A stretch of DNA of 39,792 nucleotides, from positions 1-39,792 of the forward strand of contig CALXLI010000145.1 of the NCBI GenBank assembly GCA_944389155.1, given 5' to 3'. This DNA is from an uncultured Spirochaetaceae bacterium (GTDB lineage: Bacteria; Spirochaetota; Spirochaetia; Sphaerochaetales; Sphaerochaetaceae). Each line of letters starts with the position of its first letter. Position 1 is the stretch's first letter. Made by a program: the position numbers and the translations under genes. The notes beneath the pieces were generated by a model. It searched no databases. It was given only the letters and a program-made list of their open reading frames with translations, and was not told where the DNA came from. Of the stretch, positions 1-39,792 are shown piece after piece.

Positions 1-764
1 GGAACGGTATCTTCCTTTATGTTGACATTGGAAATTTGAAAATCAGCCTTTTTCAGTACAGACTCATAGAATGAGACATCTGAACGGTCTGAGGAGATTT
101 TTCTGGTTCCCCATGCTGACAAGTTTACATCAGGCGTTACCTCTGGCATGACATAGCCAGAGAAGAACCTTATCACTGAATCGAATATAGTGAATGAAAT
201 GTTTGTTCTGCTGTATGCGTACAGAACTGTGTTGTTGTTCAGCGTATTCCCAGAGAGAATCATTCTGTCATTGCTGCTGAAACCGCACTCTCGGCTGAAC
301 GAGATCTTCGAAATTCCGCTTTCCGTGATATATGAGCGGTTATAATAAGTTGTCTTATGCCCGTTGGGATAGCCGCAGAGGATTTCTTTCCTTACTGCCT
401 CTCTGGTTATTTCAAGATAGTAGGAATACTTTATGCCATCGATATAGAAGATAACCTCAAATACACAGGGGCTGTTCCGCGATTCATCATCAAGCAGAAA
501 TGGTTCGTAGCTGTTGACTGCAGCCTTCTTATCATTCCCCCTTAGGACAAGATGTCTCAGCGTAGAGAATGCCTTTATTATATTTGATTTCCCTGATGCA
601 TTATAGCCGTATAATACGCCTAGCTTCAGTAGCCTGACATTATCATTCACGGGTACTAATAGGAAAACATCAGAAGGGTTCTCTATTCTGTTATTCGGAA
701 GGAAGCTTATTGTCTGCTTTGTTTTAATTGAACGGAAATTAGAAACCGAAAATTCCTGAATCAT
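1..764 (-). CDS. AAA15-family ATP-binding protein, 3' end beyond window
   Basis: This open frame enters from the left edge of the window and begins at an ATG at 764-762. A GGGGG-containing ribosome binding site lies about 9 nt upstream. The first 254 codons show an N-terminus typical of COG1106/AAA15 ATPases (MIQEFSVSNFRSIKTKQ), then a Walker A loop GYNASGKSN at about residues 50-58. A phenylalanine- and serine-rich insert follows. Members of this family hydrolyse ATP and often sit in abortive-infection or overcoming-lysogenization (RloC/RloB-like) modules, next to a small nuclease-like partner. Walker B, the signature motif and any partner gene lie outside the window, so a defence role is only a possibility. 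The gene is read away from the tRNA-Leu gene, whose terminator lies upstream of it. Confidence 0.8.
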   Translation of the reverse strand, partial: MIQEFSVSNFRSIKTKQTISFLPNNRIENPSDVFLLVPVNDNVRLLKLGVLYGYNASGKSNIIKAFSTLRHLVLRGNDKKAAVNSYEPFLLDDESRNSPCVFEVIFYIDGIKYSYYLEITREAVRKEILCGYPNGHKTTYYNRSYITESGISKISFSRECGFSSNDRMILSGNTLNNNTVLYAYSRTNISFTIFDSVIRFFSGYVMPEVTPDVNLSAWGTRKISSDRSDVSFYESVLKKADFQISNVNIKEDTV

Positions 765-963
765 GAATTTAAACCCCCTTTTGCGTAAAAAATATACATA
801 TATAGTATTTTGAATTCACAAAGCGGTCAATATTATTATGGTCTGTTATAACTGTAGTAATACTGATCTGCACAATAAAGGGTAACACTTCTTCAAACTT
901 GCATTTACTTTGGCAAGTGATATTGCGGACATAAAAGGTAACATTTTTTTTTTCTTTACATTG
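765..963. other. AT-rich intergenic region upstream of the ATPase
   Basis: No gene is seen in these 199 bases. The minus strand holds an AT-rich stretch around 785-815 suited to a -10 box (TACTAT, TATATT) for the ATPase gene. An imperfectly spaced inverted repeat ACTTGC/GCAAGT lies at 897-902 and 913-918. A short direct repeat GGTAACA occurs near 881 and near 940. Any of these could be regulatory sites, but none is strong enough to name. Confidence 0.35.
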
Positions 964-990
964 AAAAAACACCTTTTTTAGTAAGGTGCT
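964..990 (-). terminator. Intrinsic terminator of tRNA-Leu
   Basis: Read on the minus strand, CACCTT (988-983) pairs with AAGGTG (975-970) around a 7-nt loop and is followed directly by six T residues. It lies about 60 nt downstream of the tRNA gene. A second hairpin, AAATGCTT/AAGCATTT at 999-1021, lies between tRNA and terminator and has no T tract, so it is more likely a processing or structural element. Confidence 0.75.
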
Positions 991-1049
991 TTTGGGGTAA
1001 ATGCTTTTATTGCAAGCATTTATTTTGACTCTGTTTCTTCTATGTGCAA

Positions 1050-1133
1050 TGCCCAGAGGGGGACTCGAACCCCCATCACCTTGCGGAGACTAGTACCTGA
1101 AACTAGCGCGTCTACCAATTCCGCCATCTGGGC
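1050..1133 (-). tRNA. tRNA-Leu (CAG anticodon)
   Basis: The minus strand folds as a class II tRNA. The acceptor stem GCCCAGA/TCTGGGC (1133-1127 with 1057-1051) has discriminator base A at 1050. A D-arm with AATTGGTAGA is present. The anticodon stem CTAGT/ACTAG encloses the loop with anticodon CAG. A long variable arm and a T-arm GGGGGTTCGAGTCCCCC complete the fold. The large variable arm and A discriminator fit leucine. The 3' CCA is not encoded: TTG follows the discriminator, so CCA must be added after transcription. A consensus-like promoter lies just upstream and a terminator downstream, so this is a single-gene transcript. Confidence 0.97.
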
Positions 1134-1142
1134 TCTTGGATG

Positions 1143-1172
1143 AATATACATTCCAAAGCGTTCAAGTGTCAA
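1143..1172 (-). promoter_or_regulatory. Sigma70-type promoter of tRNA-Leu
   Basis: On the minus strand TTGACA (1172-1167) and TATATT (1148-1143) are separated by 18 nt, ending 9 nt before the tRNA 5' end. This is close to consensus, as expected for a stable RNA gene. Its presence also argues that the stretch 1136-1225 is not coding for the divergent hydrolase. Confidence 0.8.
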
Positions 1173-1190
1173 GAATAGTTCCGGGGGCTG

Positions 1191-1219
1191 TTGGAAATAT
1201 ATGTTCTCTGTCGCATAAT
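1191..1219 (+). promoter_or_regulatory. Promoter of the alpha/beta hydrolase gene (leaderless)
   Basis: TTGGAA (1191-1196), 17 nt, then CATAAT (1214-1219). The hydrolase ATG follows 6 nt after the -10 box, so the predicted transcription start falls on or next to the start codon. Confidence 0.6.
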
Positions 1220-1225
1220 ACAGCT

Positions 1226-2002
1226 ATGAGAACAGTGGAATATACTATCGGAAACAATGAATCGCGGCTTATTGGATACATCCATGATGATCTTTCTTCA
1301 TATTGCGATACATACAGAAAGCGTCCAGCGGTGATTATATGCCCTGGCGGAGGATACGTTCATCTTTCCCCGCGTGAAGCCGATCCTGTTGCATTCCAGT
1401 TCCTTTCTGCCGGCTATCAGGTATTCATACTCTATTACAGCATAGGGGAGGCTATCAGAAAGGTAAGCCCTGAAAGCGAGGCAGCTGCAGCTATAAAGCT
1501 CGTCAGGGAAAATTCTGAGGATCTGGATGTTGAGGAGAATATGATAGCGATAGCAGGTTTTTCTGCAGGTGGGCATCTTGCTCTTTCAATCGCTTGCCAT
1601 TGGAGACTGTATGGCGAAGAGTCAAAGCCTGATGCTGCGGTTCTCTCCTATCCCGTTGTGACAATGGGAGAGTATGCACATGCTGGATCAAGAGAGGCTC
1701 TTACAGATAATGATGAAAAGCTGATTTCATACTATTCTCTGGAGACACAGGTCAGCGATGATACTCCGCCCTGCTTTATCTGGCATACTGCAGAGGATAT
1801 GTCTGTGCCTGTCATGAACTCGATACTTCTTTCTTCAGCGCTTTCCGCAGTTTCGGTTCCTTTCGAGCTCCATATATTCCAGAATGGCGCTCATGGGCTT
1901 TCCATAGCAAGGAAGGAGACGGGAATGGTTGAGAAGAGAGCTGAGGAATGGGTACAGCTTTCCATATCCTGGCTTTCATCGCTCTTTGGTTTTTCTTTCT
2001 GA
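1226..2002 (+). CDS. Alpha/beta hydrolase (BD-FAE-like esterase/lipase)
   Basis: This is a 258-residue cytosolic alpha/beta hydrolase of the esterase/acetyl-xylan-esterase-like group (COG0657, BD-FAE type). Such enzymes cleave carboxyl esters, often acetyl groups on plant polysaccharides; the substrate here is unknown. The oxyanion-hole segment CPGGGYVH is at about residues 39-46. The nucleophile elbow GFSAGGH puts Ser at 113, followed by Asp191 (AEDMSVPV) and His223 (NGAHG). There is no signal peptide. The frame stays open back to 1136, but that stretch carries the tRNA promoter and does not resemble family N-termini. The ATG at 1226 gives the normal family start and lies 6 nt after a -10 box without a ribosome binding site. 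The stop codon overlaps the promoter of the next gene. Confidence 0.85.
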   Translation: MRTVEYTIGNNESRLIGYIHDDLSSYCDTYRKRPAVIICPGGGYVHLSPREADPVAFQFLSAGYQVFILYYSIGEAIRKVSPESEAAAAIKLVRENSEDLDVEENMIAIAGFSAGGHLALSIACHWRLYGEESKPDAAVLSYPVVTMGEYAHAGSREALTDNDEKLISYYSLETQVSDDTPPCFIWHTAEDMSVPVMNSILLSSALSAVSVPFELHIFQNGAHGLSIARKETGMVEKRAEEWVQLSISWLSSLFGFSF

Positions 2003-2008
2003 TATACT
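2000..2008 (+). promoter_or_regulatory. Extended -10 promoter of outer-membrane gene cluster
   Basis: The sequence TGATATACT is an extended -10 box (TGn plus TATACT at 2003-2008). Its TGA is also the stop codon of the hydrolase gene. GGCAAT separates it from the ATG at 2015, with no Shine-Dalgarno sequence, so a leaderless mRNA is predicted. A -35 box is weak or absent, which is usual for extended -10 promoters. Confidence 0.5.
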
Positions 2009-2014
2009 GGCAAT

Positions 2015-3196
2015 ATGCAGAGACGTCTTGCTGCTATAGCTATTGTCCTTGTTCTGCTGCTTTTTCCAGCAGCTGCGGACTCTTATTCTCTCTCTGCATA
2101 CATTTCCGGTGTTTCCAGTGGTGTTGATAACATAGGATTCGGATTGTTTCCCATCGGGACTACATTTGGTTTTGAGCGGCTCTTTGCACTTGTTCCAGGA
2201 CAGAGAGATGCTGAGTTCCAGTTCGAGATGTCCTTTGCATTCAACAACAGTACCATAGATGAACGGTTTGATTATGTTACCGGGATGCCTATATGGATGG
2301 ATGAGGATATATCAGCACTGTCGGGAACATATTTCAATCCACGCGCATACATTGATATTTATCTTGACCAGGGCTTTGGGGATAATCCTCTGTATGATGA
2401 TGGCTCTCTGGTGAATCTAAGGCTTGGATTCAATGCTCGCTATTCAATGGCCCTTGAACGTGTGGATCTTTCAAAATCAGGCAATAGCGATCCCCCTCTC
2501 TTTGTTGATGATTCGGGGCATCTCAAACCACCGTTTGACGGTTCGCTGCCGGCTTATCCATGGCTTGAGGGAAATCGCAGTGTCTATACAGATTATCTGT
2601 ATCTGGATGCATACCTCAATCTCGATCGTGATACCCCTACAGATGCAGAAGCTGAGCATGGGCTAGGTCTTGATCTTTCGTTTGTATATGGACCGAAATG
2701 GCTCTTCAATTCAATCTCTGGCACGCAGAGTGATTTCTGGCGCTTTGGCATATATCTAGAGGAGAAGATGGAGCTGTTCACTGTCTATCAGGATAATGGC
2801 TGGAACTGGGTCAACATGTATGTAGGGCATTCGAATACATTCCGTTATACAGGAGGGGCGACTGTCCCAGTCAACATGCTTCCGGAGGATAGGCTCAGGG
2901 CAATCCTGTCAGATAGGATATGGATACATTTCACAGCTCCGCAGTTCCTTGCAGGCGACTGCTTTGCGTTCATAGAGCTCAATCTGTACAATACGCTTAT
3001 GTTCGGCGGTGTTGCCAACGGGCCCTCATCGTTTTCGATAGAGCTTCAGTCAAGCTTCTCCGCACGCATACAGGTAAGGCTTTTCGGGTTCATACGGCTT
3101 GAGTATCAGGTGGGATATGATTTCATACGTGGAATATGGCCCGAGTACCCTGATTGGTGGCAGAACGCTGCATTGTCGTTCTATGTATCTGTTTAG
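2015..3196 (+). CDS. Putative outer-membrane beta-barrel protein (OMP cluster gene 1)
   Basis: The 393-residue product has a Sec signal peptide (MQRRLAAIAIVLVLLL, likely cut after Ala-Ala-Ala-Asp near residues 19-22). Its body is rich in aromatic and alternating polar/apolar residues, as in an outer-membrane barrel. The C-terminus FYVSV ends in an amphipathic strand. No named family is recognised. It shares landmarks with the next gene: a QGFG motif in the first half and a late strand of the type FGFIRLEYQVGYDF. The two are probably tandem paralogues. It is the first of four same-strand genes, each starting 9 nt after or overlapping the previous stop, so they form one operon. Role unknown; a porin, adhesin or envelope scaffold are all possible. 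Confidence 0.7.
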   Translation: MQRRLAAIAIVLVLLLFPAAADSYSLSAYISGVSSGVDNIGFGLFPIGTTFGFERLFALVPGQRDAEFQFEMSFAFNNSTIDERFDYVTGMPIWMDEDISALSGTYFNPRAYIDIYLDQGFGDNPLYDDGSLVNLRLGFNARYSMALERVDLSKSGNSDPPLFVDDSGHLKPPFDGSLPAYPWLEGNRSVYTDYLYLDAYLNLDRDTPTDAEAEHGLGLDLSFVYGPKWLFNSISGTQSDFWRFGIYLEEKMELFTVYQDNGWNWVNMYVGHSNTFRYTGGATVPVNMLPEDRLRAILSDRIWIHFTAPQFLAGDCFAFIELNLYNTLMFGGVANGPSSFSIELQSSFSARIQVRLFGFIRLEYQVGYDFIRGIWPEYPDWWQNAALSFYVSV

Positions 3197-3204
3197 GAGG
3201 AAGG

Positions 3205-4374
3205 ATGAGAAAGCTTTGCGTATTTCTTCTGTTGATGCTCTTTTCATTCTCTCTCTATGCCATTGGGTTTGGCTATCATGTATTCGAGGTACGTACCGAG
3301 CCTGAGTTCTCTGAAGGAGTGTTCCCTACATCTGTGATGTACCAATTCAATTTTCCGATGCCTGATTTCATAGACGGGAGGCGTACTGTGCTTGCTTTCC
3401 GCCTTGATAACGGCCTTATGTATAGATATCTCAGGCAGCACCCAGATGATGGCTCGATACTTGCCAGAAGCAGCTATACCTTCCCCAGGGAATATACAGT
3501 GCTCTTCGATGAGTTCAATCTTTTCTTTGCTCAAGGCTTCGGTCAGACACGTGAAGAGGAAAAGGATTTCTTCACTGCATTCCTATCAATCGATGGAAGA
3601 TTCGAAAATGCATATGAACGCTTGTTCTGGCTTACAGGGCCGGGCGAGATGGAGGGAGTGTTCAATACGTTTGAAGATGGTATAAAGACAGATCGCTTTC
3701 CGTCATCATCATGGATAGGTGCTCCTGAGCTCAGTGGCTCGCGATCGATGTTCCAGACATCTGTGACGACAGGATTCATCCTAGACTGGCTGGATGATGA
3801 GGTGACACGTCGTGACGGCGTGCGATTCGGCAGCTATCTGCGTCTTTCCCCGGAGTGGATGCCGCTTTCAACAGGTTCTGCATCGTTCCTTGTATCATGG
3901 AATGAGCTGGAGCTATCCAAAACGCTCTATACCGCACAGCAGAGCAGACGTTCTGAGCTTTCATGGTTCTCTGTGGTCCTTGATGATAAGATAACCTATA
4001 GATACATCTATGGCGATAAGGTACCCGCATATATCCAAGGTGGCGATATCTGGGGCAGGGGGGATGTTCCCAATACCGCGCATGTAATCACAAACAGGCT
4101 TTCGCTCTCAATCTATGGCCCTCAGATAAACAGCAGGGACAGCTATCCAACAATCACGTTCTTCTGGGATTTCGGAGTGGGGCTTGGTCGGGTGCTTAAC
4201 CGTGGAAGCGTGACTGAGAATATCGCTGAGACTGTGGGAAGCTATGGCATCAAGGCAGAGTTCCTTGTTTTCGGCATCATTGAACTGTACTATGAAATAG
4301 GATGCTCATATGACGGAGCATTCAGCGAGGGCTCGTATGTTGAGCAGAAATTCGGAGTGACTGTGGGAATATGA
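3205..4374 (+). CDS. Putative outer-membrane beta-barrel protein (OMP cluster gene 2)
   Basis: The frame is open from 3154, but the ATG at 3205 is the start. It has AGGAGG 4-9 nt upstream, overlapping the preceding stop codon, and begins the signal peptide MRKLCVFLLLMLFSFSLYA. The 389-residue protein has barrel-like amphipathic strands and ends in FGVTVGI. It resembles gene 1 in length, in a QGFG motif and in a late FGIIELYYEIG strand, which suggests tandem duplication followed by strong divergence. No characterised family is recognised. Its stop overlaps the next start (ATGA), so translation of the two is coupled. Confidence 0.7.
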   Translation: MRKLCVFLLLMLFSFSLYAIGFGYHVFEVRTEPEFSEGVFPTSVMYQFNFPMPDFIDGRRTVLAFRLDNGLMYRYLRQHPDDGSILARSSYTFPREYTVLFDEFNLFFAQGFGQTREEEKDFFTAFLSIDGRFENAYERLFWLTGPGEMEGVFNTFEDGIKTDRFPSSSWIGAPELSGSRSMFQTSVTTGFILDWLDDEVTRRDGVRFGSYLRLSPEWMPLSTGSASFLVSWNELELSKTLYTAQQSRRSELSWFSVVLDDKITYRYIYGDKVPAYIQGGDIWGRGDVPNTAHVITNRLSLSIYGPQINSRDSYPTITFFWDFGVGLGRVLNRGSVTENIAETVGSYGIKAEFLVFGIIELYYEIGCSYDGAFSEGSYVEQKFGVTVGI

Positions 4375-4994
4375 AAAAGATCCTGCTTCTCATTATGCTT
4401 TCTTTGCTTTCAATTCCCGCATTCGCTTCGCCTTATGCGTATATCAACGCATCATACGGCATTGCATACAACACGAATGTCTTCTCGTCCCCTCTGCCTG
4501 ACTGGGATGAGGATGATATGAACTTCGCTTATCAGAGGAACTTCAGCAACTCATTATCCATTTCATCTGAGATCTTCTTCTCAGATGGACCTACCGGGCT
4601 TTCCGTATCCCTCCTTCTCGGGCTTCCCTTCTATTCAAAGGAATATGATTATCCTGAAGGCATATGGAATGATACAGATAAGTTCCCTTACTTCTCGATA
4701 GCCATAGGGCCTGTCTTCCGCTATGATACGGGAATCCTTGATCTATATCTTTCCATAAGAGCTGGAATAGGAGCGGATGACTTCTATAAGACCGGGATGA
4801 CCTTTGACTTGATAGTCGATGGTGGTATAAGGTTCTTCACATCAAACAGGCTTTCCGTAAGCGTGGGGGCACTGTATGATGCACGCTTGATGAAGTTCTA
4901 TATCGGCAATACCGATTATGTCTATGAGCCAGGATATATAATGCTTGGGCTTGGAGGCTATGTCTCGCTTGGAATAAGGGTAGGTGATAGATGA
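4371..4994 (+). CDS. Putative outer-membrane beta-barrel protein (OMP cluster gene 3)
   Basis: This 207-residue protein begins with a clear signal peptide (MKKILLLIMLSLLSIPAFA, cut before SPYAYINA). Short amphipathic strands typical of an 8- to 10-stranded outer-membrane barrel follow. It is half the size of the two preceding proteins. Start and stop both overlap neighbours by four bases (ATGA), so it is translated together with them. No function can be assigned from sequence alone. Confidence 0.65.
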   Translation: MKKILLLIMLSLLSIPAFASPYAYINASYGIAYNTNVFSSPLPDWDEDDMNFAYQRNFSNSLSISSEIFFSDGPTGLSVSLLLGLPFYSKEYDYPEGIWNDTDKFPYFSIAIGPVFRYDTGILDLYLSIRAGIGADDFYKTGMTFDLIVDGGIRFFTSNRLSVSVGALYDARLMKFYIGNTDYVYEPGYIMLGLGGYVSLGIRVGDR

Positions 4995-5599
4995 GAAGAC
5001 TGATAGCTGTATTGCTGCTCATGTTGCTTTTCTTCCCACTTTCAGCAAAGCAGGAAGTCTGGCTTGGTGCTGATATCATCTATGACCTTAATATCCCGAC
5101 ATCAGATGTCAAGGACAACCTTGAATCAACGTATGGACGCGTCGAGACAATAAACAGCGTAGGACTTGGCTTTGATGCGCTGTATTTCCCGTTCAGCTCG
5201 CTGCGTATAGGCCCATTCCTTACATTGGATATAATCTTTCCTGTAGGTGTCACATTCGGAGGTGCTACGGAAGCTTTCATATCATATGAGTCTGATTACC
5301 GCCTCGATACATCATTTGGCCTTTCTTATTATCAGCTCATAGGGCCACGCTATGGCTTCTTCCTGGACTTCGGAATGGAATATGGCTACTATAGGGCATC
5401 GACTACAAACGATCCAAACAGCCCCGGTCCTGTTGAATATAGGCGTTTTGGGGAGTGGAGCCTTATAGGAGATCTTGGAATCATTGCTGTAAGGAAGAAT
5501 AGCTACTTCCGTTTCTATGCTGGTATTTCATATTCCCTTTTCGAATCATCCCTTGGCCTTCGTGTTGTCATCGGCGGCGGTGGCGGCTTTATCCTTTGA
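4991..5599 (+). CDS. Putative outer-membrane beta-barrel protein (OMP cluster gene 4)
   Basis: The 202-residue product has a signal peptide (MRRLIAVLLLMLLFFPLSA, cut before KQEVWLGA), then alternating strand patterns and many Gly/Tyr/Phe residues, as in small outer-membrane barrels. It ends in a run of five glycines followed by FIL, an odd barrel end. Its last 54 bases overlap the end of the convergent AI-2E permease gene, and there is no terminator between the two. It is the last gene of the four-gene cluster. No family is recognised. Confidence 0.6.
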   Translation: MRRLIAVLLLMLLFFPLSAKQEVWLGADIIYDLNIPTSDVKDNLESTYGRVETINSVGLGFDALYFPFSSLRIGPFLTLDIIFPVGVTFGGATEAFISYESDYRLDTSFGLSYYQLIGPRYGFFLDFGMEYGYYRASTTNDPNSPGPVEYRRFGEWSLIGDLGIIAVRKNSYFRFYAGISYSLFESSLGLRVVIGGGGGFIL

Positions 5600-6691
5600 G
5601 ATCCTTTCCTTTATGAGTGTATAGATCACTGAGAAGACAGGAACTGCAAAAAGCATTCCTCCAAGACTGAAGAGCGCACCTCCTAGCGTGACGGAAGCAA
5701 AGACATAGACCGATGGGAGCCCTGTGGATGATCCAACTACACGAGGGTAGATGAAATCGCCTTCCACTTGCTGCAGTATGAAGATGAATATGAGGAAAAG
5801 CAGACCTTTGAGGGGGCTTATCACAGCGATTATGAACGCTCCGACCACAGCTCCTATTATAGCTCCGTAGATCGGGATCAGAGCCATGAGTCCTGTGAAT
5901 GCGCTTACAGCAGCTCCATAAGGCAGACGGAGGATGAGCATTCCTATGAAACACAGCAGGCCGATTATCACAGCCTCGGACAGCTGTGCAACCACAAAAC
6001 GTGAAAATGATGATGCCACAACATCCTTAAGATGGCATAGCCTGGATACTTTCGCTTCAGAAAGGAGCAGCAAGAGTACCTTCTTTATATGGGACGAGAG
6101 CATCTCCTTGTTCATTATGAAGTAGCATGCGAATACAGCTGCAACGAAGAACGCCACCGAGCTCCGTATAAGCGAGATAAGACTCTGCAGTGTGAATGAA
6201 AGTATCGTCGATGAGAATTCCTTCACCTTTGATTCGAGCAGCTCTGCAAGTGTCGTTATGCTTTCATCAACGCCTCCGATTGCCTCGCTTATGAAAGGTA
6301 TTGACGATAGATCGATTCTCTTCCAGAAGCTTTCATCTGAAGCAAATGACTTGAGGGAGTCTATGAGTATTGTACAGGCATGTATGAACTCTGGAACCAC
6401 AAGTGCGATAACTGCGGAAAGGAACAGGACAATCATCACTATTGAGGCAATGAGCGATATTACCCTGACCCCTTTCACTGCATTTGTTTTCCCTTTTATG
6501 AATGCCTCGATGCGTTTTGCGGGTATGCTGAGTATGAATGCGATTGCCGTGCCGCCAAGAATGGGTGAGAGGACAGCGCAAACCTTATTCCATATCCATG
6601 GGAATGTTGAATCTGCATTTATGAAGAGCGTAAATACAGCAATGAGGGCTGTGCCCAGGAAGAGCTTCTGGAAAAACTGCTTTTTATCCAT
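5546..6691 (-). CDS. AI-2E family transporter
   Basis: The 381-residue product is an integral inner-membrane protein of the AI-2E/PerM/TqsA family (PF01594). It has two N-terminal transmembrane helices (about 8-30 and 33-53), a third near 75-100, a soluble middle, and a C-terminal bundle of four or five helices with the conserved glycine- and proline-rich stretch around residues 270-345. Family members export small molecules or exchange ions; substrates are mostly unproven. The hydrophilic tail (KDKAATAADD) is encoded over the end of the convergent outer-membrane gene. The ATG has no ribosome binding site but lies 6 nt after an extended -10 box, so a leaderless transcript is likely. Confidence 0.88.
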   Translation of the reverse strand: MDKKQFFQKLFLGTALIAVFTLFINADSTFPWIWNKVCAVLSPILGGTAIAFILSIPAKRIEAFIKGKTNAVKGVRVISLIASIVMIVLFLSAVIALVVPEFIHACTILIDSLKSFASDESFWKRIDLSSIPFISEAIGGVDESITTLAELLESKVKEFSSTILSFTLQSLISLIRSSVAFFVAAVFACYFIMNKEMLSSHIKKVLLLLLSEAKVSRLCHLKDVVASSFSRFVVAQLSEAVIIGLLCFIGMLILRLPYGAAVSAFTGLMALIPIYGAIIGAVVGAFIIAVISPLKGLLFLIFIFILQQVEGDFIYPRVVGSSTGLPSVYVFASVTLGGALFSLGGMLFAVPVFSVIYTLIKERISKDKAATAADDNTKAKG

Positions 6692-6697
6692 AAGCAG

Positions 6698-6706
6698 AAT
6701 GTATCA
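6698..6706 (-). promoter_or_regulatory. Extended -10 promoter of the AI-2E transporter gene
   Basis: Minus-strand TGATACATT (6706-6698) is followed by CTGCTT and then the ATG at 6691. It sits immediately downstream of the terminator of the ribosomal-protein operon, so the permease has its own transcript. No Shine-Dalgarno sequence is present. Confidence 0.45.
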
Positions 6707-6720
6707 TAGATAAAGGCATG

Positions 6721-6744
6721 AAAAAAGGAGGCCGTAGCCTCCTC
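6721..6744 (-). terminator. Intrinsic terminator of the infC-rpmI-rplT operon
   Basis: On the minus strand GGAGGC (6742-6737) and GCCTCC (6732-6727) pair around a TACG tetraloop and run straight into six T residues. It lies 14 bases beyond the stop codon of the coiled-coil gene. Confidence 0.9.
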
Positions 6745-6757
6745 GATACAGTAAGGA

Positions 6758-7093
6758 TCAGATATCCTCGATCTCAAGCGATTCGAAGTTCTCGTCGTCG
6801 CCCATTGCAGAGAAGTCTTCCGCTTCTGAAAGCTCTTCTGCGTCGAGCGTGCCGAAATCCTCGAAGTCTCCAAGAGAAGACTCAAGCTCGCTGAGAGCCG
6901 AGGTGATGGCCTCATCGATAGCTGCCTGGTCCGTGCTGACCTTGTCCAGAAGATCCTGCAGTTCCTTGTTATGGTTCTCAACAAGTTCAAAACGTGCCTG
7001 AAGTTCCTTGTTCTCGTCTCTTAGACGATGGATAAGCCCGACTGCTTTCTGTACTCTCATCAAGAGTAGCTTGCTGCTTTCGATTGTGGTCAT
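6758..7093 (-). CDS. ZapB-like coiled-coil protein
   Basis: This 111-residue soluble protein is predicted to be a coiled coil from about residue 10 to 60 (heptads around LRDENKELQARFELVENHNK). A strongly acidic, Glu/Asp/Phe-rich tail follows. It is the last gene of the infC-rpmI-rplT operon, 17 bp after rplT, with a near-perfect GGAGGA ribosome binding site. Small coiled-coil proteins annotated as ZapB-like occur in similar settings in spirochaetes, and ZapB bundles Z-ring filaments in E. coli. The similarity is mostly general coiled-coil character, so the cell-division role is a guess. The acidic tail could equally serve as a protein- or ribosome-binding segment. Confidence 0.6.
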   Translation of the reverse strand: MTTIESSKLLLMRVQKAVGLIHRLRDENKELQARFELVENHNKELQDLLDKVSTDQAAIDEAITSALSELESSLGDFEDFGTLDAEELSEAEDFSAMGDDENFESLEIEDI

Positions 7094-7110
7094 ATTTCCT
7101 CCTCAGATTC

Positions 7111-7467
7111 TTAGGCAAGAACCTTCTTGACCTCGCTTACAAGTGCATCAAAAGATGTCTTGTCCTCAATAGCCATGTTAGAAAGAGCTTTCCTGTTAAG
7201 CTGGATGTTAGCCATCTTCAAGCCATGCATGAACTGAGAGTAGTTAAGGCCCTCTGCCTGTACAGCTGCGCTGATTCTTGCAATCCAGAGCTTCCTGAAA
7301 TCTCTCTTTCTTTCCTTTCTACCACGATAAGCGTACTGGCCAGCCTTTGCAACAGCATCTTTTGCTACGCGATGGTTGGTGGATCTTCTTCCATAGTACC
7401 CTTTTGCCTGCTCAAGGATCTTCTTCCTTCTGTCTTTGCGTCTTGTTCCATCAACTGCTCTTGGCAT
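7111..7467 (-). CDS. rplT: 50S ribosomal protein L20
   Basis: The 118-residue basic protein has the usual L20 length and motifs (MPRAVDGTRRKDRRKKIL, YYGRRSTNHRVAKDAV, YAYRGRKERKRDFRKLWI). L20 binds 23S rRNA early in 50S assembly. It lies 12 bp after rpmI with an AAGGAGGT ribosome binding site. Its N-terminus reads MPRAVDGTR where many homologues have a VKRGV-type sequence. In several bacteria L20 represses its own operon by binding the leader or rpmI region; no convincing mimic structure was identified here. Confidence 0.98.
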   Translation of the reverse strand: MPRAVDGTRRKDRRKKILEQAKGYYGRRSTNHRVAKDAVAKAGQYAYRGRKERKRDFRKLWIARISAAVQAEGLNYSQFMHGLKMANIQLNRKALSNMAIEDKTSFDALVSEVKKVLA

Positions 7468-7479
7468 CTTCTTACCTCC

Positions 7480-7677
7480 TTATGCGTAAGGGAGCATTGA
7501 CTTTGCTCTCTTCTGCTCGACATCCGCGAGGATTCCCTGCTTGCGGAGGTTCATCTTCCTCTTGGAACTCTTCTTGGTAAGAATGTGGCGAAGCCCCTGC
7601 TTCTTTGTTGCCACCTTTCCGGAACCAGTGACCTTGAAACGCTTGGCCGCTGCTTTTCTTGTTTTCATCTTAGGCAT
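7480..7677 (-). CDS. rpmI: 50S ribosomal protein L35
   Basis: The 65-residue product [20 protein letters not shown]... matches L35 over its whole length. The ATG at 7677 is chosen over an in-frame start at 7713 because family members begin MPKMKT and an AGGAGAAGG ribosome binding site lies directly upstream. L35 is a small basic protein of the large subunit. It is encoded between infC and rplT, as in most bacteria. Confidence 0.97.
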
Positions 7678-7752
7678 TTTGCTTACCTTCTCCTTATGCG
7701 CCGCAGGGAACAAGACCCCCTGAAGCTGCTTTATTCCATCTCCATACGGAGA

Positions 7753-8280
7753 TTATTGCTTTTTCTGAGGGGAGACTGTCATGCTCATCATCTTCCCTTC
7801 CATTGCTGCCCCTTTGTCCAGATTATACTGTACACCAAGCTCTGTCAGGGCGTCGAGGATCTTGTCCAGCACGACCTTTCCCAGTTCTGGATGAGCCAGC
7901 TCGCGGCCACGGAACCTGATAGAGACCTTGACCTTGTTTCCCTCTGTCAGGAATTCGGCGATAGCCTTGCTCTTTGTCTCCAGATCGTGCTTTTCGATCT
8001 TAGGCTGCATCCTGATCTCCTTGATCTTGACTACAGTCTGGTTCTTCTTAGCCTCTCTGGATTTCTTTTCCAGCTCATATCTGTATTTGCCATAATTAAG
8101 GATTTTGCAGACTGGAGGATTTGCGTTTGGCGATACCTCAACCAGATCCATTTCTGCCTCTTCTGCAAGACGGCATGCCTCAGGAACGCTCATCACGCCT
8201 CTCTGTACACCGTTCTCATCGATAACAAGCACCTCCCGTGCCCATATCTGACGATTGATTCTAAGCTCTTTCGTTGCCAT
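7753..8280 (-). CDS. infC: Translation initiation factor IF-3
   Basis: The 175-residue product has the IF-3 N-domain (INRQIWAREVLVIDENG at about 8-24, LVEVSPNANPPVCKILNYGK at about 46-65), a lysine-rich linker and the C-domain (KEIRMQPKIEKHDLETK; RFRGRELAHPELG). IF-3 keeps the 30S subunit free and proofreads initiator tRNA pairing. The start is an ordinary ATG with AAGGAG upstream, not the AUU/AUA/AUC that many bacteria use to autoregulate infC, so codon-discrimination autoregulation is not expected. It is the first gene of its operon and has a strong promoter. Confidence 0.97.
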   Translation of the reverse strand: MATKELRINRQIWAREVLVIDENGVQRGVMSVPEACRLAEEAEMDLVEVSPNANPPVCKILNYGKYRYELEKKSREAKKNQTVVKIKEIRMQPKIEKHDLETKSKAIAEFLTEGNKVKVSIRFRGRELAHPELGKVVLDKILDALTELGVQYNLDKGAAMEGKMMSMTVSPQKKQ

Positions 8281-8347
8281 TTGACTCCTTATTCCGGCAA
8301 ATTAATGCACACTTCATCTTTTGCTGTGACAAAAAGCCACGAATGCG

Positions 8348-8377
8348 GTTATATCATGGACAAACGCATTGTGTCAA
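8348..8377 (-). promoter_or_regulatory. Promoter of the infC-rpmI-rplT operon
   Basis: Minus-strand TTGACA (8377-8372), 18 nt, TATAAC (8353-8348) gives a predicted start near 8341 and a leader of about 60 nt. The leader contains a small CTTTTTG/CAAAAG hairpin. Whether it is an L20- or IF-3-responsive leader cannot be told by eye. Confidence 0.7.
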
Positions 8378-8391
8378 AAGAAATAAGCACA

Positions 8392-9747
8392 TTATCTGTA
8401 TCTTCGGTCATAAATATGGCCTTTTAGATAGTATATCACGAAAAGAATCGATGTAATAACCCATGTCAGCGGGTAGGACCAGAGCACTCCTTCAAGCGTC
8501 GGCGTGATATAAGGGACAATATAGATCCATACAGTCCTGAGCACGCAGATTCCGAATATGCAGATGATCGTAGGAACAAAGGATTTGCCGGTTCCTCTTA
8601 TCGCTCCTGAAAGAAGTTCTATTGCTATGTATGAGATATACCAGGGGACGATGCACACGATTATTGCGTGTCCTACCTGAAGCACTGAATCGTCTGATGT
8701 GAAGAGCCGGAGGATATCCGTTCCTATGAGCAGGAACAGGGCTTCGATGACGAACGTGCCAACAGCTGAGATTGCCGTACATGTGACAACGCCCTTCTTT
8801 GCCCTGTCAGGCCTTCCTGCACCATAGTTCTGCCCGACGAATGTCGTAAGCGCTATTCCGAACGCATTTATGAACATCCAGAATATCTGATCGATCTTCG
8901 AGTATGCTGCCCAGGCTGCAGCTGTATCTGTTCCGAACGCGTTGATGGAGCTCTGGATGATCAGGTTCGATATGGTATACATGATTGACTGTATTCCTGC
9001 TGGAAATCCGATCAGCAGCATGTTCCTCAGGATTGATTTCGTGAATCGGATTTTCTTCAGATAGAGCTTTGTGCAGTCAGTCTTCCTCATCAGCACCCAG
9101 AAGACCAGCACTACCGATACGACCTGTGAGAATACAGTTGCTATTGCCGCCCCTGCGACACCAAGGCTTGTAAAGCCGACGAGCACTATATCCAGGACAA
9201 TATTCACGAGGCATCCGACGAGAAGGAAGTAGAAAGGCCTCCTGCTGTCTCCGAATGCACGGAAGATTCCTGCCCCCATATTGTACATAACGATGGCAAC
9301 AGACCCCAGAAAGTATATATGCATATATGTCACAGCCATCGGAAGTATATCCTCTGGCGTGCCGATTGCTATAAGAATCGGCTCTGAGAATGCATATCCG
9401 AGCACTGTTATCGCAATTCCGCCTACAAGCGCAAGCATTATCGCGGTATGGATTGATTTTGATACCATCTCCTCATCTTTTGCGCCGTAATACTGTGATA
9501 TTATCACGGTTGCACCGGAGGAGAGGCCTGTGAAGAAACCGATCAGCAGGTTGATAGCTGTTCCTGTTCCGCCTCCGACAGCTGCCAGCGCTGCCTTGCC
9601 AAGATACTGGCCAACAACGATTGCATCTACGGTATTGTAGAGCTGCTGGAAGAAAGTCCCCAGCAGTATCGGAAAGAAGAAGGAGAGAAGCTGTTTCCAG
9701 ATCACTCCCTGTGTAATGCCATTTGCCTTGATATCTATCTGACTCAC
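8392..9747 (-). CDS. MATE family efflux transporter
   Basis: This roughly 450-residue, twelve-helix inner-membrane protein is of the MATE/NorM family, which exports drugs or metabolites in exchange for Na+ or H+. It has the family opening (FFPILLGTFFQQLYNTVDAI, then GQYLGKAALAAVG). The second half repeats the fold (LLIGFPAGIQSIMYTISN). It follows galK by a few bases and is probably co-transcribed. The start is unclear: a GTG at 9747 gives MSQIDIKANGITQG, and the frame continues to a TTG at 9771. Neither has a ribosome binding site. The GTG lies inside a perfect ACTCAC-GCA-GTGAGT inverted repeat (9742-9756). Translation may depend on coupling to galK. Confidence 0.9.
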   Translation of the reverse strand: MSQIDIKANGITQGVIWKQLLSFFFPILLGTFFQQLYNTVDAIVVGQYLGKAALAAVGGGTGTAINLLIGFFTGLSSGATVIISQYYGAKDEEMVSKSIHTAIMLALVGGIAITVLGYAFSEPILIAIGTPEDILPMAVTYMHIYFLGSVAIVMYNMGAGIFRAFGDSRRPFYFLLVGCLVNIVLDIVLVGFTSLGVAGAAIATVFSQVVSVVLVFWVLMRKTDCTKLYLKKIRFTKSILRNMLLIGFPAGIQSIMYTISNLIIQSSINAFGTDTAAAWAAYSKIDQIFWMFINAFGIALTTFVGQNYGAGRPDRAKKGVVTCTAISAVGTFVIEALFLLIGTDILRLFTSDDSVLQVGHAIIVCIVPWYISYIAIELLSGAIRGTGKSFVPTIICIFGICVLRTVWIYIVPYITPTLEGVLWSYPLTWVITSILFVIYYLKGHIYDRRYR

Positions 9748-9786
9748 GCAGTGAGTGTATCTGCTTATCAAGGCAATGTGAAGATG

Positions 9787-11037
9787 CTAAAGTATTCTTG
9801 CGACAGGCATTTTCCTTATGGCTATCCTGGTTGTGCAGCCTTTCCCGAAAAGGCTTTCCATGCCTTCTGTATATCTCTTTATGAGATTGTCCGGAACATA
9901 GGCCTGGATAGTGCCTGCAAAACCTCCTCCGTGTACCCTTACAGCGCCGTCTCCGCGGAGTATTTCCTCAGAGAGCGCTATTGCAAGCGAAAGTCCCTGA
10001 TCTGCGGGCGAGGATGATGGATACACATTCTGAAGGAAGCGGAACGAGCTGTTTCCAGACTCCTGCACAAGATACAGGAATGTGTCTATATCCCCATCCT
10101 CAAGTTCCTGAAGCATCAGGTCAACTCTCTTGTTTTCCGTGAAGAAGTGGTATGCTCTCAGCAGCGCCCTGTCGTTTTTGACCTTCTCCCTTATCACAGC
10201 CATATCACGAAGGAAATCAGAGAACTCAACCTCCCTGAGATTCTTCTTGCCATAGAACGCTGCAACCTCCCTCATCTCTGGAGGAACTGCTGCATATTCA
10301 CCTGTGAGATCTGCATGGGAACCATGTGTGTTCGTTATTATCATGGTATAGCCGAATGATGAGAAATCAACGTTCAGCGGGGTAAGTACAGGATTCTCGT
10401 TATCCTTGAAGTCGATTCCCACTATTCCGCCTTGTGCACAGCAGGCCTGATCAAGAAGGCCGGACGGCTTGCCGTAGTAGACGTTCTCTGCAAACTGTCC
10501 GATCTTTGCAAGCTCTATCGGCTCAAGTACATCCTCATTGTAGAAATTGTTGAAGATCTCCGCTATCAGGACTTCTATTGCTGCAGAGGATGAAAGACCG
10601 GATCCTCCAAGCACCCGCGTTGTTGTATTCGCTTCCCATCCGCCTATGGTAAGGCCACGTCTTCTGAACCCCTCTGCAATACCCCTTACAAGGGCTGCTG
10701 TATCATTCTTCTCGTTTTCCTTTGCCTCCAGGTCTGAGATATCCACAGAGACACGTGGGAAGCCTTCGCTGTCTATTATAACAGTCATGTCGCTGCGTTT
10801 GCTTACAGCTCCGATGGTATCAAGATTGATGGTGCCTCCGATAACCTTGCCAAGATTATGGTCTGTATGGTTTCCGGCAATCTCTGTCCTGCCTGCTGCA
10901 CTGAAGACAGCAGCATCTTTCTTCCCGAAAAGCTCCTCATGACGATGGAGAAGGGACGCGAACCTTTCATCCATCTCCTTTTCGTCGTATTCATTTCCAT
11001 AAAGGTCTGGATAGACCTTGTGCAAGGTTTCAGTCAT
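9787..11037 (-). CDS. galK: Galactokinase
   Basis: The 416-residue GHMP kinase carries the galactokinase signature GRTEIAGNHTDHN (about 49-61), the phosphate-binding motif VLGGSGLSSSAA (about 148-159) and the third GHMP motif VHGGGFAGTIQAY near the C-terminus. It phosphorylates D-galactose to galactose-1-phosphate, the first committed step of the Leloir pathway. No galT or galE is in the window, so it stands apart from other Leloir genes. The ATG has an AAAGGAG ribosome binding site 5-6 nt upstream and a recognisable promoter. The signature residues NHTDHN replace the commoner EHTDYN, a variant seen in several anaerobes. Confidence 0.95.
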   Translation of the reverse strand: MTETLHKVYPDLYGNEYDEKEMDERFASLLHRHEELFGKKDAAVFSAAGRTEIAGNHTDHNLGKVIGGTINLDTIGAVSKRSDMTVIIDSEGFPRVSVDISDLEAKENEKNDTAALVRGIAEGFRRRGLTIGGWEANTTTRVLGGSGLSSSAAIEVLIAEIFNNFYNEDVLEPIELAKIGQFAENVYYGKPSGLLDQACCAQGGIVGIDFKDNENPVLTPLNVDFSSFGYTMIITNTHGSHADLTGEYAAVPPEMREVAAFYGKKNLREVEFSDFLRDMAVIREKVKNDRALLRAYHFFTENKRVDLMLQELEDGDIDTFLYLVQESGNSSFRFLQNVYPSSSPADQGLSLAIALSEEILRGDGAVRVHGGGFAGTIQAYVPDNLIKRYTEGMESLFGKGCTTRIAIRKMPVARIL

Positions 11038-11055
11038 ATATGCTCCTTTGCGATG

Positions 11056-11084
11056 ATTCTAGCATTTGGATTGGACAGCAACAA
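11056..11084 (-). promoter_or_regulatory. Promoter of galK
   Basis: Minus-strand TTGTTG (11084-11079), 17 nt, TAGAAT (11061-11056). The predicted start is about 12 nt before the galK ATG region, leaving just enough room for the AAAGGAG ribosome binding site. Confidence 0.55.
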
Positions 11085-11125
11085 TAATTTTCTATGAGAG
11101 ATAGAGGGGCTTTGGGGACATTATC

Positions 11126-11158
11126 CTGAAATGGCTTGCTTCTGAAGGAACATTTCAG
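11126..11158. repeat. Inverted repeat between galK and recQ-like gene
   Basis: CTGAAATG (11126-11133) and CATTTCAG (11151-11158) form a perfect 8-bp inverted repeat with a 17-nt loop. A shorter AGCTC/GAGCT repeat follows at about 11157-11173. There is no T tract on either strand, so it is not a typical terminator. The 140-bp interval otherwise holds no gene. Confidence 0.4.
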
Positions 11159-11236
11159 CTCTGCTGCTGAGCTCGCTGTATCCTTATATATCATCCGCAG
11201 GGACTGCCATGCAGGAGATGTGCAGGACCAGTATCA

Positions 11237-12631
11237 TCAGATGCTGCCTCCCGTCTTCTCATGCCGGGCTTTTATGAGATGATGGAATATGACTTTCACT
11301 TTCCTCTCCTGGATGAGACGGTCTATAGCTTTCGCAGCATCTTCTTCATTCCATTTCCATAGCCGGTGCGAGCGGAAGAAGATATGCCGTGATGTAAGGG
11401 CTGCTGCTACGTTCTCCTTCCTGGAAAAAGGATGCATGCGGATGTAGGAGAGGATTTCCTTCTCTCCTGCACGTAGATATCCCGAAGGAACGCATGAGGA
11501 ACATGAAAGGCACATCTTTTCCTCTCTTTCCTCTCCCATTGCACTGAGAAGCGAATATCTGATGCATCTTCCGCTTCTGAAGATATCAGAGATAGGGGAT
11601 GTTTCGCTTTCGTAGTACAGGACGTATGAATCCATCCTCTCTCCATCTCTTCCACCTCTCCCTGATTCCTGCATGAACGATGCAGCATCATCGGGAAGAG
11701 AGCAGTGTATAACGGTTCTTATGTCCTTCTTGTCCACACCCATGCCGTATGCGGAAGTGGATGCAAGGACTCCGCATGAAGAGGAGTAAAACCATTTCTC
11801 CTTCTCCTCTTTCTCCTTGCGTGGAAGCGCTGCATGGTAGTGCTTTATCTCAAAAGAGCGCTGAAGCTTTTTCGCTATCTCTTCTGTGAGATGGCGTGAA
11901 CGGCAGAAGATGATGGCTGGGCGTGCGCTCTCCGGCGTAAGTATCCTGATGATATCATGCAGCTTTGATAATGATTTCACGCTATGATAGAAGATGTTCT
12001 CTCTGTCTGAGCTGCCATGGACTATATAAGGTTTTCTTCCTGAGAATATGTACTTTTCCATTCCTCTGCATATTGCCTCATCAGCTGTTGCTGTGAATGC
12101 AAGCGTCATGACAGGCTTCAGCTTCTCGATGATCTCTCCGATCCTCTTATATGATTCCCTGAAGCTTTCACCCCACATCGGTGCTGTATGCGCTTCATCA
12201 ACCACAACTATAAGAGGCTTGGTGCAAAGTGCTTTCAGTTCTTCTCTCTCATCCATTGCAATAAGCGTTTCTATGTTCGTTATGACAGATACGGAAGGAT
12301 CTCCCTTTATGTGGCATATCCGTTTCAGCCTTTCGCTTCTTTCAAGACCGCCACGCATTATCTCATAAGGGATTCCTGCCTTCTCAAAGCGCTTGGCCTG
12401 ATCGTTCATGAGCGATAGGAGAGGATATATAAGCACAGAGCGGCAGCCAAGCTTCGCGATAGGATACATGAAGCAGAGGCTTTTGCCACTACCTGTTGGC
12501 AATAACCCCAGAACATCTCCTTTTGCCTTTCCCTCAGCGCTTTCCATTATGTAGCTGATGATCAGCTCTTGGTAGGGGCGAAGGTAGCTTATGCCGAATC
12601 TCTCTTTTAGAAATTGATTATCAATGAACAT
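11237..12631 (-). CDS. RecQ-type ATP-dependent DNA helicase
   Basis: The product of about 464 residues is an SF2 helicase of the RecQ group. Visible motifs are Walker A GLLPTGSGKS (Lys near 50), the DEAH box with RecQ-like aromatic-loop context DEAHTAPMWGESFR, TAT of motif III, motif V YGMGVDKKDIRTVIH, and motif VI QESGRGGRDGE. The RecQ-Ct zinc region is present (RCIRYSLLSAMGE, then CLSCSSC). A short winged-helix part follows, and no HRDC domain is seen. It would unwind recombination and replication intermediates. The ATG at 12631 with TAGGA upstream is preferred over a TTG two codons earlier. It is followed by no obvious terminator. Confidence 0.9.
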   Translation of the reverse strand: MFIDNQFLKERFGISYLRPYQELIISYIMESAEGKAKGDVLGLLPTGSGKSLCFMYPIAKLGCRSVLIYPLLSLMNDQAKRFEKAGIPYEIMRGGLERSERLKRICHIKGDPSVSVITNIETLIAMDEREELKALCTKPLIVVVDEAHTAPMWGESFRESYKRIGEIIEKLKPVMTLAFTATADEAICRGMEKYIFSGRKPYIVHGSSDRENIFYHSVKSLSKLHDIIRILTPESARPAIIFCRSRHLTEEIAKKLQRSFEIKHYHAALPRKEKEEKEKWFYSSSCGVLASTSAYGMGVDKKDIRTVIHCSLPDDAASFMQESGRGGRDGERMDSYVLYYESETSPISDIFRSGRCIRYSLLSAMGEEREEKMCLSCSSCVPSGYLRAGEKEILSYIRMHPFSRKENVAAALTSRHIFFRSHRLWKWNEEDAAKAIDRLIQERKVKVIFHHLIKARHEKTGGSI

Positions 12632-12679
12632 ATTCAATCCTACTTAGGTAGTATTTACGATATTATTAATTATGGAACA

Positions 12680-13051
12680 TTATTCATGGATACTGTCTTT
12701 TGCTCTCACCGCTGATGCTAGTTTCATAATGCAATACTGATTCATGCTTACTCCTTCCTCTTTTGCCTCCATGAAGATTCTACGATGTAGGGATTTGGGA
12801 ACTCTTAGCCTGATCTGCCCTGAAAAGTTCAGTGTATAATCTGGTTCTGGGCTCGAATCTCCATGTTCTAGAGCTGAACTCAGCCATGTTCTTTTTGCAT
12901 CTTCAAGACTTTCGATTGCTTCTATTGCTGTGTAAGCTGCCGTGATGCATCCTTCAAACTCGGGACAATAGGCAACGAAGCTATTCTTTTCTGCGTCTTT
13001 GATGATTTCTATCCTATATGGAAGGTTCATGTAATATTCAGCATCCTTCAC
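12680..13051 (-). CDS. HicB-family antitoxin-like protein (no HicA nearby)
   Basis: A GTG at 13051 is chosen as the start: it has AAGGAGG 5 nt upstream and gives the canonical family opening (V/M)KDAEYYMNLPYRIEI. The frame also reads back to an ATG at 13102, but that adds a non-family extension and has no ribosome binding site. The 123-residue protein has the HicB partial RNase-H-like fold (FVAYCPEFEGCITAAYT, about 26-42) and a C-terminal ribbon-helix-helix segment (GQIRLRVPKSLHRRIFMEA). HicB normally neutralises the HicA mRNA interferase, but no hicA-like frame of 55-90 codons flanks it. It lies directly downstream of brnT-brnA, so it may be an orphan DNA-binding regulator or a third member of that module. 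Confidence 0.8.
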   Translation of the reverse strand: MKDAEYYMNLPYRIEIIKDAEKNSFVAYCPEFEGCITAAYTAIEAIESLEDAKRTWLSSALEHGDSSPEPDYTLNFSGQIRLRVPKSLHRRIFMEAKEEGVSMNQYCIMKLASAVRAKDSIHE

Positions 13052-13106
13052 TATTTCCTCCTTCTCAATACTCATATCCATGAAATAGCCTGTGTTTATC
13101 ATGTAT

Positions 13107-13319
13107 TCACTGCCAGGTTATTTCCGGCTTTTTCTTCTTTTCCGCACAATCACGAAGATACAGGTTGATAAGGTTCTGATAGCTTATGCCAACTTCCTTT
13201 GCCTGATTCTTGAAGTACTTGATCGTATCGTTGTCTATCCGAATTGTAATCTGAGTCTTGCCCAATCTGTCGATATATGGATTCTTGGTACTGTTTGAGA
13301 AATCGTATTCATCCCTCAT
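13107..13319 (-). CDS. brnA: BrnA-family antitoxin
   Basis: This 70-residue protein carries a ribbon-helix-helix domain at residues 20-60 (KTQITIRIDNDTIKYFKNQA, then GISYQNLINLYLRDC), as in BrnA antitoxins (PF14384). BrnA binds the BrnT ribonuclease and represses the operon. Its ATG overlaps the brnT stop (ATGA) and has a strong AAGGAGGAAAG ribosome binding site. The toxin-first order (brnT then brnA) is normal for this family. Confidence 0.88.
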   Translation of the reverse strand: MRDEYDFSNSTKNPYIDRLGKTQITIRIDNDTIKYFKNQAKEVGISYQNLINLYLRDCAEKKKKPEITWQ

Positions 13320-13618
13320 TGCTTTCCTCCTTCTCTTCCTTGAGAATATTGCTGCATTTCATGTCTTGTTGCTTTGCGTGCTGAAATAATCCTTATTGTG
13401 TTATTTTGGTAGCAATGGCATACAACCAGCAACCTTATCAGATTGCTGAATCCCAATATGATGAACCTGTCCTCATCTGCAGAATGGTCCATATCAAATA
13501 TAACCCTTGCGTCTGTGTCATAGAATACCGTTAGAGCCTCCTTGAATGAAACATGGCGTTTCCTGATATTCTCATTGTTTTTCCTTTGATCCCATTGAAA
13601 TGTAAAATAATCCCTCAA
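13316..13618 (-). CDS. brnT: BrnT-family ribonuclease toxin
   Basis: This is a 100-residue BrnT toxin (PF04365), a RelE-fold RNase that arrests translation under stress. It shows the family landmarks: FQWDQRKNNENIRKRHVSF at the N-terminus, VIFDMDHSADEDRFIILG in the middle and IRIISARKATRHE near the end. The catalytic basic and histidine positions appear intact, so it is probably active. The start is a TTG with AAGGAG 6-7 nt upstream. Its promoter contains an AT-rich palindrome where BrnA could bind. Confidence 0.9.
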   Translation of the reverse strand: MRDYFTFQWDQRKNNENIRKRHVSFKEALTVFYDTDARVIFDMDHSADEDRFIILGFSNLIRLLVVCHCYQNNTIRIISARKATRHEMQQYSQGREGGKQ

Positions 13619-13631
13619 TTTACACTCCTTA

Positions 13632-13659
13632 ATTATAATTTAATTATTAAATAATTCAA
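13632..13659 (-). promoter_or_regulatory. brnTA promoter with embedded palindrome
   Basis: Minus-strand TTGAAT (13659-13654), 16 nt, TATAAT (13637-13632), a perfect -10 box. Between the boxes TTTAAT-T-ATTAAA (13639-13651) forms a palindrome that a ribbon-helix-helix repressor such as BrnA could occupy. The region is very AT-rich, so chance palindromes are possible. Confidence 0.6.
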
Positions 13660-13695
13660 TATGGAATTTTGCGCAAAATAAGCTGCAAGCATGGT

Positions 13696-14376
13696 TCACA
13701 GCAGTCCATGCTCAAGGAATGAGTAGAACCTATCCTCTGTGAAGACAAGGTGGTCCAGGAGCTTTATGCCAAGTATCTGCCCAGCTTCATTGAGACGCAC
13801 AGTCACCTCCTTATCATCATTTGACGGCTCGATGTTTCCGGATGGATGGTTATGGGCGATAGCCACGGCAGCAGCTCTCTTGCTTATAGCTGGTGCGAAG
13901 ACTTCCCTTGGATGGACTATGGTCTTGTTCAGGAGCCCGATTGTTGCGACAAATGTCCCTATGGCTTCATGTGCGCCATTGAGAAGCACTACAACAAGAC
14001 TCTCCTGTTCTCGAGATGAGTAGTGCCTTATCTCCCTGTAGATATCCTCAGGCGATGTGATGCTTCTTGGCTTTTTGTGGGAACGTCTCCTGCCGAGTTC
14101 CAATGCAGCCTCAATAGCAGATGCCTTTGCCCTTCCAAGCCCTGATATAAGCATTATATCCTCGGTCTTTGCCTCTGGGGTTCTGTCAAGAAGCTCCAGG
14201 AGATCCTCTGAAATCTCATCAACCGGACGCCTGACAGTCCCTGATCCGATGACTAGCATGACAAGCTCTTTGTCGGTAAGCGCTTCGATGCCAAGCCTCT
14301 CAAGCCTTTCCCTGGGCTTGTCTCCGCTCTCTGCTTCCCTGAGTGTTCTGTATTCGCATTCAAGTTTATAGTTCAT
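13696..14376 (-). CDS. radC: RadC family JAB/MPN-domain protein
   Basis: The 226-residue product fits RadC/YicR. It has an N-terminal helix-hairpin-helix part (LERLGIEALTDKELVMLVIG, then ISGLGRAKASAIEAA) and a C-terminal JAMM/MPN domain with the metal motif AHNHPSGNIEPSNDD. RadC proteins are widespread; the early assignment to DNA repair is doubtful and the function is unsettled. The ATG at 14376 gives the family start (MNYKL...). The frame also reads to an ATG at 14433, but that extension is not family-like and would overlap the divergent merR start. No ribosome binding site is evident. It lies upstream of the brnTA-hicB genes. Confidence 0.92.
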   Translation of the reverse strand: MNYKLECEYRTLREAESGDKPRERLERLGIEALTDKELVMLVIGSGTVRRPVDEISEDLLELLDRTPEAKTEDIMLISGLGRAKASAIEAALELGRRRSHKKPRSITSPEDIYREIRHYSSREQESLVVVLLNGAHEAIGTFVATIGLLNKTIVHPREVFAPAISKRAAAVAIAHNHPSGNIEPSNDDKEVTVRLNEAGQILGIKLLDHLVFTEDRFYSFLEHGLL

Positions 14377-14415
14377 ACTATTAATACGCTCTAGCTCGCT
14401 GTTTTGTCCAACTTC

Positions 14416-14424
14416 TGATATAAC
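14416..14424 (+). promoter_or_regulatory. Extended -10 promoter of merR-like gene
   Basis: TGATATAAC (extended -10, TATAAC at 14419-14424) is followed by seven bases and the ATG at 14432. No Shine-Dalgarno sequence exists. The mRNA is predicted to be leaderless. Confidence 0.5.
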
Positions 14425-14431
14425 TTTCCAC

Positions 14432-14887
14432 ATGGGACGATACAGGATAGGTGAGGTGAGCGAGCATACATCGCTTTCCCTGAGGACAATCAGGTACTAT
14501 GAAGAGGAGGGGCTGATAAATTCCACGCGCACAAAAGGTGGTCAGCGTCTATATACAGACCAGGATATCGTGTACCTGAAGAGAATCATCGAGCTTAAGG
14601 GGCTTGGCTTCTCGCTTTCTGAGATAAGAAGGATCATTGAGCTGAAAGCTGAAGATGAGAGCGGCAACAAGAGACGCAGCGAGCTTCTCTCGCAGTATAG
14701 GAAAAAGCTTTCTGAGGATAAGAAGAAGATGGATGCGCTGCAAAGCCATATAAATGAGCTTGAATGGCACATCCATCAGCTGGAAAAGGCAGAGGATGGT
14801 TTTACATCATGCCCTGGATCTCTCTGCGCGAGCTGCGAGTACAGCGCACGCTGCATATTCTTCAAAGATTCTCAAGCCATGTGCTGA
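14432..14887 (+). CDS. MerR family regulator with C-terminal cysteine cluster
   Basis: The 151-residue protein has a MerR winged-helix domain (RIGEVSEHTSLSLRTIRYYE at 5-24; GGQRLYTDQDI; GFSLSEIRRII), then a dimerising coiled coil (about 80-120). A cysteine-rich tail has Cys127, 132, 135, 141 and 151, i.e. C-x4-C-x2-C-x5-C. SoxR places a C-x2-C-x-C-x5-C [2Fe-2S] site at the same distance from the DNA-binding domain, so a redox or metal sensor is plausible but the spacing differs. Targets are unknown; the gene is divergent from radC. Its 3' end overlaps the end of the convergent isomerase gene by 26 bases. Confidence 0.88.
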   Translation: MGRYRIGEVSEHTSLSLRTIRYYEEEGLINSTRTKGGQRLYTDQDIVYLKRIIELKGLGFSLSEIRRIIELKAEDESGNKRRSELLSQYRKKLSEDKKKMDALQSHINELEWHIHQLEKAEDGFTSCPGSLCASCEYSARCIFFKDSQAMC

Positions 14888-15686
14888 TCGAGAGAGCAAG
14901 GTCTATGATGCTGCCCGATATGCTCTCTGGCAGGTAACGGGAGAAGAACATGCATTCAAGGGTGAGATAGCCTGCATAGCTATCACGGAATGCCGGGATC
15001 AGCTCCTCCCATTCAATCGATCCAAAGCCAGGGAGAAGATGCTGGTCGCTTCTGCCGTCATTGTCAGCTATATGCGTTCCGATGAGATTGCTGCCGCATG
15101 CCCTGACAAAACCTGGAATATCCTCACCGGCAATATTCGCATGTCCTGTATCAAGGCATATCCCAGCCCTTCCATCAAGCTCTGATATTATCTCCAGAAG
15201 CTCATCGGGGCTTGTTATCTCTCCCTGTCCCTCCATGTTCTCTATCGCTATCATGATGGAGCTGTCAATATGGGATAGAAGCGATCTGAAATACGATACA
15301 TTATCATTGACGCTTCCTTTGATAGGATGGATTACTATATGAGGAATGCCAAGGCGTGCGGCATATGATGCAGCAAGGATTATCTCCTTATCCGATAAAG
15401 CCTTCTCTTCATTTGTAAGGGCTGCGTAGTTTCTTGGATAAGGGGCGTGTGCCTGAATGTATGAAAGGCCATACCTTTCTTTGAGCGAGAGAAGGGTGTC
15501 TATGTATCTCTCTCCATCTGAAATCAAGGCAGATCCTGGATTCATCATCTCGCAGAAATTGAGATCGAGGCATTTCAGGCCATGCTCTGCGTATTCCGGT
15601 ATGAGTGAGAGCATTGTCCTTTTCCCGCCTCCTCTTGTGAAGGAGACGAGATTGGTGTTAGAGGCCGTTCTGATTTCTGTACTCAT
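14862..15686 (-). CDS. Sugar phosphate isomerase/epimerase-like TIM-barrel protein
   Basis: This 274-residue protein is of the AP-endonuclease-2 / xylose-isomerase-like TIM-barrel superfamily (COG1082). The metal-site strands are visible: IQAHAPYP, IHPIKGS, IAIENMEG (Glu), GICLDTGHAN (Asp, His), THIADNDGRSDQHLLPG (His) and LTLECMF (Glu). Such proteins isomerise or epimerise sugars, inositols or keto-acids. It is the last gene of the ABC-import operon, and its start lies 29 bases inside the binding-protein gene, so it should act on the imported compound or its product. There is no strong ribosome binding site, which suits translational coupling. The 3' end overlaps the convergent merR-like gene. 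Confidence 0.85.
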   Translation of the reverse strand: MSTEIRTASNTNLVSFTRGGGKRTMLSLIPEYAEHGLKCLDLNFCEMMNPGSALISDGERYIDTLLSLKERYGLSYIQAHAPYPRNYAALTNEEKALSDKEIILAASYAARLGIPHIVIHPIKGSVNDNVSYFRSLLSHIDSSIMIAIENMEGQGEITSPDELLEIISELDGRAGICLDTGHANIAGEDIPGFVRACGSNLIGTHIADNDGRSDQHLLPGFGSIEWEELIPAFRDSYAGYLTLECMFFSRYLPESISGSIIDLALSISTWLENL

Positions 15687-16959
15687 CTATTGCGCCCTGT
15701 ACTATGCTTTCCATGGCAGAAACTGCATCATCAATGCTCTTCCCGCTTTCCGTGACAGCTCTGATCTCGCTTTGGAAGGAGTAGTATATCTGATAAGCAG
15801 AAGGCAGCCATATGCCGACAACCTCAGGATTGGATGAAAGTGTCTGCTCCATAGCAACCTCGAACTGCGGATTTTCAGAAAGGAACTGCTTATACTCATC
15901 CGTTTCATAAAGCTCTGTGTTTATAGCCATATATCCAGTGGCCTCTGCCCAGTAAAGCTGGCTTTCAGGTGATGTGAAGAACTCAAGTACAGTTTTCACT
16001 CCAGGCTCTGATGAGAATGAGAAGAGCGCGCCACCTCCTATATTAACGCCTCCTGTTGCCTCTTCGTCGACCATCGGAACAAATGCTGTCCCAACCTCGA
16101 ATCTGCCAGCAACGGTTGCAATGACAGTTGAGAGATTGGAGGATGATGCAAGCATGGAAGCTGTACGGCCTGCAGCGAACTCATCGCGCACACCGGATGT
16201 TATGTTGCTTACATAGCCTGTGTCATATAGTGCTTTCCAGTGTTCGAGGAAATTCCTGAATGTTCCTTCCTCGCCGAATAGCACCTTTTCAGGTACTCCA
16301 AAGTGCCCATTCTCTGCATCGATCATGTATGATAGGCCATTCTGCGCTCCTATGAATGTTCCAAGCTCATACGTTGTAGGCACACCAGAGAAGGCATAGC
16401 GTACAACGTTGCCGCTGCTGTCCTTCTCTCCAAGCTCAGGTGCAATTGAAGCAAACTCGTCGAGTGTTCTTGGCGCCTCAAGCCCTTTTTCATCGAAAAG
16501 CGTCTTGTTGTAGTAGAAAAGAAGGGAAGAGCAATTGAAAGGCATGGCAAGAAGCCCTCTGTCTGAGTCCAGTGCCTTGAGGGCTGATGGCATTATGCAT
16601 GAAGTATCAGCCCCTGTTTCATCTGCTGTTATGAGGTAGTCTGCGCTTTTCATATCGAGAGCGGCGGTTGCATCCATCTGCGCGATATCAGGGAGCGTGG
16701 ATCTATCTTCCTGTGCAGCCGCTTTCACCTTTGTAAGCACATCATTCGCAGCTCCCTGGTAGATAGCCTCGATCCTTATTCCATTTTCCTTTCCGATTCC
16801 ATCATTGAATGTATCTACAAGGGTGTCAAAGGCCTGACCGACCCTGCCGCTGTTTGAGTGCCATATCGTTATGACGCTCACATCGCTTTCCCTGCTTCCG
16901 CCTGCGCTGATCGTGAATAGCGGGAGAAGCATCAGGAGCACAAGAACTGTCCTCTTCAT
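15658..16959 (-). CDS. ABC transporter extracellular solute-binding protein (UgpB-like)
   Basis: This 433-residue periplasmic binding protein is of the family-1 (MalE/UgpB) type. A signal peptide (MKRTVLVLLMLLPLFTISA, cut before GGSRES) lacks a lipobox Cys. The mature protein opens with VITIWHSNSGRVGQAFD and has the typical LLAMPFNCSSLLFYYNKTLF segment at about 135-154. UgpB binds glycerol-3-phosphate or glycerophosphodiesters, while related proteins bind oligosaccharides; the ligand cannot be read from sequence. It follows the second permease by 4 bases with a good AAGGAGG ribosome binding site. Confidence 0.92.
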   Translation of the reverse strand: MKRTVLVLLMLLPLFTISAGGSRESDVSVITIWHSNSGRVGQAFDTLVDTFNDGIGKENGIRIEAIYQGAANDVLTKVKAAAQEDRSTLPDIAQMDATAALDMKSADYLITADETGADTSCIMPSALKALDSDRGLLAMPFNCSSLLFYYNKTLFDEKGLEAPRTLDEFASIAPELGEKDSSGNVVRYAFSGVPTTYELGTFIGAQNGLSYMIDAENGHFGVPEKVLFGEEGTFRNFLEHWKALYDTGYVSNITSGVRDEFAAGRTASMLASSSNLSTVIATVAGRFEVGTAFVPMVDEEATGGVNIGGGALFSFSSEPGVKTVLEFFTSPESQLYWAEATGYMAINTELYETDEYKQFLSENPQFEVAMEQTLSSNPEVVGIWLPSAYQIYYSFQSEIRAVTESGKSIDDAVSAMESIVQGAIDEYRNQNGL

Positions 16960-16962
16960 CTT

Positions 16963-17772
16963 TCAATCCTCCTTCGGGTTCACCAAAGCTTTCATTATCG
17001 TTCTTCTTCCTGCTGCAAGGAGCACCAGAAAAGGAATTGTTATTATCATCACAGCAGCAAACTCTGCTCCTCTTTCACCCTCTTCTGCAAAGCCAAGCAT
17101 CGCAAGTCCTATCTGGACAGTCCTCATGCTGTCCCTGCTTGTGACGATCAAAGGCCATAGATAGCTGTTGAAGGAAGTGATGAAACTCTGCATCAGGATC
17201 GTTGTGATGAAAGGCCCTGAGAGCGGTGTGAGTATCTCTGCCATGTATCTGATATCCCCAGAGCCATCGATGCGTGCTGCATCGTATACATATCTGCTTC
17301 CTGAAGAGAATGCACCGTATAGCATCAGCAGGGATGATGCTGAGAAGATGGATGGAAGGATTATCGCAGCATAGGTGTCCAGGAGCCCCAGAGCCGCAAC
17401 GGTGGAATAATTTTCATAGAGAAGTGCATCCGAAGGTATGAACAGCGTTGATATCATCACACCAAGCAGCATCTTCCGTCTTTTGAATTCCAGATGTGAG
17501 AATGCAAATGCCGCAGGGATGGTGATCATGATGCGGAGCACGGATAGCAGTGTCGATGTCATTACGGAATTGAATATATAGCGCGGGAAGTTCCTGTGGG
17601 AGAGTGCAAGTACGTAGTTCCTTAAGCTCAGCGTTGATGGCAGGAAATGCGCATAGCTGTCCGTAAAGTCGATGATAGAGAAGAAGGACATGGAAAAGGC
17701 ATAGAGGATGGGGAATGCGACTATGGCTGCAAGAATGGCTGCAAGGATGATCCTGATTGTCCTATTCATCAT
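16963..17772 (-). CDS. ABC transporter permease, MalG/UgpE type
   Basis: The 269-residue inner-membrane protein has six predicted helices and the EAA loop that contacts the ATPase (AARIDGSGDIRYMAEILTPL, about 165-185), as in carbohydrate permeases of the MalG/UgpE class. The start overlaps the stop of the first permease by 11 bases, and GGAG precedes it. It pairs with the upstream permease to form the channel. No ATP-binding subunit is in this operon, so a shared MsmX/UgpC-type ATPase elsewhere must energise it. Confidence 0.93.
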   Translation of the reverse strand: MMNRTIRIILAAILAAIVAFPILYAFSMSFFSIIDFTDSYAHFLPSTLSLRNYVLALSHRNFPRYIFNSVMTSTLLSVLRIMITIPAAFAFSHLEFKRRKMLLGVMISTLFIPSDALLYENYSTVAALGLLDTYAAIILPSIFSASSLLMLYGAFSSGSRYVYDAARIDGSGDIRYMAEILTPLSGPFITTILMQSFITSFNSYLWPLIVTSRDSMRTVQIGLAMLGFAEEGERGAEFAAVMIITIPFLVLLAAGRRTIMKALVNPKED

Positions 17773-18607
17773 TCCTGCGTCTCCCCATCAGCGTGACAAT
17801 CAGTGCTGATAGCACTACCATCAGCGATGATATTGCCCTGCCTTTCTGCAGGTTAGAGCTTCTGAATGCTTCAAGATAGTAGTAGTACATTATCGTTTCT
17901 GTTGAGCGGTATGGCCCTCCCTCTGTCAGGAGCATCACCGGTGCTGATATCAGGACAGCATCCTTAAGGGCAAGGAATATAGTTACAAGCAGCATATTGC
18001 GTATTGCAGGAAGCTCTATATGGAAAAGCGTGCTCAAGCTTCCGCAGCCATCTATCTCAGCAGCTTCTATCATGCTTCTGTCCACCGTCCTGAATGCTGA
18101 TAGAAGGAGTATGTAGTCAAGGCCGAAGTCCAAAAACACAGATAAAGCCACAAGTGCCACCATTGCGCTCTCTGGGCTTTCAAGCCAGAGCATATCAAGG
18201 GAGAATATCCTGTTGATGATGCTGACCCTTCCCCTGAACATCTCTGAGAAGATCGCTGCATATGCTGATAGGGAGACTGCAAGAGGGGAGAAGAATATGA
18301 ACTCGAAGATCGCTCCGTGTTTTCTCTTCCTTCTCGTCAGTGCTGCCGCTGATAGTGTGAGAAAGGTATTGACAGGAATGAAAAGAAGCACGAAAAGCAG
18401 CGTGTGCCATATGCTTGACAGGAATGCTCTGTCAGCAAACAGGCTTCTGTAGTTGTCAAGGCCGGCAATCCCTATGAGCTCTCCTCCTTGCGTTATGCGA
18501 AGGAAGGAGAATATGACGCTTCTGAGAAAAGGAACGATGTAGAATGCCAATGCCAGGACCAATGCTGGCAGGATAAGCAGGTATGGCTCGGCTTTCTTCT
18601 TTATCAT
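17762..18607 (-). CDS. ABC transporter permease, MalF/UgpA type
   Basis: The 281-residue inner-membrane protein has six helices and the EAA motif AAEIDGCGSLSTLFHIELPA (about 183-202), typical of MalF/UgpA-class carbohydrate permeases. It lacks the extra N-terminal helices of MalF and so matches UgpA in size. It is the first gene of the operon. The ATG has no ribosome binding site and sits 9 nt after the -10 box of a well-spaced promoter, so the transcript has almost no leader. Confidence 0.93.
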   Translation of the reverse strand: MIKKKAEPYLLILPALVLALAFYIVPFLRSVIFSFLRITQGGELIGIAGLDNYRSLFADRAFLSSIWHTLLFVLLFIPVNTFLTLSAAALTRRKRKHGAIFEFIFFSPLAVSLSAYAAIFSEMFRGRVSIINRIFSLDMLWLESPESAMVALVALSVFLDFGLDYILLLSAFRTVDRSMIEAAEIDGCGSLSTLFHIELPAIRNMLLVTIFLALKDAVLISAPVMLLTEGGPYRSTETIMYYYYLEAFRSSNLQKGRAISSLMVVLSALIVTLMGRRRNDE

Positions 18608-18616
18608 ACTGCGTAG

Positions 18617-18645
18617 AATGTAAGCTCTTTTTTTAATCAGTTCAA
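18617..18645 (-). promoter_or_regulatory. Promoter of the sugar ABC-import operon
   Basis: Minus-strand TTGAAC (18645-18640), 17 nt, TACATT (18622-18617). The start codon is only 9 nt beyond the -10 box, giving a leader of at most about 3 nt. Confidence 0.6.
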
Positions 18646-18667
18646 TAGATAAAACCAGTTAATTTCT

Positions 18668-18697
18668 TTGTAAGCAATAAGATATCTAACGTATAAA
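18668..18697 (+). promoter_or_regulatory. Promoter of the nucleotidyltransferase gene
   Basis: TTGTAA (18668-18673), 18 nt, TATAAA (18692-18697). The predicted start near 18704 leaves a leader of about 105 nt, unusually long for this window, containing the inverted repeat at 18762-18788. Confidence 0.5.
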
Positions 18698-18761
18698 AAC
18701 ATAACGTTAAGTTTATTCATGTGAGCTTTCTGCTTAAAACAGCCAAGTGGCAACATTGAAC

Positions 18762-18788
18762 TGTACTCAAAAAGGGATGTAGAGTACA
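18762..18788. repeat. Inverted repeat in the nucleotidyltransferase leader
   Basis: TGTACTC (18762-18768) and GAGTACA (18782-18788) are perfectly complementary with a 13-nt loop, ending about 10 nt before the ribosome binding site of the next gene. It could be an operator or an RNA hairpin that affects translation initiation. Confidence 0.5.
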
Positions 18789-18808
18789 ATCGATAGAAGG
18801 AGGAGAGA

Positions 18809-19720
18809 ATGAAACCAACACTACTTGTCATGGCTGCAGGCCTTGGCTCCCGCTATGGCGGAGTAAAGCAGATTGATGCCGTTGGAATGCATGGGGAGAC
18901 ACTTCTGGATTTCGGTGTCTATGATGCGTTCCATAATGGATATGATAAGGTCGTATTCATAATAAGAAAGGATATTGAGCACGATTTCAGGGAACGTCTG
19001 TTCGATAGGATCGCAAGGAATATGGACGCTGAGTACGTATTCCAGGAAAGAACAGGTCTCCTGACAGCTGAGCAGGCTGAGATATCCAAGAACAGGAAGA
19101 AGCCTTGGGGGACTATCCAGGCAATACTTGCTGCAAAGGATGTCGTGAAGACTCCTTTCACAGTAATCAATGCAGATGATTACTATGGCAGGGCTGCGTA
19201 CAAGATTCTCGGCGATTACCTTGCAACGCTTTCAAATGATGATACTGCGCATGCGATGGTTGGCTACAAGCTTATCAATACGATGAGCCCGTCCGGTACC
19301 GTCTCAAGGGCTATCTGCGTTATAAAGGATGGCAACCTTGTCTCTATGGAAGAGAATACGAAGATCGGCTTTACAGCAGATGGCGGTATCGTATCACAGA
19401 TGCCTTCAGGGGATGTGAAGCTTACAGGTGAGGAGCCTGTATCTATGAACTTCTTCGGATTCACTCCGAAGGCCTTTGACTATTTCATGGGCTATTGGGA
19501 GAGATTCCTTGCCAAGAACGTTGCTGAGGAGAAGGTTGAATGCCTCCTTCCTAATGGCGCTTCTGAGATGGTTACGACAGGTCAGGGTTCTATAAAGGTA
19601 TTCACGACACCTGACAAGTGGTTCGGCATGACATACTCAGAGGACAAGGCAACTGTAATGGCCGAGCTCAGGAAGAAGATTGAATCTGGTTATTATCCTG
19701 AGAAGCTCTGGGAAAAATGA
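18809..19720 (+). CDS. Sugar-nucleotide-type nucleotidyltransferase
   Basis: The 303-residue protein belongs to the NTP_transferase superfamily. The N-terminal nucleotide-binding signature MAAGLGSRYGGVKQ is at residues 8-21. The metal/substrate motif INADDYYG (about 119-126) and FFGFTPKAF in the sugar-binding half are also seen. Such enzymes join NTP and a sugar-1-phosphate into an NDP-sugar. It differs from GalU and RmlA in detail, so the sugar and nucleotide are uncertain. It has a strong AGGAGGAGAG ribosome binding site and stands alone, with its own promoter and a hairpin after it. Confidence 0.88.
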   Translation: MKPTLLVMAAGLGSRYGGVKQIDAVGMHGETLLDFGVYDAFHNGYDKVVFIIRKDIEHDFRERLFDRIARNMDAEYVFQERTGLLTAEQAEISKNRKKPWGTIQAILAAKDVVKTPFTVINADDYYGRAAYKILGDYLATLSNDDTAHAMVGYKLINTMSPSGTVSRAICVIKDGNLVSMEENTKIGFTADGGIVSQMPSGDVKLTGEEPVSMNFFGFTPKAFDYFMGYWERFLAKNVAEEKVECLLPNGASEMVTTGQGSIKVFTTPDKWFGMTYSEDKATVMAELRKKIESGYYPEKLWEK

Positions 19721-19727
19721 TCCAAGC

Positions 19728-19753
19728 GCACTTGCAGCTTCGGCTGCAGGTGC
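19728..19753. terminator. Bidirectional terminator hairpin with UUCG loop
   Basis: The 11-bp stem GCACTTGCAGC/GCTGCAGGTGC with one G-T wobble closes a TTCG tetraloop (19739-19742) between two convergent genes. T-richness is modest on both sides (ATCATTTTT on the minus strand, about 10 nt away). It touches the stop codon of the LOG gene. Confidence 0.7.
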
Positions 19754-20332
19754 TTATCCAAGTTTTGCAGGCAGCTTTCCTGCTTTCCTGCCGAGCATTT
19801 CCACAAGCTTTCCTGCTTCGCTTTCCACTATAAGGATATCCTTCACTTCTTTTGAGAGAAAACCCTCGCTTACGGCTTTATCGAGCATATCAAGAAGGGG
19901 ATTCCAGTATCCTTTCACATTAAGCAGCCCGATATTGCACTCATGTATCCCGAGTTGCCTCCATGTATAGATTTCCATAAGCTCTTCCATTGTCCCGATT
20001 CCACCAGGAAGCGCTATGAATGCATCAGAAAGGGAATACATTGTCCTTTTCCTCTCGTGCATGTCAGGAACGATCATCAGCTCGCTCTCAACGCGCTTTT
20101 TCGTAACGCTCTCTGTGTTCATAGTCTCTGGAAGAACGCCGATTACCTTTCCCCCTCTTTCATACACAGTCTCTGCCACTGTTCCCATAAGGCCGCAGTA
20201 GCCTCCACCGTATACAAGGGTAATGGAACGTTCTGCAATCTCTCTTCCGAGCTTTGCAGCCGCCTCTCTGTATAAATCATCATTTCCGAACGCGGAACCT
20301 GAGAATACAGCTATCGCCTTTATTTCATCCAT
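19754..20332 (-). CDS. LOG family protein (TIGR00730 Rossmann-fold)
   Basis: The 192-residue cytosolic protein has the LOG/TIGR00730 motifs VYGGGYCGLMG (about 40-50) and the catalytic PGGIGTMEE (about 109-117, with the conserved Arg of HERKRTMY before it). Family members hydrolyse cytokinin-riboside monophosphates or AMP-like nucleotides to base and ribose-5-phosphate. In bacteria this is a nucleotide-salvage or housekeeping role. The ATG lacks a ribosome binding site but is 6 nt after an extended -10 box. Confidence 0.93.
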   Translation of the reverse strand: MDEIKAIAVFSGSAFGNDDLYREAAAKLGREIAERSITLVYGGGYCGLMGTVAETVYERGGKVIGVLPETMNTESVTKKRVESELMIVPDMHERKRTMYSLSDAFIALPGGIGTMEELMEIYTWRQLGIHECNIGLLNVKGYWNPLLDMLDKAVSEGFLSKEVKDILIVESEAGKLVEMLGRKAGKLPAKLG

Positions 20333-20338
20333 AATGCA

Positions 20339-20347
20339 AGTATAGCA
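20339..20347 (-). promoter_or_regulatory. Extended -10 promoter of the LOG gene
   Basis: Minus-strand TGCTATACT (20347-20339), then TGCATT, then the ATG at 20332. There is no Shine-Dalgarno sequence and no good -35 box, so the mRNA should be leaderless. Confidence 0.5.
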
Positions 20348-20431
20348 GAAAAGGGGTAGTTAACTTTAGATGCATCAAGCATTAATCTAGCGAATAAATC
20401 GAGGGAAAAAGAATATATCGCGCGATTATCC

Positions 20432-20460
20432 TTGCTTGCAGGGAAGATATTGCTTAGAAT
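20432..20460 (+). promoter_or_regulatory. Promoter of the major outer-membrane protein gene
   Basis: TTGCTT (20432-20437), 17 nt, TAGAAT (20455-20460). The predicted start near 20467 gives a 17-nt leader with GGAG before the ATG at 20484. A perfect palindrome ATCGCGCGAT lies just upstream at 20417-20426 and could be an activator or repressor site. Confidence 0.6.
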
Positions 20461-20483
20461 ATTAACCCGTAATGGAGAAGAAT

Positions 20484-21653
20484 ATGCAGAGAATTAAAAA
20501 ACTAGTCATAGTTCTGCTTGCAGTGTTTTTTGTAGGTCTGGCTCCTCTGGCAGCTGCTGAGATGACAGTATCTTGGGAATGGCTTCTGGATGATCCTGAT
20601 GTAACGGCATACCGCTATCAGCTTGGAGGAGAGGATCCTGATAACTGGACTGTGGTCTCTGCTGATACTAATACATATGAAGTAACAGGACTTGATCCTT
20701 ATCAGTCATATACTCTTTATCTTCAGAGAACATATGATGGCGTTATGTGGTCTGCTTCCGCTTCCAGCACAGCTGAGGCTATTCTCGTAGCTCCAGAAGC
20801 TCCAACCGTAACTGCAGAGCCTGCAGTTGTTGAGGAGGCTCCTGCGGTAGAAGAGCCAGCTCCTGTTGAGGCAGTAGTGGAAGAGGCGCCAGCAGTAGTT
20901 GAAGAAGTGCCTGTTGCAGCCGAGGAAGAGCCAGCAGTGGCAGTCGAAGAGACTCCTGTTGCTGAAGAGCCAGCAGAACCAGCTCCAGTTGTCATCGCTC
21001 CTCTTGCACCTATCGCACCTGCAGCAATAGCTGAAAGACCAAACGAGCTTGCACTCTCACTGCTTGTAAAGCTTGGAACAACATTCCCAGCAATGCAACA
21101 GGATGGTCATTTTGAATTCCTCTTTGGATATGAGCCGGTTCCTGGTGTAGGTGTAGATATGGGTAACTATCTATATGGAGATTTCGGCCTTGCATTCGAT
21201 GTTGCAAACCTTGCTAAGTTCGGTAACAACTTCGGTCTTGGACTCAGAACTGATCTGCTTGTTAATTTCATGGCTGGTGGTCCTTGGGATCTTCCAGAGG
21301 TAACTGATTATTTTGATGTAAATAACTACGGAGCAGATTTGTCTCTCGACCTCAAGCTTATGCTCGATATGACATTCGATCCAGCTGTTATCTATCTGGG
21401 TGTTGGCGCAGGACTTGGAATGCCTGTTTCTGACAAAGGATCTATGTATGGAAATATCATAACACCTGAAAATCAAAATGACTGGTTCAGCCTTGGATAT
21501 TTCCTCTCCGGTGTTCTCGGTGTCAGGTTCTATATCGGAGATATGTTCTCAATCGGTCTTGAAGGTGCTTACAAGTATATTCCTTCAAAGGCTGATTTCA
21601 CGGACGGCATGCATCTCTTCTCTGGGGATATCGTGCTGGGATTCACATTCTGA
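20484..21653 (+). CDS. Outer-membrane beta-barrel protein with FN3-like domain and Pro/Glu/Ala linker
   Basis: Start 20484 is preferred over the ATG at 20472, because GGAG lies 6 nt before it and the promoter would put 20472 almost at the mRNA end. The 389-residue product has four parts: a signal peptide (MQRIKKLVIVLLAVFF..., cut after LAAA near residue 24); a fibronectin-III-like domain to about residue 100 (VTAYRYQLGG, TYEVTGLDPYQSYTLYLQ); a repetitive linker to about 175; and a barrel ending in LGFTF with the C-terminal Phe recognised by the BAM machinery. The FN3-like part should be periplasmic or surface-exposed, spaced by the linker. Own promoter and strong terminator suggest high expression. 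Function unknown; a structural or adhesive major OMP is plausible. Confidence 0.8.
   Translation: MQRIKKLVIVLLAVFFVGLAPLAAAEMTVSWEWLLDDPDVTAYRYQLGGEDPDNWTVVSADTNTYEVTGLDPYQSYTLYLQRTYDGVMWSASASSTAEAILVAPEAPTVTAEPAVVEEAPAVEEPAPVEAVVEEAPAVVEEVPVAAEEEPAVAVEETPVAEEPAEPAPVVIAPLAPIAPAAIAERPNELALSLLVKLGTTFPAMQQDGHFEFLFGYEPVPGVGVDMGNYLYGDFGLAFDVANLAKFGNNFGLGLRTDLLVNFMAGGPWDLPEVTDYFDVNNYGADLSLDLKLMLDMTFDPAVIYLGVGAGLGMPVSDKGSMYGNIITPENQNDWFSLGYFLSGVLGVRFYIGDMFSIGLEGAYKYIPSKADFTDGMHLFSGDIVLGFTF
20800..20995 (+). repeat. Degenerate repeat coding for Pro/Val/Glu/Ala linker
   Basis: Repeated units of the form E-E-A-P-A-V-x-E-E-P occur about nine times (EEAPAV, EEPAPV, EEAPAV, EEVPVA, EEEPAV, EETPVA, EEPAEP). 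The DNA copies (GAAGAGCCAGC, GAGGCTCC) have diverged, so the repeat is old or codon-shuffled rather than a fresh slippage tract. Confidence 0.7.
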
Positions 21654-21675
21654 GAATATTGATTCCGGAAAAGTT

Positions 21676-21704
21676 GGCTGTTCTTCGGGACAGCCTTCTT
21701 TTTT
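21676..21704 (+). terminator. Intrinsic terminator with UUCG loop
   Basis: GGCTGTTC (21676-21683), loop TTCG, GGACAGCC (21688-21695), then TTCTTTTTT. It is an 8-bp stem with one wobble pair after the outer-membrane protein gene. Confidence 0.93.
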
Positions 21705-21718
21705 GCCGTTTTGCTTTG

Positions 21719-21727
21719 TGCTAGATT
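21719..21727 (+). promoter_or_regulatory. Extended -10 promoter of GNAT gene
   Basis: TGCTAGATT (TAGATT at 21722-21727) is followed by seven bases and the ATG at 21735, with no ribosome binding site. It sits 14 bases after the T tract of the preceding terminator. A leaderless mRNA is predicted. Confidence 0.45.
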
Positions 21728-21734
21728 TGTCTTT

Positions 21735-22262
21735 ATGGAAATCACAGTTCGCAAAGCAGAAGAGAAGGACATAAAAAAGCTTGGTGCGCTCTATGATCTG
21801 ATAATAGATCAGCAGGAGAATATGCCGACATCTCCTAAATGGACTAAAGGAGTGTATCCTACAGAGGCCACGATTGGGGAAGAGGTAATGAAAGGAGAGG
21901 TCATTATTGCCTTGATTGACAGCAAGATCGTGGGCTCTGTCATACGCAATCATATAAAGGCGCCTGGGTATGAGAAAGCTCCGTGGGGCGTTGAAGCCCC
22001 AGATGACAGGGTCTTCTTCATCCACACGCTGGGCATTCATCCTGATTATCAGAAGAGAGGAGTTGGAAGAAGGCTCGTGGAGGCTGTAGAGGAAGACGGA
22101 AGAGTTTGTGGCATGGAGGCTGTACGCCTTGATGTAATACTCCAGAACGCTCCATCCAAAGCATTGTTTGTTGCTGCAGGGTATGACTATCTTGGTACAT
22201 ATACTCTTGTCTATGACTCCGTAGAGCCGCAGCCATTCATGCTATTTGAGAAGGTTCTCTGA
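21735..22262 (+). CDS. GNAT family N-acetyltransferase
   Basis: The 175-residue GNAT-fold enzyme begins MEITVRKAEEKDIKKL. The acetyl-CoA loop is HPDYQKRGVGRRLVE (about 105-119), followed by LDVILQNAPSKALFVAAGY, the usual beta5/alpha4 region. It would transfer an acetyl group to a small molecule or protein amine; the substrate is unknown. The frame reads back to 21711, but the ATG at 21735 is the GNAT-like start and sits 7 nt after an extended -10 box. It is a single-gene unit between a terminator and the fic promoter. Confidence 0.9.
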   Translation: MEITVRKAEEKDIKKLGALYDLIIDQQENMPTSPKWTKGVYPTEATIGEEVMKGEVIIALIDSKIVGSVIRNHIKAPGYEKAPWGVEAPDDRVFFIHTLGIHPDYQKRGVGRRLVEAVEEDGRVCGMEAVRLDVILQNAPSKALFVAAGYDYLGTYTLVYDSVEPQPFMLFEKVL

Positions 22263-22270
22263 GCTATCTA

Positions 22271-22298
22271 TTGCCCCTTGTGTGTTTTTTGCTATAAT
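22271..22298 (+). promoter_or_regulatory. Promoter of the fic-like gene
   Basis: TTGCCC (22271-22276), 16 nt, TATAAT (22293-22298), with TGC before the -10 box. The leader is about 50 nt and can form a GGAATC/GGTTCC hairpin (about 22311-22329). Confidence 0.6.
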
Positions 22299-22355
22299 CA
22301 TAGAAAATCGGAATCACGTTTTGGTTCCGTAAATTGCAGAGGTGTTTTCTAGACT

Positions 22356-23126
22356 ATGAACAACGACCGGCTGGCTATCAGCCTCGACTATCTTAAATTC
22401 ACTATCGAAGCAGATGGTGAGACTCTTACAGAAGAACTTAGCAAGACGTTCACTGATATACTTGAAGGCGATGCTAAAGCTGATAGCGCAGTTGCTGCGT
22501 ATATAAGAAAAGAAGGACTTGAATCGGTAGATTTTGCCGGTGTTGATGAGATTTCACGTTATCCGGGAACAAGGTGCATAGTCAATTATTTCGGTATCAA
22601 GGATCGCCCGCAGCTTAAGGCAATTGATAAGCATATATCCTCAATCAGGACAGCTGAGCTGCTGCTCTCTCCTCCTGATATGCCTTTCAACTTTGATTAT
22701 CTGAAGGCTGTTCATTCGCAGCTGTTTGGAGATATCTATCCATCTGCGGGAATGATAAGGCGTTCTGTACGCAACAAGCACAGCGAGTTCTGCCAGCCTG
22801 AGTATATAGAAAGTTCTGCGGATACTCTCTTCTCGAAGCTGAGGGACGAGAATTATCTCAGGAACATTGATGACATAGATGATTATATCAATGCTCTTGC
22901 CTATTACATGGGTGAGATGGAGGCTCTTCATCCATTCATGGATGGGAATGGAAGGGCTACAAGGTTCTTCTTCCATGAAATGAGCCTGAAAGCGGGGTAT
23001 GAGATAGGTTGGGGCAGTGCAGATCCCGATCACTTCCTTGAAGCTAATGTTGCAGCGCTTGATGGTGATTACCAAGCGCTCATTGATGTGCTTGAGGAGA
23101 TTATCATACCGCTCTCGAATGATTGA
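22356..23126 (+). CDS. Fic family protein with N-terminal inhibitory motif
   Basis: The 256-residue protein has the Fic core HPFMDGNGR at residues 192-200 (catalytic His192, Arg200) and the flap region around GMIRRSVRN. Fic enzymes transfer AMP or other nucleotides to target hydroxyls. An N-terminal helical segment of about 60 residues contains TDILEG (33-38), which fits the [S/T]xxxE[G/N] inhibitory motif. This suggests a self-inhibited enzyme (class II-like), or a fused VbhA-type antitoxin. All catalytic residues are present. The ribosome binding site is weak (GAGGTG, 11-12 nt upstream). The stop is 3 bases from the convergent gntR stop. Confidence 0.9.
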   Translation: MNNDRLAISLDYLKFTIEADGETLTEELSKTFTDILEGDAKADSAVAAYIRKEGLESVDFAGVDEISRYPGTRCIVNYFGIKDRPQLKAIDKHISSIRTAELLLSPPDMPFNFDYLKAVHSQLFGDIYPSAGMIRRSVRNKHSEFCQPEYIESSADTLFSKLRDENYLRNIDDIDDYINALAYYMGEMEALHPFMDGNGRATRFFFHEMSLKAGYEIGWGSADPDHFLEANVAALDGDYQALIDVLEEIIIPLSND

Positions 23127-23129
23127 GAA

Positions 23130-23807
23130 TCAGTCAAGATATTGTTTGTATGTCTGTGCTCTTGGCTCTGTATTTGCAGAGTAGAATGATTCAAGAGCTG
23201 CTATACGGCAATGATCTATATGTTCACTGAGCTTCTTGCATGCATTCTCATAATCTCCATCCAGAAGAAGGTTGATTATCTCCAGATGCTCTTTTCTTGA
23301 GTCATTCACATGCAGCTGGTTTTCCTTGCTTGCGATGATTACCCGTGTATTCTTGTCGAAAACGGAATGCATCATATCGATAATGAAGTCATTGCCGCAG
23401 TTCTCTACAAAATACATATGCATGGCTGTATCAAGCTTATAGCCATCCATTACATCATCTGTATCCTTGGAAAATCTTGATTGGAAATCCTTGAGGACTT
23501 CCTTATCGAGATTTGCTCTGCCCATTCTAAGGGTCACAGGCTCAATCTCCTTCCTTGCCTGGAAAATCTGCATGATCTCATTTGCTGTTATAGCTGTTAC
23601 ATATATTCCTTTTTTGGGGATTATCTGCAGGAATCCTTGGCGTTCAAGCTGTATTATAGCTTCTCTTGTAGGAGTTCTGCTGCATCCTAATTCGGCGGAT
23701 AGCTGTGCCTCATTCAGCACAGAGTTAGGCTTGTATTCGCATGTAATCAATCGTTGTTTTATTATTTCATAGACTTGATTTGACAATCCCTCGTTTTTCC
23801 TGTTCAA
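23130..23807 (-). CDS. GntR family regulator, FadR/FCD subfamily
   Basis: The 225-residue repressor-type protein has an N-terminal winged helix (YEIIKQRLITCEYKPNSVLN, SAELGCSRTPTREAIIQLE, GFLQIIPKKGIYV) and an all-helical FCD domain (about 85-215) that binds a metal and small organic acids. The start is a TTG with AGAGGTAG upstream; no ATG gives the family N-terminus. It is divergent from the cupin-TRAP operon, and palindromes containing GTATAC lie on both sides of the shared region. It most likely represses the operon and itself until the transported acid binds. Confidence 0.92.
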   Translation of the reverse strand: MNRKNEGLSNQVYEIIKQRLITCEYKPNSVLNEAQLSAELGCSRTPTREAIIQLERQGFLQIIPKKGIYVTAITANEIMQIFQARKEIEPVTLRMGRANLDKEVLKDFQSRFSKDTDDVMDGYKLDTAMHMYFVENCGNDFIIDMMHSVFDKNTRVIIASKENQLHVNDSRKEHLEIINLLLDGDYENACKKLSEHIDHCRIAALESFYSANTEPRAQTYKQYLD

Positions 23808-23819
23808 GATACACTACCT

Positions 23820-23839
23820 CTTGTATGTTACAAGTATAC
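23820..23839. promoter_or_regulatory. Putative GntR operators near its own gene
   Basis: CTTGTA-TGT-TACAAG (23820-23834) is a perfect inverted repeat, overlapped by ACAAGTATACT with GTATAC at 23834-23839. On the minus strand TATACT here may be the -10 box of gntR, so binding would give autoregulation. Confidence 0.55.
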
Positions 23840-23932
23840 TACAAATTCCAAAAAAGCAAGCGAAAAGGATTTTGCTTATAGATAATTACCCATAATCACG
23901 ATATTGAGTAAAGAATTTGTCTCATTTTTTTC

Positions 23933-23961
23933 TTGACAGGTGGTTTTTACTGTCATATGTT
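23933..23961 (+). promoter_or_regulatory. Promoter of the cupin-TRAP operon
   Basis: TTGACA (23933-23938), 17 nt, TATGTT (23956-23961). The predicted start is near 23968, inside the operator, with a leader of about 47 nt. Confidence 0.7.
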
Positions 23962-24000
23962 GTATACAACAGGTAGATAACTATTATCTAACAAGTATAC
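23958..24000 (+). promoter_or_regulatory. Main operator(s) for the GntR regulator
   Basis: A perfect 14-bp palindrome TGTTGTATACAACA (23958-23971) overlaps the -10 box and start site. A second GTATAC box, ACAAGTATACAAAA, lies at 23991-24004 before the ribosome binding site. The core TTGTATACAA resembles operators of FadR-subfamily regulators of sugar-acid genes (for example UxuR, TTGGTATACCAA). Confidence 0.65.
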
Positions 24001-24014
24001 AAAAGGAGAAACCT

Positions 24015-24365
24015 ATGATCCGTTTTAAGGATGATATCAAATCAGAATCAATCGAACACAAGTTCGGAGGTGATGGCTTCATTACTGTTGATTCCCTTAA
24101 CGAATGCGATGAGGAACTTAACAATAAAGGACGTGTATTGGCACATACGACAATCGGTCCAGGATGCTCGATAGGCTATCACGAACATCATGGTGAATCT
24201 GAAATCTATTTCATCATGAAAGGGGATGGCGAGTTCAATGATAATGGCAATATAGTCCCCATCCATGCTGGTGATGTTACATATACATTTTCAGGAATGG
24301 GACATGGAATCAGGAATACAGGCAATATTCCGATGGAAGTGGTTGCTTTGATTCTCTATGCATGA
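24015..24365 (+). CDS. Cupin domain protein
   Basis: This 116-residue single cupin has the metal-binding motif GYHEHHGESEIYFIMKGDG (His56, His58, Glu63 in the G-x5-HxH-x4-E pattern) and a second motif around GMGHGIRNTG. Small cupins of this kind act as isomerases, decarboxylases or sensors of acids; the reaction is not predictable. ATG 24015 has AAGGAG upstream and is preferred over 23940, which lies before the transcription start. It is the first gene of the GntR-controlled operon. Confidence 0.88.
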   Translation: MIRFKDDIKSESIEHKFGGDGFITVDSLNECDEELNNKGRVLAHTTIGPGCSIGYHEHHGESEIYFIMKGDGEFNDNGNIVPIHAGDVTYTFSGMGHGIRNTGNIPMEVVALILYA

Positions 24366-24379
24366 TGAGAGGTGAGAAG

Positions 24380-25120
24380 ATGGATGGAAAACAGGTCAGG
24401 TGCAGAGTTGAAAACGGTGTAATGACCATCATTATCGATAATCCTGAAATGAAGAATGGAACAAATTACATCGGAGTAAACGAACTATGTGATTGTTTTG
24501 AACGTTTGATTGCTGATGATAGCATCAAGGTCCTTGTCTTTACAGGTTCCGGTGAATATTTCTGGACAGGTGGGCGTGTGGATCCGAATGCACCTGGCGA
24601 GAACGATAAATATGCAGATGGGATAGAACGTTTCGAGCGCCTTCGCAGGCAGAATGAAAAACCTGTGATTGCAGCTGTCAATGGGCACTGTCTTAAAGCG
24701 GGTATGGGGATGCTTTGCCGATCCGATATAGCAATTGCAAAGAAGGGCGTTGAATTCGGATTCCCAGAGGTCCGTATGGGAGGTGTTCCAATGATGGTAA
24801 TGGCTGAGGTTATTGATTCAATGCCGCAGAAGCTTGCTATAGAAGCATTTATAACCTGTTGGAATTTCTCTGCCGAAGATGCCCTGAGATTTGGCCTTGT
24901 AAATAAAGTCGTTGATGAATCTGAATTTGACGCAACCGTACAGAAATATGTTGATGTGTTTCTGAAAACACCTGCAGAACTGGTTCGTCTTACCAAAAAA
25001 GCTTATCGGGAGATGTCAAAGCTGAATACGCTGGATGAAAGAGCGGATCTTGCCATGAATATGCTGAGAGATGAAGTCCTTCCTGCAATGAAGACAATCA
25101 AGCAGGAATACAACGTATAA
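24380..25120 (+). CDS. Enoyl-CoA hydratase/isomerase family protein (crotonase)
   Basis: The 246-residue crotonase-fold protein has the first oxyanion-hole segment YFWTGGRVDP (about 59-68), the second AVNGHCLKAGMGML and the following GFPEVRMGGVP. Members hydrate, isomerise, decarboxylate or cleave acyl-CoA thioesters. The catalytic acids of true enoyl-CoA hydratases are not obvious, so a different crotonase reaction (for example a decarboxylase or lyase) is likely. The ATG at 24380 has GAGGTG upstream; an in-frame ATG at 24362 would place the start inside that site. No CoA ligase or transferase is encoded nearby. Confidence 0.88.
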   Translation: MDGKQVRCRVENGVMTIIIDNPEMKNGTNYIGVNELCDCFERLIADDSIKVLVFTGSGEYFWTGGRVDPNAPGENDKYADGIERFERLRRQNEKPVIAAVNGHCLKAGMGMLCRSDIAIAKKGVEFGFPEVRMGGVPMMVMAEVIDSMPQKLAIEAFITCWNFSAEDALRFGLVNKVVDESEFDATVQKYVDVFLKTPAELVRLTKKAYREMSKLNTLDERADLAMNMLRDEVLPAMKTIKQEYNV

Positions 25121-25168
25121 ACAGGAGGTTAGCTCATCAGTATGTGCTGGTGGGTAAAAGGAGATAGA

Positions 25169-26176
25169 ATGAAAAAGTTATTTGTTGCGATTTTGATTCT
25201 CGTTGTTGTTTCGAGTGCTGTTTTTGCAGGCGGTGCTACCGAGTCCGCAAATGGTGTGAAGACATTGAAGCTTGGCTCTACTACGCCATCTGCTACATAT
25301 GACCATCAGGCCTTGCAGTACTTCCAGTCAAGAGTACAGGAGCTCTCAGGAGGAAAACTCAATATATCCATTCATATGGGTGGTACGCTTGGAACAACAG
25401 CTCAGGAATATGCACAGCTCAGAGAAGGATCTTTGGATATGTTCCTTACTGCGTTTGATACAGCTTCTGTTCTTCGTGGTGGAAAGGATTTCACAGTCAC
25501 ATGTGTTCCTTATGTCTTTGACGACATGGAACATTATCATAAGTTCGTTGAAAGTGAACTTGGACAGAACATGATTGCTGATGTTGAATCTCAGAATGGC
25601 CTTCATTTTCTCGGAATCCTTGCTCCTCGTCTTCCAAGAGCTTTGAGTACGACAAGCCGTCCAGTAGCTTCTGTTGCAGATGTCGCGAACCTTAAGATCA
25701 GGGTTTCAGAGGCACAGTCAATTTATGAAATGTGGAAAGCATGGGGAGCTAATCCTGTTATCATCTCTGGCGGAGAGCTGTATTCATCTCTCGAAAGCGG
25801 ATTGGCTGATGGTCAGGATAATGATGTGATTTCAACACACTCTTCTGGTATGGGCGAGATACAGGATTACTATACAGAGCTTGATTACATCCAGCAGTGC
25901 ATCGTTCTTTGGTTCTCTCAGACAAATTGGGATAAGCTTACCGAAGAGGAAAAAGGCTGGCTTGAAACTGCTCTTGACGAAACTTATACCAATTTTGAAG
26001 GCCTCCTTGGTCAGCAGTATGAAGAGGCAAAGCAGGCTCTTATTGAAGAGGGCGTGACATTCATCGAACCAGATATCGAGTCCTTTAAGGCAGCAACAGA
26101 GGCATCTATCGGAGTAATGGATGGTGTACTGTTCAGAGAAGGTCTGTATGAGGAAATCCGTGCTTTGAATAACTAG
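25169..26176 (+). CDS. TRAP transporter substrate-binding protein (DctP type)
   Basis: The 335-residue periplasmic protein has a signal peptide (MKKLFVAILILVVVSSAVFA, cut before GGATES, no lipobox Cys) and the DctP fold. It has an N-terminal LKLGSTTPSATYDHQALQYF, the conserved carboxylate-binding region around ANLKIRVSEAQ (the Arg that pairs with the substrate carboxylate) and GGELYSSLESGLADGQDN. TRAP systems import organic acids with Na+. The ATG with AAAGGAG at 25169 replaces an earlier in-frame ATG at 25142. A hairpin follows the gene, which should raise its level over the membrane subunits. Confidence 0.94.
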   Translation: MKKLFVAILILVVVSSAVFAGGATESANGVKTLKLGSTTPSATYDHQALQYFQSRVQELSGGKLNISIHMGGTLGTTAQEYAQLREGSLDMFLTAFDTASVLRGGKDFTVTCVPYVFDDMEHYHKFVESELGQNMIADVESQNGLHFLGILAPRLPRALSTTSRPVASVADVANLKIRVSEAQSIYEMWKAWGANPVIISGGELYSSLESGLADGQDNDVISTHSSGMGEIQDYYTELDYIQQCIVLWFSQTNWDKLTEEEKGWLETALDETYTNFEGLLGQQYEEAKQALIEEGVTFIEPDIESFKAATEASIGVMDGVLFREGLYEEIRALNN

Positions 26177-26188
26177 GCATTGAAAATC

Positions 26189-26227
26189 GGGGCTGTAAAA
26201 AAGCCAGCAGTGGCCTTTCGCAGCCCC
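26189..26227 (+). terminator. Hairpin between TRAP binding protein and membrane subunits
   Basis: GGGGCTG (26189-26195) and CAGCCCC (26221-26227) pair, with inner AAGCC/GGCCTT pairing. There is no T tract. It ends just before the ribosome binding site of the next gene and probably acts as a partial attenuator or mRNA-stabilising element. Confidence 0.55.
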
Positions 26228-26240
26228 ATGGAGTATGAAG

Positions 26241-26744
26241 ATGGAAAAGATCAGGAAGAGGATAATGTTTGCAATTGAGTTGATCCTAGGCCTCTTGATT
26301 GGGGTGATGATCATCGTGAACTTTATCCAGATGCTTACTAGATATTTTATCAATATATCAGTTTCGTGGGTTGAGGATTTCTCGATCCTCGGACTTTACT
26401 GGCTGTTCGGATTGGGGGTTCCTCTTGCATGGATTGCCGGTGGGCACATGGAGATGAACATTCTTGAGAATCTCATGAGCAGGAAGTTCAAGCTTGTCAT
26501 TTCATATATAACCCAGGTTTTTGGCGTTGTTATGGGCGTTGTATACATCGTAACAGGAATGAGAAGCCTGATGCTCAATAAAGGATACGTTATGTCCATC
26601 ATGGGTTTTGATGAGATGTGGAGATATGTACCGGTGGTTGTATGCGGTGTACTTCTCATCTTAGCTTCGATTTTCAATTTTGCTGAATTGATCGTAACCC
26701 ATGGTGAATCTATGGAAAAGGTGCAGGAGGAACAGAATGATTAG
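26241..26744 (+). CDS. TRAP transporter small membrane subunit (DctQ type)
   Basis: The 167-residue membrane protein has four predicted helices and the DctQ landmarks (FIQMLTRYFINISVSWVEDF at about 28-47, GLGVPLAWIAGGHMEM). It scaffolds the large DctM subunit. The ATG at 26241 has GGAG 7 nt upstream; the ATG two codons earlier is too close to that site. The 3' end overlaps the dctM start by 8 bases. Confidence 0.92.
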   Translation: MEKIRKRIMFAIELILGLLIGVMIIVNFIQMLTRYFINISVSWVEDFSILGLYWLFGLGVPLAWIAGGHMEMNILENLMSRKFKLVISYITQVFGVVMGVVYIVTGMRSLMLNKGYVMSIMGFDEMWRYVPVVVCGVLLILASIFNFAELIVTHGESMEKVQEEQND

Positions 26745-28032
26745 TACTGTAATATTGCAGCTTGTTGTGATTTTCGGGGTACTATTGGCAATGCTCCTTC
26801 TCAAGTTCCCTGTTTTCATCTCTATGGCGGGATCTTTGATTGCCTATGCTCTGGCTTTTCCTGGTTCAGTACCTCTTTCGGTATTCGGGCAAGGCATCGT
26901 ATCAGGTTTGACCAATCAGAACTATGTTGCAGTCTGCTTTTATTTCTTCCTTGGAGAAATAATGACCAATGGCGGACTTGGAGATAGATTGATTGAATTT
27001 CTTGATGCTTGCATCGGCAGGATAAGAGGCAGCCTTAGCCATATAAACATAATAAATTCAATGGTGTTTGCCGGTGTTTCGGGTTCTGCCGTTGCAGATG
27101 CTGCTTCTGTTGGAGCTATGGAACTCAATCTTATGAAGAAGGCAGGTTATCCTGCTGGCTATGCTGCTGCGGTAACTGCGATATCTTCGACTATCGGACC
27201 GATCATTCCGCCTTCATCTGGGCTTGTAATGCTTGGTGTCTATTTTGGATATTCTGTAAGGAGGCTTTTTCTCGGTGGCGTGATTCCTGGAATCCTCATG
27301 GGTGTTGCTATGCTGATTGTATCTGCGATAATGGCAAAGAAGCGCAATTTCCCATATAGTCCATGGAGAGGATGGAAGTATCTTCTTGAGAAGACCCAAG
27401 GCGGACTTCTTGCATTCCTTCTTCCCGCAATGATCCTTATTTTCCTTCTGCTTGGAATAGGGACTGTTGTTGAGGTTGGTGCGACATCTTGCGTAATTGC
27501 TGTCATCATCTCAATTGGATATAAGGAGATGACTCCAAAGAAGCTTATAAAGATGCTGATGAGGACAACGATACTTACTGCAGCGTGTCTTGCTATGCTC
27601 TCTTTCGCAGGTTTGTATACCTGGGTTATATCCTCAATGGGTGTTGCTGATTGGATTGCTGCCCAGATTGCTGCAATCGGCGCAAGTGATACCGTTATCA
27701 TGCTGGTATGCATGCTTATATTGTTCTTCCTCGGAATGATCGTGGATGTTCCTGTTGTCCTGATGGTTATATTCCCTGTGATGGTTCCTGTCATCGAGGC
27801 TATTGGAATAGATCCGGTATGGTTCAGCGTACTTGCTCTTATTGTCAATCAGCTTGGCCTTTGCACACCACCTGTTGGCACTTTGATCTACATGACAGCC
27901 CAGATTGCAAAATGTCCAGCCTCCGATGTAATCAAGGAACTTGTCCCGTTTATTGCAATAATCTCACTGCTTGTTGTGATAATGATCTTCTTCCCAGGAA
28001 TCGTGACATTCCTTCCAACAGCATTGGGGTAG
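26737..28032 (+). CDS. TRAP transporter large membrane subunit (DctM type)
   Basis: The roughly 431-residue, many-helix protein is of the DctM/SiaM family and is the transporting subunit. Visible conserved parts are NYVAVCFYFFLGEIMTNGG, FAGVSGSAVADAASVG (the Na+/substrate hairpin), ISSTIGPIIPPSSGLVMLG and the second hairpin region NQLGLCTPPVGTLIYM. The ATG at 26737 has AGGAGGAACAG upstream. It couples to the next gene, whose ATG lies 4 bases after its stop. Confidence 0.95.
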   Translation: MISTVILQLVVIFGVLLAMLLLKFPVFISMAGSLIAYALAFPGSVPLSVFGQGIVSGLTNQNYVAVCFYFFLGEIMTNGGLGDRLIEFLDACIGRIRGSLSHINIINSMVFAGVSGSAVADAASVGAMELNLMKKAGYPAGYAAAVTAISSTIGPIIPPSSGLVMLGVYFGYSVRRLFLGGVIPGILMGVAMLIVSAIMAKKRNFPYSPWRGWKYLLEKTQGGLLAFLLPAMILIFLLLGIGTVVEVGATSCVIAVIISIGYKEMTPKKLIKMLMRTTILTAACLAMLSFAGLYTWVISSMGVADWIAAQIAAIGASDTVIMLVCMLILFFLGMIVDVPVVLMVIFPVMVPVIEAIGIDPVWFSVLALIVNQLGLCTPPVGTLIYMTAQIAKCPASDVIKELVPFIAIISLLVVIMIFFPGIVTFLPTALG

Positions 28033-28035
28033 AAT

Positions 28036-29034
28036 ATGAGGTATGAAGGGGAATATGCATATCTAGGCTCTACAGGCCTGAAAGTGTCTAGGATTGCTCT
28101 GGGGTGCGGTTTCCGTGGCTTGTTTGAGATCGATGAAGCTGCTTCTGTCATTCAAAAGGCAATAGACAGCGGCATCAACTTCATTGATTGTGCTGATATG
28201 TATAAGCTGCGCAGTGGCGAATTTGCAGAATCTGCATTGGCAAAAGCCATAAAGGGCAAAAGGGACAAAGTCGTAATCACCTCCAAATATGGAGGTGAGG
28301 GAGGTGGAGCTTCGTCGCTTAATGCCCAGAAACAGGTTGAAGCTTCGCTGAAACGGATAGGTACTGATTATATTGACGTATACTTTCTGCATGCTCCTGA
28401 TGGGGTTACTCCTTTCGATGATATTGTGGAAGGTCTTGATAGACTTCAGAAGTCCGGCAAGATCCGTTTCTATGGTTTCTGCAATCATCATGCATGGGAA
28501 GCTGTCAGCATGTATGATTATGCTTTAGCACATGATCTATCTGTACCTGCTGTCATCCAGAATCCATATAGCCTGCTTAACAGGAGTATGGAAGATGAGA
28601 TGATACCTGCCTGCAGATATCGGAATCTTGGAATTATGGCTTATAGCCCAATAGCTGCAGGCCTGCTATCTGGTGCATTTGCACATGGAGGTAAGGCTCC
28701 AGAGAAATCCACATGGTGTTATGAGGATCTTTATCGGGAATATCTCAGAAAGGTATTTCCTGGGAGAATCAGTATGATTGTCGACAAGGTCTACGATATT
28801 GCGGAAAAGTATGGGGTTTGCTCGTCATCTGTCGCTGTTGCCTGGATCCTTCGCAATAAGGATCTGACCAGCGTTATTGCTGGTGCAGATTCTGCAGGTG
28901 AGCTTGAAGCATATCTGGAAGGAGCATCTTTGGTTCTTGATGATGCAGATTGGGAAGATCTTGAGCATCTGAGTTATGGAATGGCTGAGATTTTTTCAAG
29001 GCCAGATGTACAGAAAATCATCAAACGTCTATAA
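28036..29034 (+). CDS. Aldo/keto reductase
   Basis: The 332-residue TIM-barrel oxidoreductase has the full catalytic tetrad: Asp51 (FIDCADMY), Tyr56, Lys84 (ITSKYG) and His119 (YFLHAPD). The C-terminal NADP-binding strand SVIAGADS is also present. It interconverts a carbonyl and an alcohol with NAD(P)H. The position in the operon means it reduces or oxidises an intermediate of the imported acid. The ribosome binding site is weak; translation is coupled to dctM. Confidence 0.93.
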   Translation: MRYEGEYAYLGSTGLKVSRIALGCGFRGLFEIDEAASVIQKAIDSGINFIDCADMYKLRSGEFAESALAKAIKGKRDKVVITSKYGGEGGGASSLNAQKQVEASLKRIGTDYIDVYFLHAPDGVTPFDDIVEGLDRLQKSGKIRFYGFCNHHAWEAVSMYDYALAHDLSVPAVIQNPYSLLNRSMEDEMIPACRYRNLGIMAYSPIAAGLLSGAFAHGGKAPEKSTWCYEDLYREYLRKVFPGRISMIVDKVYDIAEKYGVCSSSVAVAWILRNKDLTSVIAGADSAGELEAYLEGASLVLDDADWEDLEHLSYGMAEIFSRPDVQKIIKRL

Positions 29035-29044
29035 GGAGGTTTCA

Positions 29045-29959
29045 ATGTTATACGAGAAGAAGAAGGAAAAGAAAGGTTTCTTGGAGCTGATGAAAGAAGG
29101 ACCGCTCCTTGCACCATGTGTATATGATTGCGTATCAGCACGATATGTGGAAAAGACTGGATTCAAGGCAATGTGCCTATCAGGAGGAGAGCTTGCAGCA
29201 AGTCTCTGTGGTTTCCCGGATATTGGACTTGTCACATTGGATGAACTGGTTGGAGCTGTTGATAGGATTTCTTCCTGTACGGATATCCCGATGATTGTTG
29301 ATATCGATACTGGTTTTGGAAATGAACTCAATCTGATAAGAACATGCAAAAGGGTTGCTCAGGCTGGTGCTAAGGCTGTTCATCTGGAAGATCAGACTTT
29401 CCCTAAAAGATGTGGTCATCTGAAAGGCAAGGAAGTAATAGCCCATGATGCATATATAAGCAAGATAAAGGCTGCTGCGTGGGCGTTGGAAGGTACAGGC
29501 TGTGCACTCATCGCCAGAACTGATTCATATCATATCCTTGGAAAGGATGAGGCCATATCAAGATGCAATGATGCAATAGATGCTGGTGCGGATATTACAT
29601 TCGTTGAAGGTACTCAGAGCATTGAGGATATCATTGATATAGGAAAACGTGTTAAGGGGCCTAAGATGTTTGCCATGGCTTCAGCTGGAGCAAGCCCCAA
29701 GGTTACTCTAGAGCAGCTTTATGGTTGGGGATATCAGCTTATGACAATGCACTATACGATGGCTGGAGCCATGATGGGAATGCAGGAGTTCGGCAGGCTA
29801 TGCTATGAGGCTAAGAGCGATGTTCCTGTTACAGAAGATCCTCGTGTTGATTCCAGTCCGATTGCGCTCTTTGAACTTTTTGGTATACATGATTGGCTTA
29901 AACTCGGTGCATCTTTTGGCGGCGGCATAAAAGATGCAGAGGAGTATGAGCAGAAATAA
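29045..29959 (+). CDS. Isocitrate lyase/PEP mutase family C-C lyase
   Basis: The 304-residue TIM-barrel enzyme resembles methylisocitrate lyase, dimethylmalate lyase and related carboxyphosphonate mutases. It has LCGFPDIGLVTLDEL, the Mg2+ site DIDTGFG (Asp86, Asp88), EDQTFPKRCGH with the catalytic Cys123 loop, and ALIARTDSY. The intact K-R-C-G-H loop favours a C-C lyase that cuts a 2-hydroxy- or malate-like acid to pyruvate or glyoxylate plus a second product. It is the last gene before a terminator. The ATG has a perfect AAGGAGG site. Confidence 0.9.
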   Translation: MLYEKKKEKKGFLELMKEGPLLAPCVYDCVSARYVEKTGFKAMCLSGGELAASLCGFPDIGLVTLDELVGAVDRISSCTDIPMIVDIDTGFGNELNLIRTCKRVAQAGAKAVHLEDQTFPKRCGHLKGKEVIAHDAYISKIKAAAWALEGTGCALIARTDSYHILGKDEAISRCNDAIDAGADITFVEGTQSIEDIIDIGKRVKGPKMFAMASAGASPKVTLEQLYGWGYQLMTMHYTMAGAMMGMQEFGRLCYEAKSDVPVTEDPRVDSSPIALFELFGIHDWLKLGASFGGGIKDAEEYEQK

Positions 29960-29978
29960 AGCTATCAGATCCACAGAA

Positions 29979-30020
29979 CCCTTTGTCAGCAGGATGTTGG
30001 CAAAGGGCTTTTCGCTTTTC
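29979..30020 (+). terminator. Terminator of the TRAP/lyase operon
   Basis: CCCTTTG (29979-29985) and CAAAGGG (30001-30007) pair around a 15-nt loop that can itself form CAGC/GTTG, followed by CTTTTCGCTTTTC. Confidence 0.75.
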
Positions 30021-30031
30021 TATATATTATC

Positions 30032-30040
30032 TGCTAGAAT
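30032..30040 (+). promoter_or_regulatory. Extended -10 promoter of panE-like gene
   Basis: TGCTAGAAT (TAGAAT at 30035-30040). The predicted start near 30047 falls at the AGGAGG ribosome binding site (30046-30051), so the leader is only about 10 nt. Confidence 0.5.
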
Positions 30041-30055
30041 CTAACAGGAGGCATC

Positions 30056-30979
30056 ATGAACATAACTATCCTTGGAGCGGGGGCGATGGGATCTCTCTTC
30101 GGCGGCTATCTGTCGCGATTGAATAATGTTTCTGTCATAGACTTGAATCAAAGCATTGTTGATTCGATCAATGGAAACGGGGTCAGGATAAAAGAGAAGG
30201 ATGGAAGCGTTGGGGTCTATCATCCCAAAGCTTATACTTCATCATCTGATTTAGATGTACAGGATCTGATTATTGTCTTCGTCAAATCGATGTTCACTGT
30301 TTCTGCTTTGCAGGCTAATAAGGGAATAATCGGAAAGGATACTTATATCATGACACTGCAGAATGGGGCAGGGCATGAGGCAAAGCTTCTGAAAGCTGCA
30401 GATAGAGCTCATGTTATAATCGGGTCAACCCAGCACAATTCTTCCGTGATTGGACCAGGATTCGTAAACCATGGTGGTTCGGGAATCACAAGCATAGGCC
30501 TTCTTGATGGTGGCTCATCAGCTCTCTCCAGCATTGCCGCTGCCTTTACAGCTTGCGGTTTCGAGTGCAGGACTGAGGATAATGTACAGAAGCAGATATG
30601 GAAGAAGATATTCACCAATACGGCAGCTTCTTCATTGACGGCTCTCTTTCAGGTTCCTCTGGGATTCATCCATGCAGATAAGGATGCGAATTACCTCATG
30701 CGCCAGCTTTGCCGTGAAGCTGTGGAAGTCTCTGCATCGCTTGGGCTTGACTTTGATCTGGATGAGACTATAGATGATGTTGAACGCGTGCTTATCAATG
30801 CTCCTGATGGCTATACGTCAATCTATGCAGATATAAAAGATGGCCGCAAGAGCGAGGTTGATACAATAAGCGGTGCGGTTGTGGAAGCTGCAAAGGAGCA
30901 AGGTGTTGCTGTTCCTTATCATGATATGCTTGTTCATGCTATACACGCATTGGAAGAAAGAAATAAGAAGGAGTTGTAA
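30056..30979 (+). CDS. 2-dehydropantoate 2-reductase (ApbA/PanE) family protein
   Basis: This 307-residue NADP-dependent reductase has the dinucleotide motif ILGAGAMGSLFGGYLS at residues 5-20, the conserved QNGAGHE segment, WKKIFTNTAASSLTAL near 180 with the catalytic Lys, and EVDTISGAVV near 270. The family reduces ketopantoate to pantoate (coenzyme A path), but many paralogues reduce other 2-keto acids. Its place between a catabolic operon and a YhcH gene, with no panB or panC, favours a 2-keto-acid role. AGGAGG precedes the ATG. Confidence 0.88.
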   Translation: MNITILGAGAMGSLFGGYLSRLNNVSVIDLNQSIVDSINGNGVRIKEKDGSVGVYHPKAYTSSSDLDVQDLIIVFVKSMFTVSALQANKGIIGKDTYIMTLQNGAGHEAKLLKAADRAHVIIGSTQHNSSVIGPGFVNHGGSGITSIGLLDGGSSALSSIAAAFTACGFECRTEDNVQKQIWKKIFTNTAASSLTALFQVPLGFIHADKDANYLMRQLCREAVEVSASLGLDFDLDETIDDVERVLINAPDGYTSIYADIKDGRKSEVDTISGAVVEAAKEQGVAVPYHDMLVHAIHALEERNKKEL

Positions 30980-30980
30980 C

Positions 30981-31433
30981 ATGGTTGTGACAAAGAATGG
31001 GCTTGAGTACAAGTATGATTTCTCTTCACCTGCATTCAGGACAGCTTTCGGTTTCCTCAAAGGGGAGAATCTGGGATCTCTTCCTGTTGGCTGGACAGAT
31101 CTTGACAATGGAGTAAGGGTCAGCGTACAGGAATATACCACTTTTGATTGGAACGAAAACAAGTTTGAAGCTCATGATAGGTATTTTGATATCCAGTATG
31201 TTGTAAAGGGATGTGAAATCTGCGGGGTATGCGATCGCAGTGGCTTAAGTGTTGAAATTCCCTATAGCAGCGATGGTGATATCGTCTTCTTTGCAGAGCC
31301 GGAGCATTACAGCAGTGTTTATCTTGGTGAGGGAGACTTCATAATCCTTGCACCGGAGGATGCGCACAAGCCGCGCTGCAAGGTCGATGAGAAGACTGCA
31401 GTGAAGAAAATCGTGATAAAAGTTCCTGTGTGA
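30981..31433 (+). CDS. YhcH/YjgK/YiaL family protein
   Basis: The 150-residue protein matches the YhcH/YiaL beta-sandwich family (PF04074): VQEYTTFDWNENKFEAHDRYFDIQYVVKG with conserved acids and His, and FIILAPEDAHKPRC with the metal-binding His at the C-terminal side. YiaL and YhcH accompany TRAP systems for sugar acids (2,3-diketogulonate, sialic acid) and are thought to be sugar isomerases or anomerases. The ATG at 30981 is 1 nt after the panE-like stop, with AAGGAG upstream. This gene hints that the whole region handles a sugar-derived acid. Confidence 0.92.
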   Translation: MVVTKNGLEYKYDFSSPAFRTAFGFLKGENLGSLPVGWTDLDNGVRVSVQEYTTFDWNENKFEAHDRYFDIQYVVKGCEICGVCDRSGLSVEIPYSSDGDIVFFAEPEHYSSVYLGEGDFIILAPEDAHKPRCKVDEKTAVKKIVIKVPV

Positions 31434-31443
31434 TTGAAAAGGA

Positions 31444-31470
31444 AAAGGAGCTGCGTGAAACAGCTCCTTT
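31444..31470. terminator. Bidirectional terminator between yhcH-like gene and cstA
   Basis: AAAGGAGCTG (31444-31453) and CAGCTCCTTT (31461-31470) form a 10-bp perfect stem with a 7-nt loop between two convergent genes. The minus side continues TCCTTTTC, the plus side AATAGTTTC. Confidence 0.85.
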
Positions 31471-31477
31471 AATAGTT

Positions 31478-33166
31478 TCAGGCTTTCTTTGCCTTGATAA
31501 GCTCTTTTCCAGATGTTATGACGATTGTCACGCCAAGGATCATCAGGAGCACAGCAACTATGAGCTGCAGCCCTTCAACCATGAACACTCCAGTTCCCGC
31601 AGAGAATGCCTTCACAAGAGCGATGAATCTCTGGATGAGTGCTGAGAATGTTACGACCAGCATGATCACAAATGGAGGTACAAGCGTCCTGAGCTCTCTT
31701 CCTGTCACCTTGAGGAATACGCAGAGTGTGATAAGCACAAGTGCGCTCAAGAGCTGGTTTGCGCTTCCGAAAAGCGGCCAGATGTTGGAGTATCCAACCT
31801 GCGTAAGGATGTATCCGAACACAAGTGTTATCAGTGTTGCAAAATACTTATTGCAGAGCACCTTTCTCCATGCTGCAGCGCTGTCCATGTTGTCTACGCT
31901 GAAGAGCTCCTGGAAGGACATGCGTCCGATACGGGCAACAGAGTCAAGCGTCGTGAAAGCAAGTGCGGATACACACATTGTCATGAAACTCTGGGCAACA
32001 TATACAGGGATACCGAACATCTCCAGGAATCCTGCGACACCTGATGAGAAGATCTGGAACGGTGTTCCTGCAACAGGTGTTCCATCAGCTGCGGCTGCGG
32101 CTCCTGCTACACACAGAGCAACTATGGCAAGCAGGCTTTCAAGAAGCATAGCGCCATATCCTACCTTGAGCATATCCTTCTCGTTGGAGATTGTCTTTGA
32201 GGATGTACCTGATGATACAAGGCTATGGAATCCTGATACGGCTCCACATGCAACTGTTACGAAAAGAATAGGGAAGAGTGTTCCAAGCTGCTCGTTCTGG
32301 AAACCTGTAAAAGGCTGAAGGTTCATCGTCGGATGAGCAAAGATAAGGCCAATTACTGCACCGATGATCATTCCAACGAACATGAATGTGGACATGAAAT
32401 CCCTAGGCTGCATCAATAGCCACATCGGAAGAACAGAAGCAACGAATATGAAGCCGAATGCGAACCATACCCAAGCATCCTTTCCCCAGAGGATAGGAAG
32501 GTTCATTCCGAAAACGAATGAAAGGACAGTGAAGACCAGTCCAAGTACAAGTTCCTTCCAGCCTGTGAACTTCATCTTATGCTGTATAAGTCCTACAACA
32601 ACGGCAAAGATGATGAAGAATATGGAGATGCTTCCTGCTGCACCGTTTACAGTCGCGCCATCTACAAGAGCCCTTGTACCATCAGCAGCAACTGTATATG
32701 CATTGAATGTCCCTGCAACCATATCTGCAAAAGCTGCAATGACTATGAGGCAGAATAGCCAGCAGAAACCCAGGAAGAGCTTACGGCCAGTCTTTCCGAT
32801 ATACTTCTCAATGAGCAGTCCCATTGACTTTCCATCGTTCTTGACGCTGGCATATAGTGCACCGAAATCTGTTACGGCACCAAAGAATATTCCTCCGATG
32901 ACAACCCAAAGGAAAACAGGTACCCAGCCAAATACTGCTGCCTGGATTGCTCCAGTTACAGGACCTGCTCCAGCGATAGATGAGAACTGATGGGCAAACA
33001 CTGTCCATCCGTCTGTGGGCACATAATCCTGCCCATCATTGTGGACAACTGCGGGAGTCTTCGCTTTTGGATCGATTCCCCATTTCTTTGCCAGCCACCG
33101 TCCATAGAGCAAATATGCTGCTACAAGACATACAGCGGCAATCAGTACTATTACAAGTGTATTCAT
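31478..33166 (-). CDS. cstA: Carbon starvation protein CstA family peptide/pyruvate transporter
   Basis: The 562-residue protein has about 15 transmembrane helices and the CstA landmarks: DGWTVFAHQFSSIAGAGPV (about 51-69), FGAVTDFGALYASVKNDGKS, AVSGFHSLVSSGTSSKTI (about 300) and LFGSANQLLSALVL near 460. It is the shorter form lacking the long C-terminal extension of E. coli CstA (701 aa). CstA-type proteins take up peptides or pyruvate under starvation. It is a single-gene unit. The ATG has no clear ribosome binding site, and the promoter was not identified with certainty. Confidence 0.94.
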   Translation of the reverse strand: MNTLVIVLIAAVCLVAAYLLYGRWLAKKWGIDPKAKTPAVVHNDGQDYVPTDGWTVFAHQFSSIAGAGPVTGAIQAAVFGWVPVFLWVVIGGIFFGAVTDFGALYASVKNDGKSMGLLIEKYIGKTGRKLFLGFCWLFCLIVIAAFADMVAGTFNAYTVAADGTRALVDGATVNGAAGSISIFFIIFAVVVGLIQHKMKFTGWKELVLGLVFTVLSFVFGMNLPILWGKDAWVWFAFGFIFVASVLPMWLLMQPRDFMSTFMFVGMIIGAVIGLIFAHPTMNLQPFTGFQNEQLGTLFPILFVTVACGAVSGFHSLVSSGTSSKTISNEKDMLKVGYGAMLLESLLAIVALCVAGAAAAADGTPVAGTPFQIFSSGVAGFLEMFGIPVYVAQSFMTMCVSALAFTTLDSVARIGRMSFQELFSVDNMDSAAAWRKVLCNKYFATLITLVFGYILTQVGYSNIWPLFGSANQLLSALVLITLCVFLKVTGRELRTLVPPFVIMLVVTFSALIQRFIALVKAFSAGTGVFMVEGLQLIVAVLLMILGVTIVITSGKELIKAKKA

Positions 33167-33534
33167 GATTCAACACATTACTGCTTTCTTTTTTGTAGAT
33201 AAAGTGTTTTGAAGGTATAAATTGCAAAGAAAATATATTTTTCTTTCAGTTTTTATGGGCAGGTTTTCCTGTATATATAACCGTATCTTTATATTAAGAA
33301 AAGAAGAAGACATAATTTCAGTTTATTTACAGTATATTGACGATGTTATCTGAGCTAGCCGGTTTCTATATTGGATTCATTATTTACCATGTCATCTTCC
33401 AGCTTATATGGTAATGATACGGCATAAATGTCGTAGACTTATTCAGCATTTTTTGTTTATCTTCTGAGAACCATGTTATTGGGGTTCTTGCCTTTCTTCT
33501 ATGTTGATAGTATTGATGCTTGATAAATCTATAC
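33167..33534. other. AT-rich gene-less stretch upstream of cstA
   Basis: These 368 bases hold no complete gene. Near cstA there is a perfect inverted repeat AAAGAAAA-TATAT-TTTTCTTT (33226-33246) that could be an operator, and a small CAGG-TTTT-CCTG hairpin near 33260. On the minus strand at 33355-33523, short open stretches in two frames read like protein remnants (for example TPITWFSEDKQKMLNK, then YDIYAVSLPYKLEDDMVNN in the next frame). This suggests a decayed gene next to the broken GNAT pseudogene. Confidence 0.4.
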
Positions 33535-34071
33535 CTATCCGATGAACATTATCATCTGATTAAGTTCTGTTGTTTCATCCCTATATACTTTTCTGAAACC
33601 ATAAGTTTCATATAAAGCAATGAGTTTGTCTTCGCAGTCTACCCGTAGGAATCTACCGCCGATTATTCCCTGAAGTACATCCAAATATCCTATTACGGCT
33701 TCGATTATGTCATGCAGGCTTACACTATCATGCAATGCAGAATCTTCTCTGGCTAATTGTCCCAAAAGATAGCAAGGAACGGTTTTTGCCGAAGTCCTGC
33801 CAAACCCTCGCATCTTCCTTTTCATGCTTGTAGATATTTCATCAGGTACTTCCATACATTATAGAGAAAGGGAGAAAAAGCCACAGATATGGAAGAAATC
33901 ATCTACAATAAGATATGTTCTTGCATTATGGTGCAGTTGATATGAGATTGCATTTTCCCTTATGAATCTTTCTACATCAGGATTTTTGCTGACAGAGAAT
34001 GAAGATAAAGCGTTTCTTGCTTCATCTTCATCAACACGTTGCAAGAATTCAGGAAGCATTAATATTCTCAT
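33535..34071 (-). pseudogene. GNAT-like acetyltransferase split by an in-frame stop
   Basis: One continuous reading frame runs from the ATG at 34071 to a TAG at 33535, interrupted by a single TAA codon at 33861-33859. The first part (MRILMLPEFLQRVDEDEARN, ending DDFFHICGFFSLSL) matches the N-terminal GNAT half. The second part (PDEISTSMKRKM..., PCYLLGQLARED, GGRFLRVDCEDKLIALYETYGF) matches the C-terminal half of the same family. The stop falls where homologues continue. Either the gene is dead by a nonsense mutation or an ATG two codons later (33855) restarts translation. GNAT proteins coded just after a small antitoxin-like gene often act as toxins that acetylate aminoacyl-tRNA. Confidence 0.75.
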
Positions 34072-34073
34072 CT

Positions 34074-34268
34074 TTATCCCAGGTTCGCCTCTCTGATTTT
34101 TCTCCAATCTTCATCTGATAATGTAGTCATTTCCCTGAACTTTGCTCTGGCTTCAGGGGTTCTCGCCTGTCTCATAAGTTCAGAGCCTTCATCAATAGCT
34201 TTTTCAAGGTTCTTGATGCCCCTGTCTGTATTTATCTTTCCATTTGTCTCAAATGATATCGTTGCCAT
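34074..34268 (-). CDS. Small antitoxin-like protein preceding the GNAT gene
   Basis: The 64-residue protein MATISFETNGKINTDRG... has a short beta-strand-like start, a helix (GIKNLEKAIDEGSELMRQAR) and an acidic/basic C-terminal part. Its stop is 2 bases before the GNAT start, and AAGGAGGG precedes its ATG. The arrangement is that of a type II toxin-antitoxin pair, and the start could be a strand for DNA binding. No named antitoxin family is recognised. Earlier in-frame starts up to 34376 run through the promoter and are rejected. Confidence 0.6.
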   Translation of the reverse strand: MATISFETNGKINTDRGIKNLEKAIDEGSELMRQARTPEARAKFREMTTLSDEDWRKIREANLG

Positions 34269-34292
34269 TATAATCCCTCCTTCTTGTAGAAT

Positions 34293-34318
34293 ATCATAGC
34301 ATATTATTTTGGAGTCAA
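34293..34318 (-). promoter_or_regulatory. Promoter of the antitoxin-like/GNAT pair
   Basis: Minus-strand TGCTATGAT (34301-34293) is an extended -10 box; TTGACT lies at 34318-34313 with a short 14-nt spacer. The -10 element is the stronger evidence. Confidence 0.4.
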
Positions 34319-34338
34319 CATACAGCGCAACGCAAATT

Positions 34339-34368
34339 ATGTATTGTAAGGAGTTACGCCTAATACAT
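34339..34368. repeat. Nested inverted repeat upstream of the antitoxin-like gene
   Basis: ATGTATT (34339-34345) pairs with AATACAT (34362-34368), and GTAA (34346-34349) with TTAC (34354-34357) inside it. The position about 40 nt before the -10 box suits a regulator binding site. Confidence 0.4.
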
Positions 34369-34399
34369 GAGTACATATTCCAGATTTAGATGAACAATA

Positions 34400-34431
34400 A
34401 TAGCAGGCTTGCATTCCTGCTTGCCTGCTAT
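34400..34431 (-). terminator. Hairpin after the DUF362 gene
   Basis: ATAGCAGGC and GCCTGCTAT form a 9-bp stem with a 14-nt loop. On the minus strand it is followed by TATTGTTC, a weak T tract. It is a probable terminator for the DUF362 gene. Confidence 0.6.
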
Positions 34432-34457
34432 ATCAGCGTTGCTATGATTGTTTATGA

Positions 34458-35348
34458 TTAGAATTCTATAAGCTCGTATTCGCGTGAGCCATAGCCAAGG
34501 TCAGCTGCTGCTTCGATTGTGTGGATACCATTTCGGCTGTTGACCCTTTCCATGAAATGATCTTTTCCAGGATCATCGCTGTTCATCACAAGGTCGATGC
34601 ATGCCTGATCGATTGCAACCGGATCCAAGGATGCCAGTATTCCGATATCCTTCATGCATGGGTCTTCAGCAACCTCGCAGCAGTCACAGTCGACAGAAAG
34701 GTTCTTCATTACGTTTATGAATGCAATCCTGTCCTTGAAGTGCTCAACGACGCTCTCTGCTGCATCTGCCATCGCCTCTGGGAATACAACTGCGCTTGCA
34801 TGCATCTTCCATGTATCAAAGCGGTCGTCTGTCTTTCCAGCTGAGTGGATAAGTGCCTTTCCAGCCCTGCTTGCACATCCGATTGAAAGCTGCTTGAGAG
34901 CTCCGCCATATCCTCCCATCGGATGTCCTTTGAAGTGGGCGAGAACGAGCATGGAATCATATTTCAGTATATCCTTGCCGACATGGTTCTCCTTGAGGAC
35001 CTTGCCGTTCGGAATCGGCCAGACAACATCAGGACCTTCTGCATCCATCAGATCAACGTCAAAGTACTTGGTCCATTCATGCTCTTCAAGCAACTTCCTG
35101 TGAGACTCTGTATTGTCTCTGACACCGCCTGCTGCATCGCCATACGCAGTATTGCACTCAACAATGGTTCCTTGGACCTTATCGACCATCGGCTTCCAGA
35201 ACTCTGGACGCAGATAGTTCTGGTTTCCCTTCTCTCCTGAATGAATCTTTACAGCGACCTTTCCTGGAAGTGTTATGCCAAGCTTGCTGTAAGCCTCCAC
35301 AACTTTCCCAGGTGTAAGGTCACGCGTGAAATAAACCTTGGATTTCAT
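34458..35348 (-). CDS. DUF362 domain protein
   Basis: The 296-residue protein matches DUF362 throughout (VAVKIHSGEKGNQNYLRPEF, ECNTAYGDAAGGVRDNTESH, LAHFKGHPMGGYGGALKQLS, GILASLDPVAIDQACIDLV). Many DUF362 proteins carry extra 4Fe-4S domains. This one has only a local cluster of cysteines (CDCCEVAEDPC, about 222-232), enough for one iron-sulfur or zinc site. Biochemical function is not established. The ATG at 35348 with AAGGAG 6 nt upstream is preferred over the ATG two codons earlier, which directly abuts that site. An operator-like palindrome lies upstream. Confidence 0.88.
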   Translation of the reverse strand: MKSKVYFTRDLTPGKVVEAYSKLGITLPGKVAVKIHSGEKGNQNYLRPEFWKPMVDKVQGTIVECNTAYGDAAGGVRDNTESHRKLLEEHEWTKYFDVDLMDAEGPDVVWPIPNGKVLKENHVGKDILKYDSMLVLAHFKGHPMGGYGGALKQLSIGCASRAGKALIHSAGKTDDRFDTWKMHASAVVFPEAMADAAESVVEHFKDRIAFINVMKNLSVDCDCCEVAEDPCMKDIGILASLDPVAIDQACIDLVMNSDDPGKDHFMERVNSRNGIHTIEAAADLGYGSREYELIEF

Positions 35349-35368
35349 AGCCATCTCCTTCTATATAC

Positions 35369-35381
35369 TGACACAGTGTCA
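35369..35381. promoter_or_regulatory. Palindromic operator upstream of the DUF362 gene
   Basis: TGACAC-A-GTGTCA is a perfect palindrome, flanked by CTATATA and TATATAG on the two sides. It sits about 20-32 nt upstream of the start codon, in or next to the promoter. Confidence 0.55.
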
Positions 35382-35411
35382 TTAAATATATAGCACTATC
35401 ATGGCTTATTA

Positions 35412-37229
35412 TCAATGCATGGCGCTGTAAAGATCATAGACAGCAAGGTTCTTTTCAAGCTCTTCTGCTGTGATATCCTCCTCCGAGCGGAAGAATACAG
35501 TCTTCTCAGCTGATGGACGTACAGAAATCATGTTGTCTGAGAATACTCCTTTGATCCTGCCTTGGTTGAGAGTCACATAGAATGCCGGCTTCTTGGCGCT
35601 GAGCTTTATGCTTATCGTGCGCTGTCCTGCCTTCCTGCATTCCCACTTCAGCTCAGGATCCATCAATCCTGCTTCCTGATAAGGTGTGAGAAGAAGGTTC
35701 CTTTCCCTCAGGAGATTCTTCGTGCTGAGCTTTGAGTAGCAGAATACTTCGCTGCGCTTTATCCATGAAAGCTGGAATGAGTCAACAAGGACAGTACTCT
35801 GCGGCTTCACTGATACGGGATACTCCCTGCTGTCCTTCTTCTTTCCATCAAATGTACGGAACTTAAGCGAAAGCTCTGCCTTCACGCTGTCATCTGTATC
35901 GTTGGCGACATATATGAAGAGCATATCGTTCTCTATGAACATGAGAGGGCAGACTGGTGCGAAGAAAAGCCGTGATGCGTACAGAGGTATCTTCCATTTT
36001 CCGTTGCTTTCAGCAAGCGTTGCGCCTATCTGCGGCCTTGTATCATTGAGGGATTCCAGCACTATTCCTTCTGCATTCCTCTCCGCTCTTATCCGGGCAA
36101 CCTTGTCAGCCGCGGAAAGCGAAGCCAGAAGCTGCGATAGGTATGTGCCTTTTTCGAAAGTGCTTGGAAGGCCGAAGTTCTCAACTGTCTTTCGTTCTAT
36201 CTCCTTGCACATTCCATTCCTCTCTTCATGTGCCTCCATTACAGGGGAAGAGAGTGCGAGATCCGCCCGGAGCGGGGCAAATGAAAGGACAGAGCTCATC
36301 GATGGAGGGGAGGGAAGCATCTCTATGGTCTCTGTAGATGCAGGCACTGGCATTTTCTTTACATAGATGCCATAACGCTCTGCTGTGTCATACAGAAGCT
36401 GTGGTTCGTCTTTCCTTGTGTAGAGCACATTCATATTAGCTTCCGCGATGCTCTTCACCAGGTGCTCATACTCATGTATGCCCGCACTTTTCGGAAGGGA
36501 GTTCCATATCGCTCCTTTCTCGAATATCCTGCGTTTTTCCTGCAGCGCGACAAATGAGTCTGCCTTTGTCTTCCCCACTGAAAGCGATAGCTGGTACAGA
36601 TGGGGATATCCATATCCATTGGGCCTCCAGAGCTCAGGTGAGACAACATCTATGGATAGCGTATGCTCAGAGATTCCCGATGGAACGTCGATTGTCTCTT
36701 CTTTGGCCTGCCCATGAAGATCTGCAATGACTGAGACTTTCCTGCTTTCATCTGAAAGCACTGTATATACAGCCTTTACTGTCCAGCTCTTATCGTCATT
36801 CTCCTCAGCGCTTGCTTCCAGGGATATTACAGCAGCATCATCCGTCTCATATATCCTGATGCCTGATGGAAGTTCACCAGAACATTCAAGCTCAATGGTG
36901 TTATCGCCTTTCTTCACGATATCTGAGATGATTGATGACGATTCGACTGCTATGCCGTTTATCCTTGAAGGTGGGCCTTTGTAATATACGGCTCTCCTTC
37001 CTTCTAGGAAAAACTTCCTCCTCAGCGTCCATTCAGCGCTGTCTACCCATACCGACTCTGCTGCGTTCAGGCCTATGTCAGGATCTGTTATCACGCCTAC
37101 ATTTGCCAGTGCTTTCCTCATCTCGCCAGGCAGTACTACGGATATATGATCTCCGCACTTTATTGAAGGATTATCATCGAGCCTTCTTGCCTCTGCGTTC
37201 CAGAGGCCATCCAGGACAATTTCTTTCAT
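35412..37229 (-). CDS. Beta-mannosidase-like GH2 protein lacking the catalytic core
   Basis: The 605-residue protein aligns by eye to family-2 beta-mannosidases at both ends. The N-terminal sugar-binding domain has DGLWNAEARRLDD, ESVWVDSAEWTLRRKFFL and SPELWRPNGYGYPHLYQLSL. The late barrel and C-terminal domains have SPVMEAHEERNGMCKEIE, FGLPSTFEKGTYLSQL, SLNDTRPQIGATLAESNGKW and RLFFAPVCPLMFIENDML. The family is usually about 820-850 residues. About 200 residues of the TIM barrel are missing between YDTAERYGIYV and SPVMEAH, including the Asn-Glu acid/base motif; the nucleophile Glu segment is not recognisable. It is therefore probably a non-catalytic carbohydrate-binding or regulatory protein. 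There is no signal peptide. A leaderless start is likely. Confidence 0.8.
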   Translation of the reverse strand: MKEIVLDGLWNAEARRLDDNPSIKCGDHISVVLPGEMRKALANVGVITDPDIGLNAAESVWVDSAEWTLRRKFFLEGRRAVYYKGPPSRINGIAVESSSIISDIVKKGDNTIELECSGELPSGIRIYETDDAAVISLEASAEENDDKSWTVKAVYTVLSDESRKVSVIADLHGQAKEETIDVPSGISEHTLSIDVVSPELWRPNGYGYPHLYQLSLSVGKTKADSFVALQEKRRIFEKGAIWNSLPKSAGIHEYEHLVKSIAEANMNVLYTRKDEPQLLYDTAERYGIYVKKMPVPASTETIEMLPSPPSMSSVLSFAPLRADLALSSPVMEAHEERNGMCKEIERKTVENFGLPSTFEKGTYLSQLLASLSAADKVARIRAERNAEGIVLESLNDTRPQIGATLAESNGKWKIPLYASRLFFAPVCPLMFIENDMLFIYVANDTDDSVKAELSLKFRTFDGKKKDSREYPVSVKPQSTVLVDSFQLSWIKRSEVFCYSKLSTKNLLRERNLLLTPYQEAGLMDPELKWECRKAGQRTISIKLSAKKPAFYVTLNQGRIKGVFSDNMISVRPSAEKTVFFRSEEDITAEELEKNLAVYDLYSAMH

Positions 37230-37235
37230 GAGAAT

Positions 37236-37241
37236 AGTATA
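37236..37241 (-). promoter_or_regulatory. -10 box of the beta-mannosidase-like gene
   Basis: Minus-strand TATACT (37241-37236), then ATTCTC, then the ATG at 37229. There is no ribosome binding site and no clear -35 box, so the mRNA is predicted to be leaderless. Confidence 0.4.
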
Positions 37242-37305
37242 CATCAGATATCCAGCTTTTCCTTATTCTTTTTGTAACAGTTTTTTGTTTTTGTTGAGAA
37301 CATGG

Positions 37306-37335
37306 CTGACGAAAGATTACGTTTCCTTTTATATT
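37306..37335 (+). promoter_or_regulatory. Promoter of the DUF1538-PII operon
   Basis: CTGACG (37306-37311), 18 nt, TATATT (37330-37335). The predicted start is near 37342, leaving a 12-nt leader with AAAGGAAAG before the ATG. Confidence 0.45.
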
Positions 37336-37353
37336 TATTTAAAAGGAAAGACA

Positions 37354-38787
37354 ATGAATCTGATAAGACAGCTGAAAGAAGTAGTCATATCCGTGCTGCC
37401 TATTGTGGTAGTCGCTGCGGTCTCATCCATTCTCCTAGGGACGATGGATGGCAGTGAGATCGTTCGTTTTCTCTTTTCATCTGTTCTTGTGATCATAGGT
37501 CTCACTCTTTTTCTCTCAGGTGTCGATGTTGGGCTGCTCCCTATCGGAAACAGGATAGGATCGGCATTGACAAAGAGCCGCTCCCTGCCGCTGATGCTTG
37601 CCGTTGCACTTGTGCTGGGCATCATAATCACCATACCTGAACCGGATGTGCAGGTATTGGCGGAACAGGTCAGGGAAGTGAATCCTGCAATCAATGCAAC
37701 TGCATTCATATGGGCGATAGCGCTTGGTGTTGGCGTTTTCCTTGCGATATCGCTGGCGCGTACAGTCCTGCACCTGCCAATGAAGATCGTCATTCTGCTT
37801 TCATATATAGCGATATTCGCAGCGGCAGCATTCAATGATGATTTCTTCGTGGCAATAGCATTCGATGCTGGAGGTGCTACGACAGGGCCCTTGTCCGTTC
37901 CGTTCATAATGGCTCTCGGAATGGGTGTTGCCGCGCTTAGGCAGCATGATACGGAATCTGAGTTCGGATATGTTGCGCTCAGCTCTATCGGTCCTGTCCT
38001 TGCCGTTCTGATACTCGGTGTGGTTTTCCCTTCTGATACGGTCGCTGCAATAGGCAGTGAAGCAGATAATGCGCTGAGCCTTGGCTCTCTGATGCTGTCA
38101 AAGTTCGCGGATGTAGGCTCATCGCTCCTGCCGCTTCTTGCAGTATGTGTCCTTATGCAGATATTCGTGCTCAGAATGCCGAGGACTGAGACTATAAGAG
38201 TTGCATTCGGTATTGTCTATGCGTATCTGGGTATTGTCATATTCTTCACAGGTGTTGAGTATTCATTCTCTCAGGTTGCCTCTGAGCTTGGAGCAGCACT
38301 GAGCGCTTCCAATCCTGTATTCCTTTATCTGATAGGATTCATCCTGGGGCTTGCTGTTGTTCTTGCAGAACCAGCTGTAATGGTACTGACTGAACAGGTT
38401 GAGGATGCAAGCAGCGGGAAGATATCGAAGAAGGTGATGCTCTTCACTCTCGCGCTTGGCGTGGGACTGGCTGTTGTGCTTGCGCTTGTGAGGACTGTGA
38501 ACTCTCTGTCAATCTGGGCATTCATCCTTCCTGGATACCTTGCTATCATGCTTCTGATGATAAAGACCCCAGGACTGTTCTCAGCAATCGGATTCGATTC
38601 AGGCGGGGTCGCGACAGGGCCTATGAGCTCAACATTCCTTCTCCCGTTTGCCATAGGTGCATCTTCCGGCTCTGCTTATTCATCTTTTGGGATGATAGCG
38701 ATGATTGCCATGATGCCGATTCTGCTTATTGAAGTGCTTGGTATAATATATCAAAGAGCCATCAGCAAATCAGAAGGAGGCAAGTGA
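37354..38787 (+). CDS. DUF1538 membrane protein (two-repeat transporter-like)
   Basis: The 477-residue protein has about 12 transmembrane helices arranged as two homologous halves. Each half carries a copy of the same two motifs: IPEPDVQVLAEQV near residue 90 and LAEPAVMVLTEQV near 345; FDAGGATTGPLSVPF near 180 and FDSGGVATGPMSSTF near 420. The paired half-helices around acidic and Gly-rich motifs resemble a secondary transporter or channel. The family has no proven substrate. The ATG at 37354 has AAAGGAAAG upstream. The stop overlaps the next start (TGATG), so the PII-like protein is made in step with it. Confidence 0.92.
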   Translation: MNLIRQLKEVVISVLPIVVVAAVSSILLGTMDGSEIVRFLFSSVLVIIGLTLFLSGVDVGLLPIGNRIGSALTKSRSLPLMLAVALVLGIIITIPEPDVQVLAEQVREVNPAINATAFIWAIALGVGVFLAISLARTVLHLPMKIVILLSYIAIFAAAAFNDDFFVAIAFDAGGATTGPLSVPFIMALGMGVAALRQHDTESEFGYVALSSIGPVLAVLILGVVFPSDTVAAIGSEADNALSLGSLMLSKFADVGSSLLPLLAVCVLMQIFVLRMPRTETIRVAFGIVYAYLGIVIFFTGVEYSFSQVASELGAALSASNPVFLYLIGFILGLAVVLAEPAVMVLTEQVEDASSGKISKKVMLFTLALGVGLAVVLALVRTVNSLSIWAFILPGYLAIMLLMIKTPGLFSAIGFDSGGVATGPMSSTFLLPFAIGASSGSAYSSFGMIAMIAMMPILLIEVLGIIYQRAISKSEGGK

Positions 38788-39368
38788 TGGATTCCTGCAT
38801 GCTGATTTCCATTGTTATGAAAGGACAGGCTAAGGAGGCTATGAAAGCAGCTCGCTCCGCAGGGGCTCCCGGTGGAACCATCTGCCTTGCACGTGGTACT
38901 GCGACACATACGATACTGGCAGCTCTTGGCCTTGGGGATACTATGAAGGAAGTTCTTTTCTCTGTTGTCAAGGACAAGGATGCAGATAGGATCCTGCAAG
39001 CTGTGAAGAGCTCGAAAGCAAAAGGAATGGCGATGATAATCGATGATGAGGAGGATAGTATGGACTCTGGCTGGAGACTGATAGAGGTAATAGCTGAGAA
39101 AGGATACAGCGAAGATATAATGGCCATTGCAAGGAAGGCTGGAGCAGGTGGCGGAACAATCATAAACGCCCATGGCACAAGCACGGACGATGATGTGAAG
39201 TTCTTCGGTGCTCCTCTTGTACCTGAAAAGGAGATTCTCATGATCGTGATAGAGAAAAGCAAAGCCGATAAGGTGACAGAAGCGATACAGTCAATGGAAA
39301 TCCTCAAGAAGAAAGGCATGGGTATTCTCTTCACGCTTCCTGTTACGGCTTTCACGAATCTTGGATAA
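38787..39368 (+). CDS. Tandem PII-like (GlnB-fold) protein
   Basis: The 193-residue soluble protein holds two PII-like domains of about 95 residues. The first has KGQAKEAMKAARSAGAPGGT and ICLARGTATH, ending around residue 90. The second repeats this as KGYSEDIMAIARKAGAGGGT and IINAHGTSTDD. Classical PII proteins sense ATP/ADP and 2-oxoglutarate and plug transporters such as AmtB. The T-loop here is not of the uridylylated GlnB kind, so ligand and control differ. The ATG has AAGGAGG 6 nt upstream. It is co-translated with DUF1538 and probably gates it. Confidence 0.9.
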   Translation: MDSCMLISIVMKGQAKEAMKAARSAGAPGGTICLARGTATHTILAALGLGDTMKEVLFSVVKDKDADRILQAVKSSKAKGMAMIIDDEEDSMDSGWRLIEVIAEKGYSEDIMAIARKAGAGGGTIINAHGTSTDDDVKFFGAPLVPEKEILMIVIEKSKADKVTEAIQSMEILKKKGMGILFTLPVTAFTNLG

Positions 39369-39373
39369 TGGAA

Positions 39374-39398
39374 ATGCCACAGTGCTTTGCTGTGGCAT
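39374..39398 (+). terminator. Hairpin after the DUF1538-PII operon
   Basis: ATGCCACAG and CTGTGGCAT form a perfect 9-bp stem with a 7-nt loop (TGCTTTG), 6 nt after the stop. The following GTCTGCCTTATT is only moderately T-rich. Confidence 0.7.
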
Positions 39399-39620
39399 GT
39401 CTGCCTTATTAAGTGAAAATCCGAAAAATCACTACGATGCTAAAGGCGGCTGCGTTCAATAAGTATCTCTCAAAAAAAAAAAAAACAGTGCTTGATTTCA
39501 TAAAGAAAATCAATAAAACGATAAATTAATTATAATTCCTAATAAAGAATATATAATCTGATAATAAATTAAAATACACCTTGCTTTTCCTGTAATATAT
39601 ATTCATATGTACGCGCAAGG
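39399..39620. other. AT-rich intergenic region
   Basis: No gene is seen. It holds a run of 14 A residues (39472-39485), several TAAT-rich stretches, and a 7-bp inverted repeat ACCTTGC (39578-39584) / GCAAGGT (39615-39621) whose right arm touches the stop codon of the partial gene on the minus strand. Confidence 0.4.
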
Positions 39621-39792
39621 TTATGCAATGATGTCCGAGAGCGTAAGATCCGTGAATGAGAGGGCCTGGAGGATGGTTGAGGTCTGCATCGACCGCTCAT
39701 TGCTCGACATGAAGTACTTCACAGCCTTCCTCATCGCATCCGGCACAAGGCTGAAGAACTCGCCCCTGTCATTGCACCCTGCCGCATCAAGC
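39621..39792 (-). CDS. Hypothetical protein, C-terminal fragment (5' end beyond window)
   Basis: A minus-strand frame enters from the right edge and ends with TAA at 39623-39621. The 57 visible codons read LDAAGCNDRGEFFSLVPD, continue with a probable helix AMRKAVKYFMSSNERSM, and end FTDLTLSDIIA. The stretch is clearly richer in G and C than the flanking intergenic DNA, which supports coding. No family is recognised from so short a piece. Confidence 0.6.
   Translation of the reverse strand, partial: LDAAGCNDRGEFFSLVPDAMRKAVKYFMSSNERSMQTSTILQALSFTDLTLSDIIA

Follow-up and report, generated by a model that had tools for sequence, protein, structure and literature searches.

The DUF1538 membrane protein and the PII-like protein encoded next to each other in the window (the entire stretch of 39,792 nucleotides that was analysed, from a metagenome-derived Spirochaetota genome of a gut spirochaete, whose nearest named relatives are uncultured Spirochaetaceae at 78% identity) constitute a real and highly conserved transporter-PII unit. 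Control of nutrient transporters from the cytoplasm is the classic role of PII proteins. In our pooled, non-random sample of genomic loci a PII-like gene neighboured DUF1538 in 180 of 182 informative cases, usually overlapping the transporter gene. Reasoning by analogy with known systems, we consider it fairly probable that the DUF1538 protein is a cation/proton antiporter gated from the cytoplasmic side by the PII-like protein, an arrangement that would be a variant of PII-transporter control. The two genes and the elements associated with them are arranged as follows.

37343..37348, plus strand: Shine-Dalgarno-like AAGGAA of the DUF1538 gene, 5 nt upstream of the ATG (read from the sequence)
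37354..38787, plus strand: membrane protein of 477 aa with two DUF1538 units, a UmpA/UmpB-like fused transporter (PF07556 twice, E 2.3e-116; AlphaFold2 pLDDT 88.7, pTM 0.88)
37639..37671, plus strand: repeat 1 motif EPDVQVLAEQV, residues 96-106, with invariant E96 at a helix break (sequence, alignment, model)
37861..37890, plus strand: repeat 1 motif FDAGGATTGP, residues 170-179, with invariant D171 at a helix break (sequence, alignment, model)
38368..38400, plus strand: repeat 2 motif EPAVMVLTEQV, residues 339-349, with invariant E339 (sequence, alignment, model)
38593..38622, plus strand: repeat 2 motif FDSGGVATGP, residues 414-423, with invariant D415 (sequence, alignment, model)
38774..38780, plus strand: Shine-Dalgarno sequence AAGGAGG of the PII-like gene, within the DUF1538 reading frame (read from the sequence)
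38787..39368, plus strand: tandem PII-like protein of 193 aa, domain 1 (d1) at about residues 3-90 and domain 2 (d2) at about 96-193 (PF00543, E 6.3e-12; AlphaFold2 pLDDT 86.9)
39374..39398, plus strand: perfect 9-bp hairpin, ATGCCACAG, 7 nt, CTGTGGCAT, just after the PII-like stop (read from the sequence)

The open reading frame of the DUF1538 gene extends from the ATG at 37354 to the TGA at 38785-38787, which overlaps the start of the PII-like gene (ATG 38787, end 39368; GTG 38784 is a possible alternative start) as TGATG, in line with the first-pass annotation. The position of AAGGAGG inside the DUF1538 frame suggests translational coupling. Upstream of the DUF1538 gene, a promoter-like site at 37306-37335 matches at 9 of 12 positions and is weak, as had been noted, such sites commonly occurring by chance; the divergently oriented neighbour, previously described as beta-mannosidase-like, is a glycoside-hydrolase-2/mannosidase-like gene at 35412-37244 on the minus strand. 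The hairpin downstream, which is not followed by a T run, is a possible terminator that the terminator scan did not flag.

Coupling of the two genes would be contradicted if PII-like genes were absent beside DUF1538 in most relatives, the refuting case that the first-pass annotation had named; we looked for it and the coupling was not refuted. Within a non-random set of loci, the first 80 being those nearest to the query, the PII-like gene adjoined DUF1538 in 161 of 164 non-redundant loci; two of the remainder lie at a contig edge and one is without the gene (161/162 informative loci). Among 20 deliberately divergent DUF1538 loci, 19 had a PII-like neighbour. The informative loci span Spirochaetota, Bacillota, Desulfovibrionaceae, Planctomycetota and Alphaproteobacteria, with Pseudomonadota hardly covered (plasmids of two species of Alphaproteobacteria). 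G179, a single-contig genome with an unlinked tandem PII gene elsewhere, accounts for both exceptions with its two DUF1538 copies. Separate tblastn searches of 72,556 plasmid records, one with the DUF1538 and one with the PII-like queries, retrieved the identical nine records. Conversely, six relatives that lack DUF1538 likewise lack the PII-like gene. In G030, an apparent exception without DUF1538, the PII-like gene is situated where a contig ends; three other relatives without DUF1538 possess only a divergent PII-like gene, located beside OAD_beta in the two whose neighbours were read.

Contig C20 of the window's own genome carries another such pair, which has diverged (DUF1538 of 509 aa, tandem PII of 228 aa). 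The two diverged cassettes found in one genus stay matched, the identity between cassettes A and B being 38% for DUF1538 and 25% for PII, also within one genome; the mirror-tree correlation (r 0.74), confounded by species history, was used solely via this two-cassette comparison. DUF1538 and PII thus exhibit the genetic coupling characteristic of a PII-gated transporter of the AmtB-GlnK type. A separate observation concerns members of the same genus that have no DUF1538 (L214:3102-5115 and L215:3001-5016), where a divergent tandem PII-like gene is placed just downstream of OAD_beta (PF03977). The combination of the OAD_beta sodium-pump subunit gene and the tandem PII-like gene is a second sodium-transporter/tandem-PII pairing; the PII-like match of G003 is similar to those of L214 and L215.

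The idea that the duplicated sensor matches the duplicated transporter did not hold up. For ARRANGEMENTS, the transporter is present as a fused double unit, as a split UmpA-UmpB-type pair or as a lone single unit, the latter in L205-L207 with one DUF1538 match per genome. The PII partner can be a tandem protein, a pair of separate genes, a single gene (Methylocystis, Chelativorans and some Bacillota) or a protein of about three domains (365-411 aa, its outer domains scoring weakly) that accompanies the ~620-920-aa DUF1538 proteins of other Spirochaetia. We therefore rejected an equality of PII domain and DUF1538 repeat numbers: a pair of DUF1538 units can be accompanied by one, two or three PII domains, whether separate or fused, and single-plus-single pairs exist. 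The DUF1538 proteins of L205, L206 and L207 comprise 231-233 aa, each accompanied by one PII gene; should two inverted units be required for function, dual-topology homodimers would be expected here. Single-domain PII relatives were found in L139, L140 and L205-L207. L129:1093-3551 encodes a single chain of 614 aa in which two DUF1538 units are followed by a C-terminal PII-like domain, and a tandem PII gene lies just upstream; Pfam at E 0.01 did not recover the fused domain, which was detected with a profile of the family itself. A tree of PII domains separates a fast-evolving group, consisting of first domains and the first genes of most pairs, from a conserved group of second domains, second genes and nearly all single PIIs.

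The transporter is an unequivocal DUF1538 protein, scoring 387 bits against PF07556 (gathering cut-off 22.6) with two copies in one chain, and all four of the matching acidic and glycine-rich motifs attributed to its repeats are present. Across 122 DUF1538 sequences, E96, E339, D171 and D415 are invariant and R136 and R380 nearly so. The AlphaFold2 model exhibits seven helical segments per half, of which two are interrupted, at the EP and the FDxGG motif, so the earlier count of twelve helices was off; the invariant Glu and Asp at these discontinuous-helix breaks are likely the cation/proton sites of each repeat. Since positively charged loops lie on opposite sides in the two halves and the C-terminus is K/R-rich, the positive-inside rule points to inverted repeats and a C-terminus that is probably cytoplasmic, in agreement with the C-terminal PII fusion of L129. 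Sequence searches of the PDB, using either the single sequence or a profile of the 122, returned no match, and Foldseek/VIA comparison of the model with the PDB yielded a best E of 0.05 (TM ~0.13) and a best Z of 5.2, spread over unrelated membrane proteins. The model is thus without a clear PDB counterpart, which does not prove a new fold.

The system had been called unexplored, a view that does not apply to the family as a whole. UmpAB from Halomonas zhaodongensis, a DUF1538 pair with 7 TM predicted for each subunit, has been characterised: the two subunits form a heterodimer, and Na+(Li+,K+)/H+ antiport was shown directly at pH 6.5-9.5, with K0.5 values measured (Meng et al., 2017; PMC5484666). 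Within the family, such antiport has been demonstrated for the Halomonas pair alone. Because UmpAB is active in E. coli from the two ump genes alone (PMC5484666), the PII-like protein is dispensable for basal activity. DUF1538 is named in five open-access papers, and text searches of two of them, including this one, found no mention of PII. The NCBIfam models for UmpA and UmpB (NF041627, NF041628) belong to the DUF1538 family, and the window protein reaches 137.5 vs the 490 required for NF041627 and 103.6 vs the 500 for NF041628. By these sequence scores it is a distant UmpA/UmpB homologue and not an equivalog, and as the values are far below the cut-offs, its substrate may differ from that of UmpAB.

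The annotated two-domain PII protein was likewise recovered, PF00543 matching in two stretches with 46.2 bits (cut-off 25). Structurally, d2 aligns with GlnB, GlnK and GlnZ (Z ~8, rmsd 1.7-3.0 Å over 84-90 residues, d1 being barely covered), and the T-loops are the least certain regions of the model. The best PDB sequence match of d1 is entry 9p1x (E 7.9e-8), and the tandem protein also matches DUF2179 above its cut-off (E 4.5e-6). The AcrB porter and heme-enzyme tandem ferredoxin folds that ranked top for the tandem model were discarded as general resemblances with low TM. The protein does not belong to the classical GlnB/GlnK group, defined by the B-loop Lys (GDGK), C-loop Arg and T-loop Gln/Tyr for ATP/2-oxoglutarate binding and uridylylation. 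Aligned with the classical PII part of an Amt fusion from the same genome, it shows GMGILF in place of GDGKIF and has no counterpart of VVKVRTGE; equivalents of the B-loop lysine and the C-loop arginines are missing from the PII-like domains, as are those of the canonical contacts to ATP phosphate. Shared among the PII-like proteins are the KFFG tip of the d2 T-loop and the EKE motif. As the alignment lacks equivalents of K90, R101, R103 and Q39, which we take to be the classical ligand-contact positions, the PII-like domains probably do not read ATP/2-oxoglutarate as classical PII does. The Amt fusion itself (L184:1468-3207, contig C102) is a 579-aa protein combining an ammonium transporter with a classical PII domain, encoded beside a mutS-like gene.

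In the gating mechanism that we favour, the DUF1538 protein would be a secondary transporter that, like UmpAB, most likely exchanges monovalent cations for H+, with the PII-like protein as its dedicated cytoplasmic regulator. The PII-like domains, probably forming a trimer-like assembly of tandem chains, would bind a small ligand, and their T-loops, in d2 with the KFFG tip, would bind the cytoplasmic face of the transporter to block or release transport, with ligand-dependent switching modelled on GlnK for AmtB and SbtB for SbtA. This mechanism is supported by the conserved neighbourhoods, the shared plasmids, the L129 fusion and the co-absence in six relatives, as well as by the matched diverged cassettes, the charge inversion with the K/R-rich C-terminus and the four invariant acids. 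It draws further support from the UmpAB antiport assays and from PII-transporter precedents, namely GlnK-AmtB and SbtB-SbtA (PMC10710835) and the PII-like domain that caps the amino-acid exporter AexB (PMC13170310). Against it stand the activity of UmpAB in E. coli without PII, the low equivalog scores, the retention of DUF1538 without an adjacent PII gene in G179, and the luxS and mtnN genes in Treponema operons, which hint at another substrate. Moreover, a 2023 review describes PII control as apparently restricted to transporters able to be trimers (PMC10710835), whereas UmpAB is described as a heterodimer. The stronger statement, that a DUF1538 fold absent from solved structures is gated by a separate PII-like branch with one to three domains per chain and a ligand other than ATP, ADP or 2-oxoglutarate, which would carry PII control beyond trimeric transporters, we regard as tentative and rather doubtful.

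The Treponema operons bear on the substrate. About 20 Treponema-type genomes carry mtnN and/or luxS on the strand of DUF1538-PII and upstream of it, in most cases immediately so; both genes are directly upstream in L041, L043, L044, L046, L047, L049, L053, L055, L058, L063, L077 and others. DUF1538 could accordingly move a metabolite in or out, for example a methyl-cycle product such as homocysteine or DPD/AI-2, with Na+ or H+ serving merely for coupling and the PII-like protein sensing a related adenosyl compound. The capping of an amino-acid exporter in AexB would fit such a role, and as antiport in E. coli is on record for other, unrelated families, to judge by publication titles, the assay may miss the natural substrate. 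However, the direct antiport of UmpAB with its K0.5 values speaks against this proposal, and the gene link is confined to one lineage, not being found in Bacillota, Desulfovibrionaceae or the window's own genus; the neighbourhood survey for the conserved third partner that the first-pass annotation had envisaged found none across phyla. We judge metabolite transport to be unlikely.

Two further alternatives concern the PII-like protein. Rather than being a gate, it could signal onward, the transporter sequestering it at the membrane and its release acting on enzymes or gene expression. Multiple targets are known for PII proteins, with GlnK associating with AmtB at the membrane (PMC10710835), and both the function of UmpAB in E. 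coli without a PII-like protein and the unlinked tandem gene of G179 would be compatible with such a role, but the near-perfect pairing, the covalent fusion in L129 and the cassette-specific co-divergence argue for one dedicated partner, rendering onward signalling quite improbable. A purely structural or stabilising subunit without sensing role might explain the missing classical ligand-contact residues and the fast evolution of d1; yet the conserved d2 core (GxGGT, RGT, EKE) persists in single-domain and tandem forms alike, which would be expected of a ligand site, and we give this explanation very little weight.

Returning to the gating mechanism, the widespread two-gene unit suggests that in bacteria PII-like proteins also control a transporter type with which they had not been associated before. 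With a family of cation/H+ antiporters as the nearly constant partner, PII control would come to include the homeostasis of pH, sodium or potassium, or the handling of another substrate. The single, paired and fused transporters, the one, two or three PII domains and the direct fusion provide a natural series for studying assembly.

Among known systems, UmpAB shares with the window protein the DUF1538 family, two homologous 7-TM units and conserved acidic residues, and differs in being encoded by two separate genes instead of one fused chain. The AmtB-GlnK system likewise couples a transporter gene to a PII-family gene; its transporter, however, is of another family, and GlnK forms trimers of one-domain subunits that have the classical ATP/2-oxoglutarate residues, whereas the window unit and its relatives use one to three PII domains that lack them. 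In SbtA-SbtB, a PII-like protein also controls a Na+-linked secondary transporter, although SbtA is a trimeric bicarbonate transporter and SbtB a single-domain protein controlled by adenyl nucleotides. In the YitT/DUF2179 membrane proteins (BB0017) and in AexB, a PII-like domain is similarly coupled to a membrane protein, but the membrane domain is another and smaller one, and the PII-like domain is fused to it instead of being encoded by an adjacent gene. Entry 9p1x, finally, resembles the window protein in combining two different PII chains, for which the entry gives no more than the name "P-II family nitrogen regulatory protein".
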